Shown here one piece after another: positions 1-64,000 of a stretch of 64,000 nucleotides of DNA. The position numbers and the translations under genes were made by a program. Positions within the stretch are counted from its first letter, which is position 1. Every line of letters begins with the position of its first letter. This DNA is from Haloarchaeobius amylolyticus (GTDB lineage: Archaea; Halobacteriota; Halobacteria; Halobacteriales; Natrialbaceae). A model generated the notes under the pieces. The model worked only from the letters and a program-made list of their open reading frames with translations. It was not told where the DNA came from and ran no database searches. Where the stretch lies: the NCBI RefSeq assembly GCF_026616195.1, contig NZ_JANHDH010000003.1, positions 186,001 to 250,000 of the forward strand, given 5' to 3'.

Positions 1-229
1 CGACCGCGTCGCCCGGTCCGACCTGGTGTTCGGTCTCTGCCTCGCGGACCACACCGGTTCCCCGCCGGACGCTTATGACCACGTCACTCGCCGGCGCGTG
101 CACGGGGACGAACTGGCCGGGTTCGAAGAACCCGCAGACGACCTTCGACCGGTCGGTACGGAACACCTCCTGGGCGGAGAAACGCTCCTCGTCGTAGGTA
201 CGGACGGTCTCGAAGTCGATAGCTGGCAT
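1..229 (-). CDS. Cupin-domain protein, 3' end cut off by window edge
   Basis: The reverse strand reads from an ATG at 229 and stays open to the window edge, giving the first 76 residues. The stretch around HAPASDVVISVRRGTG followed by VGPGDAV fits the conserved first half of a small cupin barrel (a strand with His, then Gly-rich turns). Cupins of this size are usually single-domain metal-binding proteins; the ligand or reaction cannot be told. The gene lies 6 bases after the small membrane protein at 236-511 on the same strand, so the two are probably co-transcribed from the promoter region carrying the palindrome at 550-565. Confidence 0.72.
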   Translation of the reverse strand, partial: MPAIDFETVRTYDEERFSAQEVFRTDRSKVVCGFFEPGQFVPVHAPASDVVISVRRGTGVVREAETEHQVGPGDAV

Positions 230-235
230 CGAATC

Positions 236-511
236 TCACCCCGGACGACAGACGTCGCACCCGATGGACCATACCCCGAGCAGGACGATGACGGCTGGAA
301 CGTGCGCGATAGCGAGCAACGGGAGCGTGAGCCAGCCGAGGTCCAGCGCGCTGCCGAGCGTGCGGGCTCCGGTCCCGAGCAGTGGCAGGGCGACCAGCGC
401 ACCGAGCGTGATGCCCAGCCGAGCCGGCAGCGACTGGTCGTCGATCACGTGATGGAGGTGTCCCACGTGTTCGTGGATCATCGTCGCCCACCACCGTTCT
501 GGCGTCCGCAT
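236..511 (-). CDS. Small membrane protein of unknown function
   Basis: This 91-residue frame starts MRTPERWWATMIHEH and has two hydrophobic segments (roughly residues 31-48 and 58-82), so it is probably a two-TM membrane protein. The His-rich HEHVGHLHH stretch before the first TM and the C-terminal CDVC pair could bind metal, but this is inference. It precedes the cupin gene by a few bases in an apparent operon and lies 39 bases downstream of a perfect TTTAGG/CCTAAA palindrome. I do not recognise a named family. Confidence 0.6.
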   Translation of the reverse strand: MRTPERWWATMIHEHVGHLHHVIDDQSLPARLGITLGALVALPLLGTGARTLGSALDLGWLTLPLLAIAHVPAVIVLLGVWSIGCDVCRPG

Positions 512-549
512 CTCGGTTCTAGCGTGCGATGCTGTGTGTCCTCGCCCGT

Positions 550-565
550 TTTAGGCTGACCTAAA
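550..565. promoter_or_regulatory. Palindrome TTTAGG-N4-CCTAAA, candidate operator (DtxR-like)
   Basis: Positions 550-555 (TTTAGG) and 560-565 (CCTAAA) form a perfect inverted repeat with a 4-base spacer. It sits 39 bases upstream of the start of the reverse-strand gene at 511. The shape resembles the TTAGG/CCTAA boxes of DtxR/IdeR-type metal-dependent repressors, a family that haloarchaea have. That assignment rests on resemblance only. Confidence 0.45.
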
Positions 566-608
566 GCCATGTGTGTTGCTGGAGGCAGGACGAGGTTCAA
601 CGTTTCCA

Positions 609-620
609 CGAACATGTTCG
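609..620. promoter_or_regulatory. Palindrome CGAACATGTTCG upstream of the Lrp gene
   Basis: A perfect 12-base palindrome lies about 100 bases upstream of the Lrp/AsnC gene at 723. It shares the GAACA/TGTTC half-sites with the palindrome at 1386-1400 in front of dabB, but without the 3-base centre. Lrp-family regulators commonly bind palindromes and regulate themselves and a neighbour, so this is a candidate autoregulatory site. Confidence 0.4.
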
Positions 621-722
621 CTGGGTCGATCGTTCCTGTCGTGAGTCCGAGGGGGCGACCGCCGCTTTCGCTGCTGGCCCCCATCTACAAGGATAAAGTG
701 TCTCTGCTGCGGACGGACCAGT

Positions 723-1205
723 ATGACCGACGAAGAGATCGACGAGGTCGACAGGGCCATCCTCTACGCGCTCCAGGAGGACGCCCGGAACATGTCCTCG
801 GGCGACATCGCGGAACGAACCGGTACCTCGGGCAGCACCGTCCGGAAGCGCATCCAGCGCCTCGAATCCGACGGGATAATCAAGGGCTACAGCGCGAACG
901 TGGACTACCAGCGCTCCGGCTATCCCCTCCGGATGTTGCTCTTCTGCACCGCGTCGATACCCGAACGCGGCAACCTCGTCCCGAAGATACTGGACATCGA
1001 GGGCGTCGTCTCGGTCCAGGAGCTGGTGACGGGCGAACAGAACCTCCTCGTGACGGCCGTCGGCGAGACGGACAGTGACATCACCCCGGTCGCACAGGAG
1101 CTCCTCGACATGGGGCTCACGGTCGCCGACGAGGTGCTCGTTCGCAGTCACGAGACGACGCCCTTCGGCAGGTTCGTCCCCGGGGGAGCAGACGACGAGG
1201 AGTGA
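723..1205 (+). CDS. Lrp/AsnC family transcriptional regulator
   Basis: This 160-residue protein has the two-domain layout of the family. The N-terminal AsnC-type winged helix (about 5-60) includes DEVDRAILYALQEDARNMS and a recognition helix near GTSGSTVRKRIQRLESDGII. The C-terminal ligand-sensing/dimerisation domain (about 70-150) has the beta-alpha pattern around DIEGVVSVQELVTGEQNLLV. The GTSGSTVRKRI helix matches the usual spacing. The gene is directly upstream of dabB-dabA on the same strand, 341 bases away, so control of carbon uptake is a reasonable inference. A weak TATA-like sequence (GGATAAAG) lies about 30 bases before the ATG. Confidence 0.9.
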   Translation: MTDEEIDEVDRAILYALQEDARNMSSGDIAERTGTSGSTVRKRIQRLESDGIIKGYSANVDYQRSGYPLRMLLFCTASIPERGNLVPKILDIEGVVSVQELVTGEQNLLVTAVGETDSDITPVAQELLDMGLTVADEVLVRSHETTPFGRFVPGGADDEE

Positions 1206-1546
1206 GCAGCGGCCCACGTCGTCGAGGCTGACCCCTGTTTCTGCGGCTTCGTGACGCCCGACCCGTGGTACCGAAGTGTTCGCGAGTGGTGCCTCTTCGA
1301 ACAGTCTGGTCGAACCACTCGGCTACTGTCCAGGTGCGAGTCCGCCGTCGCAGGCGTCGAGACGGTCCTGTACGCCGGACGTCGGAGAACATAATGTTCT
1401 TTAATACGAGATTTTAGGAACGATTTGGGAATAAAGATAGATTTAATAGGCAATCCGTTCGTTCTATAGGGTAGAGACGACCGGCGGCCGAAGTCGGGGG
1501 TCGGTTCGTGCCGCGACGCGGGCGTCGGTCGTGGAGACACCTAACG
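1206..1546 (+). promoter_or_regulatory. lrp-dabB intergenic region with AGAACATAATGTTCT palindrome and TATA-like boxes
   Basis: I see no gene in this 341-base gap. It turns AT-rich from about 1386. Positions 1386-1400 form a perfect 15-base palindrome whose GAACA/TGTTC half-sites also occur at 610-619. A TATA-like TTTAATA lies at 1442-1448, which would place transcription start near 1470 and leave a leader of about 75 bases before dabB. The palindrome is upstream of that TATA box, a position that suits an activator. Confidence 0.5.
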
Positions 1547-3037
1547 ATGACAGGACAAGGAGAGACGACGACGGTAGGAACGCTCCCCACGCCGGGGACC
1601 GAACGGTCGCGGGTGCCTGCGACCCTGACCCGACTCGTGTGGGTCCTGTGGGTCGTCAGTTGTGGCGCACTGCTCGCCCATCTCTTCAGCGGTGAGACCT
1701 GGTCGGTCACGGGACTCGTGACGGTCGACGGCCTCACCGTGACGATGTGGGCGACGGTCACCTTCTTCAGCGGTATCGTGCACAGCTACTCCCGGCGCTA
1801 CATGGCCGGGAGCCGGACCATCGACGAGTTCTTCACGCGCGTGTTCGCGTTCACGCTGGTCGTGATGGTGCTCGTCGCGGCCGACAGCCTCCTCGTGTTC
1901 GCGGCCGCCTGGCTCGTGATGGGCCTCGTGATGGCCGAACTCGTCGGCCACGTCCGGGGCTGGAAGCAGGCACGGGCCGCCGCCGCGGTCGCGCGCCGGT
2001 ACTTCCTCGCGAGCAGTGGGGTGCTCTCGGTCGGTCTCGCGGTGCTGTGGTGGACGACCGGCGCGACGACCATCTCGGGTGTCGCGACGGCCACCGGGTC
2101 GGGGTCGCCGACGGTTCTCCTGCTGGTCGCCGCCGGCGCGCTCGTACTGGCGGCGATGGTCCAGTCGGCCCTCCTCCCCTTCCACACGTGGCTGCTCTCC
2201 TCGATGACCGCGCCGACGCCGGCCTCGGCCCTGATGCACGCCGGCTTCGTCAACGCCGGCGGCATCCTGCTCGTCCGCTTCGCCCCGGTCGTCACGGTCG
2301 ACGCGGGCGTCATGCTCGCCATCGTGCTCGTCGGCGCGACGAGCGCCATCGGCGGAAAGCTCATGAAGACCGTCCAGACCGACGTGAAGGGGACCCTCGG
2401 CTGCTCGACGGTCGGCCAGATGGGCTTCATGCTCATGCAGGCCGGCCTCGGCTTCTTCGCGGCCGCCATCACCCACCTCGTCCTGCACGGCTTCTACAAG
2501 GCCTACCACTTCCTCGCCTCGGGGAGCTCGGTCGCCCACGAGAGTCCGTCGACCGCGAAGTCGACTGGTTCCCCTGGTGTCGTCGGGGCCGTGGTCGTCG
2601 CCATCACCGCGCTCGCCGGGGGCGCCGTCTTCGCGCTCCTCACCGGCAAGGGCCTCGAGTCGGGGAGTGGTCTCCTGCTGACGCTGCTCGTCGTGCTCTC
2701 GGTCCTGCTGGCCGCTCGCGGCGCCGTCGCCGACACATCGCTCCCGACGACGCTCCGGTACGGGGCCGTCCCGGCCGTCGCCCTGCCGGCCATCGCGGTC
2801 TACGCGGCGGTCTACAGGGTCGTCGAGGGCCTGCTCGCCGGCCTGCCCGCGGTGGGCCAGCCGGCCGAACTGACGGTGGTTCACGGCGTCGTCGCCCTCG
2901 CGTTCGTCGCGGCGTTCGTCGCCATCGAGACCGGCGTCTACCGGCGCAGCGAGCGCCTGTACGTCGCACTGTTGAACGCGACCCAGCCCGCGCGTGAGAC
3001 CATGCTGACCTCCAGGGAGGACTACAATGAGTACTGA
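1547..3037 (+). CDS. dabB: DabB: proton-conducting membrane subunit of the DAB inorganic carbon pump
   Basis: This 496-residue polytopic protein belongs to the NuoL/MrpA antiporter-like family. The conserved core is visible in the stretch HTWLLSSMTAPTPASALMHA and the downstream GGKLMKTVQTDVKG and STVGQMGFMLMQ. These correspond to the family's proton-channel helices with their buried Lys and His. About 13-14 hydrophobic helices span the whole length. The ATG at 1547 is preferred because the 13 residues before it are Arg-rich and unlike a membrane N-terminus. The stop overlaps the dabA start by 11 bases, with GGAGG just upstream, so translation is coupled. In bacterial DAB systems this subunit supplies the cation gradient that drives DabA. 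Confidence 0.92.
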   Translation: MTGQGETTTVGTLPTPGTERSRVPATLTRLVWVLWVVSCGALLAHLFSGETWSVTGLVTVDGLTVTMWATVTFFSGIVHSYSRRYMAGSRTIDEFFTRVFAFTLVVMVLVAADSLLVFAAAWLVMGLVMAELVGHVRGWKQARAAAAVARRYFLASSGVLSVGLAVLWWTTGATTISGVATATGSGSPTVLLLVAAGALVLAAMVQSALLPFHTWLLSSMTAPTPASALMHAGFVNAGGILLVRFAPVVTVDAGVMLAIVLVGATSAIGGKLMKTVQTDVKGTLGCSTVGQMGFMLMQAGLGFFAAAITHLVLHGFYKAYHFLASGSSVAHESPSTAKSTGSPGVVGAVVVAITALAGGAVFALLTGKGLESGSGLLLTLLVVLSVLLAARGAVADTSLPTTLRYGAVPAVALPAIAVYAAVYRVVEGLLAGLPAVGQPAELTVVHGVVALAFVAAFVAIETGVYRRSERLYVALLNATQPARETMLTSREDYNEY

Positions 3038-5480
3038 ATCCGGAATCGAGACGAGTATCGACGCAGCAGCCGACGCGGTCGGCTCGGTCTGGCCGCTCCA
3101 TTCGTTCGTGACGGCCAACCCGCTGGCCGGCTTCGAGGACCGGCCCTTCCACGAGGCCGTCGCGGATGCAGAGCGCCTCCTCGGCGGCGACGGCTACCCG
3201 AGTGCCGAGGTGTTCCGCCGCGCCTTCGAGGCCGGGCAGATCGACCCCGAGGTGCTCTCGCAGGAACTCGCCGAACACGGCTACGACCTCGACACCGAGG
3301 CGGCTCTCGACCGCATGGCGGCCGAGGACCGGGACACGGCGACCGACGCTGCTTCCGTGGACGAGTCGGCCACGACGGCCACGGACCGGGTCGACGCCGT
3401 GCTGACGAAGTGGCTCGCCGTGTTCCTCGACCAGGGCCGCGCCGAGTGGCCCATGCCGAACCGCGAGCAGGGGTTCTACGCCGCCATCCGGCGCATCGCC
3501 CCCCACGACCGCGACATCCCGGACGGGGAGGCGTTCACCGCACTGCCCGAGAGCCCGACCGAGGCCATCCGCGAGCACCTCGCGGACCAGCCACTCGGCG
3601 AGTGGCAGGACGTCTTCGAGTTCCAGCTGGCGGCGCTCCCGGGCTGGACCGGCTACCTGAAACAGCGTGCCGCCGGCGGGGACGCCTGGCAGACGGAGTA
3701 CCCCATCACGCTCTCGGAGTACCTGGCGGTCCGCCTGACCCTCGTGGACCTGTTCGACGCGCCCATCGCGCCCGAGGAGGTACCGGACGAGGGAGGGACG
3801 GACACGGAACTCGCGGACGACCGGGTTCCACTCCCCGAGGTCTGGCTGACCGCCTGGGAGGCGACCTACCGCGCGGAACTGGTCGGGTCGCTCACCGAGA
3901 CGAGCGCGGCGACGACCAGGGCGGCCGACGGTGGCCGTCCCGACGCCCAGCTGGTCTTCTGTATCGACACGCGCTCGGAGATCATCCGCCGCCACGTCGA
4001 GGCCCAGGGCGACTACGAGACCCACGGCTACGCCGGCTTCTTCGGCATCCCGATGCGCTACGCCGGCTACGATTCGGACGTGACCGTGGACGCCTGCCCG
4101 CCGATCCTCGACGCCCAGCACCGCATCGCGGACCACCCGAGAAGCCGCACCAGTGCCGCGAAACAGGAGCACGACCGCTGGCACGACACGCTCGGGGCCA
4201 GCCAGCGCGTGATGAAGCGCCTCAAGTCCAACGCCGCGACCGCGTTCAGTTTCGTCGAGAGTGCGGGCGTGGGCTACGGGGCCGCACTGGCCGCCCGGAC
4301 GCTCCTCCCGGCCCGCGTGTACGACCTCCTCGACGCCGCGGACGAGCGCGCCCCGCACGACCACGAGTTCTGCGAGCCCTCGGTCGACTACAACCCGGAC
4401 TCCGTCCACGAGTTGCGCGAGGGCCTCACCCTCGACGAGAAGGTCGAGTACGCCGCGACGGCCTTCGAGCTGATGGGCTGGGAGCGCTTCGCCCGCGTCG
4501 TCGTCTTCGCCGGCCACGCCAGCCAGACCGCGAACAACCCGTTCGACTCGAGTCTGGACTGCGGTGCCTGCGCCGGGAACCCCGGCGGCCCGAACGCCCG
4601 CGTCCTCGCGGCCATCTGCAACGACGACGAGGTCAGGGCCGCACTCCGCGAGCGCGGTATCGAGATACCCGAGGACACGGTCTTCGTCGCCGGCGAGCAC
4701 AACACCACCACCGACGAGGTCGACCTGTACGACAGCACCGTTCCCGACTCCCACGAAGACGACATCGCACAGCTCCGGGCCGACCTCGACGCTGCGCGTG
4801 ACGGGGCTGCCGCGGAGCGTGCCGGCGACATGGGCGCCGACGCCGACTCGGGCGTCCACGAGACCCAGCGCCGCGCCGCCGACTGGGCCGAGACGCGCCC
4901 CGAGTGGGGACTGGCCGGGAACGCCGGGTTCGTCGTCGGCCCCCGGTCGCTCACCGAGGACCTGGACCTCGACGGCCGGTCGTTCCTCCACTCCTACGAC
5001 TGGACGACCGACCCCGACGGCGACGCGCTCGAGACCATCATGACCGGCCCGATGGTCGTCACCCAGTGGATCAACAGCCAGTACTACTTCGCGACCGTCG
5101 ACAACGCGGTGTACGGCAGCGGGTCGAAGGTGACCCAGAACCCGGTCGGGAACGTCGGCGTCTACCAGGGCAACGGCGGCGACCTGCTGACCGGCCTCCC
5201 GCTGCAGTCCCTGCTGGCTGCCGACGACGACCCGTACCACCAGCCCCTCCGCCTCTCGACGGTCATCCACGCGCCGGTCGACCGCTTGACCGAGGTCCTC
5301 TCCGAGCACGAGCACCTGGCCGCCCTGCTCGACAACGACTGGCTCTCGCTGACGGTCGTCGACCCGACCCAGGAGCACCGGGCGTTCCACTACGAGAGCG
5401 ACCTCGACTGGGAACCGGTCGCCCCGCGGGCGGCGACGACCCCGGAGATAACCGGCGAACCGACCGCCGCGGACGACTGA
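3027..5480 (+). CDS. dabA: DabA: zinc-dependent carbonic-anhydrase-like subunit (DUF2309)
   Basis: This 817-residue DUF2309 protein is soluble and probably membrane-associated. It converts CO2 to bicarbonate in one direction when coupled to DabB. The zinc and active-site residues described for bacterial DabA are recognisable: Cys312 and Asp314 in FCIDTRSE, His497 in AGHASQT, and Cys512 in LDCGACAGN. The spacing of 15 residues between His and the last Cys is the one I expect for the family. Its start overlaps dabB and follows a strong GGAGG. This gives the organism energy-coupled inorganic carbon accumulation, which in a heterotrophic haloarchaeon would feed anaplerotic carboxylations. Nothing suggests inactivation. 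Confidence 0.93.
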   Translation: MSTESGIETSIDAAADAVGSVWPLHSFVTANPLAGFEDRPFHEAVADAERLLGGDGYPSAEVFRRAFEAGQIDPEVLSQELAEHGYDLDTEAALDRMAAEDRDTATDAASVDESATTATDRVDAVLTKWLAVFLDQGRAEWPMPNREQGFYAAIRRIAPHDRDIPDGEAFTALPESPTEAIREHLADQPLGEWQDVFEFQLAALPGWTGYLKQRAAGGDAWQTEYPITLSEYLAVRLTLVDLFDAPIAPEEVPDEGGTDTELADDRVPLPEVWLTAWEATYRAELVGSLTETSAATTRAADGGRPDAQLVFCIDTRSEIIRRHVEAQGDYETHGYAGFFGIPMRYAGYDSDVTVDACPPILDAQHRIADHPRSRTSAAKQEHDRWHDTLGASQRVMKRLKSNAATAFSFVESAGVGYGAALAARTLLPARVYDLLDAADERAPHDHEFCEPSVDYNPDSVHELREGLTLDEKVEYAATAFELMGWERFARVVVFAGHASQTANNPFDSSLDCGACAGNPGGPNARVLAAICNDDEVRAALRERGIEIPEDTVFVAGEHNTTTDEVDLYDSTVPDSHEDDIAQLRADLDAARDGAAAERAGDMGADADSGVHETQRRAADWAETRPEWGLAGNAGFVVGPRSLTEDLDLDGRSFLHSYDWTTDPDGDALETIMTGPMVVTQWINSQYYFATVDNAVYGSGSKVTQNPVGNVGVYQGNGGDLLTGLPLQSLLAADDDPYHQPLRLSTVIHAPVDRLTEVLSEHEHLAALLDNDWLSLTVVDPTQEHRAFHYESDLDWEPVAPRAATTPEITGEPTAADD

Positions 5481-5584
5481 CCACGGCGTCGATAGCCGGG
5501 GTCCTCCGGTCCCTCGTTCTCGCCGGGACAGACGGTACACTCGTCCCCGAGGCGGGGTCGCCTCTCGCGTCTGGCGCGTTCCCC

Positions 5585-8500
5585 TCAACCGGTCTGTCGG
5601 AACTCGAACCGTGCGCCACCGTAGCTGCCCTCGGTCAGTGAAACCTTCCAGCCGTGCACACTCGCGATCTCCTCGACGATGGAGAGCCCGAATCCGGTTC
5701 CGCCCTCGTTGGAGGTGACACCGCTTTCGAACACCTCCTCGCGCTTCTCCGGTGGAATCCCATCGCCGTCGTCCTCGACGTAGAACGCTCCGTCCTCGCC
5801 CGCTAGCGGACCTACACTGACGGTGACGTCCGCGCCTGCGTGTTCGACCGCGTTCCGGAAGAGGTTCTCGAAGAGCTGGGTGAGGCGACCGCCGTCGCCG
5901 GCCACCGTCGGAACGTCGGCTGCGGCCGACAGCGTCGCATCCACGGTGTCGACGTATCCCCACGCCTCCACGGCGACCGTCCCGATATCGATCTCTTCGG
6001 GGTCGGTAATCGCCGTGCCACCCCTGGCCAGGGTGAGGAGGTCCTCGATGAGCCGTTCCATCCGGTCGTGCGCCGCCGCGACCTCCTCGAAGTGGCCCGG
6101 GTCGCCGGTTTCCTCGGCCACGTCGAGGAACCCCATCGCTATCGTGAGTGGGTTGCGCAGGTCGTGGGCGACCACGCTCGCGAACTGGTCGAGGCGTTCG
6201 TTCTGCCGCTGGAGCACCTCTTCGCGGCTCGCCCGTGCGATAGCCGCCTCGAGGGTCGACCCGAAGATCCGTAACAGGTCGATGTCGGTCTCCGAGATGT
6301 CACCGGGTGAGGACGATCCAACAGCGAGGAGTCCGTCCTCGCCCAGCGGAACCAGTATCTCGCTCCGGAGTGCCGTGTCCGGGTTGTGACGGGTCGTCTG
6401 GCTCTGAACGTCGTCGTACGAGCGCAGTTCCCCGGTCTGGAAGGCCTCCCACGCGAGGCTGTCACCACCGGTGAACCGTGGCGACTCGTCGAACAGCTCC
6501 CGGGCCACTGCCGTCTCGGTGACGGGAACCAGGGCGTCCTGCTGGGCGTTGTACTCCCAGATGCCGGCGATGTCGAACCCGAGTACCTCCTCGGCTGCCT
6601 CGACCGCAACCTCCCCGATTTCGGCCGTCGACGTCGCCATGCTCAGCTCCTGTGCCGTCTCCTGGAGCGCCCGCAAGTTGCGCTCGAGGTCCTTCTGGTC
6701 CGTGATGTTCTCCAGCACGACGAGTACGCTCGTGACTGTCCCCTCCTCGTCGGTCAGGGGAGCCATAGACATCAGTCCGTCTAGCCGTCTCCCGGCGCCC
6801 GTTTCGAGTTCTATCTCTTTCCTGTGCACCCGTTCGCCATCGAAGGCACGGGCCCGGTAGGTGTCGAACTCGCCCTGCTGTCCGTGGGGAAGCGACGGCG
6901 TCTCCCCCAGAACGTCCTCTCGACGGATTCCGAACATCTCCTCTGCACCCTCGTTCAAGCGAACGACGGTCCCATCACGGTCGATTTCTGCGATGGTGAG
7001 AGGGGCAGCCTCAACGAGCGACTCCAGTCGCTGGTTCGTCGCTTCGAGCTGTCGTTCGCGTTCGACTCGCTGGGTGATGTTCCGGGCGATACCGACGATG
7101 CGGACTACCTCACCGTCGACCACGACCGGGGCAAGGCCGGTCTCCCAGTACCGGGCGTCCTCGGTGACCGGCAGTTCCTCGCGGTACGATATCGGCTCGC
7201 CTTCGGCGATGCAGCGACGGTAATTCGCGTCCAGTTCTGTGCCCTGCTCCTCCCCGAACACCTCCCGTGGGGTCTTCCCCTGGACGTCGTCGGTCGTGAG
7301 ACCGGTCTGTTCCTCGTACCCCGAACTGAGGCGGGCGAACCGGAACTCGGGTTCGTCCTCGGCCCCCTCGACGTCGACGAGGAAGATAGCGTCGCCCGAG
7401 GTCTCGAGCACCGCCTCGTACTCCTCTGCGAGTTCCCGGCGTTCTTGGTCCTGCCGCTTCCGCTCGGTGATGTCCTGAAGTACGCCGCGTAACACGGTTC
7501 CACCGTGTTGCTGACTCTCGACGGGTTCACCCCAGGCGCGCACGTCACGCACCTCCCCATCGGCGCGAACGATCCGGAGGTCGAGGTCGTACGGGGTCCC
7601 GTCTTCGACCGCCCGTTCGACCGCCGCCGTTATCCTCTCCCGGTCGTCGGGGTGATAGAACTCGATTCCGTCGGAGAGCGTGGGGTCGTACGTCGGTTCG
7701 ACGCCGTGGATACGGCGCACCCCGTCGGACCAGGTCAACTCCCCGCTCGACGGCTCGTACTCCCAGATGCCGATGTCGGCGATATCCTGGACGCGGTCGA
7801 ACAGGAACTGCTGGCGCTCGAGTTCGACCCGGCTCCGGTCCCGGGACAGTTCCGCACTCACCAGTTCGGACAGCAGTTCGACGTAGGTCCGTTCCGGCTC
7901 ACCGAAGGGGGTCACCGCGGCCTGCGGGCTGGAGAAACTGATTGTCCCGTACTGCTCACCGTCGACGTCGATCGGGACGCCAATGTACGACTCGATGCCG
8001 CGGTCGTGGTAGGCCGGATGCGTCTCGTACCCGGCGTCGACTGCATCCTGGAACGAACAGACGGTGCTCTGGTCGACGACGTCTGCACAGTACGTCGACC
8101 CGAGGTCGAAGCGGTCTCCCGCCTCGATGTCGGCTACCGGTGCGTGGACTGCACGGACGGTGTAGTCGCCCCCTTCGATCCGGGAGACGATGCCGACGTC
8201 CAGGCCGAGCGTCTGACAGCCCGCTTCGAGCAACCCGGCCACCCTGTCGTCGGTCGAACCGGCGTCCTCTGCCATGACCCGCTGTAGCTCACGGAGTGCG
8301 TCCCGCTCACGCTCGACCTGCTGGTGGTCGTCGCTCTGGGTGGTGATGTCACGGGCGACGACGAGCACCTCCCGGCCGTCAGGGTTACAACATGGTGTCA
8401 GTCGGACGTCGAACGTCCGGTCACCCGTGGCGGTCCGCAGGCCGATGCGCAGGTCGGCGTCGTACAGGCCCGAGGTACCCCCGTCGCTCTCGAACTCCTG

Positions 8501-9490
8501 CAGGGTCTCCTCGACGGCCCGGACGAAGCGCTCGGCGTCCGCGTCCGCGACCCGGTCGCTCACCAGCGAGTCGAGTCGTACCTCCTCGATGTTCGCGGGG
8601 GCCGGCTCCCCGAGGGCCCTGGCGGCCGAATCGTTCGCGAACTTGATGACGCCGTCCTCGTCGAGGACCAGGACCACGTCGTGGATGCGCTGGAGGATGG
8701 TCCTGTCCCGCTCCAGTTCGTGCTGTCGCTCGCGTTCTTCGGTGACCTCGCGAGAGAATATCGTCAGTCCGTTCTCGTCGGGGAAGACCCGAATCTCGAC
8801 CCAGTAGTCGAACGGGTCACCGACGTGGTATTCGAACGACGCCGGCTCGCCGCTCTCCATCGCGGCCCGGTACCGGTCCTCTATCTCGGTCCCGCGCACG
8901 GAAGGGAACTCCTCCCAGAGGACGCTGCCGATGACGGCCGACGGGTCACGTCCGACCCGGTCCGCCATCCTGTCGTTCATGTACTCGATACGCCAGTCGT
9001 CGTCGACGGCGTAGACCGCGTCGGTCGTCCGGTCGAGCGTTCGCTGCAGTTGCCTGTTCGCGCGTTCGGCTGCCGTGCGCTCGCGCGCGGCCGAGACGAG
9101 CGTCTGGATGCGACTCGCGAGGAGGTCGAAGTCGTTCCGCTCCGCGCGAATCGGGATGTAGTCGGACACGCCGGCGCGGGTCGACTCGCCGGCGATCTCC
9201 TCGCTCCCGTGTCCGGTGAAGAGGATGATGGGGATGGTCTCGTCCCGCTGACGAACCGCGCTGGTGAGGTCGATCCCATCCGAGTCCGCGAGGGAGTACG
9301 CCGTCACCATACAGTCGAGCTGTTCGTCCTCGAGTGTCTGAAGGGCGGTCTCGCGGTCTCGCGCCGAGAGGTACTCGACGTCGTCGATTCTCTGGCCGAG
9401 TTTGGTGCGAACCAGCTCGGTGAACGCGGGGTCTGAGTTCACGTAGAGGACCTTCGTCGGTCCAGCAGGTGGGTTCGCGGGATACGTCAC
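5585..9490 (-). CDS. Multi-PAS/GAF sensor histidine kinase with degenerate receiver domain
   Basis: With a GTG start at 9490 (AGAGGT seven bases upstream) the protein has 1,301 residues; an in-frame ATG at 9514 is the alternative. Order of domains: receiver-like domain (about 12-125), two PAS, GAF (about 385-530), three PAS/PAC units, second GAF, HisKA with His1109 in VVAHDLRNPL, and HATPase_c with the N box (LFENLFRNAVEHAG), G1 (DDGDGIPP) and G2 (GTGFGLSIV). No TM segment is evident, so it should sense signals in the cytoplasm through PAS and GAF ligands. The receiver lacks the acidic pocket and the phospho-acceptor (see findings). It converges on dabA, and its promoter region is shared with the divergent MMPL gene. 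Confidence 0.93.
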   Translation of the reverse strand: MTYPANPPAGPTKVLYVNSDPAFTELVRTKLGQRIDDVEYLSARDRETALQTLEDEQLDCMVTAYSLADSDGIDLTSAVRQRDETIPIILFTGHGSEEIAGESTRAGVSDYIPIRAERNDFDLLASRIQTLVSAARERTAAERANRQLQRTLDRTTDAVYAVDDDWRIEYMNDRMADRVGRDPSAVIGSVLWEEFPSVRGTEIEDRYRAAMESGEPASFEYHVGDPFDYWVEIRVFPDENGLTIFSREVTEERERQHELERDRTILQRIHDVVLVLDEDGVIKFANDSAARALGEPAPANIEEVRLDSLVSDRVADADAERFVRAVEETLQEFESDGGTSGLYDADLRIGLRTATGDRTFDVRLTPCCNPDGREVLVVARDITTQSDDHQQVERERDALRELQRVMAEDAGSTDDRVAGLLEAGCQTLGLDVGIVSRIEGGDYTVRAVHAPVADIEAGDRFDLGSTYCADVVDQSTVCSFQDAVDAGYETHPAYHDRGIESYIGVPIDVDGEQYGTISFSSPQAAVTPFGEPERTYVELLSELVSAELSRDRSRVELERQQFLFDRVQDIADIGIWEYEPSSGELTWSDGVRRIHGVEPTYDPTLSDGIEFYHPDDRERITAAVERAVEDGTPYDLDLRIVRADGEVRDVRAWGEPVESQQHGGTVLRGVLQDITERKRQDQERRELAEEYEAVLETSGDAIFLVDVEGAEDEPEFRFARLSSGYEEQTGLTTDDVQGKTPREVFGEEQGTELDANYRRCIAEGEPISYREELPVTEDARYWETGLAPVVVDGEVVRIVGIARNITQRVERERQLEATNQRLESLVEAAPLTIAEIDRDGTVVRLNEGAEEMFGIRREDVLGETPSLPHGQQGEFDTYRARAFDGERVHRKEIELETGAGRRLDGLMSMAPLTDEEGTVTSVLVVLENITDQKDLERNLRALQETAQELSMATSTAEIGEVAVEAAEEVLGFDIAGIWEYNAQQDALVPVTETAVARELFDESPRFTGGDSLAWEAFQTGELRSYDDVQSQTTRHNPDTALRSEILVPLGEDGLLAVGSSSPGDISETDIDLLRIFGSTLEAAIARASREEVLQRQNERLDQFASVVAHDLRNPLTIAMGFLDVAEETGDPGHFEEVAAAHDRMERLIEDLLTLARGGTAITDPEEIDIGTVAVEAWGYVDTVDATLSAAADVPTVAGDGGRLTQLFENLFRNAVEHAGADVTVSVGPLAGEDGAFYVEDDGDGIPPEKREEVFESGVTSNEGGTGFGLSIVEEIASVHGWKVSLTEGSYGGARFEFRQTG

Positions 9491-9773
9491 GATTGCTACC
9501 TCTTGTAAGTGCATCGACCTAAGCGTTGTTGCAGACGTCGACGGACGTGCTGACGACCCCGGAACCGACCCCCCGCGACGCCGACGCCTCCCCGAGTTTC
9601 TGGCTCGGAAACTGTGCCTCCATCTGTTTATGTTCGATAGCACAACGTTCGCCCGAGATGCGACACAGCATGGTCCCACGTCGCTCGCATCGCCGCCCTC
9701 CAGACGGGTCCCCACCGTCTCCCAGAGGTGAACGACCGGCACACCGGCGCAGACGGCCTTCCGGAGGTGACCG

Positions 9774-12305
9774 ATGAGGGGCGCCCTGTCGCGGGTGCTG
9801 TCGGTCGTCGTCGACCACAGCCTCGTCGTCCTCCTCGTGATGTTACTCACCTCGGCCGGCGTCGTCTACGGCGTCACCGACCTGCAGATGCAGAGCCAGG
9901 CCGACGGCAGCGACGCCGTCGGTGACACCGAGGAGTTCCAGAAGTACGAGTACGTCCAGGAGCACTACACGAACCGCTCGAACGGGACGGACGACCGCGA
10001 ACCGGCCGTCGTCTACGTCCAGAGCGACGCCGGCAACGTCCTCTCGAAGGCGTCGCTCCGCGGGTCGCTGGCGTACCAGCGGTCGGTCCTGGCGAACGAG
10101 TCGGTCGCCGGTGCCCTGCCCGAGCGTGGCGGCGTCGTCGGCGTCTCGAACCTCGTCGCCAGACAGCTCGCCGGCGACCCTGACGCGACGCTCGACGAAC
10201 AGATCGCGGCGCTCGAAGCCGCCTCCGACGAGGAGGTCCGGCGCGCAGTCACCAGGACCCTCGGTGAGGGGTCGACGGCGCTGTCCCTGCTCCCGAACGA
10301 CTACGAGCCCGGGACGGCCACGGCCGACAGTCGCCGCATGGTCTTCCAGTTCGCGGCCGGTGCCGAGGACGACGCCGGTCCCCGGAGGGCCGCGACGGAA
10401 CACCTGTACGAGACCGCCCGCGACCGCGAGGACCCCACGTACTACACGCTCGGTGAGCACGCCATCGCGTCGCGGAACCAGCAGATGAACAGCGACACGA
10501 TGGAACTCGTCCTCCCGGTCGCGCTGCTGGCCATCCTCGCCGTGCTGGTGTTCAGCTACCGCGACCTCGTCGACGTCGTCGTCGGCTTCACCGGGGTCCT
10601 CCTCTCGGTCCTGTGGATGTTCGGCATCCTCGGGTGGCTCGGCGTGCCGGCCGGGATGACCCTCATCATCGGCCCGGTGCTCATCGTCGGCCTGAGCGTC
10701 GACTACGGCCTCCACGTGTTCATGCGCTACCGCGAGCAGCGGGGCGAGGACGACGACATCCGCGAACCGATGTACCGCGGGCTGTCCTCGGTCGGTGTCG
10801 CGCTCGCGCTCGTCACCGTCACCACCGCGGTCGGGTTCCTGGCGAACCTCACGAACGACTTCACCGTCATCCGCGAACTCGCCATCGGCATCACGCTGGG
10901 CGTCGTCTCGGCGTTCGTCATCTTCGTCACCGTCGTCCCCGCGCTGAAGGTGACCATCGACCGGCTCCTCGAACGCGTCGGCCTCGACCGGCGGAAGCAG
11001 CCCCTCGGGAAGTCCCGGTACCTCGAACCGCTCCTCGCCTCGGGTGCGACCGCGGCGAGGAAGGCCGCCCCCGTCGTCGTGGTCGTCGCCCTCCTGCTCG
11101 GGGCGGTCGGCGGCTACGCCTGGACCGAACTCGACCGCCAGTCCTACCAGTCCGACCAGGACGGCGTGGCCGAGTGGAAGCAGGAGCTACCCGAACCACT
11201 CGCCTGGGAGGTCCATCCCTACGACGAACACAGCGAGTACGTCGACCAGCACTACCGGGCCGCAGACCAGCAATCGCGCCGGTCCTCGCAGATACTGGTC
11301 GAGGGGTCGGTGACCGCACCGGAGACGCTCGAACGCCTCCACGAGGCCCGCGAGTCGGTGCGCGACTCGGGCGTCGCGTTCGAACGGAACGGGAAGGTCC
11401 CCGTGCGCTCGCCCGTGACCGTGATGCAGGCCGTCGCGGCGCAGGACGAGGCGTTCGCACGGGTCCTGCGGTCGGCCGACACCGACGGGAACGGCGTCCC
11501 CGACCGGAACCTCGAGACGGTCTACGACGAACTGTACGAGACCGCACCCGAAGAGGCCAGTCTGGTCGTCGAGCGCGCCGACGGTGAGTACCGCTCGGTC
11601 CGGATGGTCGTCCCGGTCCAGCCGAGCGCCACCTACGACACGCAGGCCGAGGCGATGCGCGATGCCGCCGCGGTCGTCCACGCCGAGGAACAGGACCTCG
11701 ATGCCATCGCGGTGGGCAGGGGGACCATCAACGCCGCGGAGTCCACCCAGACCGCGAACAACATCCTCGAGACCCTCGGCATCGCGCTCGTGGCGGTGTT
11801 CGTGATGCTGACGCTCGTCTACCGCATCGCCGAGGGCAGTGCGACCCTCGGGGCCGTCACCGTCGTGCCAATCACGCTCGTGACCGCCCTCGTCGTCGGC
11901 GGGATGTACGTCTTCGACGTGCCACTGACCCTGCTGACGGCCCTGCTCATCAGCCTCGTCGTCGGGCTCGGAATCGACTACAACATCCACGTCAGCGACC
12001 GGTTCGCCCAGGAGCTGGCCGCCGGCAGGGACGTCCACAGCGCCCTCCGCGAGGCGGTCACCGGCACCGGGGGCGCACTGCTCGGGAGCACGCTGACCTC
12101 GACCGGTGCGTTCGCCGCGTTGCTCCTGCACCCGCACCCGCAGATCACGAGCTTCGGCACGCTGGTCGTGCTGGCGCTGAGCACGTCGTTCGTGGTGAGC
12201 GTGTTCGTGCTGCCGAGCATGCTCGTCCTCTGGGCGAAGGCCTTCCACGACCCCAGCCCGCAGCCCGCGGCCGGGAGCGCGACGCAGGCGACTGGTAGCG
12301 ACTGA
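9774..12305 (+). CDS. RND/MMPL family membrane exporter
   Basis: This 843-residue protein has the duplicated RND layout. A first TM (about 10-30) is followed by a large extracellular loop, then six TMs (about 240-400, including GPVLIVGLSVDYGLHVFMRY). A second TM (about 425-445), a second loop and another TM block (about 665-825, including LVVGLGIDYNIHVSDRF) complete it. The two GxxxDYxxH motifs are the conserved proton-relay helices of the MMPL/SSD group. The family exports lipids or other hydrophobic molecules; the substrate here is unknown. A near-perfect Shine-Dalgarno GGAGGTGA lies at 9762-9769, and the untranslated leader is probably about 120 bases from a TTTATG box near 9622. Confidence 0.9.
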   Translation: MRGALSRVLSVVVDHSLVVLLVMLLTSAGVVYGVTDLQMQSQADGSDAVGDTEEFQKYEYVQEHYTNRSNGTDDREPAVVYVQSDAGNVLSKASLRGSLAYQRSVLANESVAGALPERGGVVGVSNLVARQLAGDPDATLDEQIAALEAASDEEVRRAVTRTLGEGSTALSLLPNDYEPGTATADSRRMVFQFAAGAEDDAGPRRAATEHLYETARDREDPTYYTLGEHAIASRNQQMNSDTMELVLPVALLAILAVLVFSYRDLVDVVVGFTGVLLSVLWMFGILGWLGVPAGMTLIIGPVLIVGLSVDYGLHVFMRYREQRGEDDDIREPMYRGLSSVGVALALVTVTTAVGFLANLTNDFTVIRELAIGITLGVVSAFVIFVTVVPALKVTIDRLLERVGLDRRKQPLGKSRYLEPLLASGATAARKAAPVVVVVALLLGAVGGYAWTELDRQSYQSDQDGVAEWKQELPEPLAWEVHPYDEHSEYVDQHYRAADQQSRRSSQILVEGSVTAPETLERLHEARESVRDSGVAFERNGKVPVRSPVTVMQAVAAQDEAFARVLRSADTDGNGVPDRNLETVYDELYETAPEEASLVVERADGEYRSVRMVVPVQPSATYDTQAEAMRDAAAVVHAEEQDLDAIAVGRGTINAAESTQTANNILETLGIALVAVFVMLTLVYRIAEGSATLGAVTVVPITLVTALVVGGMYVFDVPLTLLTALLISLVVGLGIDYNIHVSDRFAQELAAGRDVHSALREAVTGTGGALLGSTLTSTGAFAALLLHPHPQITSFGTLVVLALSTSFVVSVFVLPSMLVLWAKAFHDPSPQPAAGSATQATGSD

Positions 12306-12342
12306 GCCGAGACGATTCGGTCGCGACCGGCGCTATAGCGAG

Positions 12343-12379
12343 TATCGGCAATATCGGCAACACCACGGTTCCGTTTATT
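12343..12379 (+). promoter_or_regulatory. Tandem TATCGGCAA element plus TATA box of the orc1/cdc6 gene
   Basis: Two perfect copies of TATCGGCAA abut at 12343-12351 and 12352-12360 and are followed by CACC (12361-12364). Nine bases later TTTATT (12374-12379) is the likely TATA box, about 30 bases before the ATG at 12405. Exactly the same element, with the same nine-base gap to the TATA position, occurs in front of the operons starting at 54794 and 60708. Confidence 0.7.
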
Positions 12380-12404
12380 GTCCTGCCCTGCACACACCTA
12401 CCTG

Positions 12405-13406
12405 ATGATCGCCGACGCCCGCGTCCTCCAGCCCGAGTTCATCCCGCAGGAGGTCGAGCATCGCAACGCCGAGGTGAACCACCTCTCGAACGCGCTCAAG
12501 CCGATCATGGACGGGCAGTCCGGCGAGACCGCCCTGCTGTACGGCCCCAGCGGCGCCGGCAAGACCTGTATCGCGAAGTACACCGTCGAGAAGCTCCGCG
12601 AGAACGTCCTCGACATCAACACCCAGTACGTCAACTGCTGGCAGGACTACTCCCGGTACCGCGTCCTCTACCGAATCCTCGAAGGAATCAACGAGACCGT
12701 GGACGTCCAGCGTCAGTCCACCCCCAAGGACGAACTCTCCGCACGACTGCACGACTACGACGGCCCGCAGTACGTCATCATCCTCGACGAGGTCGACCAG
12801 CTCCAGGACTCGAAGGTGCTCTACGACCTCTACCAGGCCCACAAGATAACCATGGTCCTCGTCGCCAACCGCGAGGAGGAGCTCTTCTCACAGCTCGAGG
12901 ACCGGCTCGTGAGCCGCCTGCAGAGCTGCGTTCGCATCCAGTTCGACAAGTACCACATGGAGGAACTGGTCGCCATCCTCGAAGCCAGGGCGCGCTGGGG
13001 ACTCACCGAGGACAGTATCGGCAACCGAGAGCTCAGGTTGATTGCCGATAGTGCGGCCGGGGACGCACGGGTCGGTATCGGCATCCTCCGGTCGGCCGCC
13101 CGCCGGGCAGACCAGCAGGGCACGGACGAGATCACGCGGAGCATCATCGAGGAAGCCGTCCCCGCCGGCAAGGAAGAGGTCCGACAGAACACGCTGGAGC
13201 GCCTCACCGACCACCAGCACGCCCTCTACGACATCATCGAGGAAGCGGGCGAGATATCGTCGGGCGACCTCTACGAGAGATACGTCGAACGCCTCGAGGA
13301 CCCGAAGGCCAAACGCACGATGCGGTACCACCTCAAGAAGCTCGACCACTACGGCCTCATCACGAGCCACGGCGAGAAACGCGGGCGGTCCTACAGTATC
13401 GCGTAG
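12405..13406 (+). CDS. cdc6: Orc1/Cdc6-family ATPase (replication initiator paralogue)
   Basis: This 333-residue AAA+ protein begins MIADARVLQPEFIP; the nine upstream in-frame residues are rejected because the TATA box at 12374 predicts an almost leaderless start here. Walker A is YGPSGAGKT, Walker B is IILDEVDQL, and sensor 1 is in MVLVANREE. The C-terminal third is a winged helix (residues about 265-333, YDIIEEAGEISSGDLYERY). Proteins of this family bind origin repeats and load MCM, but haloarchaea carry many paralogues and not all act at an origin. I see no long AT-rich origin with ORB-like repeats beside it. It shares its promoter element with the polB2 operon. Confidence 0.9.
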   Translation: MIADARVLQPEFIPQEVEHRNAEVNHLSNALKPIMDGQSGETALLYGPSGAGKTCIAKYTVEKLRENVLDINTQYVNCWQDYSRYRVLYRILEGINETVDVQRQSTPKDELSARLHDYDGPQYVIILDEVDQLQDSKVLYDLYQAHKITMVLVANREEELFSQLEDRLVSRLQSCVRIQFDKYHMEELVAILEARARWGLTEDSIGNRELRLIADSAAGDARVGIGILRSAARRADQQGTDEITRSIIEEAVPAGKEEVRQNTLERLTDHQHALYDIIEEAGEISSGDLYERYVERLEDPKAKRTMRYHLKKLDHYGLITSHGEKRGRSYSIA

Positions 13407-13487
13407 GCCGGTCTGCTCGTCCTGGAGACCGGGTACGAACGAGTCACGGGCGGGGCCGACGAAACATCGTCGGGGTCTGTGATGCGA

Positions 13488-14093
13488 CTATGATCCCTCT
13501 GTGCGCCCGTCGAACACCGCGGTGAAGCGTGCCAGCAGTGCGAGCACGATGGCGATGCCGAGCGTCGGATACTCCACCCTGACGAACGTCCACTTCAGCG
13601 TCTCGGAGACGTTCACGAGGCCGATGAGGACGGTCGCGTAGTCCTCGGGGTTGGTGTACATCAGGATGACCCAGAGGTTCTCCAGCGAATCGAGGAGTCG
13701 CGAGAAGACCGTCAACACCATCCCGATCTTCGGGACCAGTGCCAGTCGTCCGCGGGGCGCCAGCACGTGCAGGACGAGCGAATGGAGCGAGAAGAACAGG
13801 AAGAAGCCCGCGACGATGAAGACGTAATCGAGGACCGAGAGCAGCACCACGGAGTCCATGACCGGCTCGAGGGCCCGCAGTATCGTGTCGACCTCCGCCC
13901 GGGTCGTCGTCTCCTGCAGGTCCGTGGTGGTGTAGCCGGACGTCTCGATGCGGCGTGTCACCGGGACGAACCCCAGGGCGATCACGCCGACGAAGGTACA
14001 GAACGAGACGACGGCGACGCCAGCGTGGGCCCTGGGCGAGAGTGCATCGGCGTATCGCTCCACAGGGCGGAAGAGTGCAGTGGGGCGTTGCAT
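13488..14093 (-). CDS. Membrane protein of unknown function (YqhA-like size, four TMs)
   Basis: Starting at ATG 14093 (MQRPTALFRPVERY) the protein has 201 residues with about four TM helices (near 25-47, 85-112, 118-140 and 165-190). I do not recognise the family with certainty. The length and the late pattern (a helix ending in FSRLLDSLENLWVILMY) are reminiscent of YqhA-type membrane proteins, but this is weak. An upstream ATG at 14132 would add 13 residues. It converges with the Orc1/Cdc6 gene. Confidence 0.65.
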   Translation of the reverse strand: MQRPTALFRPVERYADALSPRAHAGVAVVSFCTFVGVIALGFVPVTRRIETSGYTTTDLQETTTRAEVDTILRALEPVMDSVVLLSVLDYVFIVAGFFLFFSLHSLVLHVLAPRGRLALVPKIGMVLTVFSRLLDSLENLWVILMYTNPEDYATVLIGLVNVSETLKWTFVRVEYPTLGIAIVLALLARFTAVFDGRTEGS

Positions 14094-14240
14094 ACGGGGA
14101 ATAACGTGTACGCACGCTTCCTTCAATCTCATTCCCGACGGTTCTGAGCAGCCTGATCTACTGGTGCCGGTGGTGTTCAGTTGCAGCACCTCTGCGTGAA
14201 TCGTTCAGCGTGTCGAGACCTGCTTTCCCAGAACCGGGCC

Positions 14241-14609
14241 TCAAAACAAACGCCAGAGCAATGATCGAACCTTATACCCCAACGTGTCACCCTGGTAGCC
14301 ACGCCAGCCACTCATCCCACCGGCGAGCGTGGTCGCCTCGTACCCCTCGTCGTCGAGGACGCTGGTCGCTCGCTTTGCAACGATGCCCATCTTACAGACG
14401 GTCACCACCTGGCGGTCTCTGGGGATACCGTCGAGACGTTCCCGGAGGGCGTCAGTGTCACCCGAACGAAGGGCCTCGTATACGGGAAGGTTCTCGCTCC
14501 CGTCGATGTTCCCATTCTGGTAGGCATCTCGGGGGCGGATGTCGAGGACGAGGGGTTGTTCACTATCGATCCTGGCGTCCAGTTCGTCGGGGCGGATCTT
14601 GCTCATCAC
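14241..14609 (-). CDS. Single-domain rhodanese-like protein
   Basis: This 122-residue protein is a complete rhodanese fold. The substrate/active-site loop reads VCKMGIVAKR with Cys72 as the predicted persulfide-carrying residue. Upstream elements LVLDIRPRDAYQNGNIDGSENLP (Asp, Arg, Gly-His-like position) and the C-terminal LAGGMSGWRGY are typical. It probably transfers sulfur to a thiol acceptor; no partner gene is adjacent. The second codon is also Met, so the start is 14609 or 14606. Base composition is lower in GC than in the genes to the left, as for its neighbours to 17.3 kb. Confidence 0.88.
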   Translation of the reverse strand: MMSKIRPDELDARIDSEQPLVLDIRPRDAYQNGNIDGSENLPVYEALRSGDTDALRERLDGIPRDRQVVTVCKMGIVAKRATSVLDDEGYEATTLAGGMSGWRGYQGDTLGYKVRSLLWRLF

Positions 14610-14777
14610 TCCCGCTTCTGGGTGGTACCGGTAAAGCGTGCCGACCGACTCTGCCTACTCCACTGTGGTACGCGTCTTCAGATCGACTCGGTAGACCGTT
14701 CGGGGCGGGTTGGCGAGACCGAACGAGTTGGTGCCTGAATGTTACCGAAGTATCGGGGACTGGACGGGATGCGAGAC

Positions 14778-15293
14778 TCAGAGCTGGTACTCAGCTACGG
14801 GTTCCCAATCGGGTACATCACCGCCTGTATCGACAACTTCGACCGTCGAAATCTGTATGCTGTTCGGTAGCGACTCACTATCGACCGAATGGACCGCATC
14901 TAGTCGCTCCTGGAGGGGCATATCGCTGTATACCAGGCTCAGATGGGGAACATACATACTGTTCTCCTGTCCTAACTCCTCGACAGCACGCTGATTTAAT
15001 GATAGTAACTCGATCGATGGATTCGCGAGGAGGAAGACGCACTGGTAGGTCGTCGTCGAACATGACAGACTCATGAACTCGACCTCGAACGGAGTTTGGC
15101 TGTCTGTGAGTTCCCGGGCTTTTGATTCGATTACATCGCGCTCCACTTCGATCCCTCCGAGAACCGTGATATGCGGCCGGAAATCTGGGGCGTCGGGATA
15201 CTTTTCAGCGTATTCTCCAATCGTCTGGTCAAGTGCTTTATATTCCGGCGACCCCTCGTCTGGAATCAGCCAGATAGAATACACGTTGGACAT
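14778..15293 (-). CDS. 2H phosphoesterase (cyclic-phosphodiesterase-like)
   Basis: The 171-residue protein from ATG 15293 (MSNVYSIWLIPDEG) has the two motifs that define the 2H family, His41-Ile-Thr43 in RPHITVLGG and His117-Leu-Ser119 in VPHLSLVYSD. The N-terminal YSIWLIP and the length match the plant/yeast cyclic phosphodiesterase (CPDase) branch better than the longer LigT/ThpR RNA ligases. The likely reaction is opening of a cyclic phosphate (for example ADP-ribose 1'',2''-cyclic phosphate from tRNA splicing, or a 2',3'-cyclic nucleotide). The 41 residues upstream of this Met lack family similarity and overlap the presumed promoter. The gene is divergent from the IMPase-like gene. Confidence 0.8.
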   Translation of the reverse strand: MSNVYSIWLIPDEGSPEYKALDQTIGEYAEKYPDAPDFRPHITVLGGIEVERDVIESKARELTDSQTPFEVEFMSLSCSTTTYQCVFLLANPSIELLSLNQRAVEELGQENSMYVPHLSLVYSDMPLQERLDAVHSVDSESLPNSIQISTVEVVDTGGDVPDWEPVAEYQL

Positions 15294-15518
15294 GGTAGAG
15301 GTAACCGTGTAAGTGGATAAAATAGTACCGCTCATCGCAATCACTGGCTGTTCTCGCATGCACTGCAGGGCAACCCGGAGCCCGCCCGGTCGCCCTTCGC
15401 GACATCGTTCTCTCATTTTGTCTTGTGAACGGGTGAAGTGGCTCAGTCAAACGTGTATGCGAGACAACGGAGCCGTTATATGACGAGAGGAAGGATATCG
15501 TTCCGTGCCCAGACAGTA

Positions 15519-16292
15519 ATGGATACTAAATACCTGGAAGTGGCGAAGGAGGCGGCTTTAAACGCTGCAGAGGTACAGCGTGCCCGATTCGGAGACGTAT
15601 CCTCATTCGAATACAAGGAGGGGAACGAGATCGTAACAGAGGCAGATTACAGGTCGGAAGAGGCGATCAAATCTGTTATCAACGAGCGTTTCCCACAGCA
15701 CACGGTTATCTCAGAGGAATCCAATCCAGCTCTCGAGCTGCCCCCGGAGCATGTCTGGGTCGTCGACCCGATCGACGGAACGGTAAATTATCAACACGGC
15801 TTTTCACAGTTCTGTGTCGGAATCGCGTTACTAGACGAGCAAGGTGTCAAAGTCAGCGCCATCCACAACCCGATCTCGAAGGACATGTACACTGCTGTCA
15901 GGGACGGTGGTGCGAGGCTCAATGGAGACCCAATCGGTGTCTCCGACACCGAACGCATGGCGCAGTCCCTGCTAGCTGCTAGCTGGTCAAATGAGGAATT
16001 TTCTGAGAAGGAGATCTTTGACACACTCCGGGAGATACACACTTCCTCACACGGTTTTCGAAAGACCGGATCCGCGGTTCTGTCCATGGCGTTGACTGCT
16101 GCTGGTGTCTTCGACGGTCATTGCTCGATATCACTCGGAAAGTGGGATGTCGCCGCAGGGATATTACTGGTCGAAGAGGCCGGAGGCAAAGTCACAAATT
16201 TAGCAGGTGACGACGACCACCGGAAGATCATCGACGATTCGATCGTGGCGACCAATGGCCAGATTCACGAGAGCTTTAGAGAGATGCTGTAG
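15519..16292 (+). CDS. Inositol-monophosphatase-family phosphatase
   Basis: This 257-residue Mg-dependent phosphatase carries the three metal-site motifs: ISEESN with Glu66/Glu67, WVVDPIDGTVNY with Asp83 and Asp86, and GKWDVAAGILLVEEAGG near residues 205-221. The family includes inositol monophosphatases and archaeal IMP/fructose-bisphosphatases; substrate cannot be decided from sequence. The start at 15519 removes 27 unrelated residues and follows a run without other Met choices. The coding sequence is noticeably lower in GC (many AAA, ATA, TTA codons) than the core genes, suggesting transfer. It converges with the two-TM protein at 16337-17284, with a perfect hairpin between them. Confidence 0.88.
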   Translation: MDTKYLEVAKEAALNAAEVQRARFGDVSSFEYKEGNEIVTEADYRSEEAIKSVINERFPQHTVISEESNPALELPPEHVWVVDPIDGTVNYQHGFSQFCVGIALLDEQGVKVSAIHNPISKDMYTAVRDGGARLNGDPIGVSDTERMAQSLLAASWSNEEFSEKEIFDTLREIHTSSHGFRKTGSAVLSMALTAAGVFDGHCSISLGKWDVAAGILLVEEAGGKVTNLAGDDDHRKIIDDSIVATNGQIHESFREML

Positions 16293-16314
16293 TTATTTCA
16301 CCGGCAAACCTGAG

Positions 16315-16331
16315 CGGGTCGATACGACCCG
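16315..16331. terminator. Perfect hairpin between convergent genes
   Basis: CGGGTCG (16315-16321), a 3-base ATA loop and CGACCCG (16325-16331) form a perfect 7-bp stem. It lies between the stop codons of two convergent genes at 16292 and 16337. It could terminate or stabilise both transcripts; archaeal termination usually relies more on T-runs, so the role is uncertain. Confidence 0.4.
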
Positions 16332-16336
16332 GTACT

Positions 16337-17284
16337 TTACTTCATTGTCGATTCGGAGTATTCTGCTATCTGCTTGAATAAATCATAATTCGGGAAGAGT
16401 TCGTGGATGTCCTCGGGCTGGTCCGAACTAACCCGTCTGACCCATTCCTGAACGTCTCGGTCCTCCATCTTCATCCGGTTCTGCCACCGTTCTAATTCGG
16501 CTGGCGTGTCTTCTCCTTCGAGTAGTTCTTCAAGTGTGGTAGCGTTGCTCCAGATCGCCTGGAAGACGTCCATGTACCACCTGTTGAGGAGCGCAAAGTC
16601 GTACATCGAATCCCGTTCTGTAACGATGGTGGGGTTGAGGTGACCCGACATCGGACTCGGTCGATGATCGTAGTCGGCGAAGGTGTACCAGCCGAGCCCG
16701 AGCACTGCATCGCCGTACTTTATCCCGTTTATCGAGGCCTGGTTCTTATAAAACCGGATATTCAGTCCATCCCACTCATGATGATACCGGTGGAAGTTCA
16801 CAATCGCGTTGCAGACGGAATTCACCTGCTCTTCGTTGATGATATGGTCTTTATCAGGATATTTGAGGAGGAGGTAGGTTTCAAGCTGTTTCTCTTTCGC
16901 CGACCTGATCGCCGTCGACGTCGAGTCGGATCCGCCCCCATAATTCAGCATGTATGCTGTTCTCGACTCGAGATTGCTCAGTTCGCGGTTGGCCAGATTC
17001 TCATATCCGTCGGTCGTGGTCGGGAAGACAGATGTTGAGGACGTTAACAGTCTGGTGATCGAATGCATCTTGGTTTCTAAGAGTTCCAGCAAAACGAACA
17101 GCAACACGACCACGTACAGGATGTTTTGCTCTATCGATATGTAGGACGGAACAATGATGCTCAGTACTGTCCCAACGAAGAGAACCAGCAAAAGCAAGAC
17201 CTTCACCCCCCGCCGAATCGGCTTTTGATTGTATTCCTGCCAGAGCAATTGTCGATAACGGTCCAACGCCATTGGATATCTCAT
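16337..17284 (-). CDS. Two-TM protein with C-terminal cytoplasmic domain, unknown function
   Basis: This 315-residue protein has two TM helices near the N-terminus (about 26-46 and 52-70), preceded by a basic stretch (RRGVK). A soluble part of about 240 residues follows. The segment IRFYKNQASINGIKYGDAVLGLGWYTF, a GHLNP turn and a final FQAIWSNATTLEELLE helix look like the C-terminal domain found on some PLD-like/DUF5919-type proteins, but I cannot confirm that and see no HKD motif. Low-GC codons suggest horizontal acquisition. No operon partner is evident on this strand; the neighbour downstream converges. Confidence 0.6.
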   Translation of the reverse strand: MRYPMALDRYRQLLWQEYNQKPIRRGVKVLLLLVLFVGTVLSIIVPSYISIEQNILYVVVLLFVLLELLETKMHSITRLLTSSTSVFPTTTDGYENLANRELSNLESRTAYMLNYGGGSDSTSTAIRSAKEKQLETYLLLKYPDKDHIINEEQVNSVCNAIVNFHRYHHEWDGLNIRFYKNQASINGIKYGDAVLGLGWYTFADYDHRPSPMSGHLNPTIVTERDSMYDFALLNRWYMDVFQAIWSNATTLEELLEGEDTPAELERWQNRMKMEDRDVQEWVRRVSSDQPEDIHELFPNYDLFKQIAEYSESTMK

Positions 17285-17317
17285 TTTGACGCTGTGTATT
17301 TAATGTTGCGTTGAAAA

Positions 17318-17530
17318 TTAATTTCCAGTGAACAAACAGTCCGTGCCCTGCCTTCTCGACGCAACACGTTCGAAGTCTTCCGGTGGCAGAGACGGCCTCC
17401 CCTTCCTGCGTCCGCCAGAACCGTAGGTTGCTCCCCAGGGGTCGTAACCCGCTGGACAGGTGTATACGTACGTGCCGCCCTGCTCGCCGCTCGTGCCATC
17501 CGCGTCGCTCGCGACCGGCCAACCGGGCAT
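17318..17530 (-). CDS. Possible 70-residue protein after the STAND gene
   Basis: A frame opens at ATG 17530, seven bases beyond the stop of the large NTPase gene, and runs to 17318. The first 40 codons show the G/C-ending third positions typical of coding DNA here. The predicted product is Gly-rich in the middle (TYVYTCPAGYDPWGATYGSGG region) with an Arg/Lys-rich tail. I recognise no family. The absence of a clear Shine-Dalgarno sequence and the declining codon bias at the end keep confidence low. Confidence 0.35.
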   Translation of the reverse strand: MPGWPVASDADGTSGEQGGTYVYTCPAGYDPWGATYGSGGRRKGRPSLPPEDFERVASRRQGTDCLFTGN

Positions 17531-17537
17531 TGGAGCG

Positions 17538-20500
17538 CTACTGGGCGACCGTCTCGCGCCAGTCGAGAGCTGCGATGAGATTGTCGTGGGTGTCCTCGAG
17601 TGTCGTCGCCGTCGCCTCGACGACCGCTTCGGCCGTCTCGGCGTCCTGTTCCCTGATGCGACCGACCTCGTCGCGAAGGCTGTCGAAGGCTGGATGGTCG
17701 AAGTCAGCTCGGAGCCAGATACGGTCCACCGCCGCGGCGAACACCGCACCGCAGGCATCGATCCACTCGTCGGGCACGTCGGTGGCCTCGAACGACCCGT
17801 CCATCCCGGTCCGCTCGAGGAACTCGGTGACACACCAGACAACACCGGAACGACCGGTGTCGCCGGCATCCAGCTGGTCGAGCAGCCCCGCGTAGACCTG
17901 CCCGATGTCGGCCAGCGAGAGGTCGGCTTCCGTCTGCTCCAGAATCGCCTGGGTGAGTGGGCTCTCCGGCCCCGGGCGTTCGGCGAGAGCATCGATACCG
18001 CCGCCCACGATATCGCGCAATCGGCCGTGTTCATCCTGGGTTGCGGCAGCCCGACTCGCGAGGTGGGCGATCCAGTCCCGCCCGGCGTTGTCCTTGCGCT
18101 CGATCATCTGGAAGGCCGAGACGTATGTATAGACGACCGCCTCGTCGGGGGCTACGTCGACGACCTCGGATTCGGCCAGCGATGCACGCAGGAGCGATAG
18201 CATCCGGTCGGGCAGATCGCTTGCCTCGGCGACCGTGGTATCCTCCGCGGTCTTTGCGATCGCTCCCCCCATGGAGTTGTAGAGGAACTCGGACGTGTGG
18301 TATGCCGACGCCGAGTCGGCGACCACACGACGGCCGAGATGGTCGAACCAGGCAGAGTACTGGTCCACGTCGCTGGGGTCGAACGCTGCCAGAATTGCCT
18401 CATCCCGTTCCTCTCCTCCCTGCTCCATCCGCAGGTACAACAGCTTCAGCAGTGTCGCATAGAGGTTGGCGAAGAGGGCGCCCTCGGCTCGGTCCGACTC
18501 GAACTCCCGCACGCGCCGCAGCGTGTCGACGAGATAGGCGACCCAGTGTCCGGCATCGTCCGGCGACGACAGGTCGACGAACCTCCCGACCGCGTTCGTG
18601 CAGACGTTGACCAGATAGATTATCCCCTCCGCGTTCGGTGGTTCGCGGTCGACCGCCGCCTCCAGGGTGGCATCAATCCAGGGCTCGGGCCGTATCTCGA
18701 CCGTGGCCGCCGTCCGCGTCCTGATGGTTTCAGCGATGATGTAGCCGACCGCGTTCCCGAGTCCGTGCTCGTCGAATTCGGTCTCCCTGAGGTCGTCTCC
18801 GGCGGCCGCTCGAGCCGCGTCCCAGACGGTATCGACCCACCCTCGGGCGTCCTCGGTGCTCCGCTCGATACTCGGTCGCGTCGCTACCATACCCAAGGTG
18901 CCGCTGGCGGCGTGGGTCAGCCGGGTCGTGTGGTCCATCGGACTCCCGTCCGATGAGATGCCCTCGAAAAGCCGCCGAACGTGGTCCTGGATATCGGGGT
19001 CGTCGCGGCGCTGTTCCAGCGCCGATATCAGAGCTGTAAGTACCGTGTTCCGCATCTCCAGGTCGGTGATCTGCGAATCCGATAGCAGTGTCTCGGGGAC
19101 CGTCGACAGGACCTCCTCGAACACGGCCAGTATCTCGTCCAGCCCACGCCTGTCGGCAAGCCGGAGGACGGCAGTCGCGACGAGTCGGACATCGAACTCC
19201 AACTCGGTAGCGATGAACCCCGCATCGCGCCGATCCCACAGTGTCTGGCCGACCTCGAACACCGCGGTGGCCTCCTCGTGGTCGTCTGCCTCGATGTGGT
19301 TGACAGCGAGAAGCCCGAGGATGTTCGCGAGCACGACGTCACCCGGAATGCCGGAGCGCTCGGCTTCGATACCGACACCCCTCTTGAGCCGACTCGCACC
19401 AGCTTCGATGAGCGTCGACTCGATGGGGAGCCGACCGATGGCAAATCCACGAACGGCACTGAAGAACACCTCGTCGCCGAGTCTGTCGTGCAGGTCCCCG
19501 CTGGAGAGCCCTTCATGCAGAGAATCGAGTAGCACCCCGCTCTGTTGCGCGACTCGCGGCTGGATTCCCTGCTGGTCCCACCGTTCGGCTGCCAGGTACG
19601 CCAGGGCCAGACTCAGCGAGAGCCGCAGGTAGCTTCCCGTAGATCCTGCTGCCCGTGCTCTGGTGAGATAGGTCCCGAGATCACCGTTCCGGAGCGCCTG
19701 TTCACGGAACACCACCTCCGCGTAGATATCTGGTGTGACCTCCCAGGTCTCGTCACCTGCCAGTGATGGTGTCTCCCCGCCGACCCCGTCGTTGCCGGTT
19801 CCATCGACTACATCTCCACGTAGATAGCCCGAGAGCGGACCGACGCTCCTGGCCAGATGGCCCGCATCCACGGCGGGCCCGGTCACGGCGAGCAACTCGT
19901 CGGTCGTCGTCTCCCGGAGGGCACAGAGCGGACCGAACACGGCCTTCCCGACCGGTATCCCCTCGACCGTCATCACGTCCTCTCCGAACAGCGGTTCGAC
20001 ATCGCTCCAGATCAGGTCGTGTGGCGAGTCGACGTCGGAGAGCGGTCTGTCCTCGAGGACGGCGAACCGGGTGGCTATCTTGGCGATCTCCGGATTCCCC
20101 TGAGCCAGCTCCGTGGCCTCCCGGATCACCGCCTCACGGTCGCCCTGATGGTCGAGTTCGTCGAGCACCCATCCCGAGATCCGCTCGATGACCGGCCGCC
20201 GCCCATCGGTCGACCCACCCGCCTCGTCGTCGAACCGGTCGAACTCGATCTCTGCACGGGCCGACCAGCGGGCCTCTTCGGTGGGGCCGAGACCGAGCGT
20301 CCGCTTTGCATCCAGGAGCTCCTCGTAGAAGTCCTCGCGACACTCGACGATGACGGTCCCGCACGTCCCTTCACCGAGCCAGTCGAGGAGGTTCTTCAGT
20401 CGGACCGGCTGGCGGAATGCGGCGGTGCCGACCCGATAGCTGGTGAACACTATCGGTTGCTCCTGCGTCGCCCGAAGACCATGGCGGACGAGACTCACCG

Positions 20501-21929
20501 ACTCCGCTTCGAAGTTCGGGAGTCTGACCTCGTGTCCACGATCGCGGAGTTCCCTGCACGCTCGAAGGGCCGCCGTCGTCTTCCCGGTCCCGTGGGGGCC
20601 ACGCAGCAAGATCAGGTCGTGTTCGTCGACCGCATCGAGGATCTCGTCGGGTTCGTCCCCCACGTACGTCTCGAGAACGCGGGATACGTCGTCGATCTCC
20701 AGCTGCAGTATCCGCGACTCGTCCTCGCGGACGCGGCGGTCGAGGCGGTCGATGTCGTCGACGGCGCGTCCGAGACTCTCCGAGACGAGGGCCGTCCGCT
20801 CGGAGATCGAACCGACACGTGCTTCGAGGTCGGCCAGCGAGCGCTCGAGTCGCGCGAGCGTCTCTTCATGTGCCGCAAACGACTCCGTGACGTCCGCTCG
20901 CAACTCGGGGAACTCCTCGCAGACACACTGGAGCCGGTGGAGGTTCCCGCTGCTGGTGAGTGTCTCGAGGTTCTCCAGCGTCTTCGGCGGCAGCCCCAGC
21001 TGTGCCTCGATCCGCTCTGCTGCGAGTGGGTCGAGCTCCTCCTCGAGGATCCGGTCGAAGATGTCGCCAGTAGGGGGCTCGTCATCTCTGAGGAGGAGCC
21101 AGACGGCGAGGGCACCCGCACCGGCCACCGGGACGGTCCCCATCAACGAGAGCCCGGTGAGGTGGAGCCCGTCGGCCGAGAGGAGCTCCGACGCCGAATC
21201 CTGGACGTCGTTGATGAGGCGGCTCAGGCTGAAGTTCTCCCCGAACTCACGGACGGCATCGACCGCGCCGTCCACGGACAGGATGGACCCGTTCGACGAA
21301 GCCGCGATCGAGAGGTAGCCCACGAGCCAGGGGACGACGGTCGGTCCGTAGCTGTCGACCGCAGATGCGAGTGGCTCGCTGTCGAACGTATAGCTCGGAT
21401 ACTCGAGTCGGTCGAGTTCGTTGGATATGGTGAACCCGTCGAGGTCGTCGTCGAGCGAGCGGATCGCGTCGACGACGGCGGTCGTATCCTCGGTGGGGTC
21501 GTACTCGATGAGCAGGAGCTGCTCGACCGATTCGAGGTACTCCTCGTCGAGTCCACCATCCGGGTTCTGACCGCTGCGTTCCTGTTCGAGGAGCCAGTCC
21601 AGCGACCGGGGGCGGGTCGAGAGACAGATTCCCCCCGTTCGGTCGAGGAGGTCCGGAAGGGCCGCTCGCTCGTCCGGCGTGGCCCGGAGGAACGCATCGT
21701 AGAAGTCGTCGAGGATGACGAGAGCATCCGAGCGTGCAGTGGCAGCCTCGTCAAGATCCCCGCAGAACGTGACCGCGTCGGTTTCCGTGGCCAGTGTCCG
21801 GAGTCGTTCTGTCTTCCCGATGTAAGGCGCCCCGAGGACAATCGATGTGCGTCCCCGCAGACGTTCGACGGTCAATTGCTCGGTGCGAACGGTATCCGTG
21901 TCGGCGGCCGATATCACGTCCTTCGGCAT
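17538..21929 (-). CDS. Giant STAND-like NTPase with two P-loops and an internal TM segment
   Basis: From ATG 21929 (preceded by GGGGGAG) the protein has 1,463 residues. A first P-loop, GAPYIGKT (33-40), with Walker B VILDD (71-75), forms an N-terminal NTPase module. A hydrophobic helix of about 26 residues (255-280) is followed by a coiled coil (about 350-410) and a second P-loop, GPHGTGKT (444-451). The remaining 700 or so residues are helical, in the manner of the TPR/superhelical sensor arms of STAND NTPases. STAND proteins are switches used in apoptosis-like and antiphage signalling. No nuclease or other toxic domain is visible, so the effector could be the TM module or a partner. A 45-residue AbrB-type gene is divergent. 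Confidence 0.72.
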   Translation of the reverse strand: MPKDVISAADTDTVRTEQLTVERLRGRTSIVLGAPYIGKTERLRTLATETDAVTFCGDLDEAATARSDALVILDDFYDAFLRATPDERAALPDLLDRTGGICLSTRPRSLDWLLEQERSGQNPDGGLDEEYLESVEQLLLIEYDPTEDTTAVVDAIRSLDDDLDGFTISNELDRLEYPSYTFDSEPLASAVDSYGPTVVPWLVGYLSIAASSNGSILSVDGAVDAVREFGENFSLSRLINDVQDSASELLSADGLHLTGLSLMGTVPVAGAGALAVWLLLRDDEPPTGDIFDRILEEELDPLAAERIEAQLGLPPKTLENLETLTSSGNLHRLQCVCEEFPELRADVTESFAAHEETLARLERSLADLEARVGSISERTALVSESLGRAVDDIDRLDRRVREDESRILQLEIDDVSRVLETYVGDEPDEILDAVDEHDLILLRGPHGTGKTTAALRACRELRDRGHEVRLPNFEAESVSLVRHGLRATQEQPIVFTSYRVGTAAFRQPVRLKNLLDWLGEGTCGTVIVECREDFYEELLDAKRTLGLGPTEEARWSARAEIEFDRFDDEAGGSTDGRRPVIERISGWVLDELDHQGDREAVIREATELAQGNPEIAKIATRFAVLEDRPLSDVDSPHDLIWSDVEPLFGEDVMTVEGIPVGKAVFGPLCALRETTTDELLAVTGPAVDAGHLARSVGPLSGYLRGDVVDGTGNDGVGGETPSLAGDETWEVTPDIYAEVVFREQALRNGDLGTYLTRARAAGSTGSYLRLSLSLALAYLAAERWDQQGIQPRVAQQSGVLLDSLHEGLSSGDLHDRLGDEVFFSAVRGFAIGRLPIESTLIEAGASRLKRGVGIEAERSGIPGDVVLANILGLLAVNHIEADDHEEATAVFEVGQTLWDRRDAGFIATELEFDVRLVATAVLRLADRRGLDEILAVFEEVLSTVPETLLSDSQITDLEMRNTVLTALISALEQRRDDPDIQDHVRRLFEGISSDGSPMDHTTRLTHAASGTLGMVATRPSIERSTEDARGWVDTVWDAARAAAGDDLRETEFDEHGLGNAVGYIIAETIRTRTAATVEIRPEPWIDATLEAAVDREPPNAEGIIYLVNVCTNAVGRFVDLSSPDDAGHWVAYLVDTLRRVREFESDRAEGALFANLYATLLKLLYLRMEQGGEERDEAILAAFDPSDVDQYSAWFDHLGRRVVADSASAYHTSEFLYNSMGGAIAKTAEDTTVAEASDLPDRMLSLLRASLAESEVVDVAPDEAVVYTYVSAFQMIERKDNAGRDWIAHLASRAAATQDEHGRLRDIVGGGIDALAERPGPESPLTQAILEQTEADLSLADIGQVYAGLLDQLDAGDTGRSGVVWCVTEFLERTGMDGSFEATDVPDEWIDACGAVFAAAVDRIWLRADFDHPAFDSLRDEVGRIREQDAETAEAVVEATATTLEDTHDNLIAALDWRETVAQ

Positions 21930-21978
21930 GCGTTCTCCCCCGTCACCTGTGGATGGCACAGGGTTCCCCGGCGGTCGG

Positions 21979-21986
21979 TATAAAAT
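21979..21986. promoter_or_regulatory. TATAAAAT box in the STAND/AbrB divergent promoter
   Basis: TATAAAAT lies between two divergent genes. Read on the reverse strand it is a haloarchaeal-type TTTTATA box giving a start near 21955 for the STAND gene, whose ATG at 21929 has a Shine-Dalgarno sequence. Read forwards it would fit a leaderless start at 22013 for the AbrB-type gene. Both uses are possible. Confidence 0.5.
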
Positions 21987-22051
21987 CCACGCCGGAACAG
22001 GCTCTGGCACCGATGGCCGTGATCGTCGCCGCTGTCGCGGGAATCAGGACG

Positions 22052-22189
22052 ATGAGCTCGGACCACGGCGAACCTCGAATCGACACGAAGGGCAGGATGA
22101 CGATTCCGAGGCCGGTCCGCGACCGCCTCAATCTCACGGCCGGTAATCAGGTCGACATCGAGGTCGGGACGGTCGTGATCAAACCATAG
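22052..22189 (+). CDS. AbrB/SpoVT-type DNA-binding protein, minimal length
   Basis: The 45-residue product is little more than one swapped-hairpin AbrB/MazE domain: RIDTKGRMTIPRPVRDRLNL followed by TAGNQVDIEVGTVVIKP. The KGRMTIP and VRDRL motifs are diagnostic. An in-frame ATG at 22013 would add 13 residues. Such domains act as transition-state regulators or as antitoxins that bind the promoter of their own operon. No MazF/VapC-like toxin follows, but the large NTPase is divergent 122 bases away, so a regulatory link to it is an inference. Confidence 0.8.
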   Translation: MSSDHGEPRIDTKGRMTIPRPVRDRLNLTAGNQVDIEVGTVVIKP

Positions 22190-22239
22190 ACCTCACATGG
22201 ATTCCATCTACCGACAGACCGAGCGCAGCGACTACGGAA

Positions 22240-23937
22240 CTAGCTAGTCCCTCCCTCGATCAGCCAATCAAGCAGTACCAGCAGCAGGCCAACGAGTCCA
22301 AGTACCACCAGAAGCCAGGCGATCGGGGATACGAAGAGCGCTTCGAGACTCCCCAGAATCAGCAACATGGCGAACACACCGACCCAGATGAGATGTTTGC
22401 TGTGTCCGTGGCGAGCTCCCAGCGAGATCTCGGGGAGATAGAATCCGAGTACGAGTGCCGGAACAATTAAAAACATGATGACGACAGCGGATTCGAGAGA
22501 CATCCTCCCAACGGAAATCCAGGTGACGAATGCGACAAATTGGAGGGCTACGGCACTCAGGATGACCTTACCTTCGTCGTCAGCAGATCGTATGTCCTTC
22601 TCCTCCACCGCTCTAGTAGCATAGAAGAGATACAGAAGCGCCCCCGAGCCAGTCGTGTATACCATCGCAGAGAACGGGTGGTGATCGAAACTAGAACCAG
22701 ACGCGGCGGTCAGGGACAAGAACAGTAACAGACTCATCGGAACGACGAGACCTCCCCTGGGTCGAGCGACAGGCGATGGCAAGTCCGCATCCTGCGTGTC
22801 CAGTGGAACAGTTCCTCTGTGTTCTCTTTCCCATTCTTGGAGATACTGAGGGACCCGATACATCTCTCGCAGCCAGAACCACAGCGTGTACGGACCTACG
22901 AGCATTTGAGTCACGACCCCACCAACGAAGCCCAAGGTGCGATAGAACCCCCACGACCGGCTGGAAAGAGTTCTCTGGGCCCATGCCTGCTGGAGTTCGT
23001 GGTGCAGGATGGTGAGCCCGAGAAGTGTATTCGCAAAGACGAGGACGGCAGCCATCGCCGTTCCCAGGATGATCGCCCCAAGAACCGCCCCTCCCTTCCG
23101 GCTTCGTAGACAGTACCGGGTCAGAGATCGGAGTCGACTCCCGACAGCAAAGAACTCCCTCTCTGTCGTATTCTCTTTCCCGGTTATTGCTATATACGCA
23201 GTAAGCCCCAGAATAGCCATCTCAGGAAGTGGAAACAGCACGACCCCGATGATAGCGGTGAGTCCGAAAACCACACACAGGAGAGACAATCGAACACTGA
23301 TATTGAACAGCGCCGCCACCTGCGCTGCCTCACCTTGCCACCCCGGAATGTCGGCTTCAGTGATATATAGTGAGAGCGTACCGGCATCCAACCTGCCTGA
23401 TTGCGCCCACACGGCCGCTTGTGTAGCAGGAGCGAGTCGAAACCAGCCTACGTCACGAGCGAGAATCAACACGAATACAACCACCGAAACCCCGACGGTT
23501 CCGATCAGCAGAACGCCGACCTCTGCGACCGAAGCGATCCCGAGCGAAGATCCGACCGATGCTGGAACGTCTCGTATGTAGATGAATACGTCCGGAGGGA
23601 AGGCGGTTCCAAGCAGTGCTCCGAGGAGGGTCGAGAAGAACCCTACGAGAATCCGGGCCGCCGGATACTCCGCTATCGAGGGGGACAGAGCGGATTGCTC
23701 GTCGCGTATCCAGTCCGGAGGTTCGGCCAGGACACCCTCTAGAGCCACCTCACTTGTGACATAGAAGTACAGCAGCCATTGCGAGATAGTCCCGACGAAC
23801 CACAACGGGTCGACGAAGGCAGTTGTCACCCCCGATATGAACTCGACGACGACCTGCCACCCGAGGCTGTTACCGGCGAGAACGGCCAACATGTTCCATG
23901 GTTGTGAGACCACGGAACGGAGGCTATCCAGGTCCAT
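22240..23937 (-). CDS. Polytopic membrane protein, family A (member 1)
   Basis: The 565-residue protein from ATG 23937 has roughly 11-12 hydrophobic helices. An extra 41-residue N-terminus from an ATG at 24060 is possible but has no counterpart in the paralogues. A conserved signature, LWFWLREMYRVPQYLQEWE, follows a TM helix in the second half and is repeated in altered form in the proteins at 27418-29028 (LWVWLREVQRLPYFLETWE), 45293-47017 (LWFWYHAIRRIPSLL) and 50508-52274 (MWFWVAEILRA). I know no function for this family. The amphipathic Arg-rich segment suggests a cytoplasmic docking loop. Confidence 0.75.
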   Translation of the reverse strand: MDLDSLRSVVSQPWNMLAVLAGNSLGWQVVVEFISGVTTAFVDPLWFVGTISQWLLYFYVTSEVALEGVLAEPPDWIRDEQSALSPSIAEYPAARILVGFFSTLLGALLGTAFPPDVFIYIRDVPASVGSSLGIASVAEVGVLLIGTVGVSVVVFVLILARDVGWFRLAPATQAAVWAQSGRLDAGTLSLYITEADIPGWQGEAAQVAALFNISVRLSLLCVVFGLTAIIGVVLFPLPEMAILGLTAYIAITGKENTTEREFFAVGSRLRSLTRYCLRSRKGGAVLGAIILGTAMAAVLVFANTLLGLTILHHELQQAWAQRTLSSRSWGFYRTLGFVGGVVTQMLVGPYTLWFWLREMYRVPQYLQEWEREHRGTVPLDTQDADLPSPVARPRGGLVVPMSLLLFLSLTAASGSSFDHHPFSAMVYTTGSGALLYLFYATRAVEEKDIRSADDEGKVILSAVALQFVAFVTWISVGRMSLESAVVIMFLIVPALVLGFYLPEISLGARHGHSKHLIWVGVFAMLLILGSLEALFVSPIAWLLVVLGLVGLLLVLLDWLIEGGTS

Positions 23938-24637
23938 CTCTCGAGCGGTTCTGTATCTGTGAAAGGTCGTGTCTCCCTCTTGTCTCACCGGTGTTATCAA
24001 TGGTCTCGGTAGACTAGAAACTAGCCTGCCGAAAATACATAATAGTCGGTAATCATTCACATCACCTCCTGAGCAGTGAGCCAGGTTTACTGTAGCCTCG
24101 TCAAAGCCACGGAAAGCCGACAGCCGGCACGCATATTATTCTGCACCTAGCAACCAAGATATATCAAATAATATTTACTTCAATGGTGGCTCGATGGCTG
24201 TGCTCTCGGCCCGGGAGCCTCTCCGAGCGGAACACTGTCACGTTATACCTTGTTCATCTATAGGTTGGAAATCAGTTCAATGGAAGTTATCAGTATCAGA
24301 AATTTAGACGGTTAGGTTATCGATTATTCCGGGCATGTTGGTGTCAGAATGAGAGAGCTAGGAAGGCTGATGTCAACAAGATTCAATCGAAATCCCTTTA
24401 GAAACAGAATTTGGCTTCGAAAAAGTGCCGCCGAATCTTCTCCACCGTTCAATATTTCTTATATTTCTATCCGTGTCTAACCAAGGGGTATCCAAACCGT
24501 ATTCGGGCCCCTGTTCTACTCAACAATACTCGACCACCTAATGAGACCTCTCTCGAAGGCTCCCAGAGTCGAGTTCCGGCCTTCGAGCCAGCAAATGTTA
24601 TAAATACTATTGATTAGAATACCTGAATGTGCTGCAG
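23938..24637. other. 700-base AT-rich intergenic region
   Basis: No frame here shows coding bias. The short frame at 24411-24617 lacks a plausible start and uses rare codons throughout, so I leave it out. The region is clearly more AT-rich than the surroundings. It must hold the promoters for the divergent genes on both sides, including TTATAAA at 24598-24604 for the oxidoreductase gene. No tRNA, IS remnant or attachment repeat is apparent to me. Confidence 0.5.
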
Positions 24638-25654
24638 ATGGGAATAACGGGGGCCGGGCGTGCTGCAGAAGCACATTTAGATGCAATCGATGCTGTTGAA
24701 GACTGTACGGTGGCTGCGGTCGCATCACCAAGTGGTCCAGAGGACACGATCTCTGCATTCAAGCTTTCTGCAGACTCATACACCGACCACGCTGAAATGT
24801 GTGGTCGCGATGACCTAGATGCAGTCCTCATCTGCACCCCGACCCATCTACACGCAGAGCAGATTCAGATAGCGATTCAAAACAATCTTCACATTCTTTG
24901 TGAAAAGCCTATCGTACGGGATGCAGAACGCCTTCGGTCATTAGTTTGGCAACTTGAAAAGACGGAATCCGTTTTTCTGCCAGGACATATCCTCCGGTAT
25001 CAGGAACCATATCTGACACTCAAACAACAACTAGAGAATAAAGAAATCGGGGAACTGTTATCGGTTCATACTCGCCGCCTATCATCATTCCCGGACTGGG
25101 GCTCCAGAGACTGGTTCGCTGATTCAGGCAAAAGTGGTGGTGTGTTTTTAGATCTGGCAATCCATGATATCGATTTCATCAATTGGGCTGTCGGAGGTAT
25201 TCGTTCTGTTGTTGGCTCGAAAGCTGTGGAAGAAGACAAACAACATGGGACGGTTCTTTTGGAGACCCACGATGGCGTCACCTGTACGGTCGAAGCATCT
25301 TGGGCTCAACCCGAGAATCGACCGTTTGTTACACAGTTCGAAGCGGTTGGGAGCCAGGGAGTGATGAACTATTCAGATAGCACAATCGGCTTCGAAGGAC
25401 CGTCGAAGGACGTGGATTCGAGAGAATCATCAGGCAAATCTCAGGAGCGAATCGATTTCTGGACTGATACGGATTCATCGGAACTCTGGAGATGCACAGG
25501 TGACGCGTGGGAGAATCAGATGGTCGAGTTCGTCGATTGCATACGGGAAGGGGAGTCACCGAGAACCTCACTCGAAGACGCGATCCAGGCAGTGAAGATA
25601 GCGGGTGCAGCCAATGAATCAGTAAAGAAGAACCAGCGGATATTCATCGAGTGA
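24638..25654 (+). CDS. Gfo/Idh/MocA family NAD(P)-dependent oxidoreductase
   Basis: From ATG 24638 the protein has 338 residues; a GTG at 24629 would add three. The N-terminal Rossmann fold shows GITGAGRAAEAH as the dinucleotide loop and CEKPI, the family's EKP motif. The C-terminal alpha/beta domain contains GGVFLDLAIHDIDFINWAVG, with the Asp/His pair used in catalysis. Substrates in this family are sugars, inositols and sugar nucleotides. TTATAAA at 24598-24604 predicts a very short leader. GC content is low and codon use unlike the core genes, suggesting transfer. The next gene begins 10 bases after the stop, so the two form an operon. Confidence 0.88.
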   Translation: MGITGAGRAAEAHLDAIDAVEDCTVAAVASPSGPEDTISAFKLSADSYTDHAEMCGRDDLDAVLICTPTHLHAEQIQIAIQNNLHILCEKPIVRDAERLRSLVWQLEKTESVFLPGHILRYQEPYLTLKQQLENKEIGELLSVHTRRLSSFPDWGSRDWFADSGKSGGVFLDLAIHDIDFINWAVGGIRSVVGSKAVEEDKQHGTVLLETHDGVTCTVEASWAQPENRPFVTQFEAVGSQGVMNYSDSTIGFEGPSKDVDSRESSGKSQERIDFWTDTDSSELWRCTGDAWENQMVEFVDCIREGESPRTSLEDAIQAVKIAGAANESVKKNQRIFIE

Positions 25655-25664
25655 GTTGACCGAT

Positions 25665-26417
25665 ATGGACTCAGATTATATCTCGACCCCGGGCGTAATC
25701 GACTGGATTTTCTTCTTGTTGTCAGCGACTATTGTTTGGCAGCTGAACCTACCCGGATTCTTCGCCGAGTGGGTGCAAGCTTTTGGAGCTAAACCCGGGT
25801 CACCCCTTTATCATGTATTTGTTGATATATTCCCTCCGGTCATCTTGGTCGGGTTGGCATGGGTTTCAGTTTTAATCTATAAGAAGTTACTCTGGCCCAG
25901 AATCCCAGAGTCGAACTACAGCAATGGGTGGTGGATTTACGGGTTGACCGCTTATGGCGAGGAAGAAGAACCAATAAAAATTGTAGGCCATTTTTATATT
26001 CGACACGAACCAGAGTCGATCTCGATTCCCAATGCAAGAGCGTTCGTCGTCGAGGACGGTGACATCATCAAGGAGCGCGGGTCGTGGTCATCAGATACCA
26101 TCTGGGTCAACAACCAAACCGTTAAGATACTTTTCAACCTGAGAGCTGTCGACGATTCTGGGCTTCCAGAGAACTATGAGGGTCTCATCGATATGAGCCA
26201 GACGATGAGCGACGAAATAATAGGGGGTGCTTCGTACAAGGGCCAGTTCTATGACCTCGACAGGGGCGAAATGGTACTGGGAAATATATATGCCGAGCGT
26301 CTTTCAACTGAAAACACATATAACACCGAACAGGTGCTCGATATAATCTCCGAGCACGCACATGACCTTGTGAATCGTAGTCGGCCCAACAACAAGATTG
26401 AGACAGAAAAAGTATAA
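25665..26417 (+). CDS. Two-TM protein with beta-rich domain, resembling CBASS effector Cap15
   Basis: The 250-residue protein has two TM helices (about 9-30 and 48-73) followed by about 150 residues of predicted beta strands. The order is NGWWIYGLTAY, a VGHFYIRHEPESI strand pair, a WSSDTIWVNNQTVKILF pair, a YEGLIDMS turn, and IIGGASYKGQFYDLDRGEMVLG. This order and spacing resemble the S-2TMbeta proteins (Cap15), whose lipocalin-like barrel binds a cyclic dinucleotide and drives TM oligomerisation. No CD-NTase is in the window. It is translationally close to the oxidoreductase gene and shares its low GC. The assignment is by pattern only. Confidence 0.5.
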   Translation: MDSDYISTPGVIDWIFFLLSATIVWQLNLPGFFAEWVQAFGAKPGSPLYHVFVDIFPPVILVGLAWVSVLIYKKLLWPRIPESNYSNGWWIYGLTAYGEEEEPIKIVGHFYIRHEPESISIPNARAFVVEDGDIIKERGSWSSDTIWVNNQTVKILFNLRAVDDSGLPENYEGLIDMSQTMSDEIIGGASYKGQFYDLDRGEMVLGNIYAERLSTENTYNTEQVLDIISEHAHDLVNRSRPNNKIETEKV

Positions 26418-26469
26418 ATATAGGAATTCGAATTCGGGAATTTATTGATTTGCAGTTCTAAATTGGACT

Positions 26470-26790
26470 GTGACAGCCAACCTCCAGGAACTCCGTCTGC
26501 CAGGCCACATCCTCGAGATTCTATACGAGACCGACGATGGCCGGCACCTCGACAGGCCGGAGCCGGTGACCGCAGGCAGTGCACCCGACACCGGTGGCGC
26601 TATCGCGCCGACCAAGCACGACGGAGTTCATATGGAGGCGACGTTCATCCGAGTGGAGGATGGGTCGGACCTGCAGCTCACCGAGGAACGGGCGTACCAC
26701 ATCGACGATTCGATTCTCGAGGTGTACGAGACCGTCTACGTCCTCTCGTACGACGAGACCAACCAAGAGTCGACGGACAACCTGCAGTAG
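26470..26790 (+). CDS. Small acidic protein of unknown function
   Basis: A GTG at 26470 opens a 106-residue frame with GC-rich, haloarchaeal codon usage and a strongly acidic product. TTTATT at about 26439-26444 lies 26-31 bases upstream, the distance expected for a leaderless transcript starting at this GTG. The beta-like N-terminus (ELRLPGHILEILYETDDG) and alternating pattern suggest a compact beta domain, but I recognise no family. The change in composition from the low-GC gene before it marks an island boundary. Confidence 0.5.
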   Translation: MTANLQELRLPGHILEILYETDDGRHLDRPEPVTAGSAPDTGGAIAPTKHDGVHMEATFIRVEDGSDLQLTEERAYHIDDSILEVYETVYVLSYDETNQESTDNLQ

Positions 26791-26987
26791 GATGTCACCG
26801 ACGCCATCGCTTACCACCTCGTTCCCGTGAACTCTGCCTGATTCGACGGTCGATATCCCGGTTGGTCTGAACTGTTTATCGACGTCCTCCGCTGTGAGAG
26901 AATATACAGTGATACCAGACCTCGAGACCAACGACCATGTATGTCGGACACTGTCGGTCCCGACCAACGGTCAGGGTTCGAAGCACA

Positions 26988-27092
26988 TCACTGCAGGAAT
27001 AGGAGCACCGCCAATCCGCAGAGGCTAAGCAATATCCCCACGAGAACGTGAAGAGACACTAACCCCATGAGCTTCTGTCTCATACTGGCCAT
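26988..27092 (-). CDS. Possible 34-residue single-TM peptide
   Basis: ATG 27092 opens a frame reading MASMRQKLMGL followed by a 23-residue hydrophobic helix (VSLHVLVGILLSLCGLAVLLFLQ region) that reaches the C-terminus. A basic start plus one helix is typical of small membrane peptides. There is no family evidence and the frame is short enough to arise by chance. Confidence 0.35.
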   Translation of the reverse strand: MASMRQKLMGLVSLHVLVGILLSLCGLAVLLFLQ

Positions 27093-27417
27093 ATTTCTAT
27101 TCCTGTGACAAATAATTTCGGCCACGGGTCGGTTCAGGAGATACGGGCGACTCTGGGTGGAAATCGCACAGACATACGACGAGGAACCTCTCGAACTGTG
27201 AAGCAGCACCGAGAACCCAGGCTACAGTCGCCCCATCTCCTCGAAGACTGTTCCATGTCGTCCACTCTTGGGTGTCATCGGTACTGGCAGCCGGGTTCCG
27301 GCGGATATCTATTCATCGCCTGTTATCATGCTTTCTGCAACCTTCTTCTCCCGTGGAGGAGTTCTCACCGACCGGCGATCCGACCGGTGTGAGACACCGC
27401 GATAGTTCGACCCAAGT
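27093..27417. other. Intergenic region, nothing recognised
   Basis: The 325 bases between the possible small peptide and the family A membrane gene contain only short frames with poor codon bias. I see no hairpin, repeat or RNA gene. Both flanking genes on this strand would read away from or into it, so it includes the 3' end of the 27418-29028 transcript. Confidence 0.4.
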
Positions 27418-29028
27418 TCACAGGTCGTGGTACCGGGCGAATCCAAGCAGGCCTCCCGCTCCGAGTCCGATGATGCTGAACGAGACCGAGAAGATCCGAT
27501 AGCTCTCGGGGACGAACCAGGTGGCTACCGACGAAGCCGCCCCGATGGTCACTAGCAGGAATACCAGGCTGTACCTCCGGATATCATCGAACCTTTGCTC
27601 GTATCGCTCGATGTGCGGGATACTCGCCACGACTAGCAGCAACACGGTGACGGTGACCGGTAATCCGACCATGTCCAGTAGTCCTCCCTCCCCCACGACC
27701 GCCCTAATCAGCGATTTCAGCTCCGTCGCGCTCCATAGCGTCACCATCTGAAGTATCAGCCCCGACGTGATCCACAGGTTCTCATCGCCGACCTGCTGCA
27801 GCGGCTCTTGCAACGTGTACTTCACCGACACGAGACCGCCGATGACGATTGCGGGCCAGACGATTGCAAACACCCATCGCGTACTGTCCAGAAACGTCAC
27901 GAAGGTTGCCGAGGAAAGAAGGGCGAGAATCGGGAACGCGACGAACCCCCGCACCCTCGGTGCCGGTCGAGAGACGGCCGGAACCGCCCGTCCCTCCCAG
28001 GTCTCGAGGAAATACGGAAGCCGCTGGACCTCGCGGAGCCAGACCCAGAGTCCGTGACATCCTGCGAAGAACAGCAGGACCAACACCCCTATCCAGTCCC
28101 AGATGATGACCATCGCATCCAGCGACAGCGCCCCGGTGGAGGCTCCGAGCGCGGTCCCTATCATGCCCGACACGGCAGGTGTGAGATTCACAGCGACCAG
28201 AAGATAGCCCGCGGTGAGGAACAGGCCCATGAAGCAGTACATGGTCGAGAACGCTCCCTGGGTGCCTCTCGTCGCGTTCCTCACCGTCGAGATGAGAAAC
28301 CGCTCGATGTCGAAATCGAGTTCCAACAGCCGGTCCCTGTCCTTCCGAAGAGTGCTCTCGGGGATGAAACGCACCGCACTTGCCCAGGCGAGAAACAGCA
28401 CGTCAGGGACGGGAAACGCGTACACGAGCGTCTGGACCCCGAGCGCTCCCAGGAACATCGGGATCCCCAGCACGAACATCACAGCAAGCAGATAGAACGT
28501 CGTCGCGGTATATCCGAGGAGACCGTCGTACGCCAGGTCCGAGGTAATCTCGTCTCTGACCTCTTCCTTTGTTTCCAACGCGAACACGGCCAGCACATCG
28601 ACCACCCGCCCATCAGGGTTCAGCGGTCGCCAATCGTGAGCCACCATCAGGAACAACAACAGTGACCCACCTCCGATGACCGTCCCGGGTAAGATGATGC
28701 TGACGAGGGTCCCGGCAGCCTCTATCACCTGAAGGCCGATTCCGAGGATGACGGCCCCGACAGCGTAGAGAACCCTGAAAAGCGGGTCATCCCGGGGTCG
28801 AACATGCAGATACCTGTACGGGAGGTGGCCGAAGGTGTAGAACGCCACGCCGAACATCACCCACGTCGTCAGGAAGCTAACGGAGGTGCCGCCGAAGAGC
28901 CCACCGGTTATCGAGAGTAGCGGAGCGATAAGGTCCTCAGGCAGCCGTGCCACGATATCGAGGACCGCGGATGCTCCGAGCAACATCGGCCCCGACCACA
29001 GCCACTTCCCCCCTCTGGTTGCCACCAT
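27418..29028 (-). CDS. Polytopic membrane protein, family A (member 2)
   Basis: This 536-residue protein has about 12 hydrophobic helices and the family signature LWVWLREVQRLPYFLETWE near residue 330. After this comes a Pro/Arg-rich hinge and a four-helix C-terminal block, as in the gene at 22240-23937. GTATATTAC at about 29057-29065 on this strand is a suitable TATA box for a leaderless start at 29028. It heads the cluster of signalling genes that follows to the right. Function unknown; the topology (many helices, one conserved cytoplasmic amphipathic segment) does not match a transporter family that I know. Confidence 0.75.
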   Translation of the reverse strand: MVATRGGKWLWSGPMLLGASAVLDIVARLPEDLIAPLLSITGGLFGGTSVSFLTTWVMFGVAFYTFGHLPYRYLHVRPRDDPLFRVLYAVGAVILGIGLQVIEAAGTLVSIILPGTVIGGGSLLLFLMVAHDWRPLNPDGRVVDVLAVFALETKEEVRDEITSDLAYDGLLGYTATTFYLLAVMFVLGIPMFLGALGVQTLVYAFPVPDVLFLAWASAVRFIPESTLRKDRDRLLELDFDIERFLISTVRNATRGTQGAFSTMYCFMGLFLTAGYLLVAVNLTPAVSGMIGTALGASTGALSLDAMVIIWDWIGVLVLLFFAGCHGLWVWLREVQRLPYFLETWEGRAVPAVSRPAPRVRGFVAFPILALLSSATFVTFLDSTRWVFAIVWPAIVIGGLVSVKYTLQEPLQQVGDENLWITSGLILQMVTLWSATELKSLIRAVVGEGGLLDMVGLPVTVTVLLLVVASIPHIERYEQRFDDIRRYSLVFLLVTIGAASSVATWFVPESYRIFSVSFSIIGLGAGGLLGFARYHDL

Positions 29029-29462
29029 CCTGTCACGACAAACGTATTTCCAGTGTAATATACCTGGGCGTGGTTCCTGCGTTATACACTGATTGTTCCT
29101 GCCCTGGGATGGAGACTCGGCCGGTTACGAATTCGTCGATTAGATGGTTGGTGACAGAGGAGATGCTGACCCGCCCCCTCGATGTCGGAAGATTCTGGGG
29201 GACGCACCGAATCGGCCTGCAGGAAACGATTCAGCTACTCTGTCAGCAATCGCCGACACCCGGTTCTTACAGCGTATTCGTGGGTCATGGCTCCAAGAGT
29301 TAACCAACAAAAGGATGGAAATCACGACCTTGTTGGTAAAACCGATCTTCAGCGCTCATCCCATGCTTCTCCCTCAGGACACTCAGGCAAGGATTCATAT
29401 ATCTCCATATAGATTGACACGTATGTTCGCGGGTTGCGTGTGGGGGCGAGGGGGTTCGTTCG
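29029..29462. promoter_or_regulatory. Divergent promoter region between membrane protein and peptidase genes
   Basis: No gene is apparent in this 434-base gap. The left end carries the TATA-like sequence of the reverse gene near 29060. The right end has an AT-rich tract (CATATATCTCCATATAG, about 29396-29412) that could be the TATA region of the peptidase gene, giving a leader of about 35-40 bases. The middle is unremarkable. Confidence 0.4.
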
Positions 29463-31076
29463 ATGGCTGAACAGATGTCCCAACAGCTGACACTCGACAG
29501 AATCGAGAACCGCGCAGGTGTATTTCGCGCCGAGATTCGGTTCGATATCCCATCGAATCTGCGGGGACTGACAATCGGCTGCCCCCCGCAGACGACAGTT
29601 ACCGAGGCCGACGGGTTCAGGACCGATGGCAGACAGCAACTCCGGTGGAACGGCAACCAGACCTCTCCAACTGCGACGATGCGTGTCGAGGTCGCCGATG
29701 GACGTGCGGGATTCGTCTCGGCGCATGTCGACACGGGCGCGTGGGCCATCGTCGAAGCACCCAGTGTCCTCAGTCGATGGCGCTTCGTCGGTGAACAGCC
29801 GGACTACCAGCGGTCGGTCACCGTCAGCGGAGATGGAGTGTCAAGTTCGGATGGGGCGTTGGTCTATCTGGGACCGCACGAGGAACATCGTCACACGGAC
29901 GGAGAGCAGCTATTGAGACTGGTCGTTCCAGAGTCAGCAGAACTGCAGGAGAACCCGCGTGACATCCTGGATGCGATGGCTACCGTGGGTAGCGCTCTCC
30001 GTGTCGGTGAGGCCGACCGTGAGGTCGTCGCCATCGCCGCCCCGACACGCCCAGTGAACTGGGGTCCCGGCGGTCTACAGGCCGGAGCCAATGGGTTCTG
30101 GGTTCGTGATACCGCTCGTCTCGACTCTCCGAACACCACCTGGCTCCACGAGTACGTCCATACACGCCAGAACTTCGAGACGACATCCCAGACCCGGTGG
30201 CTCGTCGAGGCGACCGCGGTTTATCTGGCCACCTACCACTCCTTCGTCCGTGGTGATATCGGTGAGCGCCCGTACTACGCACTCGTCAACGGGGACCGCT
30301 GTGCAGACGCTGTTCTGGGGCAGCCGCACTCGTGGTCCACCCCGTACGTTCCCTACAGCAAAGGAGCGAAGGTCGCGGCATGGCTCGACACCAAGATTCG
30401 TGCACATAGCACTCGATCGCTGGAGGATGTCCTCTGGGCCGCCAACCTCGCCGACTCGACGCTGGACCTCGAGTCGCTCGAACGATTGACCGCGTCTGCT
30501 ATCGGTGGCCAGACCGCAGATCCGGAGGTGGACTCTGTCCTCTCGAGACTCCACGACTTCGTCATGACCCGGGAGACACCAGCAGAGTTCCTCCCGGCAG
30601 AACTCGAGCAGACGCCGAGTGACCCGACCCGTATCGGGGCCCACGAGGGTGTGACGCTCTCTGACGCTCTGGCAGAGGCGTTCGGAGACGTTCTCGGCAC
30701 GGAGATAGTCGACGGAAGTGGCAAGGTGGACGAGGGAATGGTCTTCCGATCCGATTCCGCAGACAGTGTCATCAGCGCGAGCGATATCTTCGATGCAGTG
30801 GACTCCATCGACGCGGGTGGCATCTCGGTCATCGGTCCGGACGACCGCATCGTGAGCGACGTTGGGGACGGGGAGAACGTCGTGTCGTCGCCGGCCCGTG
30901 ATGGCGATACCACGTCGGATGAGGGACCCGATATGATATTCACGGGTGAGCAATCTCCTGGTTCGGGAGGTGACCATGCCGATGACACGCTCTGCACGCG
31001 CTGTCGACAACCACTTCCCGCGGCAGAGACCCGTGTCTGTCCGAACTGTGGATGGGTCCAAGAACGTGACCAGTGA
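29463..31076 (+). CDS. HExxH metallopeptidase-like protein with C-terminal zinc ribbon
   Basis: The 537-residue protein has an N-terminal beta-rich domain (1-190) resembling that of M1/M61 gluzincins. The catalytic core has His229-Glu230-x-x-His233 in WLHEYVHTRQ, with a candidate third ligand Glu249 in RWLVEATAVYL. About 130 residues of acidic linker follow, then a CxxC...CxxC zinc ribbon at the C-terminus (CTRCRQPL and CPNCGW). No signal peptide or TM helix is visible, so it should act inside the cell, which is unusual for haloarchaeal peptidases of this class. It sits beside the kinase/phosphatase operon, whose products also carry zinc ribbons. Substrate unknown. Confidence 0.75.
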   Translation: MAEQMSQQLTLDRIENRAGVFRAEIRFDIPSNLRGLTIGCPPQTTVTEADGFRTDGRQQLRWNGNQTSPTATMRVEVADGRAGFVSAHVDTGAWAIVEAPSVLSRWRFVGEQPDYQRSVTVSGDGVSSSDGALVYLGPHEEHRHTDGEQLLRLVVPESAELQENPRDILDAMATVGSALRVGEADREVVAIAAPTRPVNWGPGGLQAGANGFWVRDTARLDSPNTTWLHEYVHTRQNFETTSQTRWLVEATAVYLATYHSFVRGDIGERPYYALVNGDRCADAVLGQPHSWSTPYVPYSKGAKVAAWLDTKIRAHSTRSLEDVLWAANLADSTLDLESLERLTASAIGGQTADPEVDSVLSRLHDFVMTRETPAEFLPAELEQTPSDPTRIGAHEGVTLSDALAEAFGDVLGTEIVDGSGKVDEGMVFRSDSADSVISASDIFDAVDSIDAGGISVIGPDDRIVSDVGDGENVVSSPARDGDTTSDEGPDMIFTGEQSPGSGGDHADDTLCTRCRQPLPAAETRVCPNCGWVQERDQ

Positions 31077-31102
31077 GTTTCAGCACACGGTGAACAACGG
31101 GG

Positions 31103-31699
31103 TCACTGGCCAGACTCGACACCATCTTCGATCTCTACACCACAGGCCGGGCAATATGTGCAGGCCATCAGCTGGTCCAACGAGGCACCACAATCTGAGC
31201 ACACTGCACCATCGCCGGTAGCCCTCTCTTTGGCCGGGGGGTCCTCATTCGGTCGATGTAACACTGTCTCCAGTTGACCCTCCGATCCCCTGTGGCTCTC
31301 TTCGCCGAAAGGATCGTCCTCACTCAGGGTGAACGGACTCCTGAAGGCACCGGATAGACGACCGACGCCCGCTTCGATTGGGAGGTAATCGAGGGTCACT
31401 ATCGATCCGAGCGTCACGACGAACACGAGGGTGCTGTGCAACTGGTAGAGGTAGATGGTACCTCCAGCGGCGACCAGAACGAGGAGTCCGAGCCCGGTCC
31501 TGATACGACCACCTGCGGTCGGCCAGAGCATGGCGAGCAACTCGAATCCAGAGTACAGACCGACCACGGCCAGTATGGCGGAGTGAGATATCAGGTCTGG
31601 TGAGAGGACTCGTCGAACACCCTCGATGGTCGTGATGGCGATGAGAAGTGCAAGAAGCACCCTCGCGACCACGGCCCTGATATCGCTCTGTTCGTTCAC
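31103..31699 (-). CDS. Membrane protein with C-terminal zinc ribbon
   Basis: This 198-residue protein has about four TM helices in its first 110 residues (for example SAILAVVGLYSGFELLAMLW and GLGLLVLVAAGGTIYLY). An acidic linker and one zinc ribbon follow: CSDCGASL...CTYCPACGVE. It is the last gene of the apparent operon running leftwards from 36239 (kinase, FHA protein, kinase, PP2C, this gene), 33 bases after the phosphatase. A membrane-anchored zinc ribbon could be a docking point for the cytoplasmic partners. It converges with the peptidase gene. No named family is recognised. Confidence 0.7.
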   Translation of the reverse strand: MNEQSDIRAVVARVLLALLIAITTIEGVRRVLSPDLISHSAILAVVGLYSGFELLAMLWPTAGGRIRTGLGLLVLVAAGGTIYLYQLHSTLVFVVTLGSIVTLDYLPIEAGVGRLSGAFRSPFTLSEDDPFGEESHRGSEGQLETVLHRPNEDPPAKERATGDGAVCSDCGASLDQLMACTYCPACGVEIEDGVESGQ

Positions 31700-31732
31700 G
31701 GTTCTCGGCCAGTGGGAGTGTCGTCGACGGTG

Positions 31733-32749
31733 TCAGGACCCATCGGCGATCGTCTCTCCAGACTCCAGGTCCCGTTCGGTCTCCTCGGAACGTTCGTACG
31801 TTCGGACGAGGTCCTCTCGCCCTGCCTGTACCATAGTCTCCTGTCCGGGGTCCGTGAACAGGAGCGTCGAGATGTTGTCGGAGCCACCCCGGTTCACTGC
31901 GAGGTTCACCAGGCGTTCTGCAGCGACATCGAGCGTCTCGCTTTCGAGAACACGGGCTGCAATCTCGTCATCTGTGACCACCGATTCACGAATCTCCGCG
32001 ATGATCGCTTCCTCTTCGTCCCGTTCCCTGAGGTACTTCTGATAGAGTTGACTCGACCGGTCGTACGCGTCGATGAGCCCATCGCTGGCGAACAGGATGA
32101 TGTCATCCCCGAATATCGGGACGGAGTTCGTCTCGACCTCCACGGTGCTCCCGCCGACCGCACGTGTGATGACGTTGTTGTCGTCATGGACTCGAGCGAC
32201 CGTCGGGGACAGAGACTCTTCCTCGACGTAGTGTTCGACGACAGAATGATCGCGCGTGACCTGTTCGATAGATTCCCTGCTCTGGTTGATGACATATGCT
32301 CTGCTATCTCCCACCCACCCGAGATGAAGACTTCCTCGGGCGTAGACACCGACGACGACGGTCGTCTTGGCATCGTCCGTCAGATCTTGAATCCGGTCAT
32401 CGGCCATCGCGACCGCGTCCCTGATAGCATCCCGAATCGCCTCCTCCTCCGGTGGATTCGGAAGCTCCGAGCTATCGAGTCCCAGGTCCTTCAGGATGGG
32501 ATTCCCGCCGCGCCCAAGCTGTACGACGAGGTCTGAGAGTTCCTCGGGAATGATCGTCGTCGCCAGATAGGAGGCGATGTCACCCGCATCGTGCCCGCCC
32601 GCACCATCGGCCAGGACGAAGGCACCGACCGATTGCCGCCGTCTGTCACGATGTGTCTCGTCGAACAGCAGTGACGCCACGCTGTCCTCGTTGACGCCCC
32701 CCTGGCGCTCTTTCACCTGCCCGATGTCGACCTGGGTCGAGTAGCGCAT
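31733..32749 (-). CDS. PP2C-type protein serine/threonine phosphatase
   Basis: From ATG 32749 the protein has 338 residues and all main PP2C motifs. These are Glu21-Asp22 in VNEDSVAS, ADGAGGHDAGD (48-57) with the metal-binding Asp and Gly, GWVGDSRAY, LASDGLID, and GSDNIST with the late metal-binding Asp. All metal ligands are present, so it should be active and Mn/Mg dependent. A C-terminal acidic tail of about 35 residues follows. The start excludes 34 residues that overlap the end of the kinase gene. It lies 25 bases downstream of the first kinase gene on the same strand, giving a classic kinase-phosphatase pair acting on the same targets. Confidence 0.95.
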   Translation of the reverse strand: MRYSTQVDIGQVKERQGGVNEDSVASLLFDETHRDRRRQSVGAFVLADGAGGHDAGDIASYLATTIIPEELSDLVVQLGRGGNPILKDLGLDSSELPNPPEEEAIRDAIRDAVAMADDRIQDLTDDAKTTVVVGVYARGSLHLGWVGDSRAYVINQSRESIEQVTRDHSVVEHYVEEESLSPTVARVHDDNNVITRAVGGSTVEVETNSVPIFGDDIILFASDGLIDAYDRSSQLYQKYLRERDEEEAIIAEIRESVVTDDEIAARVLESETLDVAAERLVNLAVNRGGSDNISTLLFTDPGQETMVQAGREDLVRTYERSEETERDLESGETIADGS

Positions 32750-32774
32750 AGGAAACAGTTGTTTTTCCGATGTT

Positions 32775-34043
32775 TTAACCTTTTGTCCAGTGGTCCCCCT
32801 CGAACCGGAACCCACCACGAGATGCGTCGGTACCCGGGTATATCTGGTCACCCGCTAGCAACATCCGACGTGTCGGAACCGCTCGCTCTATGTCATGGGC
32901 CTGCTGTCCCCGAGCACTTAGCAGCAGATGTTGTTCGTCGTTACGGTCCAACAACGTTCCGTTGAGGCTGGTGTCTTCGAGGAACCAGGGGCCCCCTTCA
33001 CGAACGAAGCGCGCATGCTGGCGGGAGACTCCTGTATCAGAGGGGGGAGATGGGACGGTGACGGCCGAACCACCCACCCGACCAATCGAATCCCCATCCG
33101 AGACCTCGTACGTGGTGTCGGATTCCAGCTCGCGGATGACTGCTGTCGCCGCAGGGGGACGCGGGTCGTTCGCCGCCAACGCCTGTCCCAACGCTCCAGC
33201 GTGTTCGTACCGTTCGGCCGGATCGGCCGCCGTCGCGCGGAGTATTATCTCGGCCAGCGACGACGAACACTGTATCTCGGGTTGCTCACGCGGATCCTCC
33301 CCAGGTGCCTGCGTGATGAATCCGCAGACGAGCAGGAAGAGAATCTTCCCAAGCCCATAGACGTCGGTCCACGGACCAGGAGCGAGAGCCGGGTTCTCTT
33401 GTTCCGGTGCCTTACAGCGGTTCTTGTCCGCATCGCCGACCATCGTAATCGGCCCAGGGGCGTGCCCGCACTCGTGACAGGTGGGTTCTGTGGCAGCGTC
33501 CTGGGTGACAGACGCCCCACACTCCGAACACTGGAACCGGCATCGTACTGTGTTGAAGTCGACGAGCATCGGTGCCCCGTCATCTGTCACGATGATGTTA
33601 TCGGGCTTCATATCCCGATATATCAGCCCGAACCGATGGAGGGCCGCGACGCCGGAAGCAAGCTTCACCCCGAACGTTCGTATCGTTTCTTCATCGCCTA
33701 TGTACGGCGTGTCATCCAGCGTCTCGCCTTCGATGTAGTCGACGACGATGAACGTGGTCCCGTCCGCCGTGAAGTGGTCACGGTATCCAAGTAACGATGG
33801 ATGGCCCCCCGCCGCAGCCACGGTTCGCAACGCGCGAAGTTCACGGTCGAGATAGACCTCGCTGTCGAGACCGGAGTGACGTGGCCTGGGATACTTCACC
33901 ACGACGTGTTCGTCCGTGTCGAGCGCCCTGGCTCGATAGACCCGTGAGAATCCACCGACCGCGATGCGCTCTTCGAGCTCGTATGCCTGGTCTCCCTGTC
34001 GAAAGATATCCCCTCCCGATGGATGTCCCGGCTCAGCCGTCAT
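32775..34043 (-). CDS. Ser/Thr protein kinase with activation-segment zinc ribbon and FHA domain
   Basis: The 422-residue protein has a eukaryotic-type kinase domain (about 20-290). It shows the glycine loop IAVGGFSRVY, Lys50 in VVVKYP, Glu68 in the C helix, the catalytic loop YRDMKPDN (Asp144) and DFN (162-164) in place of DFG. Between DFN and APE (212-214) there is a CxxC-x13-CxxC zinc ribbon (Cys172, 175, 189, 192). A C-terminal FHA domain (about 310-400) carries GRVGG, SRQHARF and TSLNGT, the phosphothreonine-binding residues. No TM helix is present. It lies between the FHA protein and the PP2C gene with short gaps, so it is co-transcribed with them. Confidence 0.93.
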   Translation of the reverse strand: MTAEPGHPSGGDIFRQGDQAYELEERIAVGGFSRVYRARALDTDEHVVVKYPRPRHSGLDSEVYLDRELRALRTVAAAGGHPSLLGYRDHFTADGTTFIVVDYIEGETLDDTPYIGDEETIRTFGVKLASGVAALHRFGLIYRDMKPDNIIVTDDGAPMLVDFNTVRCRFQCSECGASVTQDAATEPTCHECGHAPGPITMVGDADKNRCKAPEQENPALAPGPWTDVYGLGKILFLLVCGFITQAPGEDPREQPEIQCSSSLAEIILRATAADPAERYEHAGALGQALAANDPRPPAATAVIRELESDTTYEVSDGDSIGRVGGSAVTVPSPPSDTGVSRQHARFVREGGPWFLEDTSLNGTLLDRNDEQHLLLSARGQQAHDIERAVPTRRMLLAGDQIYPGTDASRGGFRFEGDHWTKG

Positions 34044-34091
34044 TCTATCTCCTCCGCCAGCTTGCTTGCCCCGGAATCGATCCGAGGACCA

Positions 34092-34889
34092 TCACCCGAA
34101 CCGGACGGTCGCTTCACCGGTCCCTGCGAGGACGAGTTCGTCGCCTTCGTCGAGTTCGTACTCTCGATTCGGGTCCATCGTATCCCCGTTCAGCTCCGTT
34201 CCGTTCGCTGATTCGAGGTCGACGACCTGAAAATGCCCCCCTGACTTCTTGAACAGAAGATGCTGGCGGCTGATTCGCATCGCGTCGTTGGTCGACACCC
34301 CGTGGTCGTTGAGATGCTGACGGATCTCGGATCCGAGACTCGTCCCGTCCTTCGCCTCCATGGTCCCGGCTCTCTCGAAGTCCAGATACACCGTATCACC
34401 GACCGATGGTTTATCCGGCGTGTCGGCTGGGTGCGCACCATCGTCTTCGCTAGAATCCGACCCTGCACCGCCGGGTAGTGACTGCTGGCATTGCGGACAG
34501 ATGGACATCCGCTCGTCGATGCCCTCGTAGTCACAGTTCGGGCACGCATCGAGAGCCTCAGGTTCATCCTGACTCAGGTCCGCCGTACAGTAGGGACAGG
34601 CTGCCCAGTCGGGCTCGACCGGTTCATCACAGGAGGGACAGACCGCTTTGTCGGCTGGACCATCATCGGCGGGACGGTTCTCCTCATCGTTCTTGTCATC
34701 CACCTCGGGTTCGTCGACAGGGTCGTCGACGTCGCCGGCGGGATGTCCGGCCGGTGGGCTGTCATCTGAGCCCTCTTCGCTGTCCGCCTGGTCTCGCAGT
34801 TCTGGAATCGGGTTTCCGCAGTCCGGACAGAACGGGTCACCATCGTTGGGTTCGATATCGTCCTGACAGAAAGGACAGTGGACCGTCAT
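34092..34889 (-). CDS. Three-zinc-ribbon FHA protein
   Basis: From ATG 34889 the 265-residue protein starts with a zinc ribbon (CPFCQDD...CPDCGNP). An acidic linker of about 60 residues follows, then two more zinc ribbons (CPSCDEP...CPYCTAD and CPNCDYE...CPQCQQS). A C-terminal FHA-like domain (about 165-265) contains RISRQHLLF and ESANGTELNG. FHA domains bind phosphothreonine, so this is probably a reader or scaffold for the two neighbouring kinases. It has no catalytic domain. The gene lies between the two kinase genes on the same strand with gaps of 48 and 102 bases. Confidence 0.88.
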   Translation of the reverse strand: MTVHCPFCQDDIEPNDGDPFCPDCGNPIPELRDQADSEEGSDDSPPAGHPAGDVDDPVDEPEVDDKNDEENRPADDGPADKAVCPSCDEPVEPDWAACPYCTADLSQDEPEALDACPNCDYEGIDERMSICPQCQQSLPGGAGSDSSEDDGAHPADTPDKPSVGDTVYLDFERAGTMEAKDGTSLGSEIRQHLNDHGVSTNDAMRISRQHLLFKKSGGHFQVVDLESANGTELNGDTMDPNREYELDEGDELVLAGTGEATVRFG

Positions 34890-34991
34890 AACAGCCGGTT
34901 CAACTCGTGCCATCAAAACAGTTACGGCGTTGACACCCTCTCCGCGAAGTTCGTCTTCGACCCACCAGACGTCATCACTCCGCCGAAGCGA

Positions 34992-36239
34992 TCAGGTGTG
35001 GAAGACGAACTGCTCCCCGTCGTTCGGCCGATGGATTCCGATCTTCGTTCCTTCCTCCAGTACCGAATACTGTGGCGGGGCATCCTCTGCAGGCCCGTCG
35101 TACGAATCCTCCGCGATGATCGGCCGCCAGCCACTCCCGTCGTCTATCGCGGTTCCGTTCTTGCTCTGATCGACGATTATCCAGCCCTCGGAGCTGATGT
35201 CGAACCGTGCGTGGACTCTCGATATCAGTTTCTCGTCGGTCGGGTCGTCGATCTCGATGGTCGAGTAGGGCCCCGACGAGTTCTTCCGGCCGATGGTATC
35301 ACCGGGTCCGACAGACAGGCGTCGACCCGTCTCGAGGTTCTCCAGCACTGCTTCCGGCAGGGTCGGGTCTGCGGTCTGGTTCTCGAGGGCTCGCTTCATG
35401 ATGCTGGCATTCCGATACCGTTCTGTAGGGTCGTGACGCGTCGCCCGAACCACTATCTCACCGAGGAAATTCGGACAGTCGTCGTGGTCCTCCTGCGGGT
35501 TCCGCCCAGGTAGCGGTCGTACGAACCCCAGCAGGAGGAAGTTGAGCAACTTCCCGATGGAATAGACGTCCGACCAGGGACCCTGGCGACCCACCGCATT
35601 CGCTACCTCTGGAGGCTTGTACTTGCTTTGTCCTCTCGCTCCGGCACGGATAACCGTGCCAGAATCGAGTTCCTCGTTACAGTTCGGACAGTGGTCACTG
35701 TCGAGGTTATCGAAGTTGATCGTCTGTCCGCACTCACCACAGCGGGCTCGATGTCTGGCCGTGTTGAAATCGATGAGGACGACACGCCCACTGTCGGTGA
35801 TCATGATGTTGTCGGGCTTGAGGTCCCGGTAGACCAGCTCTAAATCGTGGATATGGGAGAATATATCGCAGGTCTGGATACCGATATCGACCACCTGGCT
35901 GTGATCGCCCATCCCCGCCAGTTCCTCCATCAGTTGCCCATCCACGTACTCGACGGCCATGAATTCAGTTCCCTTCTCGGTGAAGGTCTCATGAAGGGAC
36001 ATGATATTGGGATGTCCACCGGCTTGTTCGATCGCCTGAAGTGAGTTCAGTTCACGCTGGAAGTACTTCTCGATGGCCTGCTGTGACTTACCAGCGTTCG
36101 GGTTCGGATGCTTGATTGCGACCACGTCCCCTCGGTCGTTCCGGGCTCGCCAGACCACTGAGAACCCGCCATCGCCGATGCGCTCCACCAGTTCGTACCG
36201 GGAGTTCAGGACCTCGCCGGCATCCGGTTCCCACATCAT
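34992..36239 (-). CDS. Second Ser/Thr protein kinase with activation-segment zinc ribbon and FHA domain
   Basis: This 415-residue paralogue of the kinase at 32775-34043 has the glycine loop IGDGGFSVVW, Lys43, catalytic loop YRDLKPDN (Asp139) and DFN (157-159). A zinc ribbon follows (Cys167, 170, 184, 187), then PPE (209-211) and a C-terminal FHA domain (GRKNSS, SRVHARF, QSKNGT). Both kinases keep the catalytic Lys and Asp residues, so both should be active. It is the first gene of the leftward operon and is divergent from the VWA gene across a 145-base promoter region. The two adjacent Met codons leave the start ambiguous by one residue. Confidence 0.93.
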   Translation of the reverse strand: MMWEPDAGEVLNSRYELVERIGDGGFSVVWRARNDRGDVVAIKHPNPNAGKSQQAIEKYFQRELNSLQAIEQAGGHPNIMSLHETFTEKGTEFMAVEYVDGQLMEELAGMGDHSQVVDIGIQTCDIFSHIHDLELVYRDLKPDNIMITDSGRVVLIDFNTARHRARCGECGQTINFDNLDSDHCPNCNEELDSGTVIRAGARGQSKYKPPEVANAVGRQGPWSDVYSIGKLLNFLLLGFVRPLPGRNPQEDHDDCPNFLGEIVVRATRHDPTERYRNASIMKRALENQTADPTLPEAVLENLETGRRLSVGPGDTIGRKNSSGPYSTIEIDDPTDEKLISRVHARFDISSEGWIIVDQSKNGTAIDDGSGWRPIIAEDSYDGPAEDAPPQYSVLEEGTKIGIHRPNDGEQFVFHT

Positions 36240-36384
36240 CTGTTGTATTTACAAGATAATCCCAACGACATTACTGTTGTGCCAGTCTGGAAGGAGGCAG
36301 GATGCTGCCCGGGTCTCCATGGACACCGAGCAAACCTGTTAGCTCGCCAAAAGTATTAATAATCATTGAACAGTTTCATCCTGC

Positions 36385-37599
36385 ATGGAACTTGAAGCAC
36401 GGCTGAACAGGCCGTACATCAGTCCGGATGGGGGTGCGGTCTACGGGGAGATCGATGTCGATCCCGACGAGATTCAGGGTCAGGGCGGGAGTTCGACTCG
36501 ACACATCGCGTTCTGTATCGACGTGAGTACGTCGATGAGCGGCGATCCTCTACACCAGGCGAAACAGGGCTGTTCTTCGGTTCTCACCCAACTGAACCCC
36601 GACGACCACGTGAGTATCGTCGCATTCTCGTCGAACGCGGAGGTCATCCTCGAACCAGTCCGGTTTGGTGACACCTCTGCAGGCGAGATCGAGGACTACA
36701 TCGACGAGCTGGAGGTCCGACAGGCCACCAACATAGAGGACGGTCTTAAACTGGCCCGTAGCACCATCGAAGACCTCGGCGATGCTGGCACTGTCGCGAA
36801 GCGCATCCTGCTGCTGTCTGATGGCGAGCCGAATACCGGGATGACCGATGTCGACTCCTTCGGGACTCTGGCGAGCGATTTCGGCGATGCAGGTCTCTCG
36901 ATAATCTCCGCCGGCTTCGGCACCCACTACGACGAAGACATCATCCGGGTCATCGGAGAGGCCTCACAGGGTGAGTGGGACCACCTCTCGGAGGCGAACC
37001 AGATCATGCAGTTCTTCAACGACACCGTCTACGAAGCCGGTGAAGTGTCACTCGCAAATCCGCGGCTCGAACTGGATCTGGATGGCGTTGAGATCAGTCA
37101 GGTCTATCGTCGGATGCCGCAGATCCAACAGGTCGACGCTGAGTGGGGTGGAACGGACGTGACCATTAATCTGCCCGACATCCAGAAGGGGAACAAACAG
37201 GAGGTCGTTCTACAGATGGACGTCTCCGGTGGCGCACTCGACGAAACCCAGACGATTGCCGATATCACCCTCTACAGCGACGATCAGGTGGTCTCGGAGG
37301 ACTCCTTCGAGGTCACCTACACCGACGAGCCTGCAAAGTACGGCGAAGAAGAATCTGTCCGTGCAAAGTTCGTCCACGCACAGGGCTTCCAGCAAGGACT
37401 CGAAGGCGACACCGCCGTCGCGAGCCAGCTTCTGGACAACCTCGAAGGGACGTTCAACGACCCGCAGGCGAAGGCGATCCTCCGTCGCGGTCAGACGTCC
37501 GTGAGCAAGATGGAGGACGCAGACTCGGTCAACGAGCGGCGGTCCGTCGCAGCAACCGAATCACGGACGGGCGAGGCCTCCGACAACTTCATCTACTGA
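36385..37599 (+). CDS. VWA-domain protein (TerY/CoxE-like), cytoplasmic
   Basis: The 404-residue protein has a VWA domain (about 38-215) with a complete MIDAS: Asp46-x-Ser48-x-Ser50 in CIDVSTSMS, the Thr in QATNIEDG, and the Asp in LLLSDGEPNTG. A beta-sandwich (about 220-320) and a C-terminal helical part (FQQGLEGDTAVASQLLDNLEG) follow, as in bacterial VWA proteins linked to kinases. No signal peptide or TM helix is seen. AGTATTAATAATC near 36350-36362 gives a leaderless start. It is divergent from the kinase operon and is followed on the same strand by the tubulin-like gene. Its flexible Gln/Asn/Thr tail (after residue 360) could be a phosphorylation target. Confidence 0.92.
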   Translation: MELEARLNRPYISPDGGAVYGEIDVDPDEIQGQGGSSTRHIAFCIDVSTSMSGDPLHQAKQGCSSVLTQLNPDDHVSIVAFSSNAEVILEPVRFGDTSAGEIEDYIDELEVRQATNIEDGLKLARSTIEDLGDAGTVAKRILLLSDGEPNTGMTDVDSFGTLASDFGDAGLSIISAGFGTHYDEDIIRVIGEASQGEWDHLSEANQIMQFFNDTVYEAGEVSLANPRLELDLDGVEISQVYRRMPQIQQVDAEWGGTDVTINLPDIQKGNKQEVVLQMDVSGGALDETQTIADITLYSDDQVVSEDSFEVTYTDEPAKYGEEESVRAKFVHAQGFQQGLEGDTAVASQLLDNLEGTFNDPQAKAILRRGQTSVSKMEDADSVNERRSVAATESRTGEASDNFIY

Positions 37600-37845
37600 C
37601 CGTTTCACCCGAGAACGAGAGAGACAAGGTGAGGTGCCGGTTGGAAACCGGTCTCCAACTCGACCCCGCACTGTGACACATCGCTTTGTGGATTAACAGA
37701 CCGATGGAACGGGTAGTCCCGCTGTGATTCTTCCGAATGGGACAGGTCTCTGCGATTATCTCCATCGACCTACCAAGACCCGTGTAATTCTTACTGATAT
37801 GGACATAATCATTATCAGTTGTCCCTTCGTTGGGAGACATGACGA

Positions 37846-40311
37846 ATGAGGCCAACAATCTGTATTGGAGTGGGCAAGGCGGGGTGCCGGATGCTGGACG
37901 AGATCGAGTCTGTTGTCGAGGAAAACGGAGCACTGGATAACTTCGGCTTCATCGGCATCGACACGAACCAGGACGACCTCTACGAAGAGGCGCCGGACCG
38001 AACTCGTCCTATCGAACTCGACGAGCCTTCGGATCAGAAGTGGGAGACACACAAGAACGAGTACAGTTATCTGAATCCTGAATTCACTCTCGGGAACTAC
38101 CAAGGTGTCAGTCGGAATCGACCACTGGCACGGTACCACATCGACTCGAGCGAGAACTATGCCGACGTCGATGAGAGCCTCGAGGAACATATCTCCGATT
38201 TCAAGTCCAGTTTCAGAGATGGTTCCGGGGCAGACCAGATCGATATCTGGGTACTCAACTCGCTCGGTGGGGGCACCGGAAGTGGTTCCTTCCTCCTCAT
38301 CACGGCGATGGCACGAAATGCGGCCAGCAGAATCCAAGGCGCTTCGTTCTCCATCGGTGGGGTTGGATCACTTCCACGTCTAGACAATCTACCGAATCTG
38401 TCGATGCCACCGAAGGCCAGAAGCACCTTCTTCGCCAACGCCTATACCGCGATCCGTGAGCTGCAGGAGGTCAACGATTTTACCAAAACCAACCATTCCT
38501 GGAGTTCACCATCGATTCTACTGGAGAACGATGTCTCGCTCGACGATGCCATCGACTGGGACGGGAACCTCTTCGACATGTACTTGATGACCGGATTCAG
38601 GGAGTCAGAGAAAGAGGAGTCTTCCGGACAGAACCGTCCCTATCGCCGTCAGATGAACCGTATAGTGGCGAACAGTATCTACTACGTCGCCAACAAGTCG
38701 ATGGATAACTTCCCCGACACGAACAAGATGAGCGGGGAGAAGCTGTTCGCCGTCAACGGCGTCGAACTCCGGGCTCCGGCTGAGGAAGCCCGCGAGTTCG
38801 TCGAACTCCAGTCGAAGATAGACTCCCTCGATACCGACATCGAAGAACTGGACGAGGAGATTACCGGGCACGAGGAGACCATCGACTTCCTGCGCGAGGT
38901 CGAACGACTCGACCTACAGCCAGATTCACCACCTACCGCGGAAGATCTTGAACATATAAGTATCGACCTCATCGACCGTATCTACTCCAAGCATACCATC
39001 TTCAGCCCGCGAGGGGCATTACAAGATGTCGACGCCGACCCAGAGGTGGACGTCGAAGCCATCGAGAAGGTTCTCGAGGAGAACATCGAGGAGATTCTCG
39101 ATGATCCAAGTGCGGAGATGCCTGACCCGGAACCGATTCCGGACTTCGACGCCGATGATCCAGAAGAGAACCTCATCCGAGAATTCGATGAGTCGGATAT
39201 CGTCCAACGGTTCTTCTGTGGTCTGGTCGAACAGTCGGTCGAACAGACCATCATCGAACACGATTTCAAACACCGGGTGAACAAGGTCTGGAACGAATAC
39301 AATGCGGAGATTCGGGAGCACATGGAGACCCCGGACCAGTTCGAGTACCTGGATAGTCGGAGTGCGGAGGTCAGATGGGAGAGCGAACTCAAGCAGTTCC
39401 TCAGTGAACTGGGCCAGCAGAAGAAGTCGGCTTTCGATAACACGATGTGGCCGGTCAAGAGGCTTCGACTGAAAAGAGAGGTCGAGGAGATCAAGACTCA
39501 TTACAAGAAGATAAACAGTCTCTACGCCGAGTTCGAGAAGTACGAAGCACTTCGGGAGAAATCAGCCCGTTGGAAGGAAGCCGCACGTCAGTCCATCAAG
39601 CAGGACGAATCATACATCGACAACGAGGTTATCGAAGATCAACGCGACCAGAAGTCGACGAAGCAGAACAAACTCCGGACCCACAGAGAGAACCTCGGCA
39701 GACGTCGCGACCAGATTACCACCCCGAAGCGTGCGGGTGGTGACTACCGTCTGCCACTCAAGGACATCGAGAACCTCGAGCGTTCACACGTCGACGACGA
39801 CTCCAGTATCGCCTCATTAGTTGCCGATGGGTTCATCGACGAAGCAACCGTGGCGAACGAGCTGAACAGCCTGTTGAACAACGAAGCTGCCCTCTTCGGT
39901 GACCCAGTTCAGGACCAGCCACAGCGCGATCCGACCAACACTTCGAAGCTTCTCTGTATCTTGACGCACCCCGATAACCGAGGCACTGAAGAGGTGGACA
40001 ACCTACTCGACCTCCCGCTCGAAGGTGGGATGGACATCGGGAACAGAATCAACACGGAGGCGGACGAACGGGAAGAGACCATCGCCGTCTCCGAAGGACA
40101 CTCGATTCGATTCCTCTCGCTGTTTGCACCGCTATCCTTCGAGAACACCAGCGAGTTCGGTGTCATCAACGAGGATTACCTGGACACCACGAAGAACGTC
40201 AGTGAGCATCTCGGTCCGGACTGCACCGACGGGGTCGTCATCCGGAAACACGCCTATCCTGAACTCTTCCCTGATGATGACCGGGTTCAGGATTACTACC
40301 AGAATAACTAA
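37846..40311 (+). CDS. Tubulin/FtsZ-superfamily-like GTPase with long coiled-coil region
   Basis: The 821-residue protein starts with a Rossmann strand and Gly loop, CIGVGKAGCRML (6-17). It has the tubulin signature GGGTGSG at 141-147 in the context LNSLGGGTGSGSF. These are the two hallmark nucleotide-binding features of tubulin/FtsZ proteins; NCBI-type names for this group are 'tubulin-like domain-containing protein'. The middle (about 315-360 and 540-630) is rich in charged heptad-like helices, far longer than in FtsZ (about 350-400 residues) or CetZ. No TM helix. Related FtsZ-like families were described (Makarova and Koonin) next to VWA proteins and linked to membrane remodelling. Here the VWA gene is the immediate upstream neighbour, 246 bases away. 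Confidence 0.88.
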   Translation: MRPTICIGVGKAGCRMLDEIESVVEENGALDNFGFIGIDTNQDDLYEEAPDRTRPIELDEPSDQKWETHKNEYSYLNPEFTLGNYQGVSRNRPLARYHIDSSENYADVDESLEEHISDFKSSFRDGSGADQIDIWVLNSLGGGTGSGSFLLITAMARNAASRIQGASFSIGGVGSLPRLDNLPNLSMPPKARSTFFANAYTAIRELQEVNDFTKTNHSWSSPSILLENDVSLDDAIDWDGNLFDMYLMTGFRESEKEESSGQNRPYRRQMNRIVANSIYYVANKSMDNFPDTNKMSGEKLFAVNGVELRAPAEEAREFVELQSKIDSLDTDIEELDEEITGHEETIDFLREVERLDLQPDSPPTAEDLEHISIDLIDRIYSKHTIFSPRGALQDVDADPEVDVEAIEKVLEENIEEILDDPSAEMPDPEPIPDFDADDPEENLIREFDESDIVQRFFCGLVEQSVEQTIIEHDFKHRVNKVWNEYNAEIREHMETPDQFEYLDSRSAEVRWESELKQFLSELGQQKKSAFDNTMWPVKRLRLKREVEEIKTHYKKINSLYAEFEKYEALREKSARWKEAARQSIKQDESYIDNEVIEDQRDQKSTKQNKLRTHRENLGRRRDQITTPKRAGGDYRLPLKDIENLERSHVDDDSSIASLVADGFIDEATVANELNSLLNNEAALFGDPVQDQPQRDPTNTSKLLCILTHPDNRGTEEVDNLLDLPLEGGMDIGNRINTEADEREETIAVSEGHSIRFLSLFAPLSFENTSEFGVINEDYLDTTKNVSEHLGPDCTDGVVIRKHAYPELFPDDDRVQDYYQNN

Positions 40312-40341
40312 TCGGTAATCCTTTTCTCCCGATCTACCGAT
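40311..40341. terminator. Inverted repeat with T-run between convergent genes
   Basis: ATCGGTA (40311-40317) and TACCGAT (40335-40341) form 7-bp arms around a loop containing CCTTTTCTCCC. It lies just past the tubulin-like gene and before the stop of the convergent coiled-coil gene at 40362, as expected of a shared terminator. The T-run is short. Confidence 0.4.
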
Positions 40342-40361
40342 AACCGAACCCGCCTGTTGGG

Positions 40362-41177
40362 TCAATCCTCCAGGAAATCATCATCTGACCCACCTGAACT
40401 CTCTTCAGGTCCTTCGAGGTCCCCGGTATTGATCAGATACCAGTAGACGACAGACCCTGCCAGCCCCAGAACTAGAAGGGCCGAGAGGGCCTTGCCGATG
40501 AGGCCCCACAGATTCCCGGAGTCGACCTGTGACTGGAGTTGCTGGTTCTCGGTCTTCAACTGGGCGTTCTCCGATTCGAGATTCGAGATCGTCTCCTCCT
40601 TCGCTTCGACGTCACTCTCCAGCCCAGAAATCGTCTGTTTCTGGTCGTCAACCTGTTCGGAGAGGCTCTCCACCTCCGATTGCTCGGACTGTAGCGCGAA
40701 GTACGACGAGTTCTCCAGCGACACACTTGCGCGAGACCGGGCGTCAAGATCTTGCCCGTTCTGGACGTAATCGATCTGTATCGTTGCGACGTCGAGTGAC
40801 TCCGCCTTGATTGTTCGTGGATAGGCCTCGAAGGTGATGGTGATGGTCTCACCACGTTCCAGTTCTTCCACCACGTAGACTCCGTCCCCCTGGTAGGTGA
40901 TGTTGATGTCGGCAGTGCCGGGTTCCGTGGTGCGCGTGAACGAGTTGAAATCGACGAACGAAGAACTCGTCTCATCGATTTCTATCCGGATATCCTTCAT
41001 CGTCGGTCCATCGGGAGTAATCGTCACGGTCGTGCTCACGGCCTGTGAGTCACCCTCCACGCCCTGATAGCTCGTTTCGACGGTGAGGTCGACCGCCGCT
41101 GCAGCAGGGGTCGCGACGAGGCTGACGATTAATCCCAGTGCGAGGACGACCACGATATTCCGTTTCCACAGACTCAT
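40362..41177 (-). CDS. Exported, C-terminally anchored coiled-coil protein
   Basis: The 271-residue protein has a Sec-type signal peptide (basic MSLWKRN, hydrophobic 8-22, Ala-rich cleavage region ATPAAAAVD). An extracellular beta-sandwich of about 120 residues follows. A coiled coil (about 165-215, repeated QVDDQKQTISGLESDVEAK-like heptads) and one TM helix (about 222-250) lead to an acidic cytoplasmic tail ending DDDFLED. It thus connects the outer face to the cytoplasm. A TATA-like CTTATATC lies about 25-30 bases upstream. It converges with the tubulin-like gene and is divergent from the family B membrane genes. It may act as a membrane receptor for the polymer, but that is inference. Confidence 0.82.
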   Translation of the reverse strand: MSLWKRNIVVVLALGLIVSLVATPAAAAVDLTVETSYQGVEGDSQAVSTTVTITPDGPTMKDIRIEIDETSSSFVDFNSFTRTTEPGTADINITYQGDGVYVVEELERGETITITFEAYPRTIKAESLDVATIQIDYVQNGQDLDARSRASVSLENSSYFALQSEQSEVESLSEQVDDQKQTISGLESDVEAKEETISNLESENAQLKTENQQLQSQVDSGNLWGLIGKALSALLVLGLAGSVVYWYLINTGDLEGPEESSGGSDDDFLED

Positions 41178-41396
41178 TTATCTACCAACCTTTTCAGTCT
41201 GCTTTGATATAAGGCTACTTCATGGCTCAACACTGGATACAGTGGCCCCCTACGGTCTTCAAGAGGCTATCCATGGATTGGCTGGGCCTGTTCAGACGAG
41301 TGTCCCCCTCGGTACAGAACTAGACTCTCTGCTCTGGTGGCGGTCCTGCAACCCCGCCCAGAACCTCTATAGGAATCGACAGACTATCGTCCCACG

Positions 41397-42545
41397 ATGC
41401 AAGGAGGGGAAACGAGGGCGCTGGGAGAGTCCTGGGTCTGGGACAGACTCCACCATCCCGAATCACTGGATGAACTCCAGAATCTACACAGACAGGTGAG
41501 TCTCACCAGACGCCTGGGTGGAGGCATCCGGTCGACCATCGTGATTACAGCAGCTGTCGGTCTCTTCTTCATGCTCGGATGGGTTCTCAGCAGGCTCTAC
41601 GGACTCCAGGGCGTGTTTCTCTCGTCTGCGTACGTCTACACGTTCCATCTGGATCTCCTCCTCGCTTGTCTCACGGTCCTCTACCTCGATCGGACAGGCG
41701 TGGCCGTCATCGCCAAGATGCGGGAGTCGTTCGTGATGACCGACGTGGAATACTATCACCTCCTGGGAGGGATGGTCGAGCGCCTCTATGAGCCACTTCC
41801 ATACGCTGCCCGCCCAGCGGACAGGCGGATTCATCTCCCGGTCGCATTCTTCTTTCTCCTCGGCTCGATAACGCTCGTACTTCTCCCAGCTGTCTTGTTC
41901 TCGGCGCAGCTTTCTGATTTCCTCGGGTTCTCGTGGAGCGCGCTTCCGCTCGCGATGCGACTGTACCTCGCCGGAACCCTCCTCATCGCTGTACTCGTGG
42001 GCGTGCTCGTCGCCTGGATCGTGGTCGTGGGAAGCATCTACTTCCTGGTGAAGATTCGTGGCGTGCACATCAGGCTCGACATCACCCGTGCGCACGACAA
42101 CCTCGGACTGGCCCCGTATGCGGACATCGTCCTGAAGGCTCTCATCCTGTATCTGCTGGTGTATTCTATCACCGCCGTGTTCATGTTTCGACGGCCCACA
42201 CCCCTGTATCTCGGTATCGGGTTCCTGTTCTCGCTGCTGCCGGTTATCGGTCTGGTTGGAAGCCAGTACGGTCTGCACAGGGCGATGGTCGCCTCTAAAC
42301 AACGACGTCTGGAACAGCTTCGAAAGGAGTACCGTGACGACCTGGACCTCTGGTTCGATTCGGCGGGCCCTGAACCGACCGAACAGGAACCGTCGAGCGA
42401 TATCCGCGAGTTCATCGCCGCAAAGCAGGCGATAGAAGACCTCCCGGAGTGGCCGATCAAGACCGATACAGTCGCCAGACTCACCTCGGCGGCCATCGCA
42501 TCGAACGCCTGGATTCTGCTGCAGGTCGCAGGGATAATCAACTGA
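41397..42545 (+). CDS. Polytopic membrane protein, family B (member 1)
   Basis: The 382-residue protein has about seven TM helices between residues 35 and 300. A cytoplasmic basic helix (SKQRRLEQLRKEYRDDL) then leads to a C-terminal helix after PEWPIKTDTVARL. The same arrangement, basic helix (EKSKQLRKEREERDDG), PEWPI and final helix, occurs at the end of the next gene, so the two are paralogues. The gene starts at ATG 41397 and is separated from the next gene by 52 bases in an operon. It is divergent from the coiled-coil anchor gene. No transporter motif is recognised. Confidence 0.72.
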   Translation: MQGGETRALGESWVWDRLHHPESLDELQNLHRQVSLTRRLGGGIRSTIVITAAVGLFFMLGWVLSRLYGLQGVFLSSAYVYTFHLDLLLACLTVLYLDRTGVAVIAKMRESFVMTDVEYYHLLGGMVERLYEPLPYAARPADRRIHLPVAFFFLLGSITLVLLPAVLFSAQLSDFLGFSWSALPLAMRLYLAGTLLIAVLVGVLVAWIVVVGSIYFLVKIRGVHIRLDITRAHDNLGLAPYADIVLKALILYLLVYSITAVFMFRRPTPLYLGIGFLFSLLPVIGLVGSQYGLHRAMVASKQRRLEQLRKEYRDDLDLWFDSAGPEPTEQEPSSDIREFIAAKQAIEDLPEWPIKTDTVARLTSAAIASNAWILLQVAGIIN

Positions 42546-42597
42546 GACGATCCAACTGGCCACCACGCTAATATAACGTACACGAAACGTCATCTAC

Positions 42598-44151
42598 ATG
42601 GACTCCGATCGTCGCTCGCTGTACACAGAGTCGGTCTGGACCGATACCGACGACGATCAGGGCGATTTCTTCCATCAGTTCTGTGACCTCGATCCGAGGA
42701 AGACCGCCGAGCCGCCCTTTCTCATCTCCTTCTCCGAGACCTCCCGGTTCGGCCGGCTCGTCGGACAGGTGTTGGCCTACGGATTACAACACACACCGCT
42801 GATAGTCCTGTCCGTGGCCAGTGTCCTCCTGATTATGGGTGAGTTCTCGGATTCGGTCGAGGGGCTGAGTGCCTTCATCGAGTTCTCACCCGGGTTCCCG
42901 TTACTGTTCTTCGGGCTCGAACTCGGTATCTGGCTCGGTATCCTCCTCCTCGTTGGCGTCATCGTGAGCTCCCTGGGCGATATCGGAGAGGAAGAATCGA
43001 CCGGTGCAGAAGAGGTATCACGGGTGATCAGCATGGTCACCGTCTACGGCGGTGGGGTCGCCCTTGCAGCGGGGACGGTCTTCTCGCTCTATCGTGTCTA
43101 TACGGTCCCGATAGAGGATCTGTCTGCGAACGTCGTCTACGCGTCCGGTTTCCTGTTCATGCTGTACGTCACGGGCCCCCTGGTCTACGATGGGATGCGT
43201 CGGACGGAGTCACTGTTCAGACGCCTGCACCAGACCCATCTGATCCCGACGAACGGCATCTATCCTGCGCTCGAACCGGACGGAAGCATCCCCGATACCG
43301 AGGAGGCAGAGGCAGCCCTCGATGACCCGGTCTTCCGGTCCTACCAGCGGTACTATCGGCAGTTGATCCGGACGCTGAACAGCCACGTCAAAGGGATCCC
43401 GACGGCGCTTCTGATAAGCCTGCTTTTCGTCGCCCAGTTCTGTCTCATCTGGCTCCATGGCGCGGGTCCGTTCATGCTCGGTGAGTACGGTGACGCGCTC
43501 GGAATCTCGCCCGTGGCCTTGATCGCCCTCCTGGTCACCCTGGCCGTCGACGTCCTCATCGTCATCGTCGCGGTCCAGTTCATCGTGCTGGTCTGGGCGT
43601 TCCACCGCCTGCTCTCCGGTGTGACCTACGCCGAATGGCTCGAGATGGACGATGCCCCGTCACCGCCGCCGCTCCGGTACTACCCCGCCCACGAGGACAA
43701 GGCGGGCGGATTCAAGGACTTCGGCAGGTTCGCGACCCGGGTGAACGTCCTGCTCGTCATCGCGGGAGTGTATCTGATGTACCGCCTTCAGGTCCAGGGC
43801 ATCCGGGACCCACTCCGGGTCAGCAGCGAGGTCACAACGACGGCGACGGCCTCTGTCGACGGCCTCGTCTGGGCACTGAGCTACACACTCCCCATCCTCG
43901 TCTACATCGCCGTGATCAGCATCTGGGTGTACTTCTCGTTCTGGCAGATCCATCGCCGGATGGTCCTCGAGAAATCCAAGCAGCTCCGCAAGGAGCGTGA
44001 GGAACGCGACGACGGGCGACTCGACAGGGACCTGGAGCAGTACGAACGGTTCGACAGCGCTCCGGAGTGGCCCATCAACGACCGGCTGCTGGTCACCATC
44101 GTCTCGCTCGACGTCATCTCGGTCGCACTGGCGCTGGTGTCGATACTGTAG
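42598..44151 (+). CDS. Polytopic membrane protein, family B (member 2)
   Basis: This 517-residue protein is the longer paralogue of the preceding gene, with about ten TM helices. A middle cytoplasmic segment (residues about 200-260, RRLHQTHLIPTNGIYP) precedes the helices. The end has the shared basic helix (LEKSKQLRKEREERDDG), PEWPIND and a terminal hydrophobic helix. The N-terminal 60 residues are soluble and acidic. Co-transcription with member 1 is likely. The conserved tail suggests a common cytoplasmic partner. I know no function for this family. Confidence 0.72.
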   Translation: MDSDRRSLYTESVWTDTDDDQGDFFHQFCDLDPRKTAEPPFLISFSETSRFGRLVGQVLAYGLQHTPLIVLSVASVLLIMGEFSDSVEGLSAFIEFSPGFPLLFFGLELGIWLGILLLVGVIVSSLGDIGEEESTGAEEVSRVISMVTVYGGGVALAAGTVFSLYRVYTVPIEDLSANVVYASGFLFMLYVTGPLVYDGMRRTESLFRRLHQTHLIPTNGIYPALEPDGSIPDTEEAEAALDDPVFRSYQRYYRQLIRTLNSHVKGIPTALLISLLFVAQFCLIWLHGAGPFMLGEYGDALGISPVALIALLVTLAVDVLIVIVAVQFIVLVWAFHRLLSGVTYAEWLEMDDAPSPPPLRYYPAHEDKAGGFKDFGRFATRVNVLLVIAGVYLMYRLQVQGIRDPLRVSSEVTTTATASVDGLVWALSYTLPILVYIAVISIWVYFSFWQIHRRMVLEKSKQLRKEREERDDGRLDRDLEQYERFDSAPEWPINDRLLVTIVSLDVISVALALVSIL

Positions 44152-44179
44152 CTGTCCGGGAATCAGAACAGGCTACAGT

Positions 44180-44641
44180 TCACAGCGGGTCTCCGGTCTC
44201 CATGTAGTGGGCGATCGCATACCCGCCGAGGAACAGTACCCCGCCGACGTTGGTCAATAGGTGGTTCCCCTGGCGGATGTACACCACACCGACCACCATC
44301 CCGGCGACGAGCACACCCGCTCCGAAAAGCACGCCCAGCCACTGCCGAGCGCTCTGCTCGTCCCCGGTGGAAGCGTCGCTCGACGCTGTCAGCGTGTCGC
44401 TTCCGTAGCCCGAATCGTCGATGAAGCCACCGGTGATGGCGTAGTGGGCGAGGAGGTATCCCCACCATGCCGCGAGTGCTGCTCCGAACACCATGAGCGG
44501 CTGGCGGGCGCCTGTCCAGAGGAACGGGTCGTCGATGCACGCCGACCCACAGGCCCAGATGAACCCCGACGAGAGGGAGGCCGATGTCAGTGACATCCCC
44601 AGGAGGAACCCGACCCACCGCTTCGTGACGCTGTCGTTCAT
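44180..44641 (-). CDS. Four-TM membrane protein of unknown function
   Basis: The 153-residue protein from ATG 44641 has four TM helices (about 10-30, 45-65, 95-115 and 125-145) separated by an acidic Ser/Asp/Thr-rich loop. Its start overlaps the stop of the upstream gene by four bases (ATGA), so it is translationally coupled to the similarly sized membrane protein at 44638-45078. The two may form a heteromeric complex. Its two Cys residues in IWACGSACIDD could form an external disulfide. No family recognised. Confidence 0.68.
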   Translation of the reverse strand: MNDSVTKRWVGFLLGMSLTSASLSSGFIWACGSACIDDPFLWTGARQPLMVFGAALAAWWGYLLAHYAITGGFIDDSGYGSDTLTASSDASTGDEQSARQWLGVLFGAGVLVAGMVVGVVYIRQGNHLLTNVGGVLFLGGYAIAHYMETGDPL

Positions 44642-45078
44642 CGTTCGGAATCGCCACCCAATCGCTGTTCGAGGTCGTCGATGGTGCCGCCGATCAGGGA
44701 GTGTCCCAACCCGACGCCGTTGATGCCGACGTGAGCGAACATGTAGCCCCCGATGCTCGAGACACCGGAGAACGCCGCGTTCGACAGGCTCGGGTCCAAG
44801 ATTGTCTGTGCGAACAAGGTGACGCCGAAGGCGATACCGATCCAGCCTATCACAAGAAGGGTTGCCCGCCGGATCAGACGTGAGGTCTCCAGTCCGCCGA
44901 ACCGGATGCCTCCACGGTGGACCCCGTGCTGGGACAGCTGATATCCCCAGGTGAACAGCAAGAACCCGGCCATCACCAGTGCCACCCGTCCCTCGAAGGC
45001 GTACAGGCCAGCGATGGTGGACCCGGCAGCGATGACGAGACTCCCGAGAACCACCCAGAACGCATCGGAGAGGGACAT
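44638..45078 (-). CDS. Four-TM membrane protein, coupled to its downstream neighbour
   Basis: The 146-residue protein has four hydrophobic helices (about 8-28, 32-50, 70-92 and 100-122) and a cytoplasmic C-terminus with a short helix (TIDDLEQRL). The ATGA overlap with the next gene indicates coupled translation. Both lie at the end of a leftward run that begins with the Tat-exported propeller gene at 48300. It is about the same size and topology as its partner but not obviously similar in sequence. Function unknown. Confidence 0.68.
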   Translation of the reverse strand: MSLSDAFWVVLGSLVIAAGSTIAGLYAFEGRVALVMAGFLLFTWGYQLSQHGVHRGGIRFGGLETSRLIRRATLLVIGWIGIAFGVTLFAQTILDPSLSNAAFSGVSSIGGYMFAHVGINGVGLGHSLIGGTIDDLEQRLGGDSER

Positions 45079-45120
45079 CGTAATCGCAACAATCCATCTT
45101 CTCTCGATTAGATGTTTCGG

Positions 45121-45252
45121 TTACCAGTATCGAACTCTGCCGTCGTCCCCGTCGAAGTCGACGAAGGCATGACTCTTCCTTCGCACTGAACTCCCACCGA
45201 ACAGGCCGCCTAGAGTGTCACCGAGAGACTTGCTCGAGAGAGGCACCCTCAC
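45121..45252 (-). CDS. Possible 43-residue protein
   Basis: A GTG at 45252 opens a short frame with haloarchaeal codon usage and an orderly product: a Gly-rich helix (LGDTLGGLFGG) followed by RRKSHAFVDFDGDDGRVRYW at the C-terminus. It fills the gap between the family A gene and the four-TM pair in the same orientation. No family is recognised and a chance frame cannot be excluded. Confidence 0.35.
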   Translation of the reverse strand: MRVPLSSKSLGDTLGGLFGGSSVRRKSHAFVDFDGDDGRVRYW

Positions 45253-45292
45253 CGGATCAGAGTGGAACTCTGATGCTGGATATAGACGACTC

Positions 45293-47017
45293 TCACTCCT
45301 CGGATGACTCGATTTCGTCGTGCATCGCGCCGGCACCGATGATGACACCCATCATCGACAGGCCAGCTACCATGCTGGTCCAGATGTCCAGTTCTGCCAG
45401 TCCCACGACGAAGAATCCGACCCCGACCACGGAACCCGCGAGGATTCGCTGGTTGGTCGGGAGTTCTATCACGGTCGACAACCGGGGGACGCCGTAGTAG
45501 AGCAACAACACCAGACCGAGAATCGAGAGGTGACCGGACATCGGTGCTCCTCCGAAGCTGTCGAAGGAGATATCGGCGATGATCACGGTGTGGATCACGA
45601 ACGGCAGGTAGAGCTCGAGCATCGGGCTCCTGGCTGGACGGGTTGGCCGCTCGATGGTCCGAAGGACCGTCCAGCAGAGCCACACCGCAGCAGTTCCCCA
45701 GACGAAGAGGAACCCGAACTCTCTCGTGGCGAGCGATAGCGGAAAGAACGGCTCACCCCACGTGAACCGCTGAGAGAGCCACGCCGTAGCCATGATGGCC
45801 AACGGGAGGAACAGTCCGACGGGCCGCGAGGTGGGTGGACGTCGCTGGACCATCGACACGTCCAGTTCAGCGTAGTCGACCCCACTGTGATACAGCAGTG
45901 ACGGGATGCGTCGAATCGCATGGTACCAGAACCACAGGCTGTAACAGACGATGATGAGGGGGGTGAAGCTGAGTGCGAACCAGACGAGCAGGTCGCCCGT
46001 CTTCTCCAGACTGTACACGACCGCCGGGAACGTCTTCAACTCGACCATCGCGCCATACGCACCTGTTATCTCACCGAGGTACAGGCCGTCGAGGGGTGTC
46101 TCGTATCCGTCCCAGAGGAAGAGCGGAATCAGGGACTGCAACACGGTGAAGAGTATCACCATGAACATAGACAGTGCACGCGGTTGGAGTGCCAGCCCGA
46201 GATTCCGATAGAAGCCCGAATCGATATCGGTGACCGTCTGAAAGATTCCGCCGAGTCTGGAGTCGGGGGCTGGCGTCCGCTCGCTTCGAAGCAGGAACTG
46301 GCCGACGAGGCCCAGTATCGCAAGCACCTCCAGGAGTGGATAGTAGAGGTTGAGTATCCCGATGAAGGCTCCGAAGAAGATGGCGGGAAGGATGTAGACC
46401 GAGATACCTGCCACCTCGATGAACAGCGCGGCGAGACGCCGAGTACGCTGGTTCTGCGCGAGCGTGTCCAGTTCCGACTGGAAATCAGATGACATCAAAT
46501 CGAAAGGATACGTGAGGTAGTGGTCGGTATCGAACACCGACCGGTCCTCTATCCGTCTGAACAGGCCGGCGAAGAGGACGAACCCGAGGATCATGTACCA
46601 CGTGAAGACACCAGACGGTGGTTCGGGGACGTACGCCGGTACAGTCGAGTAGGTTATCTTGAGGAACCAGACGTACCAGAGCGTCGCGAACCCGAAGATG
46701 TACGCGCTGGCGAGATACCGCGCCGAGCGATGCTCATCGAGCGGACGATATAGCGAGCCGATGTATACCCGCGGGAGGTACGCGACCGGGATGGCACCCA
46801 ACAGGAGCACGCTCAGCAGGAACGGTATCGACTCGAGAGGCAAGACGTCTGCGACAGGTGCCAGCCACTCAGACAGGGCACCACCCGAGACAGACGGAAC
46901 GGTGTTCCAGGCCAGAATCGTCCCGGTGACCACGCCGAGGAATCTATCGGGGGTGACGTAGCGGAAGAGGCGCCCAGCCAGCGCCCGCCCGATGGGAATC
47001 AGCGACGGTCCCCTCAT
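45293..47017 (-). CDS. Polytopic membrane protein, family A (member 3)
   Basis: The 574-residue protein has about 12 hydrophobic helices and the family A signature SLWFWYHAIRRIPSLL near residue 370. The Arg/Pro-rich segment after it (VQRRPPTSRPVG) and a four-helix end match the other members. Its ATG at 47017 overlaps the stop of the beta-propeller gene by four bases, so the two are translationally coupled. That link between an exported propeller and a family A protein is the best hint of function: the propeller may sit on the outer face of this protein. No known transporter family is recognised. Confidence 0.76.
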   Translation of the reverse strand: MRGPSLIPIGRALAGRLFRYVTPDRFLGVVTGTILAWNTVPSVSGGALSEWLAPVADVLPLESIPFLLSVLLLGAIPVAYLPRVYIGSLYRPLDEHRSARYLASAYIFGFATLWYVWFLKITYSTVPAYVPEPPSGVFTWYMILGFVLFAGLFRRIEDRSVFDTDHYLTYPFDLMSSDFQSELDTLAQNQRTRRLAALFIEVAGISVYILPAIFFGAFIGILNLYYPLLEVLAILGLVGQFLLRSERTPAPDSRLGGIFQTVTDIDSGFYRNLGLALQPRALSMFMVILFTVLQSLIPLFLWDGYETPLDGLYLGEITGAYGAMVELKTFPAVVYSLEKTGDLLVWFALSFTPLIIVCYSLWFWYHAIRRIPSLLYHSGVDYAELDVSMVQRRPPTSRPVGLFLPLAIMATAWLSQRFTWGEPFFPLSLATREFGFLFVWGTAAVWLCWTVLRTIERPTRPARSPMLELYLPFVIHTVIIADISFDSFGGAPMSGHLSILGLVLLLYYGVPRLSTVIELPTNQRILAGSVVGVGFFVVGLAELDIWTSMVAGLSMMGVIIGAGAMHDEIESSEE

Positions 47018-48300
47018 GCGAACCTCGGTGAAGTGTCACCGCGACGGTTGGTATCGAGTTCCCCTCTTCTCTCTGCAGATGCTTGCTCTTCGTCTTCTCT
47101 CCACGGCGGACCGAGCGACCGCAGGAAGCTTCGACCGTCCCTCTCACCGAGGACGAACAGTCCTCCATCGGCCCCGAACGCGACATCGATTACTGCGTGT
47201 GAGAACCTGTAGCCGACCGACCGCTCACCTTCGGCGTCGACCGTCAGCAGGAACGAGATGTCCGTCGTGTCCTCCTCCTCCTCGTCCGGTTCCAGTTCTC
47301 CGAGGCTTACATAGCCGCCTTCGACGGGGTGGACGGCACTCAGACTGGCGTCGTAGCCGTCGACGCGCAACTCGTGCCACCAGTACGGATGGCCTTGCTC
47401 GTCGAGATACGTCATCACGCCCGCCCGTGGCCCGGCGTCGGGATCGGTCAACCCGACGGTGACGAGTCCCTCACTGTTCGCGCCAGTCCCCGCCGTAATC
47501 GCGTCGGTGAACCACCACGCGGGGTAGGTGCGGCGCCAGGCGGTCCCCCCTGTTCGAAGAGCGATGATACCGGCGTCGGTCCCGACGCCCTCCGTCCGGT
47601 CGAGACCGCCGACGAGGAACACCTGCCCATCCCGCCCGACGACGAGGTCATCGACCGAGGAGATGGCCGCATCGTACGTCCGACTCCAGCGCAGCGTCCC
47701 GTCCGGAGACAGGTTCGCGAGCCAGGCTGAATCGAGCCACGACTGGAACGATTCGCGACGGCCAGCCACGAGATACCCGCTTCCGTCTCTATCTGATTCG
47801 ATAGCCTCGATGACATAGGAGTGCGGGCTCGGCTGGTACTGGCGCCTCCAGCGGACGGTCTGGTCCGTGTTCATCGCGACTGCCCACGCCCGGGATCTAC
47901 GTGACTCAGCCCTCGTCACCCCTGCCAAGATGGGGGCTGATGAGGTCGGCAGCAGCGTTCGGAGGCTTCCCTCCCTGTCGCCGGCACTGATGCGGCGACC
48001 TGTCGTCTGCTCCCCGGCGGTATCGACAGAAGCCACCCAGCCTTGCTCCCCCTGTGACGACTCACCTGCTAGCCAACAGGTCCCCGAGCTATCGACCTCG
48101 ACGGTTGCTGGCGACCCATCGACCTGCCGTCGCCAGCGCTCTGTCCATCCTGCCTCGCCGACAGCCGTCCAAGAAGGTTCCAGTTCGTCGGTCACAGCGT
48201 CCCAGCCCACCGTCTCTCCCCTGGCCGATAGCTCTCCCACGATTCCGCCACCGACCGCGGTCAGCGCCCCCAGCCGCAGTGCCTGACGCCGCGATATCAT
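47014..48300 (-). CDS. Tat-exported beta-propeller protein
   Basis: The 428-residue protein starts MISRRQALRLGALTAVGGGIVG, a twin-arginine signal with a short hydrophobic core and no lipobox. The rest is made of about seven repeats with recurring WRR/WRRQY, DGSGYLVAG and GQVFLVGG elements. These are typical of PQQ-like/delta-60 beta-propellers without the PQQ ligands being evident. It should be folded before export and act on the outer face. TTTTATAC about 30 bases upstream gives a nearly leaderless start. The stop overlaps the family A gene by four bases. It is divergent from the AAA+ gene. Confidence 0.8.
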   Translation of the reverse strand: MISRRQALRLGALTAVGGGIVGELSARGETVGWDAVTDELEPSWTAVGEAGWTERWRRQVDGSPATVEVDSSGTCWLAGESSQGEQGWVASVDTAGEQTTGRRISAGDREGSLRTLLPTSSAPILAGVTRAESRRSRAWAVAMNTDQTVRWRRQYQPSPHSYVIEAIESDRDGSGYLVAGRRESFQSWLDSAWLANLSPDGTLRWSRTYDAAISSVDDLVVGRDGQVFLVGGLDRTEGVGTDAGIIALRTGGTAWRRTYPAWWFTDAITAGTGANSEGLVTVGLTDPDAGPRAGVMTYLDEQGHPYWWHELRVDGYDASLSAVHPVEGGYVSLGELEPDEEEEDTTDISFLLTVDAEGERSVGYRFSHAVIDVAFGADGGLFVLGERDGRSFLRSLGPPWREDEEQASAERRGELDTNRRGDTSPRFA

Positions 48301-48451
48301 CTCTGGCGTGACTATCGACGAATACCCGTATAAAATGTTCGACCAGCAACACCTCTCCGCATCGTCTGGCCGCCGCTCCCACCTGCCCGAGCATCCGGGG
48401 CGCTGGATCGCCCGACACGCATTTGTACCGGCACCGTGACGAGTGTATCGA

Positions 48452-50386
48452 ATGACCGGCAGGGACAACTCGTCGGGTGGGGATGCTGACCACGTCGCGG
48501 GAGCGACCCCCGAACAGTGGCGACCGTTACGGGAGTCACCATTGACAGGGTTCGGGTCCATCGATGGGCTGGAAGAACGGCTCCGACGGCTCGAGGAGTC
48601 GGTCGTCGAACCGGCTCGGGACGACCGATTCGCCGGGCTCGGAGCCAGCGGCGTACTCATCTACGGCCCATCTGGCGTCGGGAAATCACGGCTCGCCAGG
48701 GCCATCATCGGCGAGATGGACTTCCCATATCTGCAGGTGACACCGAGCGACCTGTCCCTGGGCGACCCCGACCGATGCGCCCGGGAGTTGGAAGGTCTCG
48801 TGTCGACGGCGCTCGATTCCGGTCGGTGCGTGCTCCTGTTCGAGAGCTTCGACACCATCGCACCAGGGGTCCGGTCGGACGACCACGGGCGACCCTCCCA
48901 GATCGCGACCGCTCTCAGGGCCGGCTTCGACCGGATCGACGAGAGCGACGAGGACGTCGTGGTCATCGCGGTCGCCCAACGACTCGCAGACGTCGAACGC
49001 GCGGTCCGCCGTGCCGGGCGTATCGACCTGCTGGTCGGTCTCGAACGACCGACCGAACACCGGCGCCGCCTCGTCCTGCATCGTGAACTCGCCGCTGTGA
49101 CCGAGTCGGACCTGGAACTCGACGCCGACCGAACGGATGTCGACCTCCAGTTCTGCGCCGAGTTGACCGGTGGGCTCTCGACCGCCGAACTGGTGGTCGC
49201 CACCGAGCATGCGGCACGTATCGCCGTTGCAGACGCTGAAGACGACACGCCGACCATCGACCAGGATGCGCTCATCGCAGCGTTCGAGACGGTCGCGCGC
49301 CAGCGTGGCGTCGATGAGCGAAGCGAGAGCGATGCGGGCTCCCGGCTCACGGACGACTTCACCTTCGGGGACCCGGACCTGCCGGGTGGGTCCGAACCAT
49401 CCTGGCTCGAGGATGACGACGAGAGCAGCCTCGGCGACCTCTTCGGTGGGTCGGACCAGGACGATGAAGCCGAGGATGACGACGGGGCCGACTTCGAGGA
49501 TGACGAGCCCCGCGAGCCAGTCACCACCGGCGATGATATCTCGTTCATCGACGAGACAGACACGCCCGACGTGACCTTCGACGACATCGGGGACCTCGAG
49601 ACCGCGAAACAACGGCTGCAGGAGGTCGTGGAATGGCCTCGACGTTATCCGGACCGCTTCGAACAGCTGGGCATCGACCCGGCCACAGGGATCCTCCTCC
49701 ACGGCCCGCCGGGCACCGGGAAGACCATGCTCGCCCGCGCGGTCGCGAACGAGACCGACAGCGCGTTCATCCCTATCAACGGCCCAGAGGTGTTCGACAA
49801 GTACTTCGGCGAATCCGAACGCTTCATCCGGGAGGTCTTCTCGGCGGCCAGAGACGCCTCGCCGACCGTCGTCTTCTTCGACGAGTTCGACTCCATCGCC
49901 CCGAGCAGGGGTGGCTACAGCGACGGTTCCTCCCTGACGGACAGCATCGTCAACCAGCTCCTCTCGGAACTGGACGGGATGAACGACCTCGAAGACGTCG
50001 TGGTCATGGCGGCGACGAACCGCCCCGACATGATCGACCCTGCCCTTCGCCGGCCCGGGCGGTTCGACGTGCAGGTGGAGGTCTCGAACCCGGACCGGCG
50101 TGGCCGCCGAGAGGTGTTCAAGGTCCATACGGCGGACCGAGCACTGGCCGACGACGTCGACCCCGAATGGCTCGCTGCCCGCACCGACGACGCGTACTCG
50201 GGTGCCGACATCGCCGCGGTCTGTGACGAAGCCGCGATGATTGCCCTGCGAACCGACATCGAGGCCGAGAACGACGACCCCATCGTCATCACCCGAGCTC
50301 ACTTCGAGCAGGCCATCGATGCCGTCGACCCGACGGCAGACCTGCTCGGTTCCAGTTCTCGAACTGCTGGTGAAGCCTTCTGGTGA
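48452..50386 (+). CDS. Double-AAA+ ATPase (CDC48/VCP-like) without N-domain
   Basis: The 644-residue protein from ATG 48452 has two AAA+ modules. The first has Walker A GPSGVGKS (72-79) but an eroded Walker B, LLFESFD (128-134), lacking the DE pair. An acidic linker of about 90 residues (around 295-375) separates the modules. The second has GPPGTGKT (418-425), Walker B FFDEFDS with Asp477-Glu478, sensor 1 AATNRPD and arginine fingers RRPGRFD. The second module is close to CDC48/PAN sequences and should hydrolyse ATP. Unlike CDC48 it lacks the N-terminal double-psi barrel. TTTGTA at about 48420 predicts a leaderless start. It lies within the cluster, converging on a family A gene. Confidence 0.92.
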   Translation: MTGRDNSSGGDADHVAGATPEQWRPLRESPLTGFGSIDGLEERLRRLEESVVEPARDDRFAGLGASGVLIYGPSGVGKSRLARAIIGEMDFPYLQVTPSDLSLGDPDRCARELEGLVSTALDSGRCVLLFESFDTIAPGVRSDDHGRPSQIATALRAGFDRIDESDEDVVVIAVAQRLADVERAVRRAGRIDLLVGLERPTEHRRRLVLHRELAAVTESDLELDADRTDVDLQFCAELTGGLSTAELVVATEHAARIAVADAEDDTPTIDQDALIAAFETVARQRGVDERSESDAGSRLTDDFTFGDPDLPGGSEPSWLEDDDESSLGDLFGGSDQDDEAEDDDGADFEDDEPREPVTTGDDISFIDETDTPDVTFDDIGDLETAKQRLQEVVEWPRRYPDRFEQLGIDPATGILLHGPPGTGKTMLARAVANETDSAFIPINGPEVFDKYFGESERFIREVFSAARDASPTVVFFDEFDSIAPSRGGYSDGSSLTDSIVNQLLSELDGMNDLEDVVVMAATNRPDMIDPALRRPGRFDVQVEVSNPDRRGRREVFKVHTADRALADDVDPEWLAARTDDAYSGADIAAVCDEAAMIALRTDIEAENDDPIVITRAHFEQAIDAVDPTADLLGSSSRTAGEAFW

Positions 50387-50507
50387 TGCAGCGTCATCAT
50401 GGGTCTCCAATACAGCCCTCGTGTGGGTGATAGTCGGCCCGGTCGTGAGATGCTTCGAACGCCAGTCAGGGACGGAGTTTCGGCGGGCTCAGGGACAGAT
50501 GGCCGGT

Positions 50508-52274
50508 TCAAACCGAAGACCGGATGTCGGTGACGACGTCCGAGATGAACAGTCGAAGGGCGACGACGTAGGCCGCGACACCGATGATTCCAGAGTTCAG
50601 GAGTTCAAGGACAGCTGTCCTACCCAGATACAGGCCAGCCACGATACCGATACCTCCGAGCATGATCGCACTGCCCGGTCGCCCCTTGAGTGGGCCAACT
50701 CCACGACGGCGAACCGCCGGGAACAGATACAACGGGACCAGGGTGACCACGAGAAGCAGCAGATACGACCCCTCAGATGCGTACGGCGATGGTGAGATCT
50801 CTCCGACCACCCCGAGCCCACCCATCAGGATGGTGAATGCAATCGGAACCGAATGGTCGTCTACCGGTTCCGGAAGCGCGGCCTGCTGGTGGCGGTTCCG
50901 CATCACCCGGACCATCCCGGCGATGCCGAGGACGATGGCAGCGAGCGCCAGCAACCCAAGGACGGGGTGCATGTCGAACAGCTTCCCTGCGGTGAAGTAC
51001 CCGCCGAGGACGAGCGTCGGGAACACCAGCAGGTCGGGGGGCAATGCCGGACCGGTGGCCGATACCCCATCGACCGTGGCGGCCCGCAGGATCTCAGCTA
51101 CCCAGAACCACATGATGTAGATGGCAGCCTGGAAGATTGGCAGCAGCAGGAACACCGCCAGCGACGTCGCCACGAGGGTGGAACCACCAGCTCCGAGAAG
51201 AGACCCATCGAAGCCGGAGACGAACAGCCAGAGCAACCATCCGCCCAGCAGGAAGCCCTGGAAGACCATCGCTATCTCGAACAGCCTCGTCGGCTGCTCC
51301 ATCGCCTTCCCTATCACGTCGACCGCTCGCGATTGGACATCGAGCGTGCGCGTTCTCACCCGCTCCTGGCGACCGAGGGTGCCGACGATTACCCCACCGA
51401 GCAACAGGAACTCGGGGAGTGGATACAGACCATCGAGGACGGCGATGAGGGTGCCGATCAACAGCGATATCATCAACATGGTCACCGGGCCCGGCCCCGA
51501 CTCGTACTCGAGCGCGCGTTGCAGCACGACCAGGACACAGCCCGAGACGAGCGTATGGAACAGGAACCAGGACCCGATGGTGATGGACCGCCAGGGGAGC
51601 GTATCCGGCCCGGGGAAGAAGTTGTGCGCGATGATGAGCCCGTAGACGAGTGCGATGGTCGCCGCGACCAGACGGACCATGACCCGGACCGGTCGCGTCG
51701 TCTCCGCGAGCCAGTCCGTCGTTCGCGATATCTCGACGATGGTGGTGAACGTGATAAAGAGATAGAAGGGCCAGCGGACCGGCCGCCCCGGTGGTCTGGT
51801 CCAGACCCTCGACACCGGTTCGAGCGCGGCCCTCACCAGGGACTCCATCTCGAACACCGCGGCCCAGGCGATCTGGGGCGCGGACACAGCCCCGAGAAGG
51901 GCCCGGTCCATCGACGTGAGCAAGCCGTATCCCGAGATGAGGGTATCGACCGGTTCTCTCCAGAACACCACCGAGAAGAGAACGTACGCCACGCCGACGA
52001 CAAGTGCGAGCGCTTCCCGCCGTGTGTTCGAATATCTCCCGGACTCTTCGACGAAGAACCCGGAGACTGCGATGTAGACCACCAGCATCAGGAAGCCCAT
52101 GCCTGCCAGTGGGGTGAACTCGGCCGTGAATATCGCGACCAACACGGCCGTTATGGAGTTATCGAGGATCTGTATCGCCGGGAGAACAGTCACCTTCGGG
52201 AGAATCGCGATGAGCGACACCACCGCCGCAACCATCCCCGAAATCGTGCCGCCGTGTCTCCCCCTTCCTGGCAT
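50508..52274 (-). CDS. Polytopic membrane protein, family A (member 4)
   Basis: The 588-residue protein has about 13 hydrophobic helices. The family A signature appears in reduced form as YIMWFWVAEILRA near residue 385, followed by a Pro-rich hinge (TGPALPPDLLVFPTLVLGG) and a terminal helix block. It is the most divergent member; the Arg-rich docking helix is shortened. The start at 52274 is followed by a basic stretch (PGRGRHGG), then the first helix. It is convergent with the AAA+ gene. Confidence 0.7.
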   Translation of the reverse strand: MPGRGRHGGTISGMVAAVVSLIAILPKVTVLPAIQILDNSITAVLVAIFTAEFTPLAGMGFLMLVVYIAVSGFFVEESGRYSNTRREALALVVGVAYVLFSVVFWREPVDTLISGYGLLTSMDRALLGAVSAPQIAWAAVFEMESLVRAALEPVSRVWTRPPGRPVRWPFYLFITFTTIVEISRTTDWLAETTRPVRVMVRLVAATIALVYGLIIAHNFFPGPDTLPWRSITIGSWFLFHTLVSGCVLVVLQRALEYESGPGPVTMLMISLLIGTLIAVLDGLYPLPEFLLLGGVIVGTLGRQERVRTRTLDVQSRAVDVIGKAMEQPTRLFEIAMVFQGFLLGGWLLWLFVSGFDGSLLGAGGSTLVATSLAVFLLLPIFQAAIYIMWFWVAEILRAATVDGVSATGPALPPDLLVFPTLVLGGYFTAGKLFDMHPVLGLLALAAIVLGIAGMVRVMRNRHQQAALPEPVDDHSVPIAFTILMGGLGVVGEISPSPYASEGSYLLLLVVTLVPLYLFPAVRRRGVGPLKGRPGSAIMLGGIGIVAGLYLGRTAVLELLNSGIIGVAAYVVALRLFISDVVTDIRSSV

Positions 52275-52485
52275 GCAGTCAGGAGAAGTTGAGTCGGTGC
52301 CCTCATAGATATTGGGGGAGTTACATGAACCTGTCGTGTGGGGAAGACCACGGCCAACTCTCGACCGACAGTGTCACTCTCGGGGCGGCCTCTCGTCATG
52401 ACGGTTGTTGGATGCACAGAATCCCGAGGATCAGACGATCGTCTTTCTTCTCGGTCAGTTCACACGGGCCAGAGCGTGCCCCTGG

Positions 52486-52971
52486 TCACTCTTCGTCTGT
52501 AGTCTCCGTGTCGCCAGACCGGGACCGGAACACGAACGCAGCGAGGAGTATCTCGAGAACGAACCACGGGCTGGTGATGTAGTCGGCCACGTACTCCTCC
52601 AGTGGCCGAGAGACGGTGTTCACAGGGCGCAGGAGTGGCCAGAAAAAGAACTCTGGCTCGTCCCACTTGTCCAGGGTCAGTGGGAGGTCACCGGCGATGT
52701 GGACGAGGAACCCGGCCGCGAAGGCACGAAATGGCCCGTCGCGCTCCCCCCAGCGGTATGCACAGATAGACAGCAGGCTGGCGGTGATCAGCGAATGGGC
52801 CACGGTGTGATAGGCAGGGGCGCCCTCCCGGCTCCCAAGCGGTTTGTCGATGACATCAGGTGCTACCACGCCGAGCAGGTGAGCAGCATACCGCGTCGGG
52901 TCCTCGTCGAACGCGAACCGCCGGGCGGTGTAGATTCCGGTCGCGATATGCCCCAGTGGCCACATTGGCAC
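52486..52971 (-). CDS. YdjM/DUF457-type membrane-bound metal-dependent hydrolase
   Basis: The 161-residue protein contains the His/Asp pattern of the YdjM family: LGHIATG at the N-terminus, APDVIDKP, HTVAHSL in the next helix, and FLVHIAGDLPL. These residues probably bind metal within the membrane helices. The family is annotated as metal-dependent hydrolases, with substrate unknown in archaea. Two Met codons (52971 and 52965) are possible starts. The gene is the last of the leftward run on this side and is divergent from the gene at 53054 across a CTAG-rich promoter. Confidence 0.82.
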   Translation of the reverse strand: MPMWPLGHIATGIYTARRFAFDEDPTRYAAHLLGVVAPDVIDKPLGSREGAPAYHTVAHSLITASLLSICAYRWGERDGPFRAFAAGFLVHIAGDLPLTLDKWDEPEFFFWPLLRPVNTVSRPLEEYVADYITSPWFVLEILLAAFVFRSRSGDTETTDEE

Positions 52972-52981
52972 AGCGGAATCA

Positions 52982-53015
52982 CTCTAGGTTTAAATATCTA
53001 GCTCGAGCGCTAGAG
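52982..53015. repeat. CTAG-rich inverted repeat in a divergent promoter
   Basis: CTCTAG (52982-52987) and CTAGAG (53010-53015) are inverted arms flanking GTTTAAATATCTAGCTCGAG. Three CTAG tetramers occur in 30 bases, although CTAG is rare in haloarchaeal DNA. TTTAAATA within the loop could be the TATA box of either divergent gene, so the palindrome may be an operator. Confidence 0.4.
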
Positions 53016-53053
53016 GTCACGTTGCACACATCACGACATATCGGGGGGCAACC

Positions 53054-53866
53054 GTGATCGAACGTATCACGAGCGCGACGTACTGGCGAGGCGCGTACGT
53101 TGGTGGAGTGCTCGCTCTCGTTGCGCTCATCGGCCTTGGAATCGTGATGATTTCCACCGGGACCCCACCCGCCGACATCCTTCTGGCTGCACCGGGTCTC
53201 CTCATCGGGTTCGGCACCCTCTGGTACTACTTCCTGAACAACCCCGACCCCACGCTGCTCATGCCGAACATCGTCCCGCTTCGGGATGGTGAGCATGTCG
53301 CCAGCCAGATCCATCGGAAGACGGTCCTCAACGACGAGACGGTGGTCATCGAACCCGTCGAACGGGACTCGCCGAACGGCCCTCTGGCCTCGTTCCTCGC
53401 CCCCTGGCGGGTCGAGTGGGAGACGGCCCCGTCCGACCTCTACCTGGTCTTCGATATCGGGAACCGTGGGAACCAGGGCGTGATGCTCTACGAGTACCGG
53501 CTCCTTCCCGCTGGAGACCGGTCGAACCCGGTCATCGTCAGTCTCTCGCCCGAATCCCAGGTGCTAGAATTGGCTGGCAACGGTGATGATTCCGTGACGC
53601 CGACCGAGACCGAACCGACCGGACAGGAACACCGGGCCTTCGTCCAACCGAAGGAACGCATAACCGAGCACGTCCGTCTTCCAATCGATGTCGACTCGGT
53701 CATGGGCAGCGAAACGTATCGGTTCTCTCTCGAACTTTACGCCACTTCTGGTCGCCCGGTCGATAGCTTCGAACTGAAACTTCGGGTCGACACAGAGACT
53801 GGGGCAGTCGAGTGGCAGGCGAACCGAAGTCCACTACAACGGTGGCTAAGGGCGACCGGCCTCTAG
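53054..53866 (+). CDS. Two-TM protein with beta-rich domain, unknown function
   Basis: A GTG at 53054 starts a 270-residue protein with two TM helices (about 12-33 and 40-62). About 200 residues of predicted beta-sandwich follow (DLYLVFDIGNRGNQGVMLYEYRLLP and a late VDSFELKLRVDTETG strand pair), like an extracellular or cytoplasmic immunoglobulin-type fold. The codon bias is good throughout. It resembles some DUF-type membrane-anchored domains in haloarchaea but I cannot name one. It is divergent from the YdjM-type gene. Confidence 0.65.
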   Translation: MIERITSATYWRGAYVGGVLALVALIGLGIVMISTGTPPADILLAAPGLLIGFGTLWYYFLNNPDPTLLMPNIVPLRDGEHVASQIHRKTVLNDETVVIEPVERDSPNGPLASFLAPWRVEWETAPSDLYLVFDIGNRGNQGVMLYEYRLLPAGDRSNPVIVSLSPESQVLELAGNGDDSVTPTETEPTGQEHRAFVQPKERITEHVRLPIDVDSVMGSETYRFSLELYATSGRPVDSFELKLRVDTETGAVEWQANRSPLQRWLRATGL

Positions 53867-54219
53867 GACGGGGATTGAAATGGAGTGGTGGTTCGGGGCG
53901 GCCCGTCCCGGGTCGCCTGTGGTTATGTTCATCGTGCGAGGCAGTTACGTCCTGTGTAGTAACTCTCGACCCCACACCCGACCGCCGAGAGATCTTTCTC
54001 GATCAGGACACACCATCGGGCAGTTTCGACGCGACGACGGAGCCATGCCTCCGGACCGTAGTCGCCGAGCTGCAGGACAGCGAGGCACCGAACCGACCCC
54101 TCAGCGAACGGTTACGATACCTACATAATTATCAGGTGTTAGTTATTTTCGGCTGAGAGTCGAACTCTGGAACGGACTCGCCCGGACCCCCTCAGGTCCG
54201 TGGCCGTCCGGAGAAAATC
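53867..54219. other. Intergenic region without a convincing gene
   Basis: Two overlapping short frames (53812-54156 and 53880-54128) read as Arg/Pro/Ser-rich products with poor codon bias, so neither is called. An AT-rich tract near 54120-54150 (ACATAATTATC and GTTATTTTC) is probably the promoter of the PRC-barrel-like gene. Nothing else is visible. Confidence 0.4.
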
Positions 54220-54462
54220 ATGGTCCGAGAATTCGAGGGAAGCGACAAGGGGAAGAAAGTGATGACCACAGACGGCGACATGATCGGTCGTGTCGACAAC
54301 GTCGCCAGCGGCAAAGCGTACGTCAAACCCGACGCGACACTCTCGCGCGGGATGCGCAAGAAGCTCGGCTGGACCGACGAACAGAAGAACACGTTCGAAC
54401 TCGACCACGACGCCGTCGAAGCCATCAGCGACGACGAGATACACGTCAAGTCCAACCTCTGA
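54220..54462 (+). CDS. Small PRC-barrel-like protein
   Basis: The 80-residue protein contains VMTTDGDMIGRVDNVASGKAYV, the G-x-x-x-G-x-V turn pattern of PRC barrels (as in RimM and photosynthetic reaction centre H subunits). A basic RGMRKKLGW helix and an acidic end follow. Haloarchaea encode many of these small free-standing PRC-barrel proteins; one role proposed is partnering with CdpB-type cell-division proteins, but this one has not the sequence context to say so. Codon use is typical of the chromosome. Confidence 0.78.
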   Translation: MVREFEGSDKGKKVMTTDGDMIGRVDNVASGKAYVKPDATLSRGMRKKLGWTDEQKNTFELDHDAVEAISDDEIHVKSNL

Positions 54463-54550
54463 GTTCTTCGCCCGGAAGAACTCCGTTCGTTGCCTCCATT
54501 TTTCGTGACTGCTCGCCGAGCCACGGCGACCGGTGGGCCGGTCAGGGCAG

Positions 54551-54585
54551 TATCGGCAATCCAGCCGCGCCCGAAGTTGCCGAAA
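54551..54585. repeat. Inverted pair of TATCGGCAA-like motifs, 17-base spacer
   Basis: TATCGGCAA (54551-54559) faces TTGCCGAAA (54577-54585) across 17 bases in the region upstream of the polB2 operon. The same motif, with the same 17-base spacer, is found within orc1/cdc6 (13016-13024 and 13042-13050). Confidence 0.5.
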
Positions 54586-54728
54586 GTTCGCCCGGTGAGA
54601 CAGCGGTCTGGCGGGTACCGTCTCACCGGCCTGAAGCCCTCATTTCGGCCACTAGAGGATTTTAGACCCGGATATTCGAATCCGTCTCCGAGCCGTCGCT
54701 GACGAGCTAGACCCCCCGCGAACCCCGG

Positions 54729-54765
54729 TATCGGCAATATCGGAAACACCCCTGTCGAGCCTAAG
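54729..54765 (+). promoter_or_regulatory. Tandem TATCGGCAA/TATCGGAAA element and TATA position of the polB2 operon
   Basis: TATCGGCAA (54729-54737) is followed at once by TATCGGAAA (54738-54746) and CACC (54747-54750). After nine bases comes CCTAAG (54760-54765), at the same distance where TTTATT stands in the orc1/cdc6 promoter. The ATG of the first gene is 29 bases further. Confidence 0.7.
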
Positions 54766-54793
54766 TGGGGGACGTGGCTACGTTCAGGTAGCC

Positions 54794-55477
54794 ATGACGG
54801 CACCACCGACCGACACCGACACGCCGGAACTGCCGACGCTCGACCCGGGCGTCACCCTGCTCGACGCCGACGAGCGCGTCACGGGGGCGCTCCAGTCGCT
54901 CGTCCTCGACCACGTCCTCCTCGAGGGCGGACGGGGGACGTGGCTGGACGCCAACGGCCACGCGACGACCAGCCCGATGGCCCGGCTCGCCCCGAGCATG
55001 CGGGCGCTCGACCGCATCGACGTCGCCCGGGCGTTCACGCCCTGGCAGCACCAGAGCCTCCTGTTCGGCACGCCCGGGTTCGTCGACGAGGACACCGTAC
55101 TGCTGGTCCTCCCGGCGTTCGACGCGTTCTACCGCGAGGACGACCTGCGCCGGGGCGAGGGCGAGGCGATGCTGGACGCAGGTCTCGACATCGTGGAAGC
55201 ACTCGCCGACGAACACGAGGTTCCGATACTGCTCACCCGGGAGCGGGCGGACTCGTTCAGCCAGCCCATCCACGACCTCGCCGACGAGGTGCTCGAATGC
55301 GAGCGCACCCGGTTCGGTCCCCGGTTCTCCGGCGGCGAGTTCGAGACGCTCGTCTATCCGCTGGAGAACGGCGACGTGCAGACGACGCTGGCGTTCTGGG
55401 AGCGCGTCCTGCAGGACAGACACGCCGCGCTCGTCGAGAGCCCGCAGCCGGAGGTGAGTCTCGGTGGGACGTACTAA
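54794..55477 (+). CDS. RecA-superfamily-like protein of the polB2 operon
   Basis: The 227-residue protein has a compact alpha/beta fold with VLLEGGRGTWLDANGHATT where a P-loop would lie, and VLLVLPAFDAFYRED like a Walker B strand. A clear GxxxxGKT motif is absent, so ATP binding is doubtful. The pattern around RIDVARAFTPWQHQ resembles RecA/RadA-type and ImuA-like proteins. It is the first gene of the operon; the following gene overlaps its end by 14 bases. The association with a degenerate polymerase recalls bacterial ImuA-ImuB-DnaE2 mutagenesis cassettes. Confidence 0.65.
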   Translation: MTAPPTDTDTPELPTLDPGVTLLDADERVTGALQSLVLDHVLLEGGRGTWLDANGHATTSPMARLAPSMRALDRIDVARAFTPWQHQSLLFGTPGFVDEDTVLLVLPAFDAFYREDDLRRGEGEAMLDAGLDIVEALADEHEVPILLTRERADSFSQPIHDLADEVLECERTRFGPRFSGGEFETLVYPLENGDVQTTLAFWERVLQDRHAALVESPQPEVSLGGTY

Positions 55478-55736
55478 CCCGACGTTCCGCGACTCGCTGC
55501 GGGCGATGGAGAACGCCTGGGGCGACTACCGCCGGGCGCTGCGCCGCCACGACCAGGACCACTTCGACACGCTGTTCGAGCACGCTCGCGCCCACGCGGA
55601 CGCGGCAGGGTACCTCAACCACCGGTCGACGGCCATCCCGGTGCTCGTGTCCATCGTCCTCGAACAGGAGAAGCGCATCAGCGAACTCGAGGCCGCACTC
55701 GCGGAGCAGCCCGAGACGGCGACGGAGCAGGGGTGA
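55464..55736 (+). CDS. Small helical protein of the polB2 operon
   Basis: The GTG at 55464 overlaps the end of the preceding gene, and the frame gives a 90-residue, almost entirely helical protein (FRDSLRAMENAWGDYRRAL, HARAHADAAGYL, VLEQEKRISELEAAL). A short coiled coil at the end could mediate assembly between the RecA-like protein and the polymerase. Eight bases separate it from the polymerase start. I know no function beyond the operon link. Confidence 0.75.
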   Translation: MGRTNPTFRDSLRAMENAWGDYRRALRRHDQDHFDTLFEHARAHADAAGYLNHRSTAIPVLVSIVLEQEKRISELEAALAEQPETATEQG

Positions 55737-55743
55737 CCGCTCC

Positions 55744-57849
55744 GTGCCCTACAAGTTCGACTTCGTCGACGGCGACGTGTACCGGTGGACCACCGGCGAG
55801 GACGGGGCGACCTGCCAGGTCGACGAATCGTACACACCGACGCTGTACGTCTCCGCCCACGAGGGCGGGTGCCTCACGGAGATCGAGCCGACCTTCTCGG
55901 AGCACCCGCAGGTCGAGCACACCCGGTACGTCGAGGAGCGCATCGGCTTCAGGCACGAGCCCTCGCGGGTGCTCCGCGTCGACGTAGCGACCATCGATGC
56001 GGTGAATCGGCTCGCCCGGGAGGTCGCCGCGTGGGCCGACCCCGGCGTCTACCGGCTGTACAACGTCGACCTCTCCCGGGAGTACCGCTACTGTCTGGAG
56101 GAGGGCATCGACCCGACGCCGGCGAGCGACCTCTCGGTCCTCCGGCTCGATGTCGACGAGCAGGCGCTCGCGAACCGACACGTCACGGCCCTCACCGTCG
56201 ACGGCGAGGAGCTGACCGGGGACCGGGAGGCGGTCCTCGAACGACTCCAGGGGCGGGTCGACGACGTGGACCCCGACGTGTTGCTCGTGAACACCAGCGA
56301 GGTGATTCCGGCGCTGTACGAACAGGCCGAGGCCGTCGGGGTCGAGGGGTTCGCGCTCGGGAGACTCTCGGGCGTGGGCTACCAGCAACTCGCCGGCCGG
56401 TCGACGTACACGAGCTACGGGCGGGTCGGGCACTCGCCGGCCCGGTACAACGTCCCCGGGCGGGCCATCGTCGACCGCTCGAACACGTTCATGTGGAACC
56501 AGACGAACCTCGACGGCTGCCTCGACCTCGTCGGACGCTCGCACAAGCCGCTACAGGAACTCGCGCGCTCGTCCATCGGCTCCATCCTCACCGGCATCCA
56601 GATCCGCGAGGCGCGGTCCCGGGGCGTGCTCGTCCCGTGGCACTCCTGGCGCCACGAGTTCCCGAAGACGATGCGCCAGCTCCACGACGCCGACCGGGGC
56701 GGGTTCACGTTCGCCCCCGACGCCGGCTTCCACGAGGACGTCCACGAACTCGACTTCTCGAGCCTCTACCCGAACATCATCGTCACCCGGAACGTGAGCC
56801 CGGACAAGATCCGGTGTGACTGCCACAGCGACCGCGAGGACGTCCCCGGGCTCGGCTACGCCATCTGCGACGACCGCGGCTTCCTCCCGGACGTGCTGGA
56901 GCCACTCGTCAGCGACCGCGACGCCATCAAGGCCGAACTCGCCGAGTGCGATGACCCGGAACGCAGGGCGGCGCTGGAGGGCCAGTCGAACGCCATCAAG
57001 TGGATCCTCGTCTCCTGCTTCGGCTACCAGGGCTTCTCGAACGCGAAGTTCGGCCGCATCGAGTGCCACGAGGCCATCAACGCGTTCGCCCGCGAGATAC
57101 TGCTCGACGCCAAGGAGACCTTCGAGGCGAACGGCTGGCGCGTCGTCCACGGTATCGTCGACTCCATCTGGGTGACCGCCATCGAGGGCGAGGAACAGAC
57201 GCCGCTGGCGGACCTCGCCGAGGAGATATCTGACGACGTGGGTATCCGCCTCGAGTACGAGGCCGCCTACGACTGGATCGCGTTCGTTCCCATGCGCGAC
57301 AGCGAGGCCGGCGCCCTCACGAAGTACTTCGGGAAAGAGGCCGACGCCGACGAGTACAAGTTCCGCGGCATCGAGTGCCGCCAGCGCAGCACGCCCCCGT
57401 TCGTCGAGGACGCCCAGCGAGACCTCGTCGAGACCCTCGCGGCGACGAGGGACGCGGAGGCCGTCGTCGAGCGACTGAAGACCTGGCTCGGGAAGCTCAC
57501 CCGGGGTGCCGTCGACCCCACCGACCTGCTGGTGACGAACCGCGTCTCGAAGTCACTGGCCGAGTACAGCCAGTACACGCGGAACGTCGCCGCACTGGAG
57601 CGCGCGAAGCAACTTGAGATTCCCCGACACCCCGGCCAGTCGGTCCGGTACGTGGTCGTCGACGATGAGAAGCGGTCGCCCGACCGGGTCCAGTTGGCCC
57701 ACGAGTCTCTGGACGAGTACGACACCACGTTCTACCGGACGCAGTTGCTCCGGGCCGCAGAGAGCGTCCTCTCACCGCTGGGGTGGCGCGAGGAGGCGAT
57801 CGAGCAGTACCTGGACGAGTACCGGGACGTGTCGCTGGGGGCATACTAG
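55744..57849 (+). CDS. polB2: Family B DNA polymerase, PolB2 type, degenerate active site
   Basis: GTG at 55744 (GGGGTGA upstream) gives 701 residues. Motif A is intact: Asp337 in DFSSLYPNII. Motif B keeps Lys419 but has Val423 at the usual Asn in KWILVSCFGY. Motif C reads GIVDS (Asp473), so the first Asp of the DTD triad is replaced by Ile/Val. The exonuclease domain also looks eroded: Exo I has D136-V-D138, and the Exo II region (LLVNTSEVIPALY) lacks the usual FD. Archaeal PolB2 proteins are known to be inactivated to varying degrees and may act in damage tolerance or as structural partners. It is about 80-100 residues shorter than replicative PolB1/PolB3. Confidence 0.85.
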   Translation: MPYKFDFVDGDVYRWTTGEDGATCQVDESYTPTLYVSAHEGGCLTEIEPTFSEHPQVEHTRYVEERIGFRHEPSRVLRVDVATIDAVNRLAREVAAWADPGVYRLYNVDLSREYRYCLEEGIDPTPASDLSVLRLDVDEQALANRHVTALTVDGEELTGDREAVLERLQGRVDDVDPDVLLVNTSEVIPALYEQAEAVGVEGFALGRLSGVGYQQLAGRSTYTSYGRVGHSPARYNVPGRAIVDRSNTFMWNQTNLDGCLDLVGRSHKPLQELARSSIGSILTGIQIREARSRGVLVPWHSWRHEFPKTMRQLHDADRGGFTFAPDAGFHEDVHELDFSSLYPNIIVTRNVSPDKIRCDCHSDREDVPGLGYAICDDRGFLPDVLEPLVSDRDAIKAELAECDDPERRAALEGQSNAIKWILVSCFGYQGFSNAKFGRIECHEAINAFAREILLDAKETFEANGWRVVHGIVDSIWVTAIEGEEQTPLADLAEEISDDVGIRLEYEAAYDWIAFVPMRDSEAGALTKYFGKEADADEYKFRGIECRQRSTPPFVEDAQRDLVETLAATRDAEAVVERLKTWLGKLTRGAVDPTDLLVTNRVSKSLAEYSQYTRNVAALERAKQLEIPRHPGQSVRYVVVDDEKRSPDRVQLAHESLDEYDTTFYRTQLLRAAESVLSPLGWREEAIEQYLDEYRDVSLGAY

Positions 57850-57947
57850 GCCCGCCGGACACAGACGCCGTATTGGGCCCCGACCCGGATGCGACCGGCA
57901 CCCATGGTGTCAGAAAATATTTGCCAGAACGTGGTATGCGTTCAGGT

Positions 57948-58502
57948 ATGCCTGGGCCAGTATTCCTGGAAGGAGACACCGTGACCCTTCGACCCGTCGA
58001 AGAGGAGGACATGGAGTTCGTTCAACGGGTGATGAACGACCCGGCCGTGTGGCGGCCAGCACTCGACGTCAACCCGATGAACGACAACCTGACCACGGAG
58101 TTCTTCGAGACCGTCCTGACCACCGAGGAGGACGTACACTGTCTGGTCTGTCAAGAGGACCAACCGGTCGGTCACGTTTCGTTGTCGGAATCTCGGTACG
58201 GCCCCACCGAGACGTCCCGGGCCCGGTCCGCGGAACTGGCCTACTGGATCGCACCCGAACACCACGGAGAGGGGTACGGATCTGACGCTGCCGGGAGGAT
58301 GGTCGAGTACGCCTTCGTGGACCGGAACCTGCGGCGTCTCGAGGCGCACGTCGGGGGGTTCAACGACGCCTCGGCCGCGCTGTTGGAATCGCTCGGGTTC
58401 GAACACGAGGGGACACAACGGGAGGCCGCCTGGTACCAGGGCGAGTATCACGACATGCTCCTGTATGGGCTCCTCCGGTCGGAGTGGCGGGAAGACGGGT
58501 AG
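57948..58502 (+). CDS. GNAT family N-acetyltransferase
   Basis: From ATG 57948 (MPGPVFLEGD) the product has 184 residues; an ATG at 57936 would add four. It has the RimJ/RimL-like layout: the N-terminal TLRPVEEEDMEFVQR, the acetyl-CoA binding helix HHGEGYGSDAAGRMVEYAF with the R/Q-x-x-G-x-G/A motif in modified form, and LEAHVGGFNDASAALLESLGF. AAAATATTT at 57914-57922 is a TATA-like box about 30 bases before the start. It probably acetylates a small molecule or a protein N-terminus. It stands alone between the polB2 operon and a reverse-strand regulator. Confidence 0.88.
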   Translation: MPGPVFLEGDTVTLRPVEEEDMEFVQRVMNDPAVWRPALDVNPMNDNLTTEFFETVLTTEEDVHCLVCQEDQPVGHVSLSESRYGPTETSRARSAELAYWIAPEHHGEGYGSDAAGRMVEYAFVDRNLRRLEAHVGGFNDASAALLESLGFEHEGTQREAAWYQGEYHDMLLYGLLRSEWREDG

Positions 58503-58566
58503 TTCCCGGCTGGACGGACGACGCCAGAATCGGAGACCCGTAGGCGCCCCCCGGACCGCTGCTCGC

Positions 58567-59253
58567 TCAGTCGGACAACGGCGGCCACGTGGTCGCGACC
58601 GTCTCCTCGACGAGCTGGGTCTGGGCACGACGCAGGCGCTCGGAGGCCGACGACGCCGAGATGCCCAGCTCCGCGGCGACGTCTGCCAGCGAGGCGCCAC
58701 GGGGGATGTCGAAGTAGCCGAGTTCGTAGGCCGTCCGGAGCGCCTCGTCCTGCCGGTCCGTCAGCCCGCTCCCCGCGGGTTCGGGTTCGCCATCCCGGGT
58801 GAGCCGGCGCAGGTGGAAGCCACCGTTCGACTGCCAGAAGGCACGGAACCTGTCGAACGCGTCCCGGCTGGCGAACCACCCCGTCTGTCGCCACCCGGTC
58901 GGGAGGACCTCGATACGTTCGATGATGGCGTCGGCCGTGGCGAGGACCTCTAGTTCGGCGAGGTCCTCGATCGCGTCGCCGAGTTGTTCCGCCAGGCTGA
59001 GCGCGGGCCGGAGTTTGTACCGGCGGGTGTCGCCCGCCTGGCCGATGCGCGTCCATCCCGCGACGTCGTAGGCCGAGGAGAACGCGTCTTCGACGGCCGG
59101 CGGTGCGCCGCCGGTCACCGTGACGAGGAACGGCGGTCTGTCGCCGTGGTTGAACTGCAACTCGAGGACCAGCGTCGCTCCGGGCACGGCCGTCGCGACG
59201 CCGGCGAGTGGCAACGCCTCGCAGTCGATGTCGAATTCAGCGACGAGTCCCAT
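58567..59253 (-). CDS. Bat-type HTH_10 transcriptional regulator
   Basis: The 228-residue protein from ATG 59253 (MGLVAEFDIDCEAL) has the N-terminal ligand-sensing domain typical of bacterio-opsin-activator regulators (1-160). The C-terminal HTH_10 domain contains LTDRQDEALRTAYELGYFDIPRGASLADVAAELGISASSASERLRRA. The last helices include the recognition helix SASSASERLRRAQ. Many paralogues control oxygen, light or stress responses in haloarchaea; the target here is unknown. It starts divergently from the alpha/beta hydrolase gene. Confidence 0.92.
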   Translation of the reverse strand: MGLVAEFDIDCEALPLAGVATAVPGATLVLELQFNHGDRPPFLVTVTGGAPPAVEDAFSSAYDVAGWTRIGQAGDTRRYKLRPALSLAEQLGDAIEDLAELEVLATADAIIERIEVLPTGWRQTGWFASRDAFDRFRAFWQSNGGFHLRRLTRDGEPEPAGSGLTDRQDEALRTAYELGYFDIPRGASLADVAAELGISASSASERLRRAQTQLVEETVATTWPPLSD

Positions 59254-59372
59254 ACGCCGTCGTCTGTGCCGACACGGATGGGCGTATCGAACGGCCACGA
59301 GTACGGTCACTTATAAACGGCCCAAGCACTGAGAGTGCGACTTAGCCGGGTCCACGCCGAACCAGATGGTGC

Positions 59373-60173
59373 ATGGTGACGACACAGTCCAGCGATGGTA
59401 TCGAGGTCACGTACGAGCGACACGGCCACGGGACGCCTCTCGTCCTGCTCCACGGCGGGATGGCCCCCCGGGAGTACTGGCAGCCGGTCCTCGCCCACCT
59501 GGAAGACGAGGACTACGCGGCCATCGTCCCGCAGCGACAGGGGTTCGGCACCTGTCTGGACGAGGTCGACGAGACGACCGCCGACGAGGTGCTGGCGCGA
59601 GAGGTCTCCTACGTTCGGACGCTGGTCGACAGCCTCGAGGAGCGACCGGTCCTGTTCGGGCACTCCTTCGGGGCGCTCACCGCACTCGAGGCCGCGACTA
59701 CGGCGGACGTCGAGGCGGTCGTCGCGTACGAGCCGGCGATACTCCCGGAGGAGTTCCGGGAAGAGGCCGACCTCGCCGACCGCATGCAGAGACTCATCGA
59801 GGCGGGCGAGCGTGAGGAGGCCGTGAAACGCTACATCGAGCAGGTCCTCCACCCCGATGGAATCGACGACCTCGACGCGTGGCTGGCGGCGTGGCCGGTC
59901 TGGCCCGACTGCGTCGCGCTCGCCGAGGAGGTCGTCCGCATGAACCGTGCTGTCGAGCAGTACCAGCTCCCGGAGCGACTGGACGTCGACGGTCCCGTAC
60001 TCGTGCTGTCGGGGACTGGTGGCCCGGATTTCCTGCGGGAGAGTGCCCGGGCAGTCCACGACGCGCTTCCGCGCAGCCGCTTCGTCGAGTTCGACGGTGT
60101 CGGTCACAGTGGCCCGGGCGAGGCACCCAGCCGGCTCCTGACGGAGGTCGACGCCTTCCTCTCCGTCCGCTAG
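59373..60173 (+). CDS. Alpha/beta-hydrolase fold esterase/lipase-like
   Basis: The 266-residue protein has the nucleophile elbow GHSFG (Ser98), the oxyanion loop LLHGGMA (27-31), a late LVLSGTGGPDF strand with the acidic residue position, and VGHSGPG (His around 247). All parts of a catalytic triad are therefore plausible. There is no signal peptide, so it is cytoplasmic. Substrate unknown. It is divergent from the Bat-type regulator (120 bases), which is a candidate controller. Confidence 0.85.
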   Translation: MVTTQSSDGIEVTYERHGHGTPLVLLHGGMAPREYWQPVLAHLEDEDYAAIVPQRQGFGTCLDEVDETTADEVLAREVSYVRTLVDSLEERPVLFGHSFGALTALEAATTADVEAVVAYEPAILPEEFREEADLADRMQRLIEAGEREEAVKRYIEQVLHPDGIDDLDAWLAAWPVWPDCVALAEEVVRMNRAVEQYQLPERLDVDGPVLVLSGTGGPDFLRESARAVHDALPRSRFVEFDGVGHSGPGEAPSRLLTEVDAFLSVR

Positions 60174-60256
60174 GTGACGACCCCGGTCCTCGATTTGGAG
60201 TTCGGTAGACGTGTCGCGACAGAACGGCGTGCTGGTTCGCCCGCCCGGCCGTCACG

Positions 60257-60499
60257 CTAGTTCCGGTTCGACGTCTGCGGGCGGAACCCACGCTCCACGA
60301 CGCCACTCCGACAGCGCCTGACCTGCTCGACGGTGCCGTCGTCGACGAGGGATTCGAGGTGATGGTACACCCGCGAGTGGTCGGCACCCAGCAGGTCCGC
60401 GACCGCGACGTACTCGACGCCGGTCTCGTGGTCCCGTGACGGGTCGTAGATCGACCGGAGCGCCGCGAGGACCTCCTTTCGGGAGACCCGGTCCGTCAT
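60257..60499 (-). CDS. Small winged-helix protein
   Basis: The 80-residue protein contains a MarR/ArsR-like winged helix (VSRKEVLAALRSIYDPS, VADLLGADHSRVYHHLESLVDDGTV) and a short basic tail. Its ATG at 60499 overlaps the stop of the zinc-ribbon gene by four bases (ATGA), so translation is coupled. A repressor or activator working with the zinc-ribbon partner is likely; no target is evident in the window. Confidence 0.8.
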   Translation of the reverse strand: MTDRVSRKEVLAALRSIYDPSRDHETGVEYVAVADLLGADHSRVYHHLESLVDDGTVEQVRRCRSGVVERGFRPQTSNRN

Positions 60500-60708
60500 C
60501 TGTCTGCCCGCTCGGTGGGTGGTTCGGTTCTGGCCCGGGACCGGTCGCGGGCGTCCACCAGCCGTTCCTGGCATTCCGGGCAGCGGTCCTGTGCGTCGAA
60601 CTCGAACCGTGTCCTGCAGTACGGGCAGGCGACGCTTCGGCCCGACGGGGGCCGCCGGGACAATCGGTGCGTCTCTCGGACATCACTGGTCGACTGTTGC
60701 TGTGACAT
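60496..60708 (-). CDS. Small zinc-ribbon protein, coupled to the winged-helix gene
   Basis: The 70-residue protein has a disordered start rich in Ser/Gln/Arg and one zinc ribbon, CPYCRTRFEFDAQDRCPECQ, in its second half. It is the first gene of a two-gene operon. The promoter carries the tandem TATCGGCAA element at 60764-60785. It may be a transcription-factor subunit like TFB/TFE-type ribbons or a DNA-binding adaptor. The C-terminal half is acidic and Arg-rich. Confidence 0.8.
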   Translation of the reverse strand: MSQQQSTSDVRETHRLSRRPPSGRSVACPYCRTRFEFDAQDRCPECQERLVDARDRSRARTEPPTERADR

Positions 60709-60748
60709 GGCTGGTTCTCACCACAGTGGAACCGAGCGGAGCGAGCCA

Positions 60749-60785
60749 CGTAAGCGAAACCGGGGTGTTGCCGATATTGCCGATA
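60749..60785 (-). promoter_or_regulatory. Tandem TATCGGCAA element and TATA position of the zinc-ribbon/HTH operon
   Basis: On the reverse strand two copies of TATCGGCAA (60785-60777 and 60776-60768) are followed by CACC (60767-60764). Nine bases later lies CTTACG (60754-60749) at the TATA position. The 22-base element is identical to the one in front of orc1/cdc6. Translation starts at 60708. Confidence 0.7.
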
Positions 60786-60840
60786 CTGGCGGTTCGGGGA
60801 GTACAGGCCAATTCGCGGTTGGTCTGGGCACTTCCGGCGG

Positions 60841-60861
60841 TTGCCGATATCGTTGCCGAAA
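60841..60861. repeat. Second TATCGGCAA-like pair upstream of the zinc-ribbon operon
   Basis: TTGCCGATA (60841-60849) and TTGCCGAAA (60853-60861) are direct copies of the motif on the reverse strand with a 3-base gap. They lie about 56 bases further from the gene than the main element. They may be an auxiliary site. Confidence 0.5.
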
Positions 60862-60901
60862 CTATCGCCGGGGGTGCGTGCCGGCACAGCACGTCCCCGG
60901 A

Positions 60902-61123
60902 CTACGTCTCGACCTCGCTCCAGATTCCGAGCGCGAGCCCGCCGAGGCCGAGCAGGACGAGGGCGGAACCGACCAGCCAGGGCACCGACCACGTCGCCGA
61001 GAGGGTGCTCACCCAGAGACCGGCGACGAGGGCGATGCCACCGAGGACGATCAGCTGGACGAATCGCTCGACGTCGGTCGCTCGCCGTCGATAGCGTTCG
61101 ACCGCCTGGGCGAACCGGTCCAT
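60902..61123 (-). CDS. Small two-TM membrane protein
   Basis: The 73-residue product from ATG 61123 has a basic N-terminus (VERYRRRATDVERF) and two TM helices (about 23-42 and 46-68). Codon bias is good. No family or operon partner is evident. Confidence 0.6.
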   Translation of the reverse strand: MDRFAQAVERYRRRATDVERFVQLIVLGGIALVAGLWVSTLSATWSVPWLVGSALVLLGLGGLALGIWSEVET

Positions 61124-61249
61124 ACGCGACGGGTTTCGTCTACAGGCAGGTGAGTGTACTGCTCGCTGCCCAGGTCGAGTCGGGAATCGAAACCTCCGAT
61201 GTTCGGACGGTGTGGTACCGATTAGTGGCTCCTGTCCGTACGTCCGTGT

Positions 61250-61648
61250 ATGAGCGAGCCCGTGTTCGTCTACGACGACGACTGTGGGTTCTGTACCTGG
61301 TGGGCCGAGCGGTTCGCGGCACATGCAGCGGTCCGAATCGTCGGGTTCTCCGAGTTGCGCCCGGCCCTCCGCGACCGGCTCCCCGAAGACTACGAGGAGT
61401 GTTCGCACCTGGTGACCGACGAGAGGGTGTACTCCTGCGGCGAGGGGATCGAGGAGGCACTGCTCAGGACCGACCCGGGCAGGGTCGGCCGGCCCGTGGT
61501 CGAATCGCTCCGTGGATTCGGCCCCTACAGGGAGTTCCGCGAGTGGAGCTACCGTCGCGGTGCGGACAACCGCGCCCTCTGGGGAAAACTGGTGTCGAAG
61601 ACGCCCCCGGCCAGGACGGCGGACGGCGAGGAATCCAGGGAGGAGTGA
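61250..61648 (+). CDS. DCC-family (DUF393) thiol oxidoreductase-like protein
   Basis: The 132-residue protein has the family signature YDDDCGFC (8-15), with Cys12 and Cys15 as a thioredoxin-like CxxC. The rest fits the usual DUF393 length, including RDRLPEDYEECSHLVTDERVYSCGEGIEEAL. DCC proteins are predicted thiol-disulfide oxidoreductases. The gene converges with the lipase-maturation-factor-like gene, a neighbour pairing also seen elsewhere, so both may serve folding or export of disulfide proteins. Confidence 0.88.
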   Translation: MSEPVFVYDDDCGFCTWWAERFAAHAAVRIVGFSELRPALRDRLPEDYEECSHLVTDERVYSCGEGIEEALLRTDPGRVGRPVVESLRGFGPYREFREWSYRRGADNRALWGKLVSKTPPARTADGEESREE

Positions 61649-61676
61649 GCGCAATCTGTACCACCGGGCCGGTCAA

Positions 61677-63152
61677 TCAGCGAGCGAGGGTTCGCCGACC
61701 GAGCCCACCGCGCCGGAGGTCGTCGAGCGAGACCGGCTCGACGTAGGTCCCGACCTGCTCTCGTTCCCACCATCGCCCGGTCTCGCTCCGTTCCGTCGGC
61801 GTGGTGAACCGGTAGCGATACCGGCGGACCCGGACCTGTTCCGGCGCGCTGTCGGGGAAGGGGTTCGACTGGACGAGTGACAGCGTGTCCGCGTCGTCCT
61901 CCAGGAGCGCCTCGAGGAAGTTGCCGAACCATCGCTGCCGGCGGCCAGGTCGGGGTCGCATCGCGGCGAACCACAGCTGCCAGTCCAGCCGGAGGTGGTA
62001 CGGCGCCCACTGCGGCGGTCGCTCGTCGGGACGCCCGGGCTGGCCCTTGAACTCGTACGCCTGCCAGTCGTCTTCGCCGGGGTCCTCGGCGTCGGTCCCC
62101 TCGACGACCAGCTGGTAGCGGTCCTTCGTGATGGAGCCGAAGGCGCCGTAGGTGTTGACGAGGTGGAGCGGGTCGAACGAGGTGTTCATCACCTGCCCCG
62201 GCGAGAGCATGTTCGCGACCGGCCGGATGCTCATCGCGAGGACGACGAGCGCGACGAGGACGGACACCCCCGACAGGAGCAGTGGCGGCGACGTGGTCGC
62301 GGGCGTCGAGACCGGCAGAATCGACAGCAGCATCCCGTCGCTGAAGACCGCGACCGCCTGGACGATGGTGAGCGCGTTCAGCCACGAGAAGTTCCCGGTC
62401 AGCATGAGCCACGCCTGGAAGCCGACGGTCGCGACGGCGCCGACGGTCGCGTAGGGCTGGGGCGCGAAGTAGAGGAACGGTATCGCGAGTTCGACGACGT
62501 GGTTCCCGAGGACCTCGACCCGGTGGAACCGGTCGGGCAGGTGGTGTGCGAACCAGCTCAGCGGGTTGGGCATCGGCTGGGTCTCGTAGTGGTGGTCGAG
62601 GCAGGTGAGGTCGCGCCAACAGTCGTCGCCGCGGATCTTGATGAGCCCCGCCCCGAACATGTTGCGAAAGAGCAGCCACTTGAGCAGCCAGATGACGACG
62701 ACCGGTGGGCCACTCGTCCCCGCGCCGAGGAATATCGCCAGGAAGCCGGTCTCCAGCAGCATCGACTCCCAGCCGTACCCGTAGAAGACCCGGCCGGCGT
62801 TGACGAACGACTGGTAGAGCCCCCACATGGCCGCCCAGAGGAGCATCGACGCCGGAATCGCGTACGGCTCGGGCAGCCAGTACGGGCCGGCGACGAGTGC
62901 GAGGAGCGCGAGGCCGACGCCGGTCCAGGCCGCGAGGCCGATGGTCCGGTCGTCGGGGAAGACGTAGAAGAGGCTCGGGCGTTCCCGGAACGACACGCCC
63001 TCGACGTACTCGTCGATGGGGAGCAGCCCGTCCTCGCCCGCGAGGGGGCGGAACTGGTTCGCCGCGACGAGGAAGGCCAGCAGGTACAGCAGGGCCAACC
63101 CGCGCTGGAAGACGAACCGGACCAGCCAGTAGTCCGCCGTCGACGGCAGCAT
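61677..63152 (-). CDS. Lipase maturation factor family membrane protein
   Basis: From ATG 63152 the protein has 491 residues with about seven to eight TM helices. The conserved segment of the LMF1 family is visible: YGYGWESMLLETGFLAIFLG, LLFRNMFGAGLIKIRGDDCWRDLTC, HYETQPMPNPLSWFAHHLP, and NTYGAFGSITKDRYQLVVEGTD. Eukaryotic LMF1 helps lipases fold in the ER; prokaryotic members probably help exported disulfide-bearing enzymes. The start excludes 45 Arg/Pro/Ser-rich residues. The gene ends 28 bases from the convergent DCC gene. Confidence 0.9.
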   Translation of the reverse strand: MLPSTADYWLVRFVFQRGLALLYLLAFLVAANQFRPLAGEDGLLPIDEYVEGVSFRERPSLFYVFPDDRTIGLAAWTGVGLALLALVAGPYWLPEPYAIPASMLLWAAMWGLYQSFVNAGRVFYGYGWESMLLETGFLAIFLGAGTSGPPVVVIWLLKWLLFRNMFGAGLIKIRGDDCWRDLTCLDHHYETQPMPNPLSWFAHHLPDRFHRVEVLGNHVVELAIPFLYFAPQPYATVGAVATVGFQAWLMLTGNFSWLNALTIVQAVAVFSDGMLLSILPVSTPATTSPPLLLSGVSVLVALVVLAMSIRPVANMLSPGQVMNTSFDPLHLVNTYGAFGSITKDRYQLVVEGTDAEDPGEDDWQAYEFKGQPGRPDERPPQWAPYHLRLDWQLWFAAMRPRPGRRQRWFGNFLEALLEDDADTLSLVQSNPFPDSAPEQVRVRRYRYRFTTPTERSETGRWWEREQVGTYVEPVSLDDLRRGGLGRRTLAR

Positions 63153-63326
63153 AGTCGATGGTGATTCGAGGAACGGACAAATATGTGGCGAGCGACGGGA
63201 CTGCGCCGGTCTGCTGGTCGAGCAGTCACGTTCGGGCGACGGAACACAGCGCGATTCGTCACGCCGACGGCGGCAGCAGTTACACAAGGGTTACTTCTCC
63301 TGCGCCAATAGCGCCGAACATCGACA

Positions 63327-64000
63327 ATGTCATCCGCGCTCACGGCAGTGCCTGAAGCCACCCTCCTGCAGTACACTGTACCGATCGTCGGTATCGAGCT
63401 GGCCAAGACGACGGTCACGGGCATCGGCGTGCTCATGATCCTGTTCCTCATCATGGGCTCCGGGTTCTTCTCGTCCTCGGAGATCGCGCTGTTCTCCCTG
63501 CCCGCCCACCAGATAGACGCGATGATCGAGGAGGGCAAGCGCGGCGCGCGCGTCGTCAAGTCGCTCAAGGACGACCCCCACCGCCTGCTCGTGACCATCC
63601 TCGTCGGGAACAACATGGTCAACATCACCATGTCGTCCATCTCGACGACCATCGTCGGCTTCTACTTCGACGCGGGCGCAGCCGTGCTCATCTCGTCGTT
63701 CGGCATCACGTCGATGGTCCTGCTGTTCGGAGAGAGCGCGCCGAAGAGCTACGCCGTCGAGAACACCGAATCCTGGGCCCGGACCGTCGCGCCCCCGCTG
63801 AAGATATTCGGGAAGGTGATGTGGCCGCTCATCACGATGTTCTACTACCTGACGGGCATCGTGAACCGCATCACCGGTGGGAACTCCTCCATCGAGTCGT
63901 CGTACGTCACCCGCGACGAGATCCGGAACATGATCAAGTCCGGCGAGCGCGAGGGCATCCTCAACGAGGAGGAGCGCCAGATGCTCCAGCGCACCCTCCG
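63327..64000 (+). CDS. CNNM/HlyC-type (DUF21) membrane transporter, cut by right edge
   Basis: ATG 63327 opens a frame that stays open to the window edge (224 codons visible). The TM block is a DUF21 domain: GSGFFSSSEIALFSLPAHQI, NNMVNITMSSISTTI and LFGESAPKSYAVEN. The CBS pair expected next has not been reached; ESSYVTRDEIRNMIKSGE is the usual connector. The family exports Mg2+/Co2+ or works in ion homeostasis. Confidence 0.9.
   Translation, partial: MSSALTAVPEATLLQYTVPIVGIELAKTTVTGIGVLMILFLIMGSGFFSSSEIALFSLPAHQIDAMIEEGKRGARVVKSLKDDPHRLLVTILVGNNMVNITMSSISTTIVGFYFDAGAAVLISSFGITSMVLLFGESAPKSYAVENTESWARTVAPPLKIFGKVMWPLITMFYYLTGIVNRITGGNSSIESSYVTRDEIRNMIKSGEREGILNEEERQMLQRTL

Follow-up and report, generated by a model that had tools for sequence, protein, structure and literature searches.

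Two Hanks-type Ser/Thr kinases, termed K1 and K2, are encoded in the window, a stretch of 64,000 nucleotides from Haloarchaeobius amylolyticus. The comparison of their sequences with those of their relatives supports a conserved four-ligand insert of the metal-binding type within the activation segment. Protein kinases are controlled mainly through this segment, which normally switches them on. We propose, with about even confidence, that by analogy with a known kinase the insert is a structural zinc site which would brace the activation loop as a folded unit and offer a surface for docking. A compact metal-braced activation segment outside eukaryotes, putative as it is here, has the CDC7-DBF4 complex as the only structural precedent that we found.

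Overall features of K1 and K2

K1 (32775..34043, minus strand) and K2 (34992..36239, minus strand) comprise 422 and 415 residues, respectively, each with a kinase domain and a C-terminal FHA domain. Both exceed the Pfam cut-offs of 31.7 bits for Pkinase and 20.7 bits for FHA, K1 scoring 71.8 and 32.9 bits and K2 scoring 99.2 and 29.8 bits. The FHA domains (32940..33086 in K1 and 35139..35297 in K2, both minus strand) keep the GR, SxxH and NGT motifs. The hallmarks of Hanks-type kinases are present, namely the catalytic lysine, the αC glutamate, the aspartate and asparagine of the catalytic loop and the aspartate of the DFG motif. Alignment of 30 family members revealed that Lys43, Asp139, Asn144 and Asp157 are invariant throughout, in agreement with the sequence-only reading that the catalytic Lys and Asp are retained, and that the αC residue Glu63 is kept in 28. 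The AlphaFold models show a kinase core with pLDDT values mostly above 90 (means of 88 and 86 for the two full-length proteins), and the top Foldseek matches of K2 are PknB structures with an E-value of 5e-17. We regard K1 and K2 as probably active Hanks-type kinases that belong to a haloarchaeal VWA-kinase-PP2C-FHA-FtsZ-like cassette. They share the fold and the catalytic residues with the bacterial kinases of the PknB/Stk type, but differ in having DFN or DFT for DFG, a fused FHA domain and an enlarged, ribbon-bearing activation loop.

The glycine of DFG, which is usual and not strictly defining, is missing at this single position of a kinase domain that is otherwise complete and above the Pfam cut-off. 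Among the 30 aligned members the position is occupied by Asn in 22, Thr in seven and Gly in one. Since Asn or Thr is found in 29 of them and the ribbon in only seven, DFN/DFT is a family trait of the FHA-bearing haloarchaeal kinases. The earlier suggestion that DFN is coupled to the insert is thus not borne out, and DFN as part of a ribbon adaptation was rejected because ribbon-free relatives also carry DFN or DFT.

The cysteine insert in the activation segment

The activation segment extends from DFN162 to APE214 in K1 (33402..33560, minus strand, 53 residues) and from DFN157 to PPE211 in K2 (35607..35771, minus strand, 55 residues). Both contain the pattern CxxC-x13-CxxC as had been described, formed by Cys172, Cys175, Cys189 and Cys192 between DFN162-164 and APE212-214 in K1, and by Cys167, Cys170, Cys184 and Cys187 between DFN157-159 and PPE209-211 in K2. 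The K1 insert reads CSEC-x13-CHEC (33468..33530, minus strand) and the K2 insert CGEC-x13-CPNC (35679..35741, minus strand). Two CxxC-type knuckles spaced by 10-20 residues are typical of a zinc ribbon, and we use this term as a reading of the cysteine pattern, with zinc as the presumed metal and the ribbon as the presumed fold. Pfam ribbon models match the inserts under their curated cut-offs, the best being DZR with 22.5 bits against 27.3; the DZR match of the K2 insert is weak (E=1.3e-4). Short ribbon domains often score under curated model cut-offs. In the K2 model, short strands lie beside both CxxC pairs (165-166/173-174 and 183/190), as expected for knuckles.

The four ligands are the best-preserved part of the insert. 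A genome from another family of the same order, G656, encodes orthologues of both kinases, and all four ribbon cysteines of K1 are kept in its counterpart at 41% overall identity: of the 12 alignment columns in which at least one of the two proteins has Cys, only the four of the ribbon have it in both. All four ribbon cysteines are likewise common to K2 and its G656 orthologue, in which the last knuckle reads CPNPQC. One Halorubrum ezzemoulense kinase apparently has His as its second ligand (CPNGH). A His ligand and an altered knuckle spacer are usual variants of zinc ribbons. Across the seven ribbon-bearing kinases found, the four ligands (one apparently His) are maintained while the rest of the insert diverges. 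The presence of the insert in kinases of a second species also upholds the earlier view that it is not a sequencing artefact.

These data bear on the idea that the inserts are linkers which are tolerated but neither fold around a metal nor have a function. Most relatives manage without the ribbon, and the AlphaFold confidence is low to moderate in the insert (pLDDT blocks of 42-68 in K2, 50-63 across most of K1), which counts for such linkers and also weighs against the proposed brace. However, the four cysteines are selectively retained in divergent orthologues, and the motif hardly arises by chance: in 200,000 protein shuffles, CxxC-x6-30-CxxC started within the activation segment with a frequency of 5e-5 for K1 and 1e-5 for K2. 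We therefore consider tolerated linkers very improbable.

The sequence-only reading had put forward, besides a possible locking of the loop, a zinc- or redox-dependent switch, in which loss of the metal or oxidation of the cysteines would unfold the ribbon and toggle the kinase. CxxC pairs can be redox active, and the position within the activation segment suits switching. However, the cysteines are arranged as in ordinary structural ribbons, of which the same cluster encodes several, and the apparent His ligand in one relative fits a four-thiol disulfide switch poorly. The switch appears improbable on this evidence.

Comparison with CDC7 and proposed role of the ribbon

The human replication kinase CDC7 provides the nearest precedent, one that the sequence-only reading did not mention, as its zinc module holds the loop in the active shape (PMC7416108). 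In CDC7, kinase insert 2 extends the activation loop and ends in four zinc-binding cysteines; the resulting zinc finger anchors the loop to both DBF4 and the C lobe, and mutation of any of the four cysteines substantially lowers the activity (PMC7416108). The four-Cys zinc site of CDC7 is situated between the DFG and APE regions, as is the metal-binding-type module of K1 and K2 by sequence. In addition, a zinc-binding domain is present both in the activator DBF4 and in the FHA protein whose gene lies between those of K1 and K2. The two cases differ in the ligands, which in CDC7 are Cys351, Cys353, Cys360 and Cys363 (CxC-x6-CxxC) and close a long insert (residues 202-373). CDC7 is likened to K1 and K2 by the position of the insert, the kinship being that of protein kinases in general and the counterpart of DBF4 being only putative here. 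Such an activation-segment insert outside CDC7 was not found described in the largely open-access literature searched.

The CDC7 zinc finger favours an ordering or docking role of the ribbon over a switch. According to the proposed model, the activation loops of K1 and K2 are enlarged by a structural four-ligand zinc ribbon, which would impose a fixed shape on the activation segment and would anchor the segment either on the C lobe or on a partner protein from the cassette. The ribbon/FHA protein and the VWA protein are the candidate partners. The ribbon may thereby replace or supplement the flexible Ser/Thr-containing loop of the relatives. We infer the brace or docking role and the partner from what is observed, namely the motif, its position and conservation, the family context and the intact catalytic residues.

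Distribution and origin of the ribbon

The ribbon is rare: a search for other kinases with the insert yielded seven ribbon kinases in four genomes, K1 and K2 included. Among the 30 aligned members these are the two kinases of the window, the K1 and K2 orthologues of G656, two kinases of Halorubrum ezzemoulense (G284) and one of a further genome, G174; the 23 ribbon-free members have zero or one Cys in the loop. Most relatives carry at the insert site, which is flanked by DF[NT] and by the KxPE that closes the segment, a variable Cys-free loop that is often rich in Ser and Thr. These pairs of ribbon kinases and close ribbon-free relatives offer a natural comparison, with and without the module, for the effect of a loop zinc module on activity.

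With K2 as the query, a protein search matched 55 of the 391 class genomes at E<=1e-10. That haloarchaeal kinases generally carry the ribbon was rejected, as it occurs in three of the 391 class genomes in the first survey, which scored 12 candidates per genome and so may have missed some, and in four genomes overall. Outside these four, no ribbon kinase was found in 170, 125 and 146 genomes of three families. The best 80 bacterial contig loci among the matches listed showed no ribbon wherever the activation segment could be read, nor did the best matches from Myxococcota, Planctomycetota and Pseudomonadota (117, 104 and 105 genomes from the phyla to which an Archangium, an Aporhodopirellula and an Azospirillum record belong), and a bacterial kinase feature was rejected within this modest sample of best loci and best phylum matches. 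Plasmid-borne bacterial relatives amount to 149 records, every one below 60% identity, and among four weak relatives on viral contigs the ribbon is absent from the three readable ones. The Halorubrum ezzemoulense cluster also encodes a very divergent kinase (L063:11483-12304) with HTDLRPQN and DLG motifs and a ribbon of its own in the activation segment, without an FHA domain; it may be atypical or inactive.

A tree of the family kinases was built without the insert columns, and the ribbon requires three changes on it. The pair of the window, the G656 pair and one Halorubrum kinase cluster together with weak support (72/85). A single clade that includes the G174 kinase was rejected (p-AU 0.017), and one that also includes the second Halorubrum kinase, a long-branch row, was rejected more strongly (p-AU 0.0046); a single origin of all ribbon kinases is thereby rejected by the AU test at p 0.005-0.02, with one row long-branched. 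In an earlier tree, from which the G656 rows were absent, the ribbon required four changes and the tests were weaker. Given the three changes and the rejection of a single ribbon clade, the ribbon was probably gained more than once, repeated loss being less likely than repeated gain. Probable repeated gain at one site suggests a selectable benefit.

The fraction of Ser and Thr is 0.09-0.23 in the ribbon loops and 0.22-0.33 in the majority of long Cys-free loops from the same clade. Since one Cys-free loop lies at 0.15 and the absolute numbers of Ser and Thr overlap, these fractions give a weak hint that the ribbon may partly replace phosphorylation of the loop. An extended proposal, which we regard as speculative and rather unlikely, would hold that the ribbon was acquired repeatedly and independently, that it replaces loop phosphorylation in ordering the substrate platform and that the FHA/ribbon or the VWA protein acts as a DBF4-like activator, in convergence with CDC7-DBF4.

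Gene cassette around K1 and K2

The cassette (31103..41177) begins with a membrane/ribbon protein, a PP2C phosphatase, K1, a ribbon/FHA protein and K2, followed by VWA and FtsZ/tubulin-like genes on the opposite strand. The membrane protein (31103..31699, minus strand) has a Cys-rich ribbon at its C-terminus, and its G656 counterpart shares 46% identity over 26 residues at the ribbon end only. The PP2C phosphatase (31733..32749, minus strand; Pfam PP2C_2, 38.9 bits) has no Cys and likely starts at an ATG, the listed reading frame opening at GTG 32851. The protein encoded between the kinases (34092..34916, minus strand) contains three CxxC..CxxC ribbons and an FHA domain (DZR 48.5 bits, FHA 40.8 bits). 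On the plus strand, the VWA-domain protein (36385..37599; VWA_2, 63.1 bits) has an intact MIDAS motif DxSxS (DVSTS), and the FtsZ/tubulin-like protein (37846..40311; Tubulin_2, 71.2 bits, cut-off 27) has the GGGTGSG motif. A protein with apparent signal/anchor segments (40362..41177, minus strand) shows 44% identity over 165 residues to one at locus L217, where the entire set of G656 is situated. The G656 set comprises VWA, the K2 orthologue (54% identity), ribbon/FHA, the K1 orthologue, PP2C, FtsZ-like, signal/anchor and membrane/ribbon proteins. The 20 regions examined each contain a K2-like kinase together with a VWA protein and a PP2C phosphatase, and 13 of them also encode a ribbon/FHA-like protein. 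Five other genomes of the same genus gave no match to K2 or the ribbon profile, and the cassette therefore looks sporadic; it was perhaps acquired horizontally.

Since ribbons are common in the neighbouring proteins, the insert could bind a partner without affecting the order of the loop. Its main role would then be that of a protein-protein docking tag which recruits a substrate or a cassette partner and does not directly influence the shape of the loop or catalysis. Comparable ribbons are present in the ribbon/FHA protein, the membrane protein and a nearby metalloprotease-like protein, and most cassettes with a ribbon-free kinase encode a separate ribbon protein. However, a mere tag would be easier to accommodate at a terminus than within the activation segment, where the insert lies, and both the window and G656 have a separate ribbon protein in addition to the kinase ribbons. 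A docking tag alone is possible but not the explanation we would expect, and we keep to the proposed structural brace and docking surface of the activation loop.

The combination of FtsZ-like and VWA proteins with kinases was described in 2010, from a haloarchaeal locus, as a predicted membrane-remodelling system (PMC2875224), and the K1/K2 cassette is in part this combination. Similar to the vWA/FtsZl1 operons (PMC2875224; Halorhabdus utahensis Huta_2050-2056), the GGGTGSG-bearing FtsZ-like protein adjoins a VWA gene with intact MIDAS and Ser/Thr kinases, whereas the main text of that paper contains no zinc, ribbon, FHA, PP2C or kinase insert. The ribbon kinases would also provide an entry point to this archaeal VWA/FtsZ-like phosphosignalling cassette, which is uncharacterised. 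VWA, PP2C, kinase and ribbons are also found in one cluster in the TerY-P-type triads. The K1/K2 cassette combines the same components, a likeness to be taken as a lead only, and differs in having FHA domains and the FtsZ-like protein in addition; the VWA protein of the window gave no TerY family match at E<=0.01.

Many cassettes contain a second FHA kinase (L067:8313-9524, L076:8869-10689 and similar) whose activation loop is very short and in which HLD replaces HRD, a non-RD companion of the RD kinase. Beside the cassette, a protein encoded at 29463-31076 (plus strand) has a metalloprotease-like HEYVH (HExxH) motif and a C-terminal ribbon CTRC..CPNC, with no Pfam match above cut-off. Two large membrane proteins encoded nearby (22240-24060 and 27418-29028, both minus strand) contain the similar stretches WLREVQRLPYFLETWE and WLREMYRVPQYLQEWE and look like paralogues.
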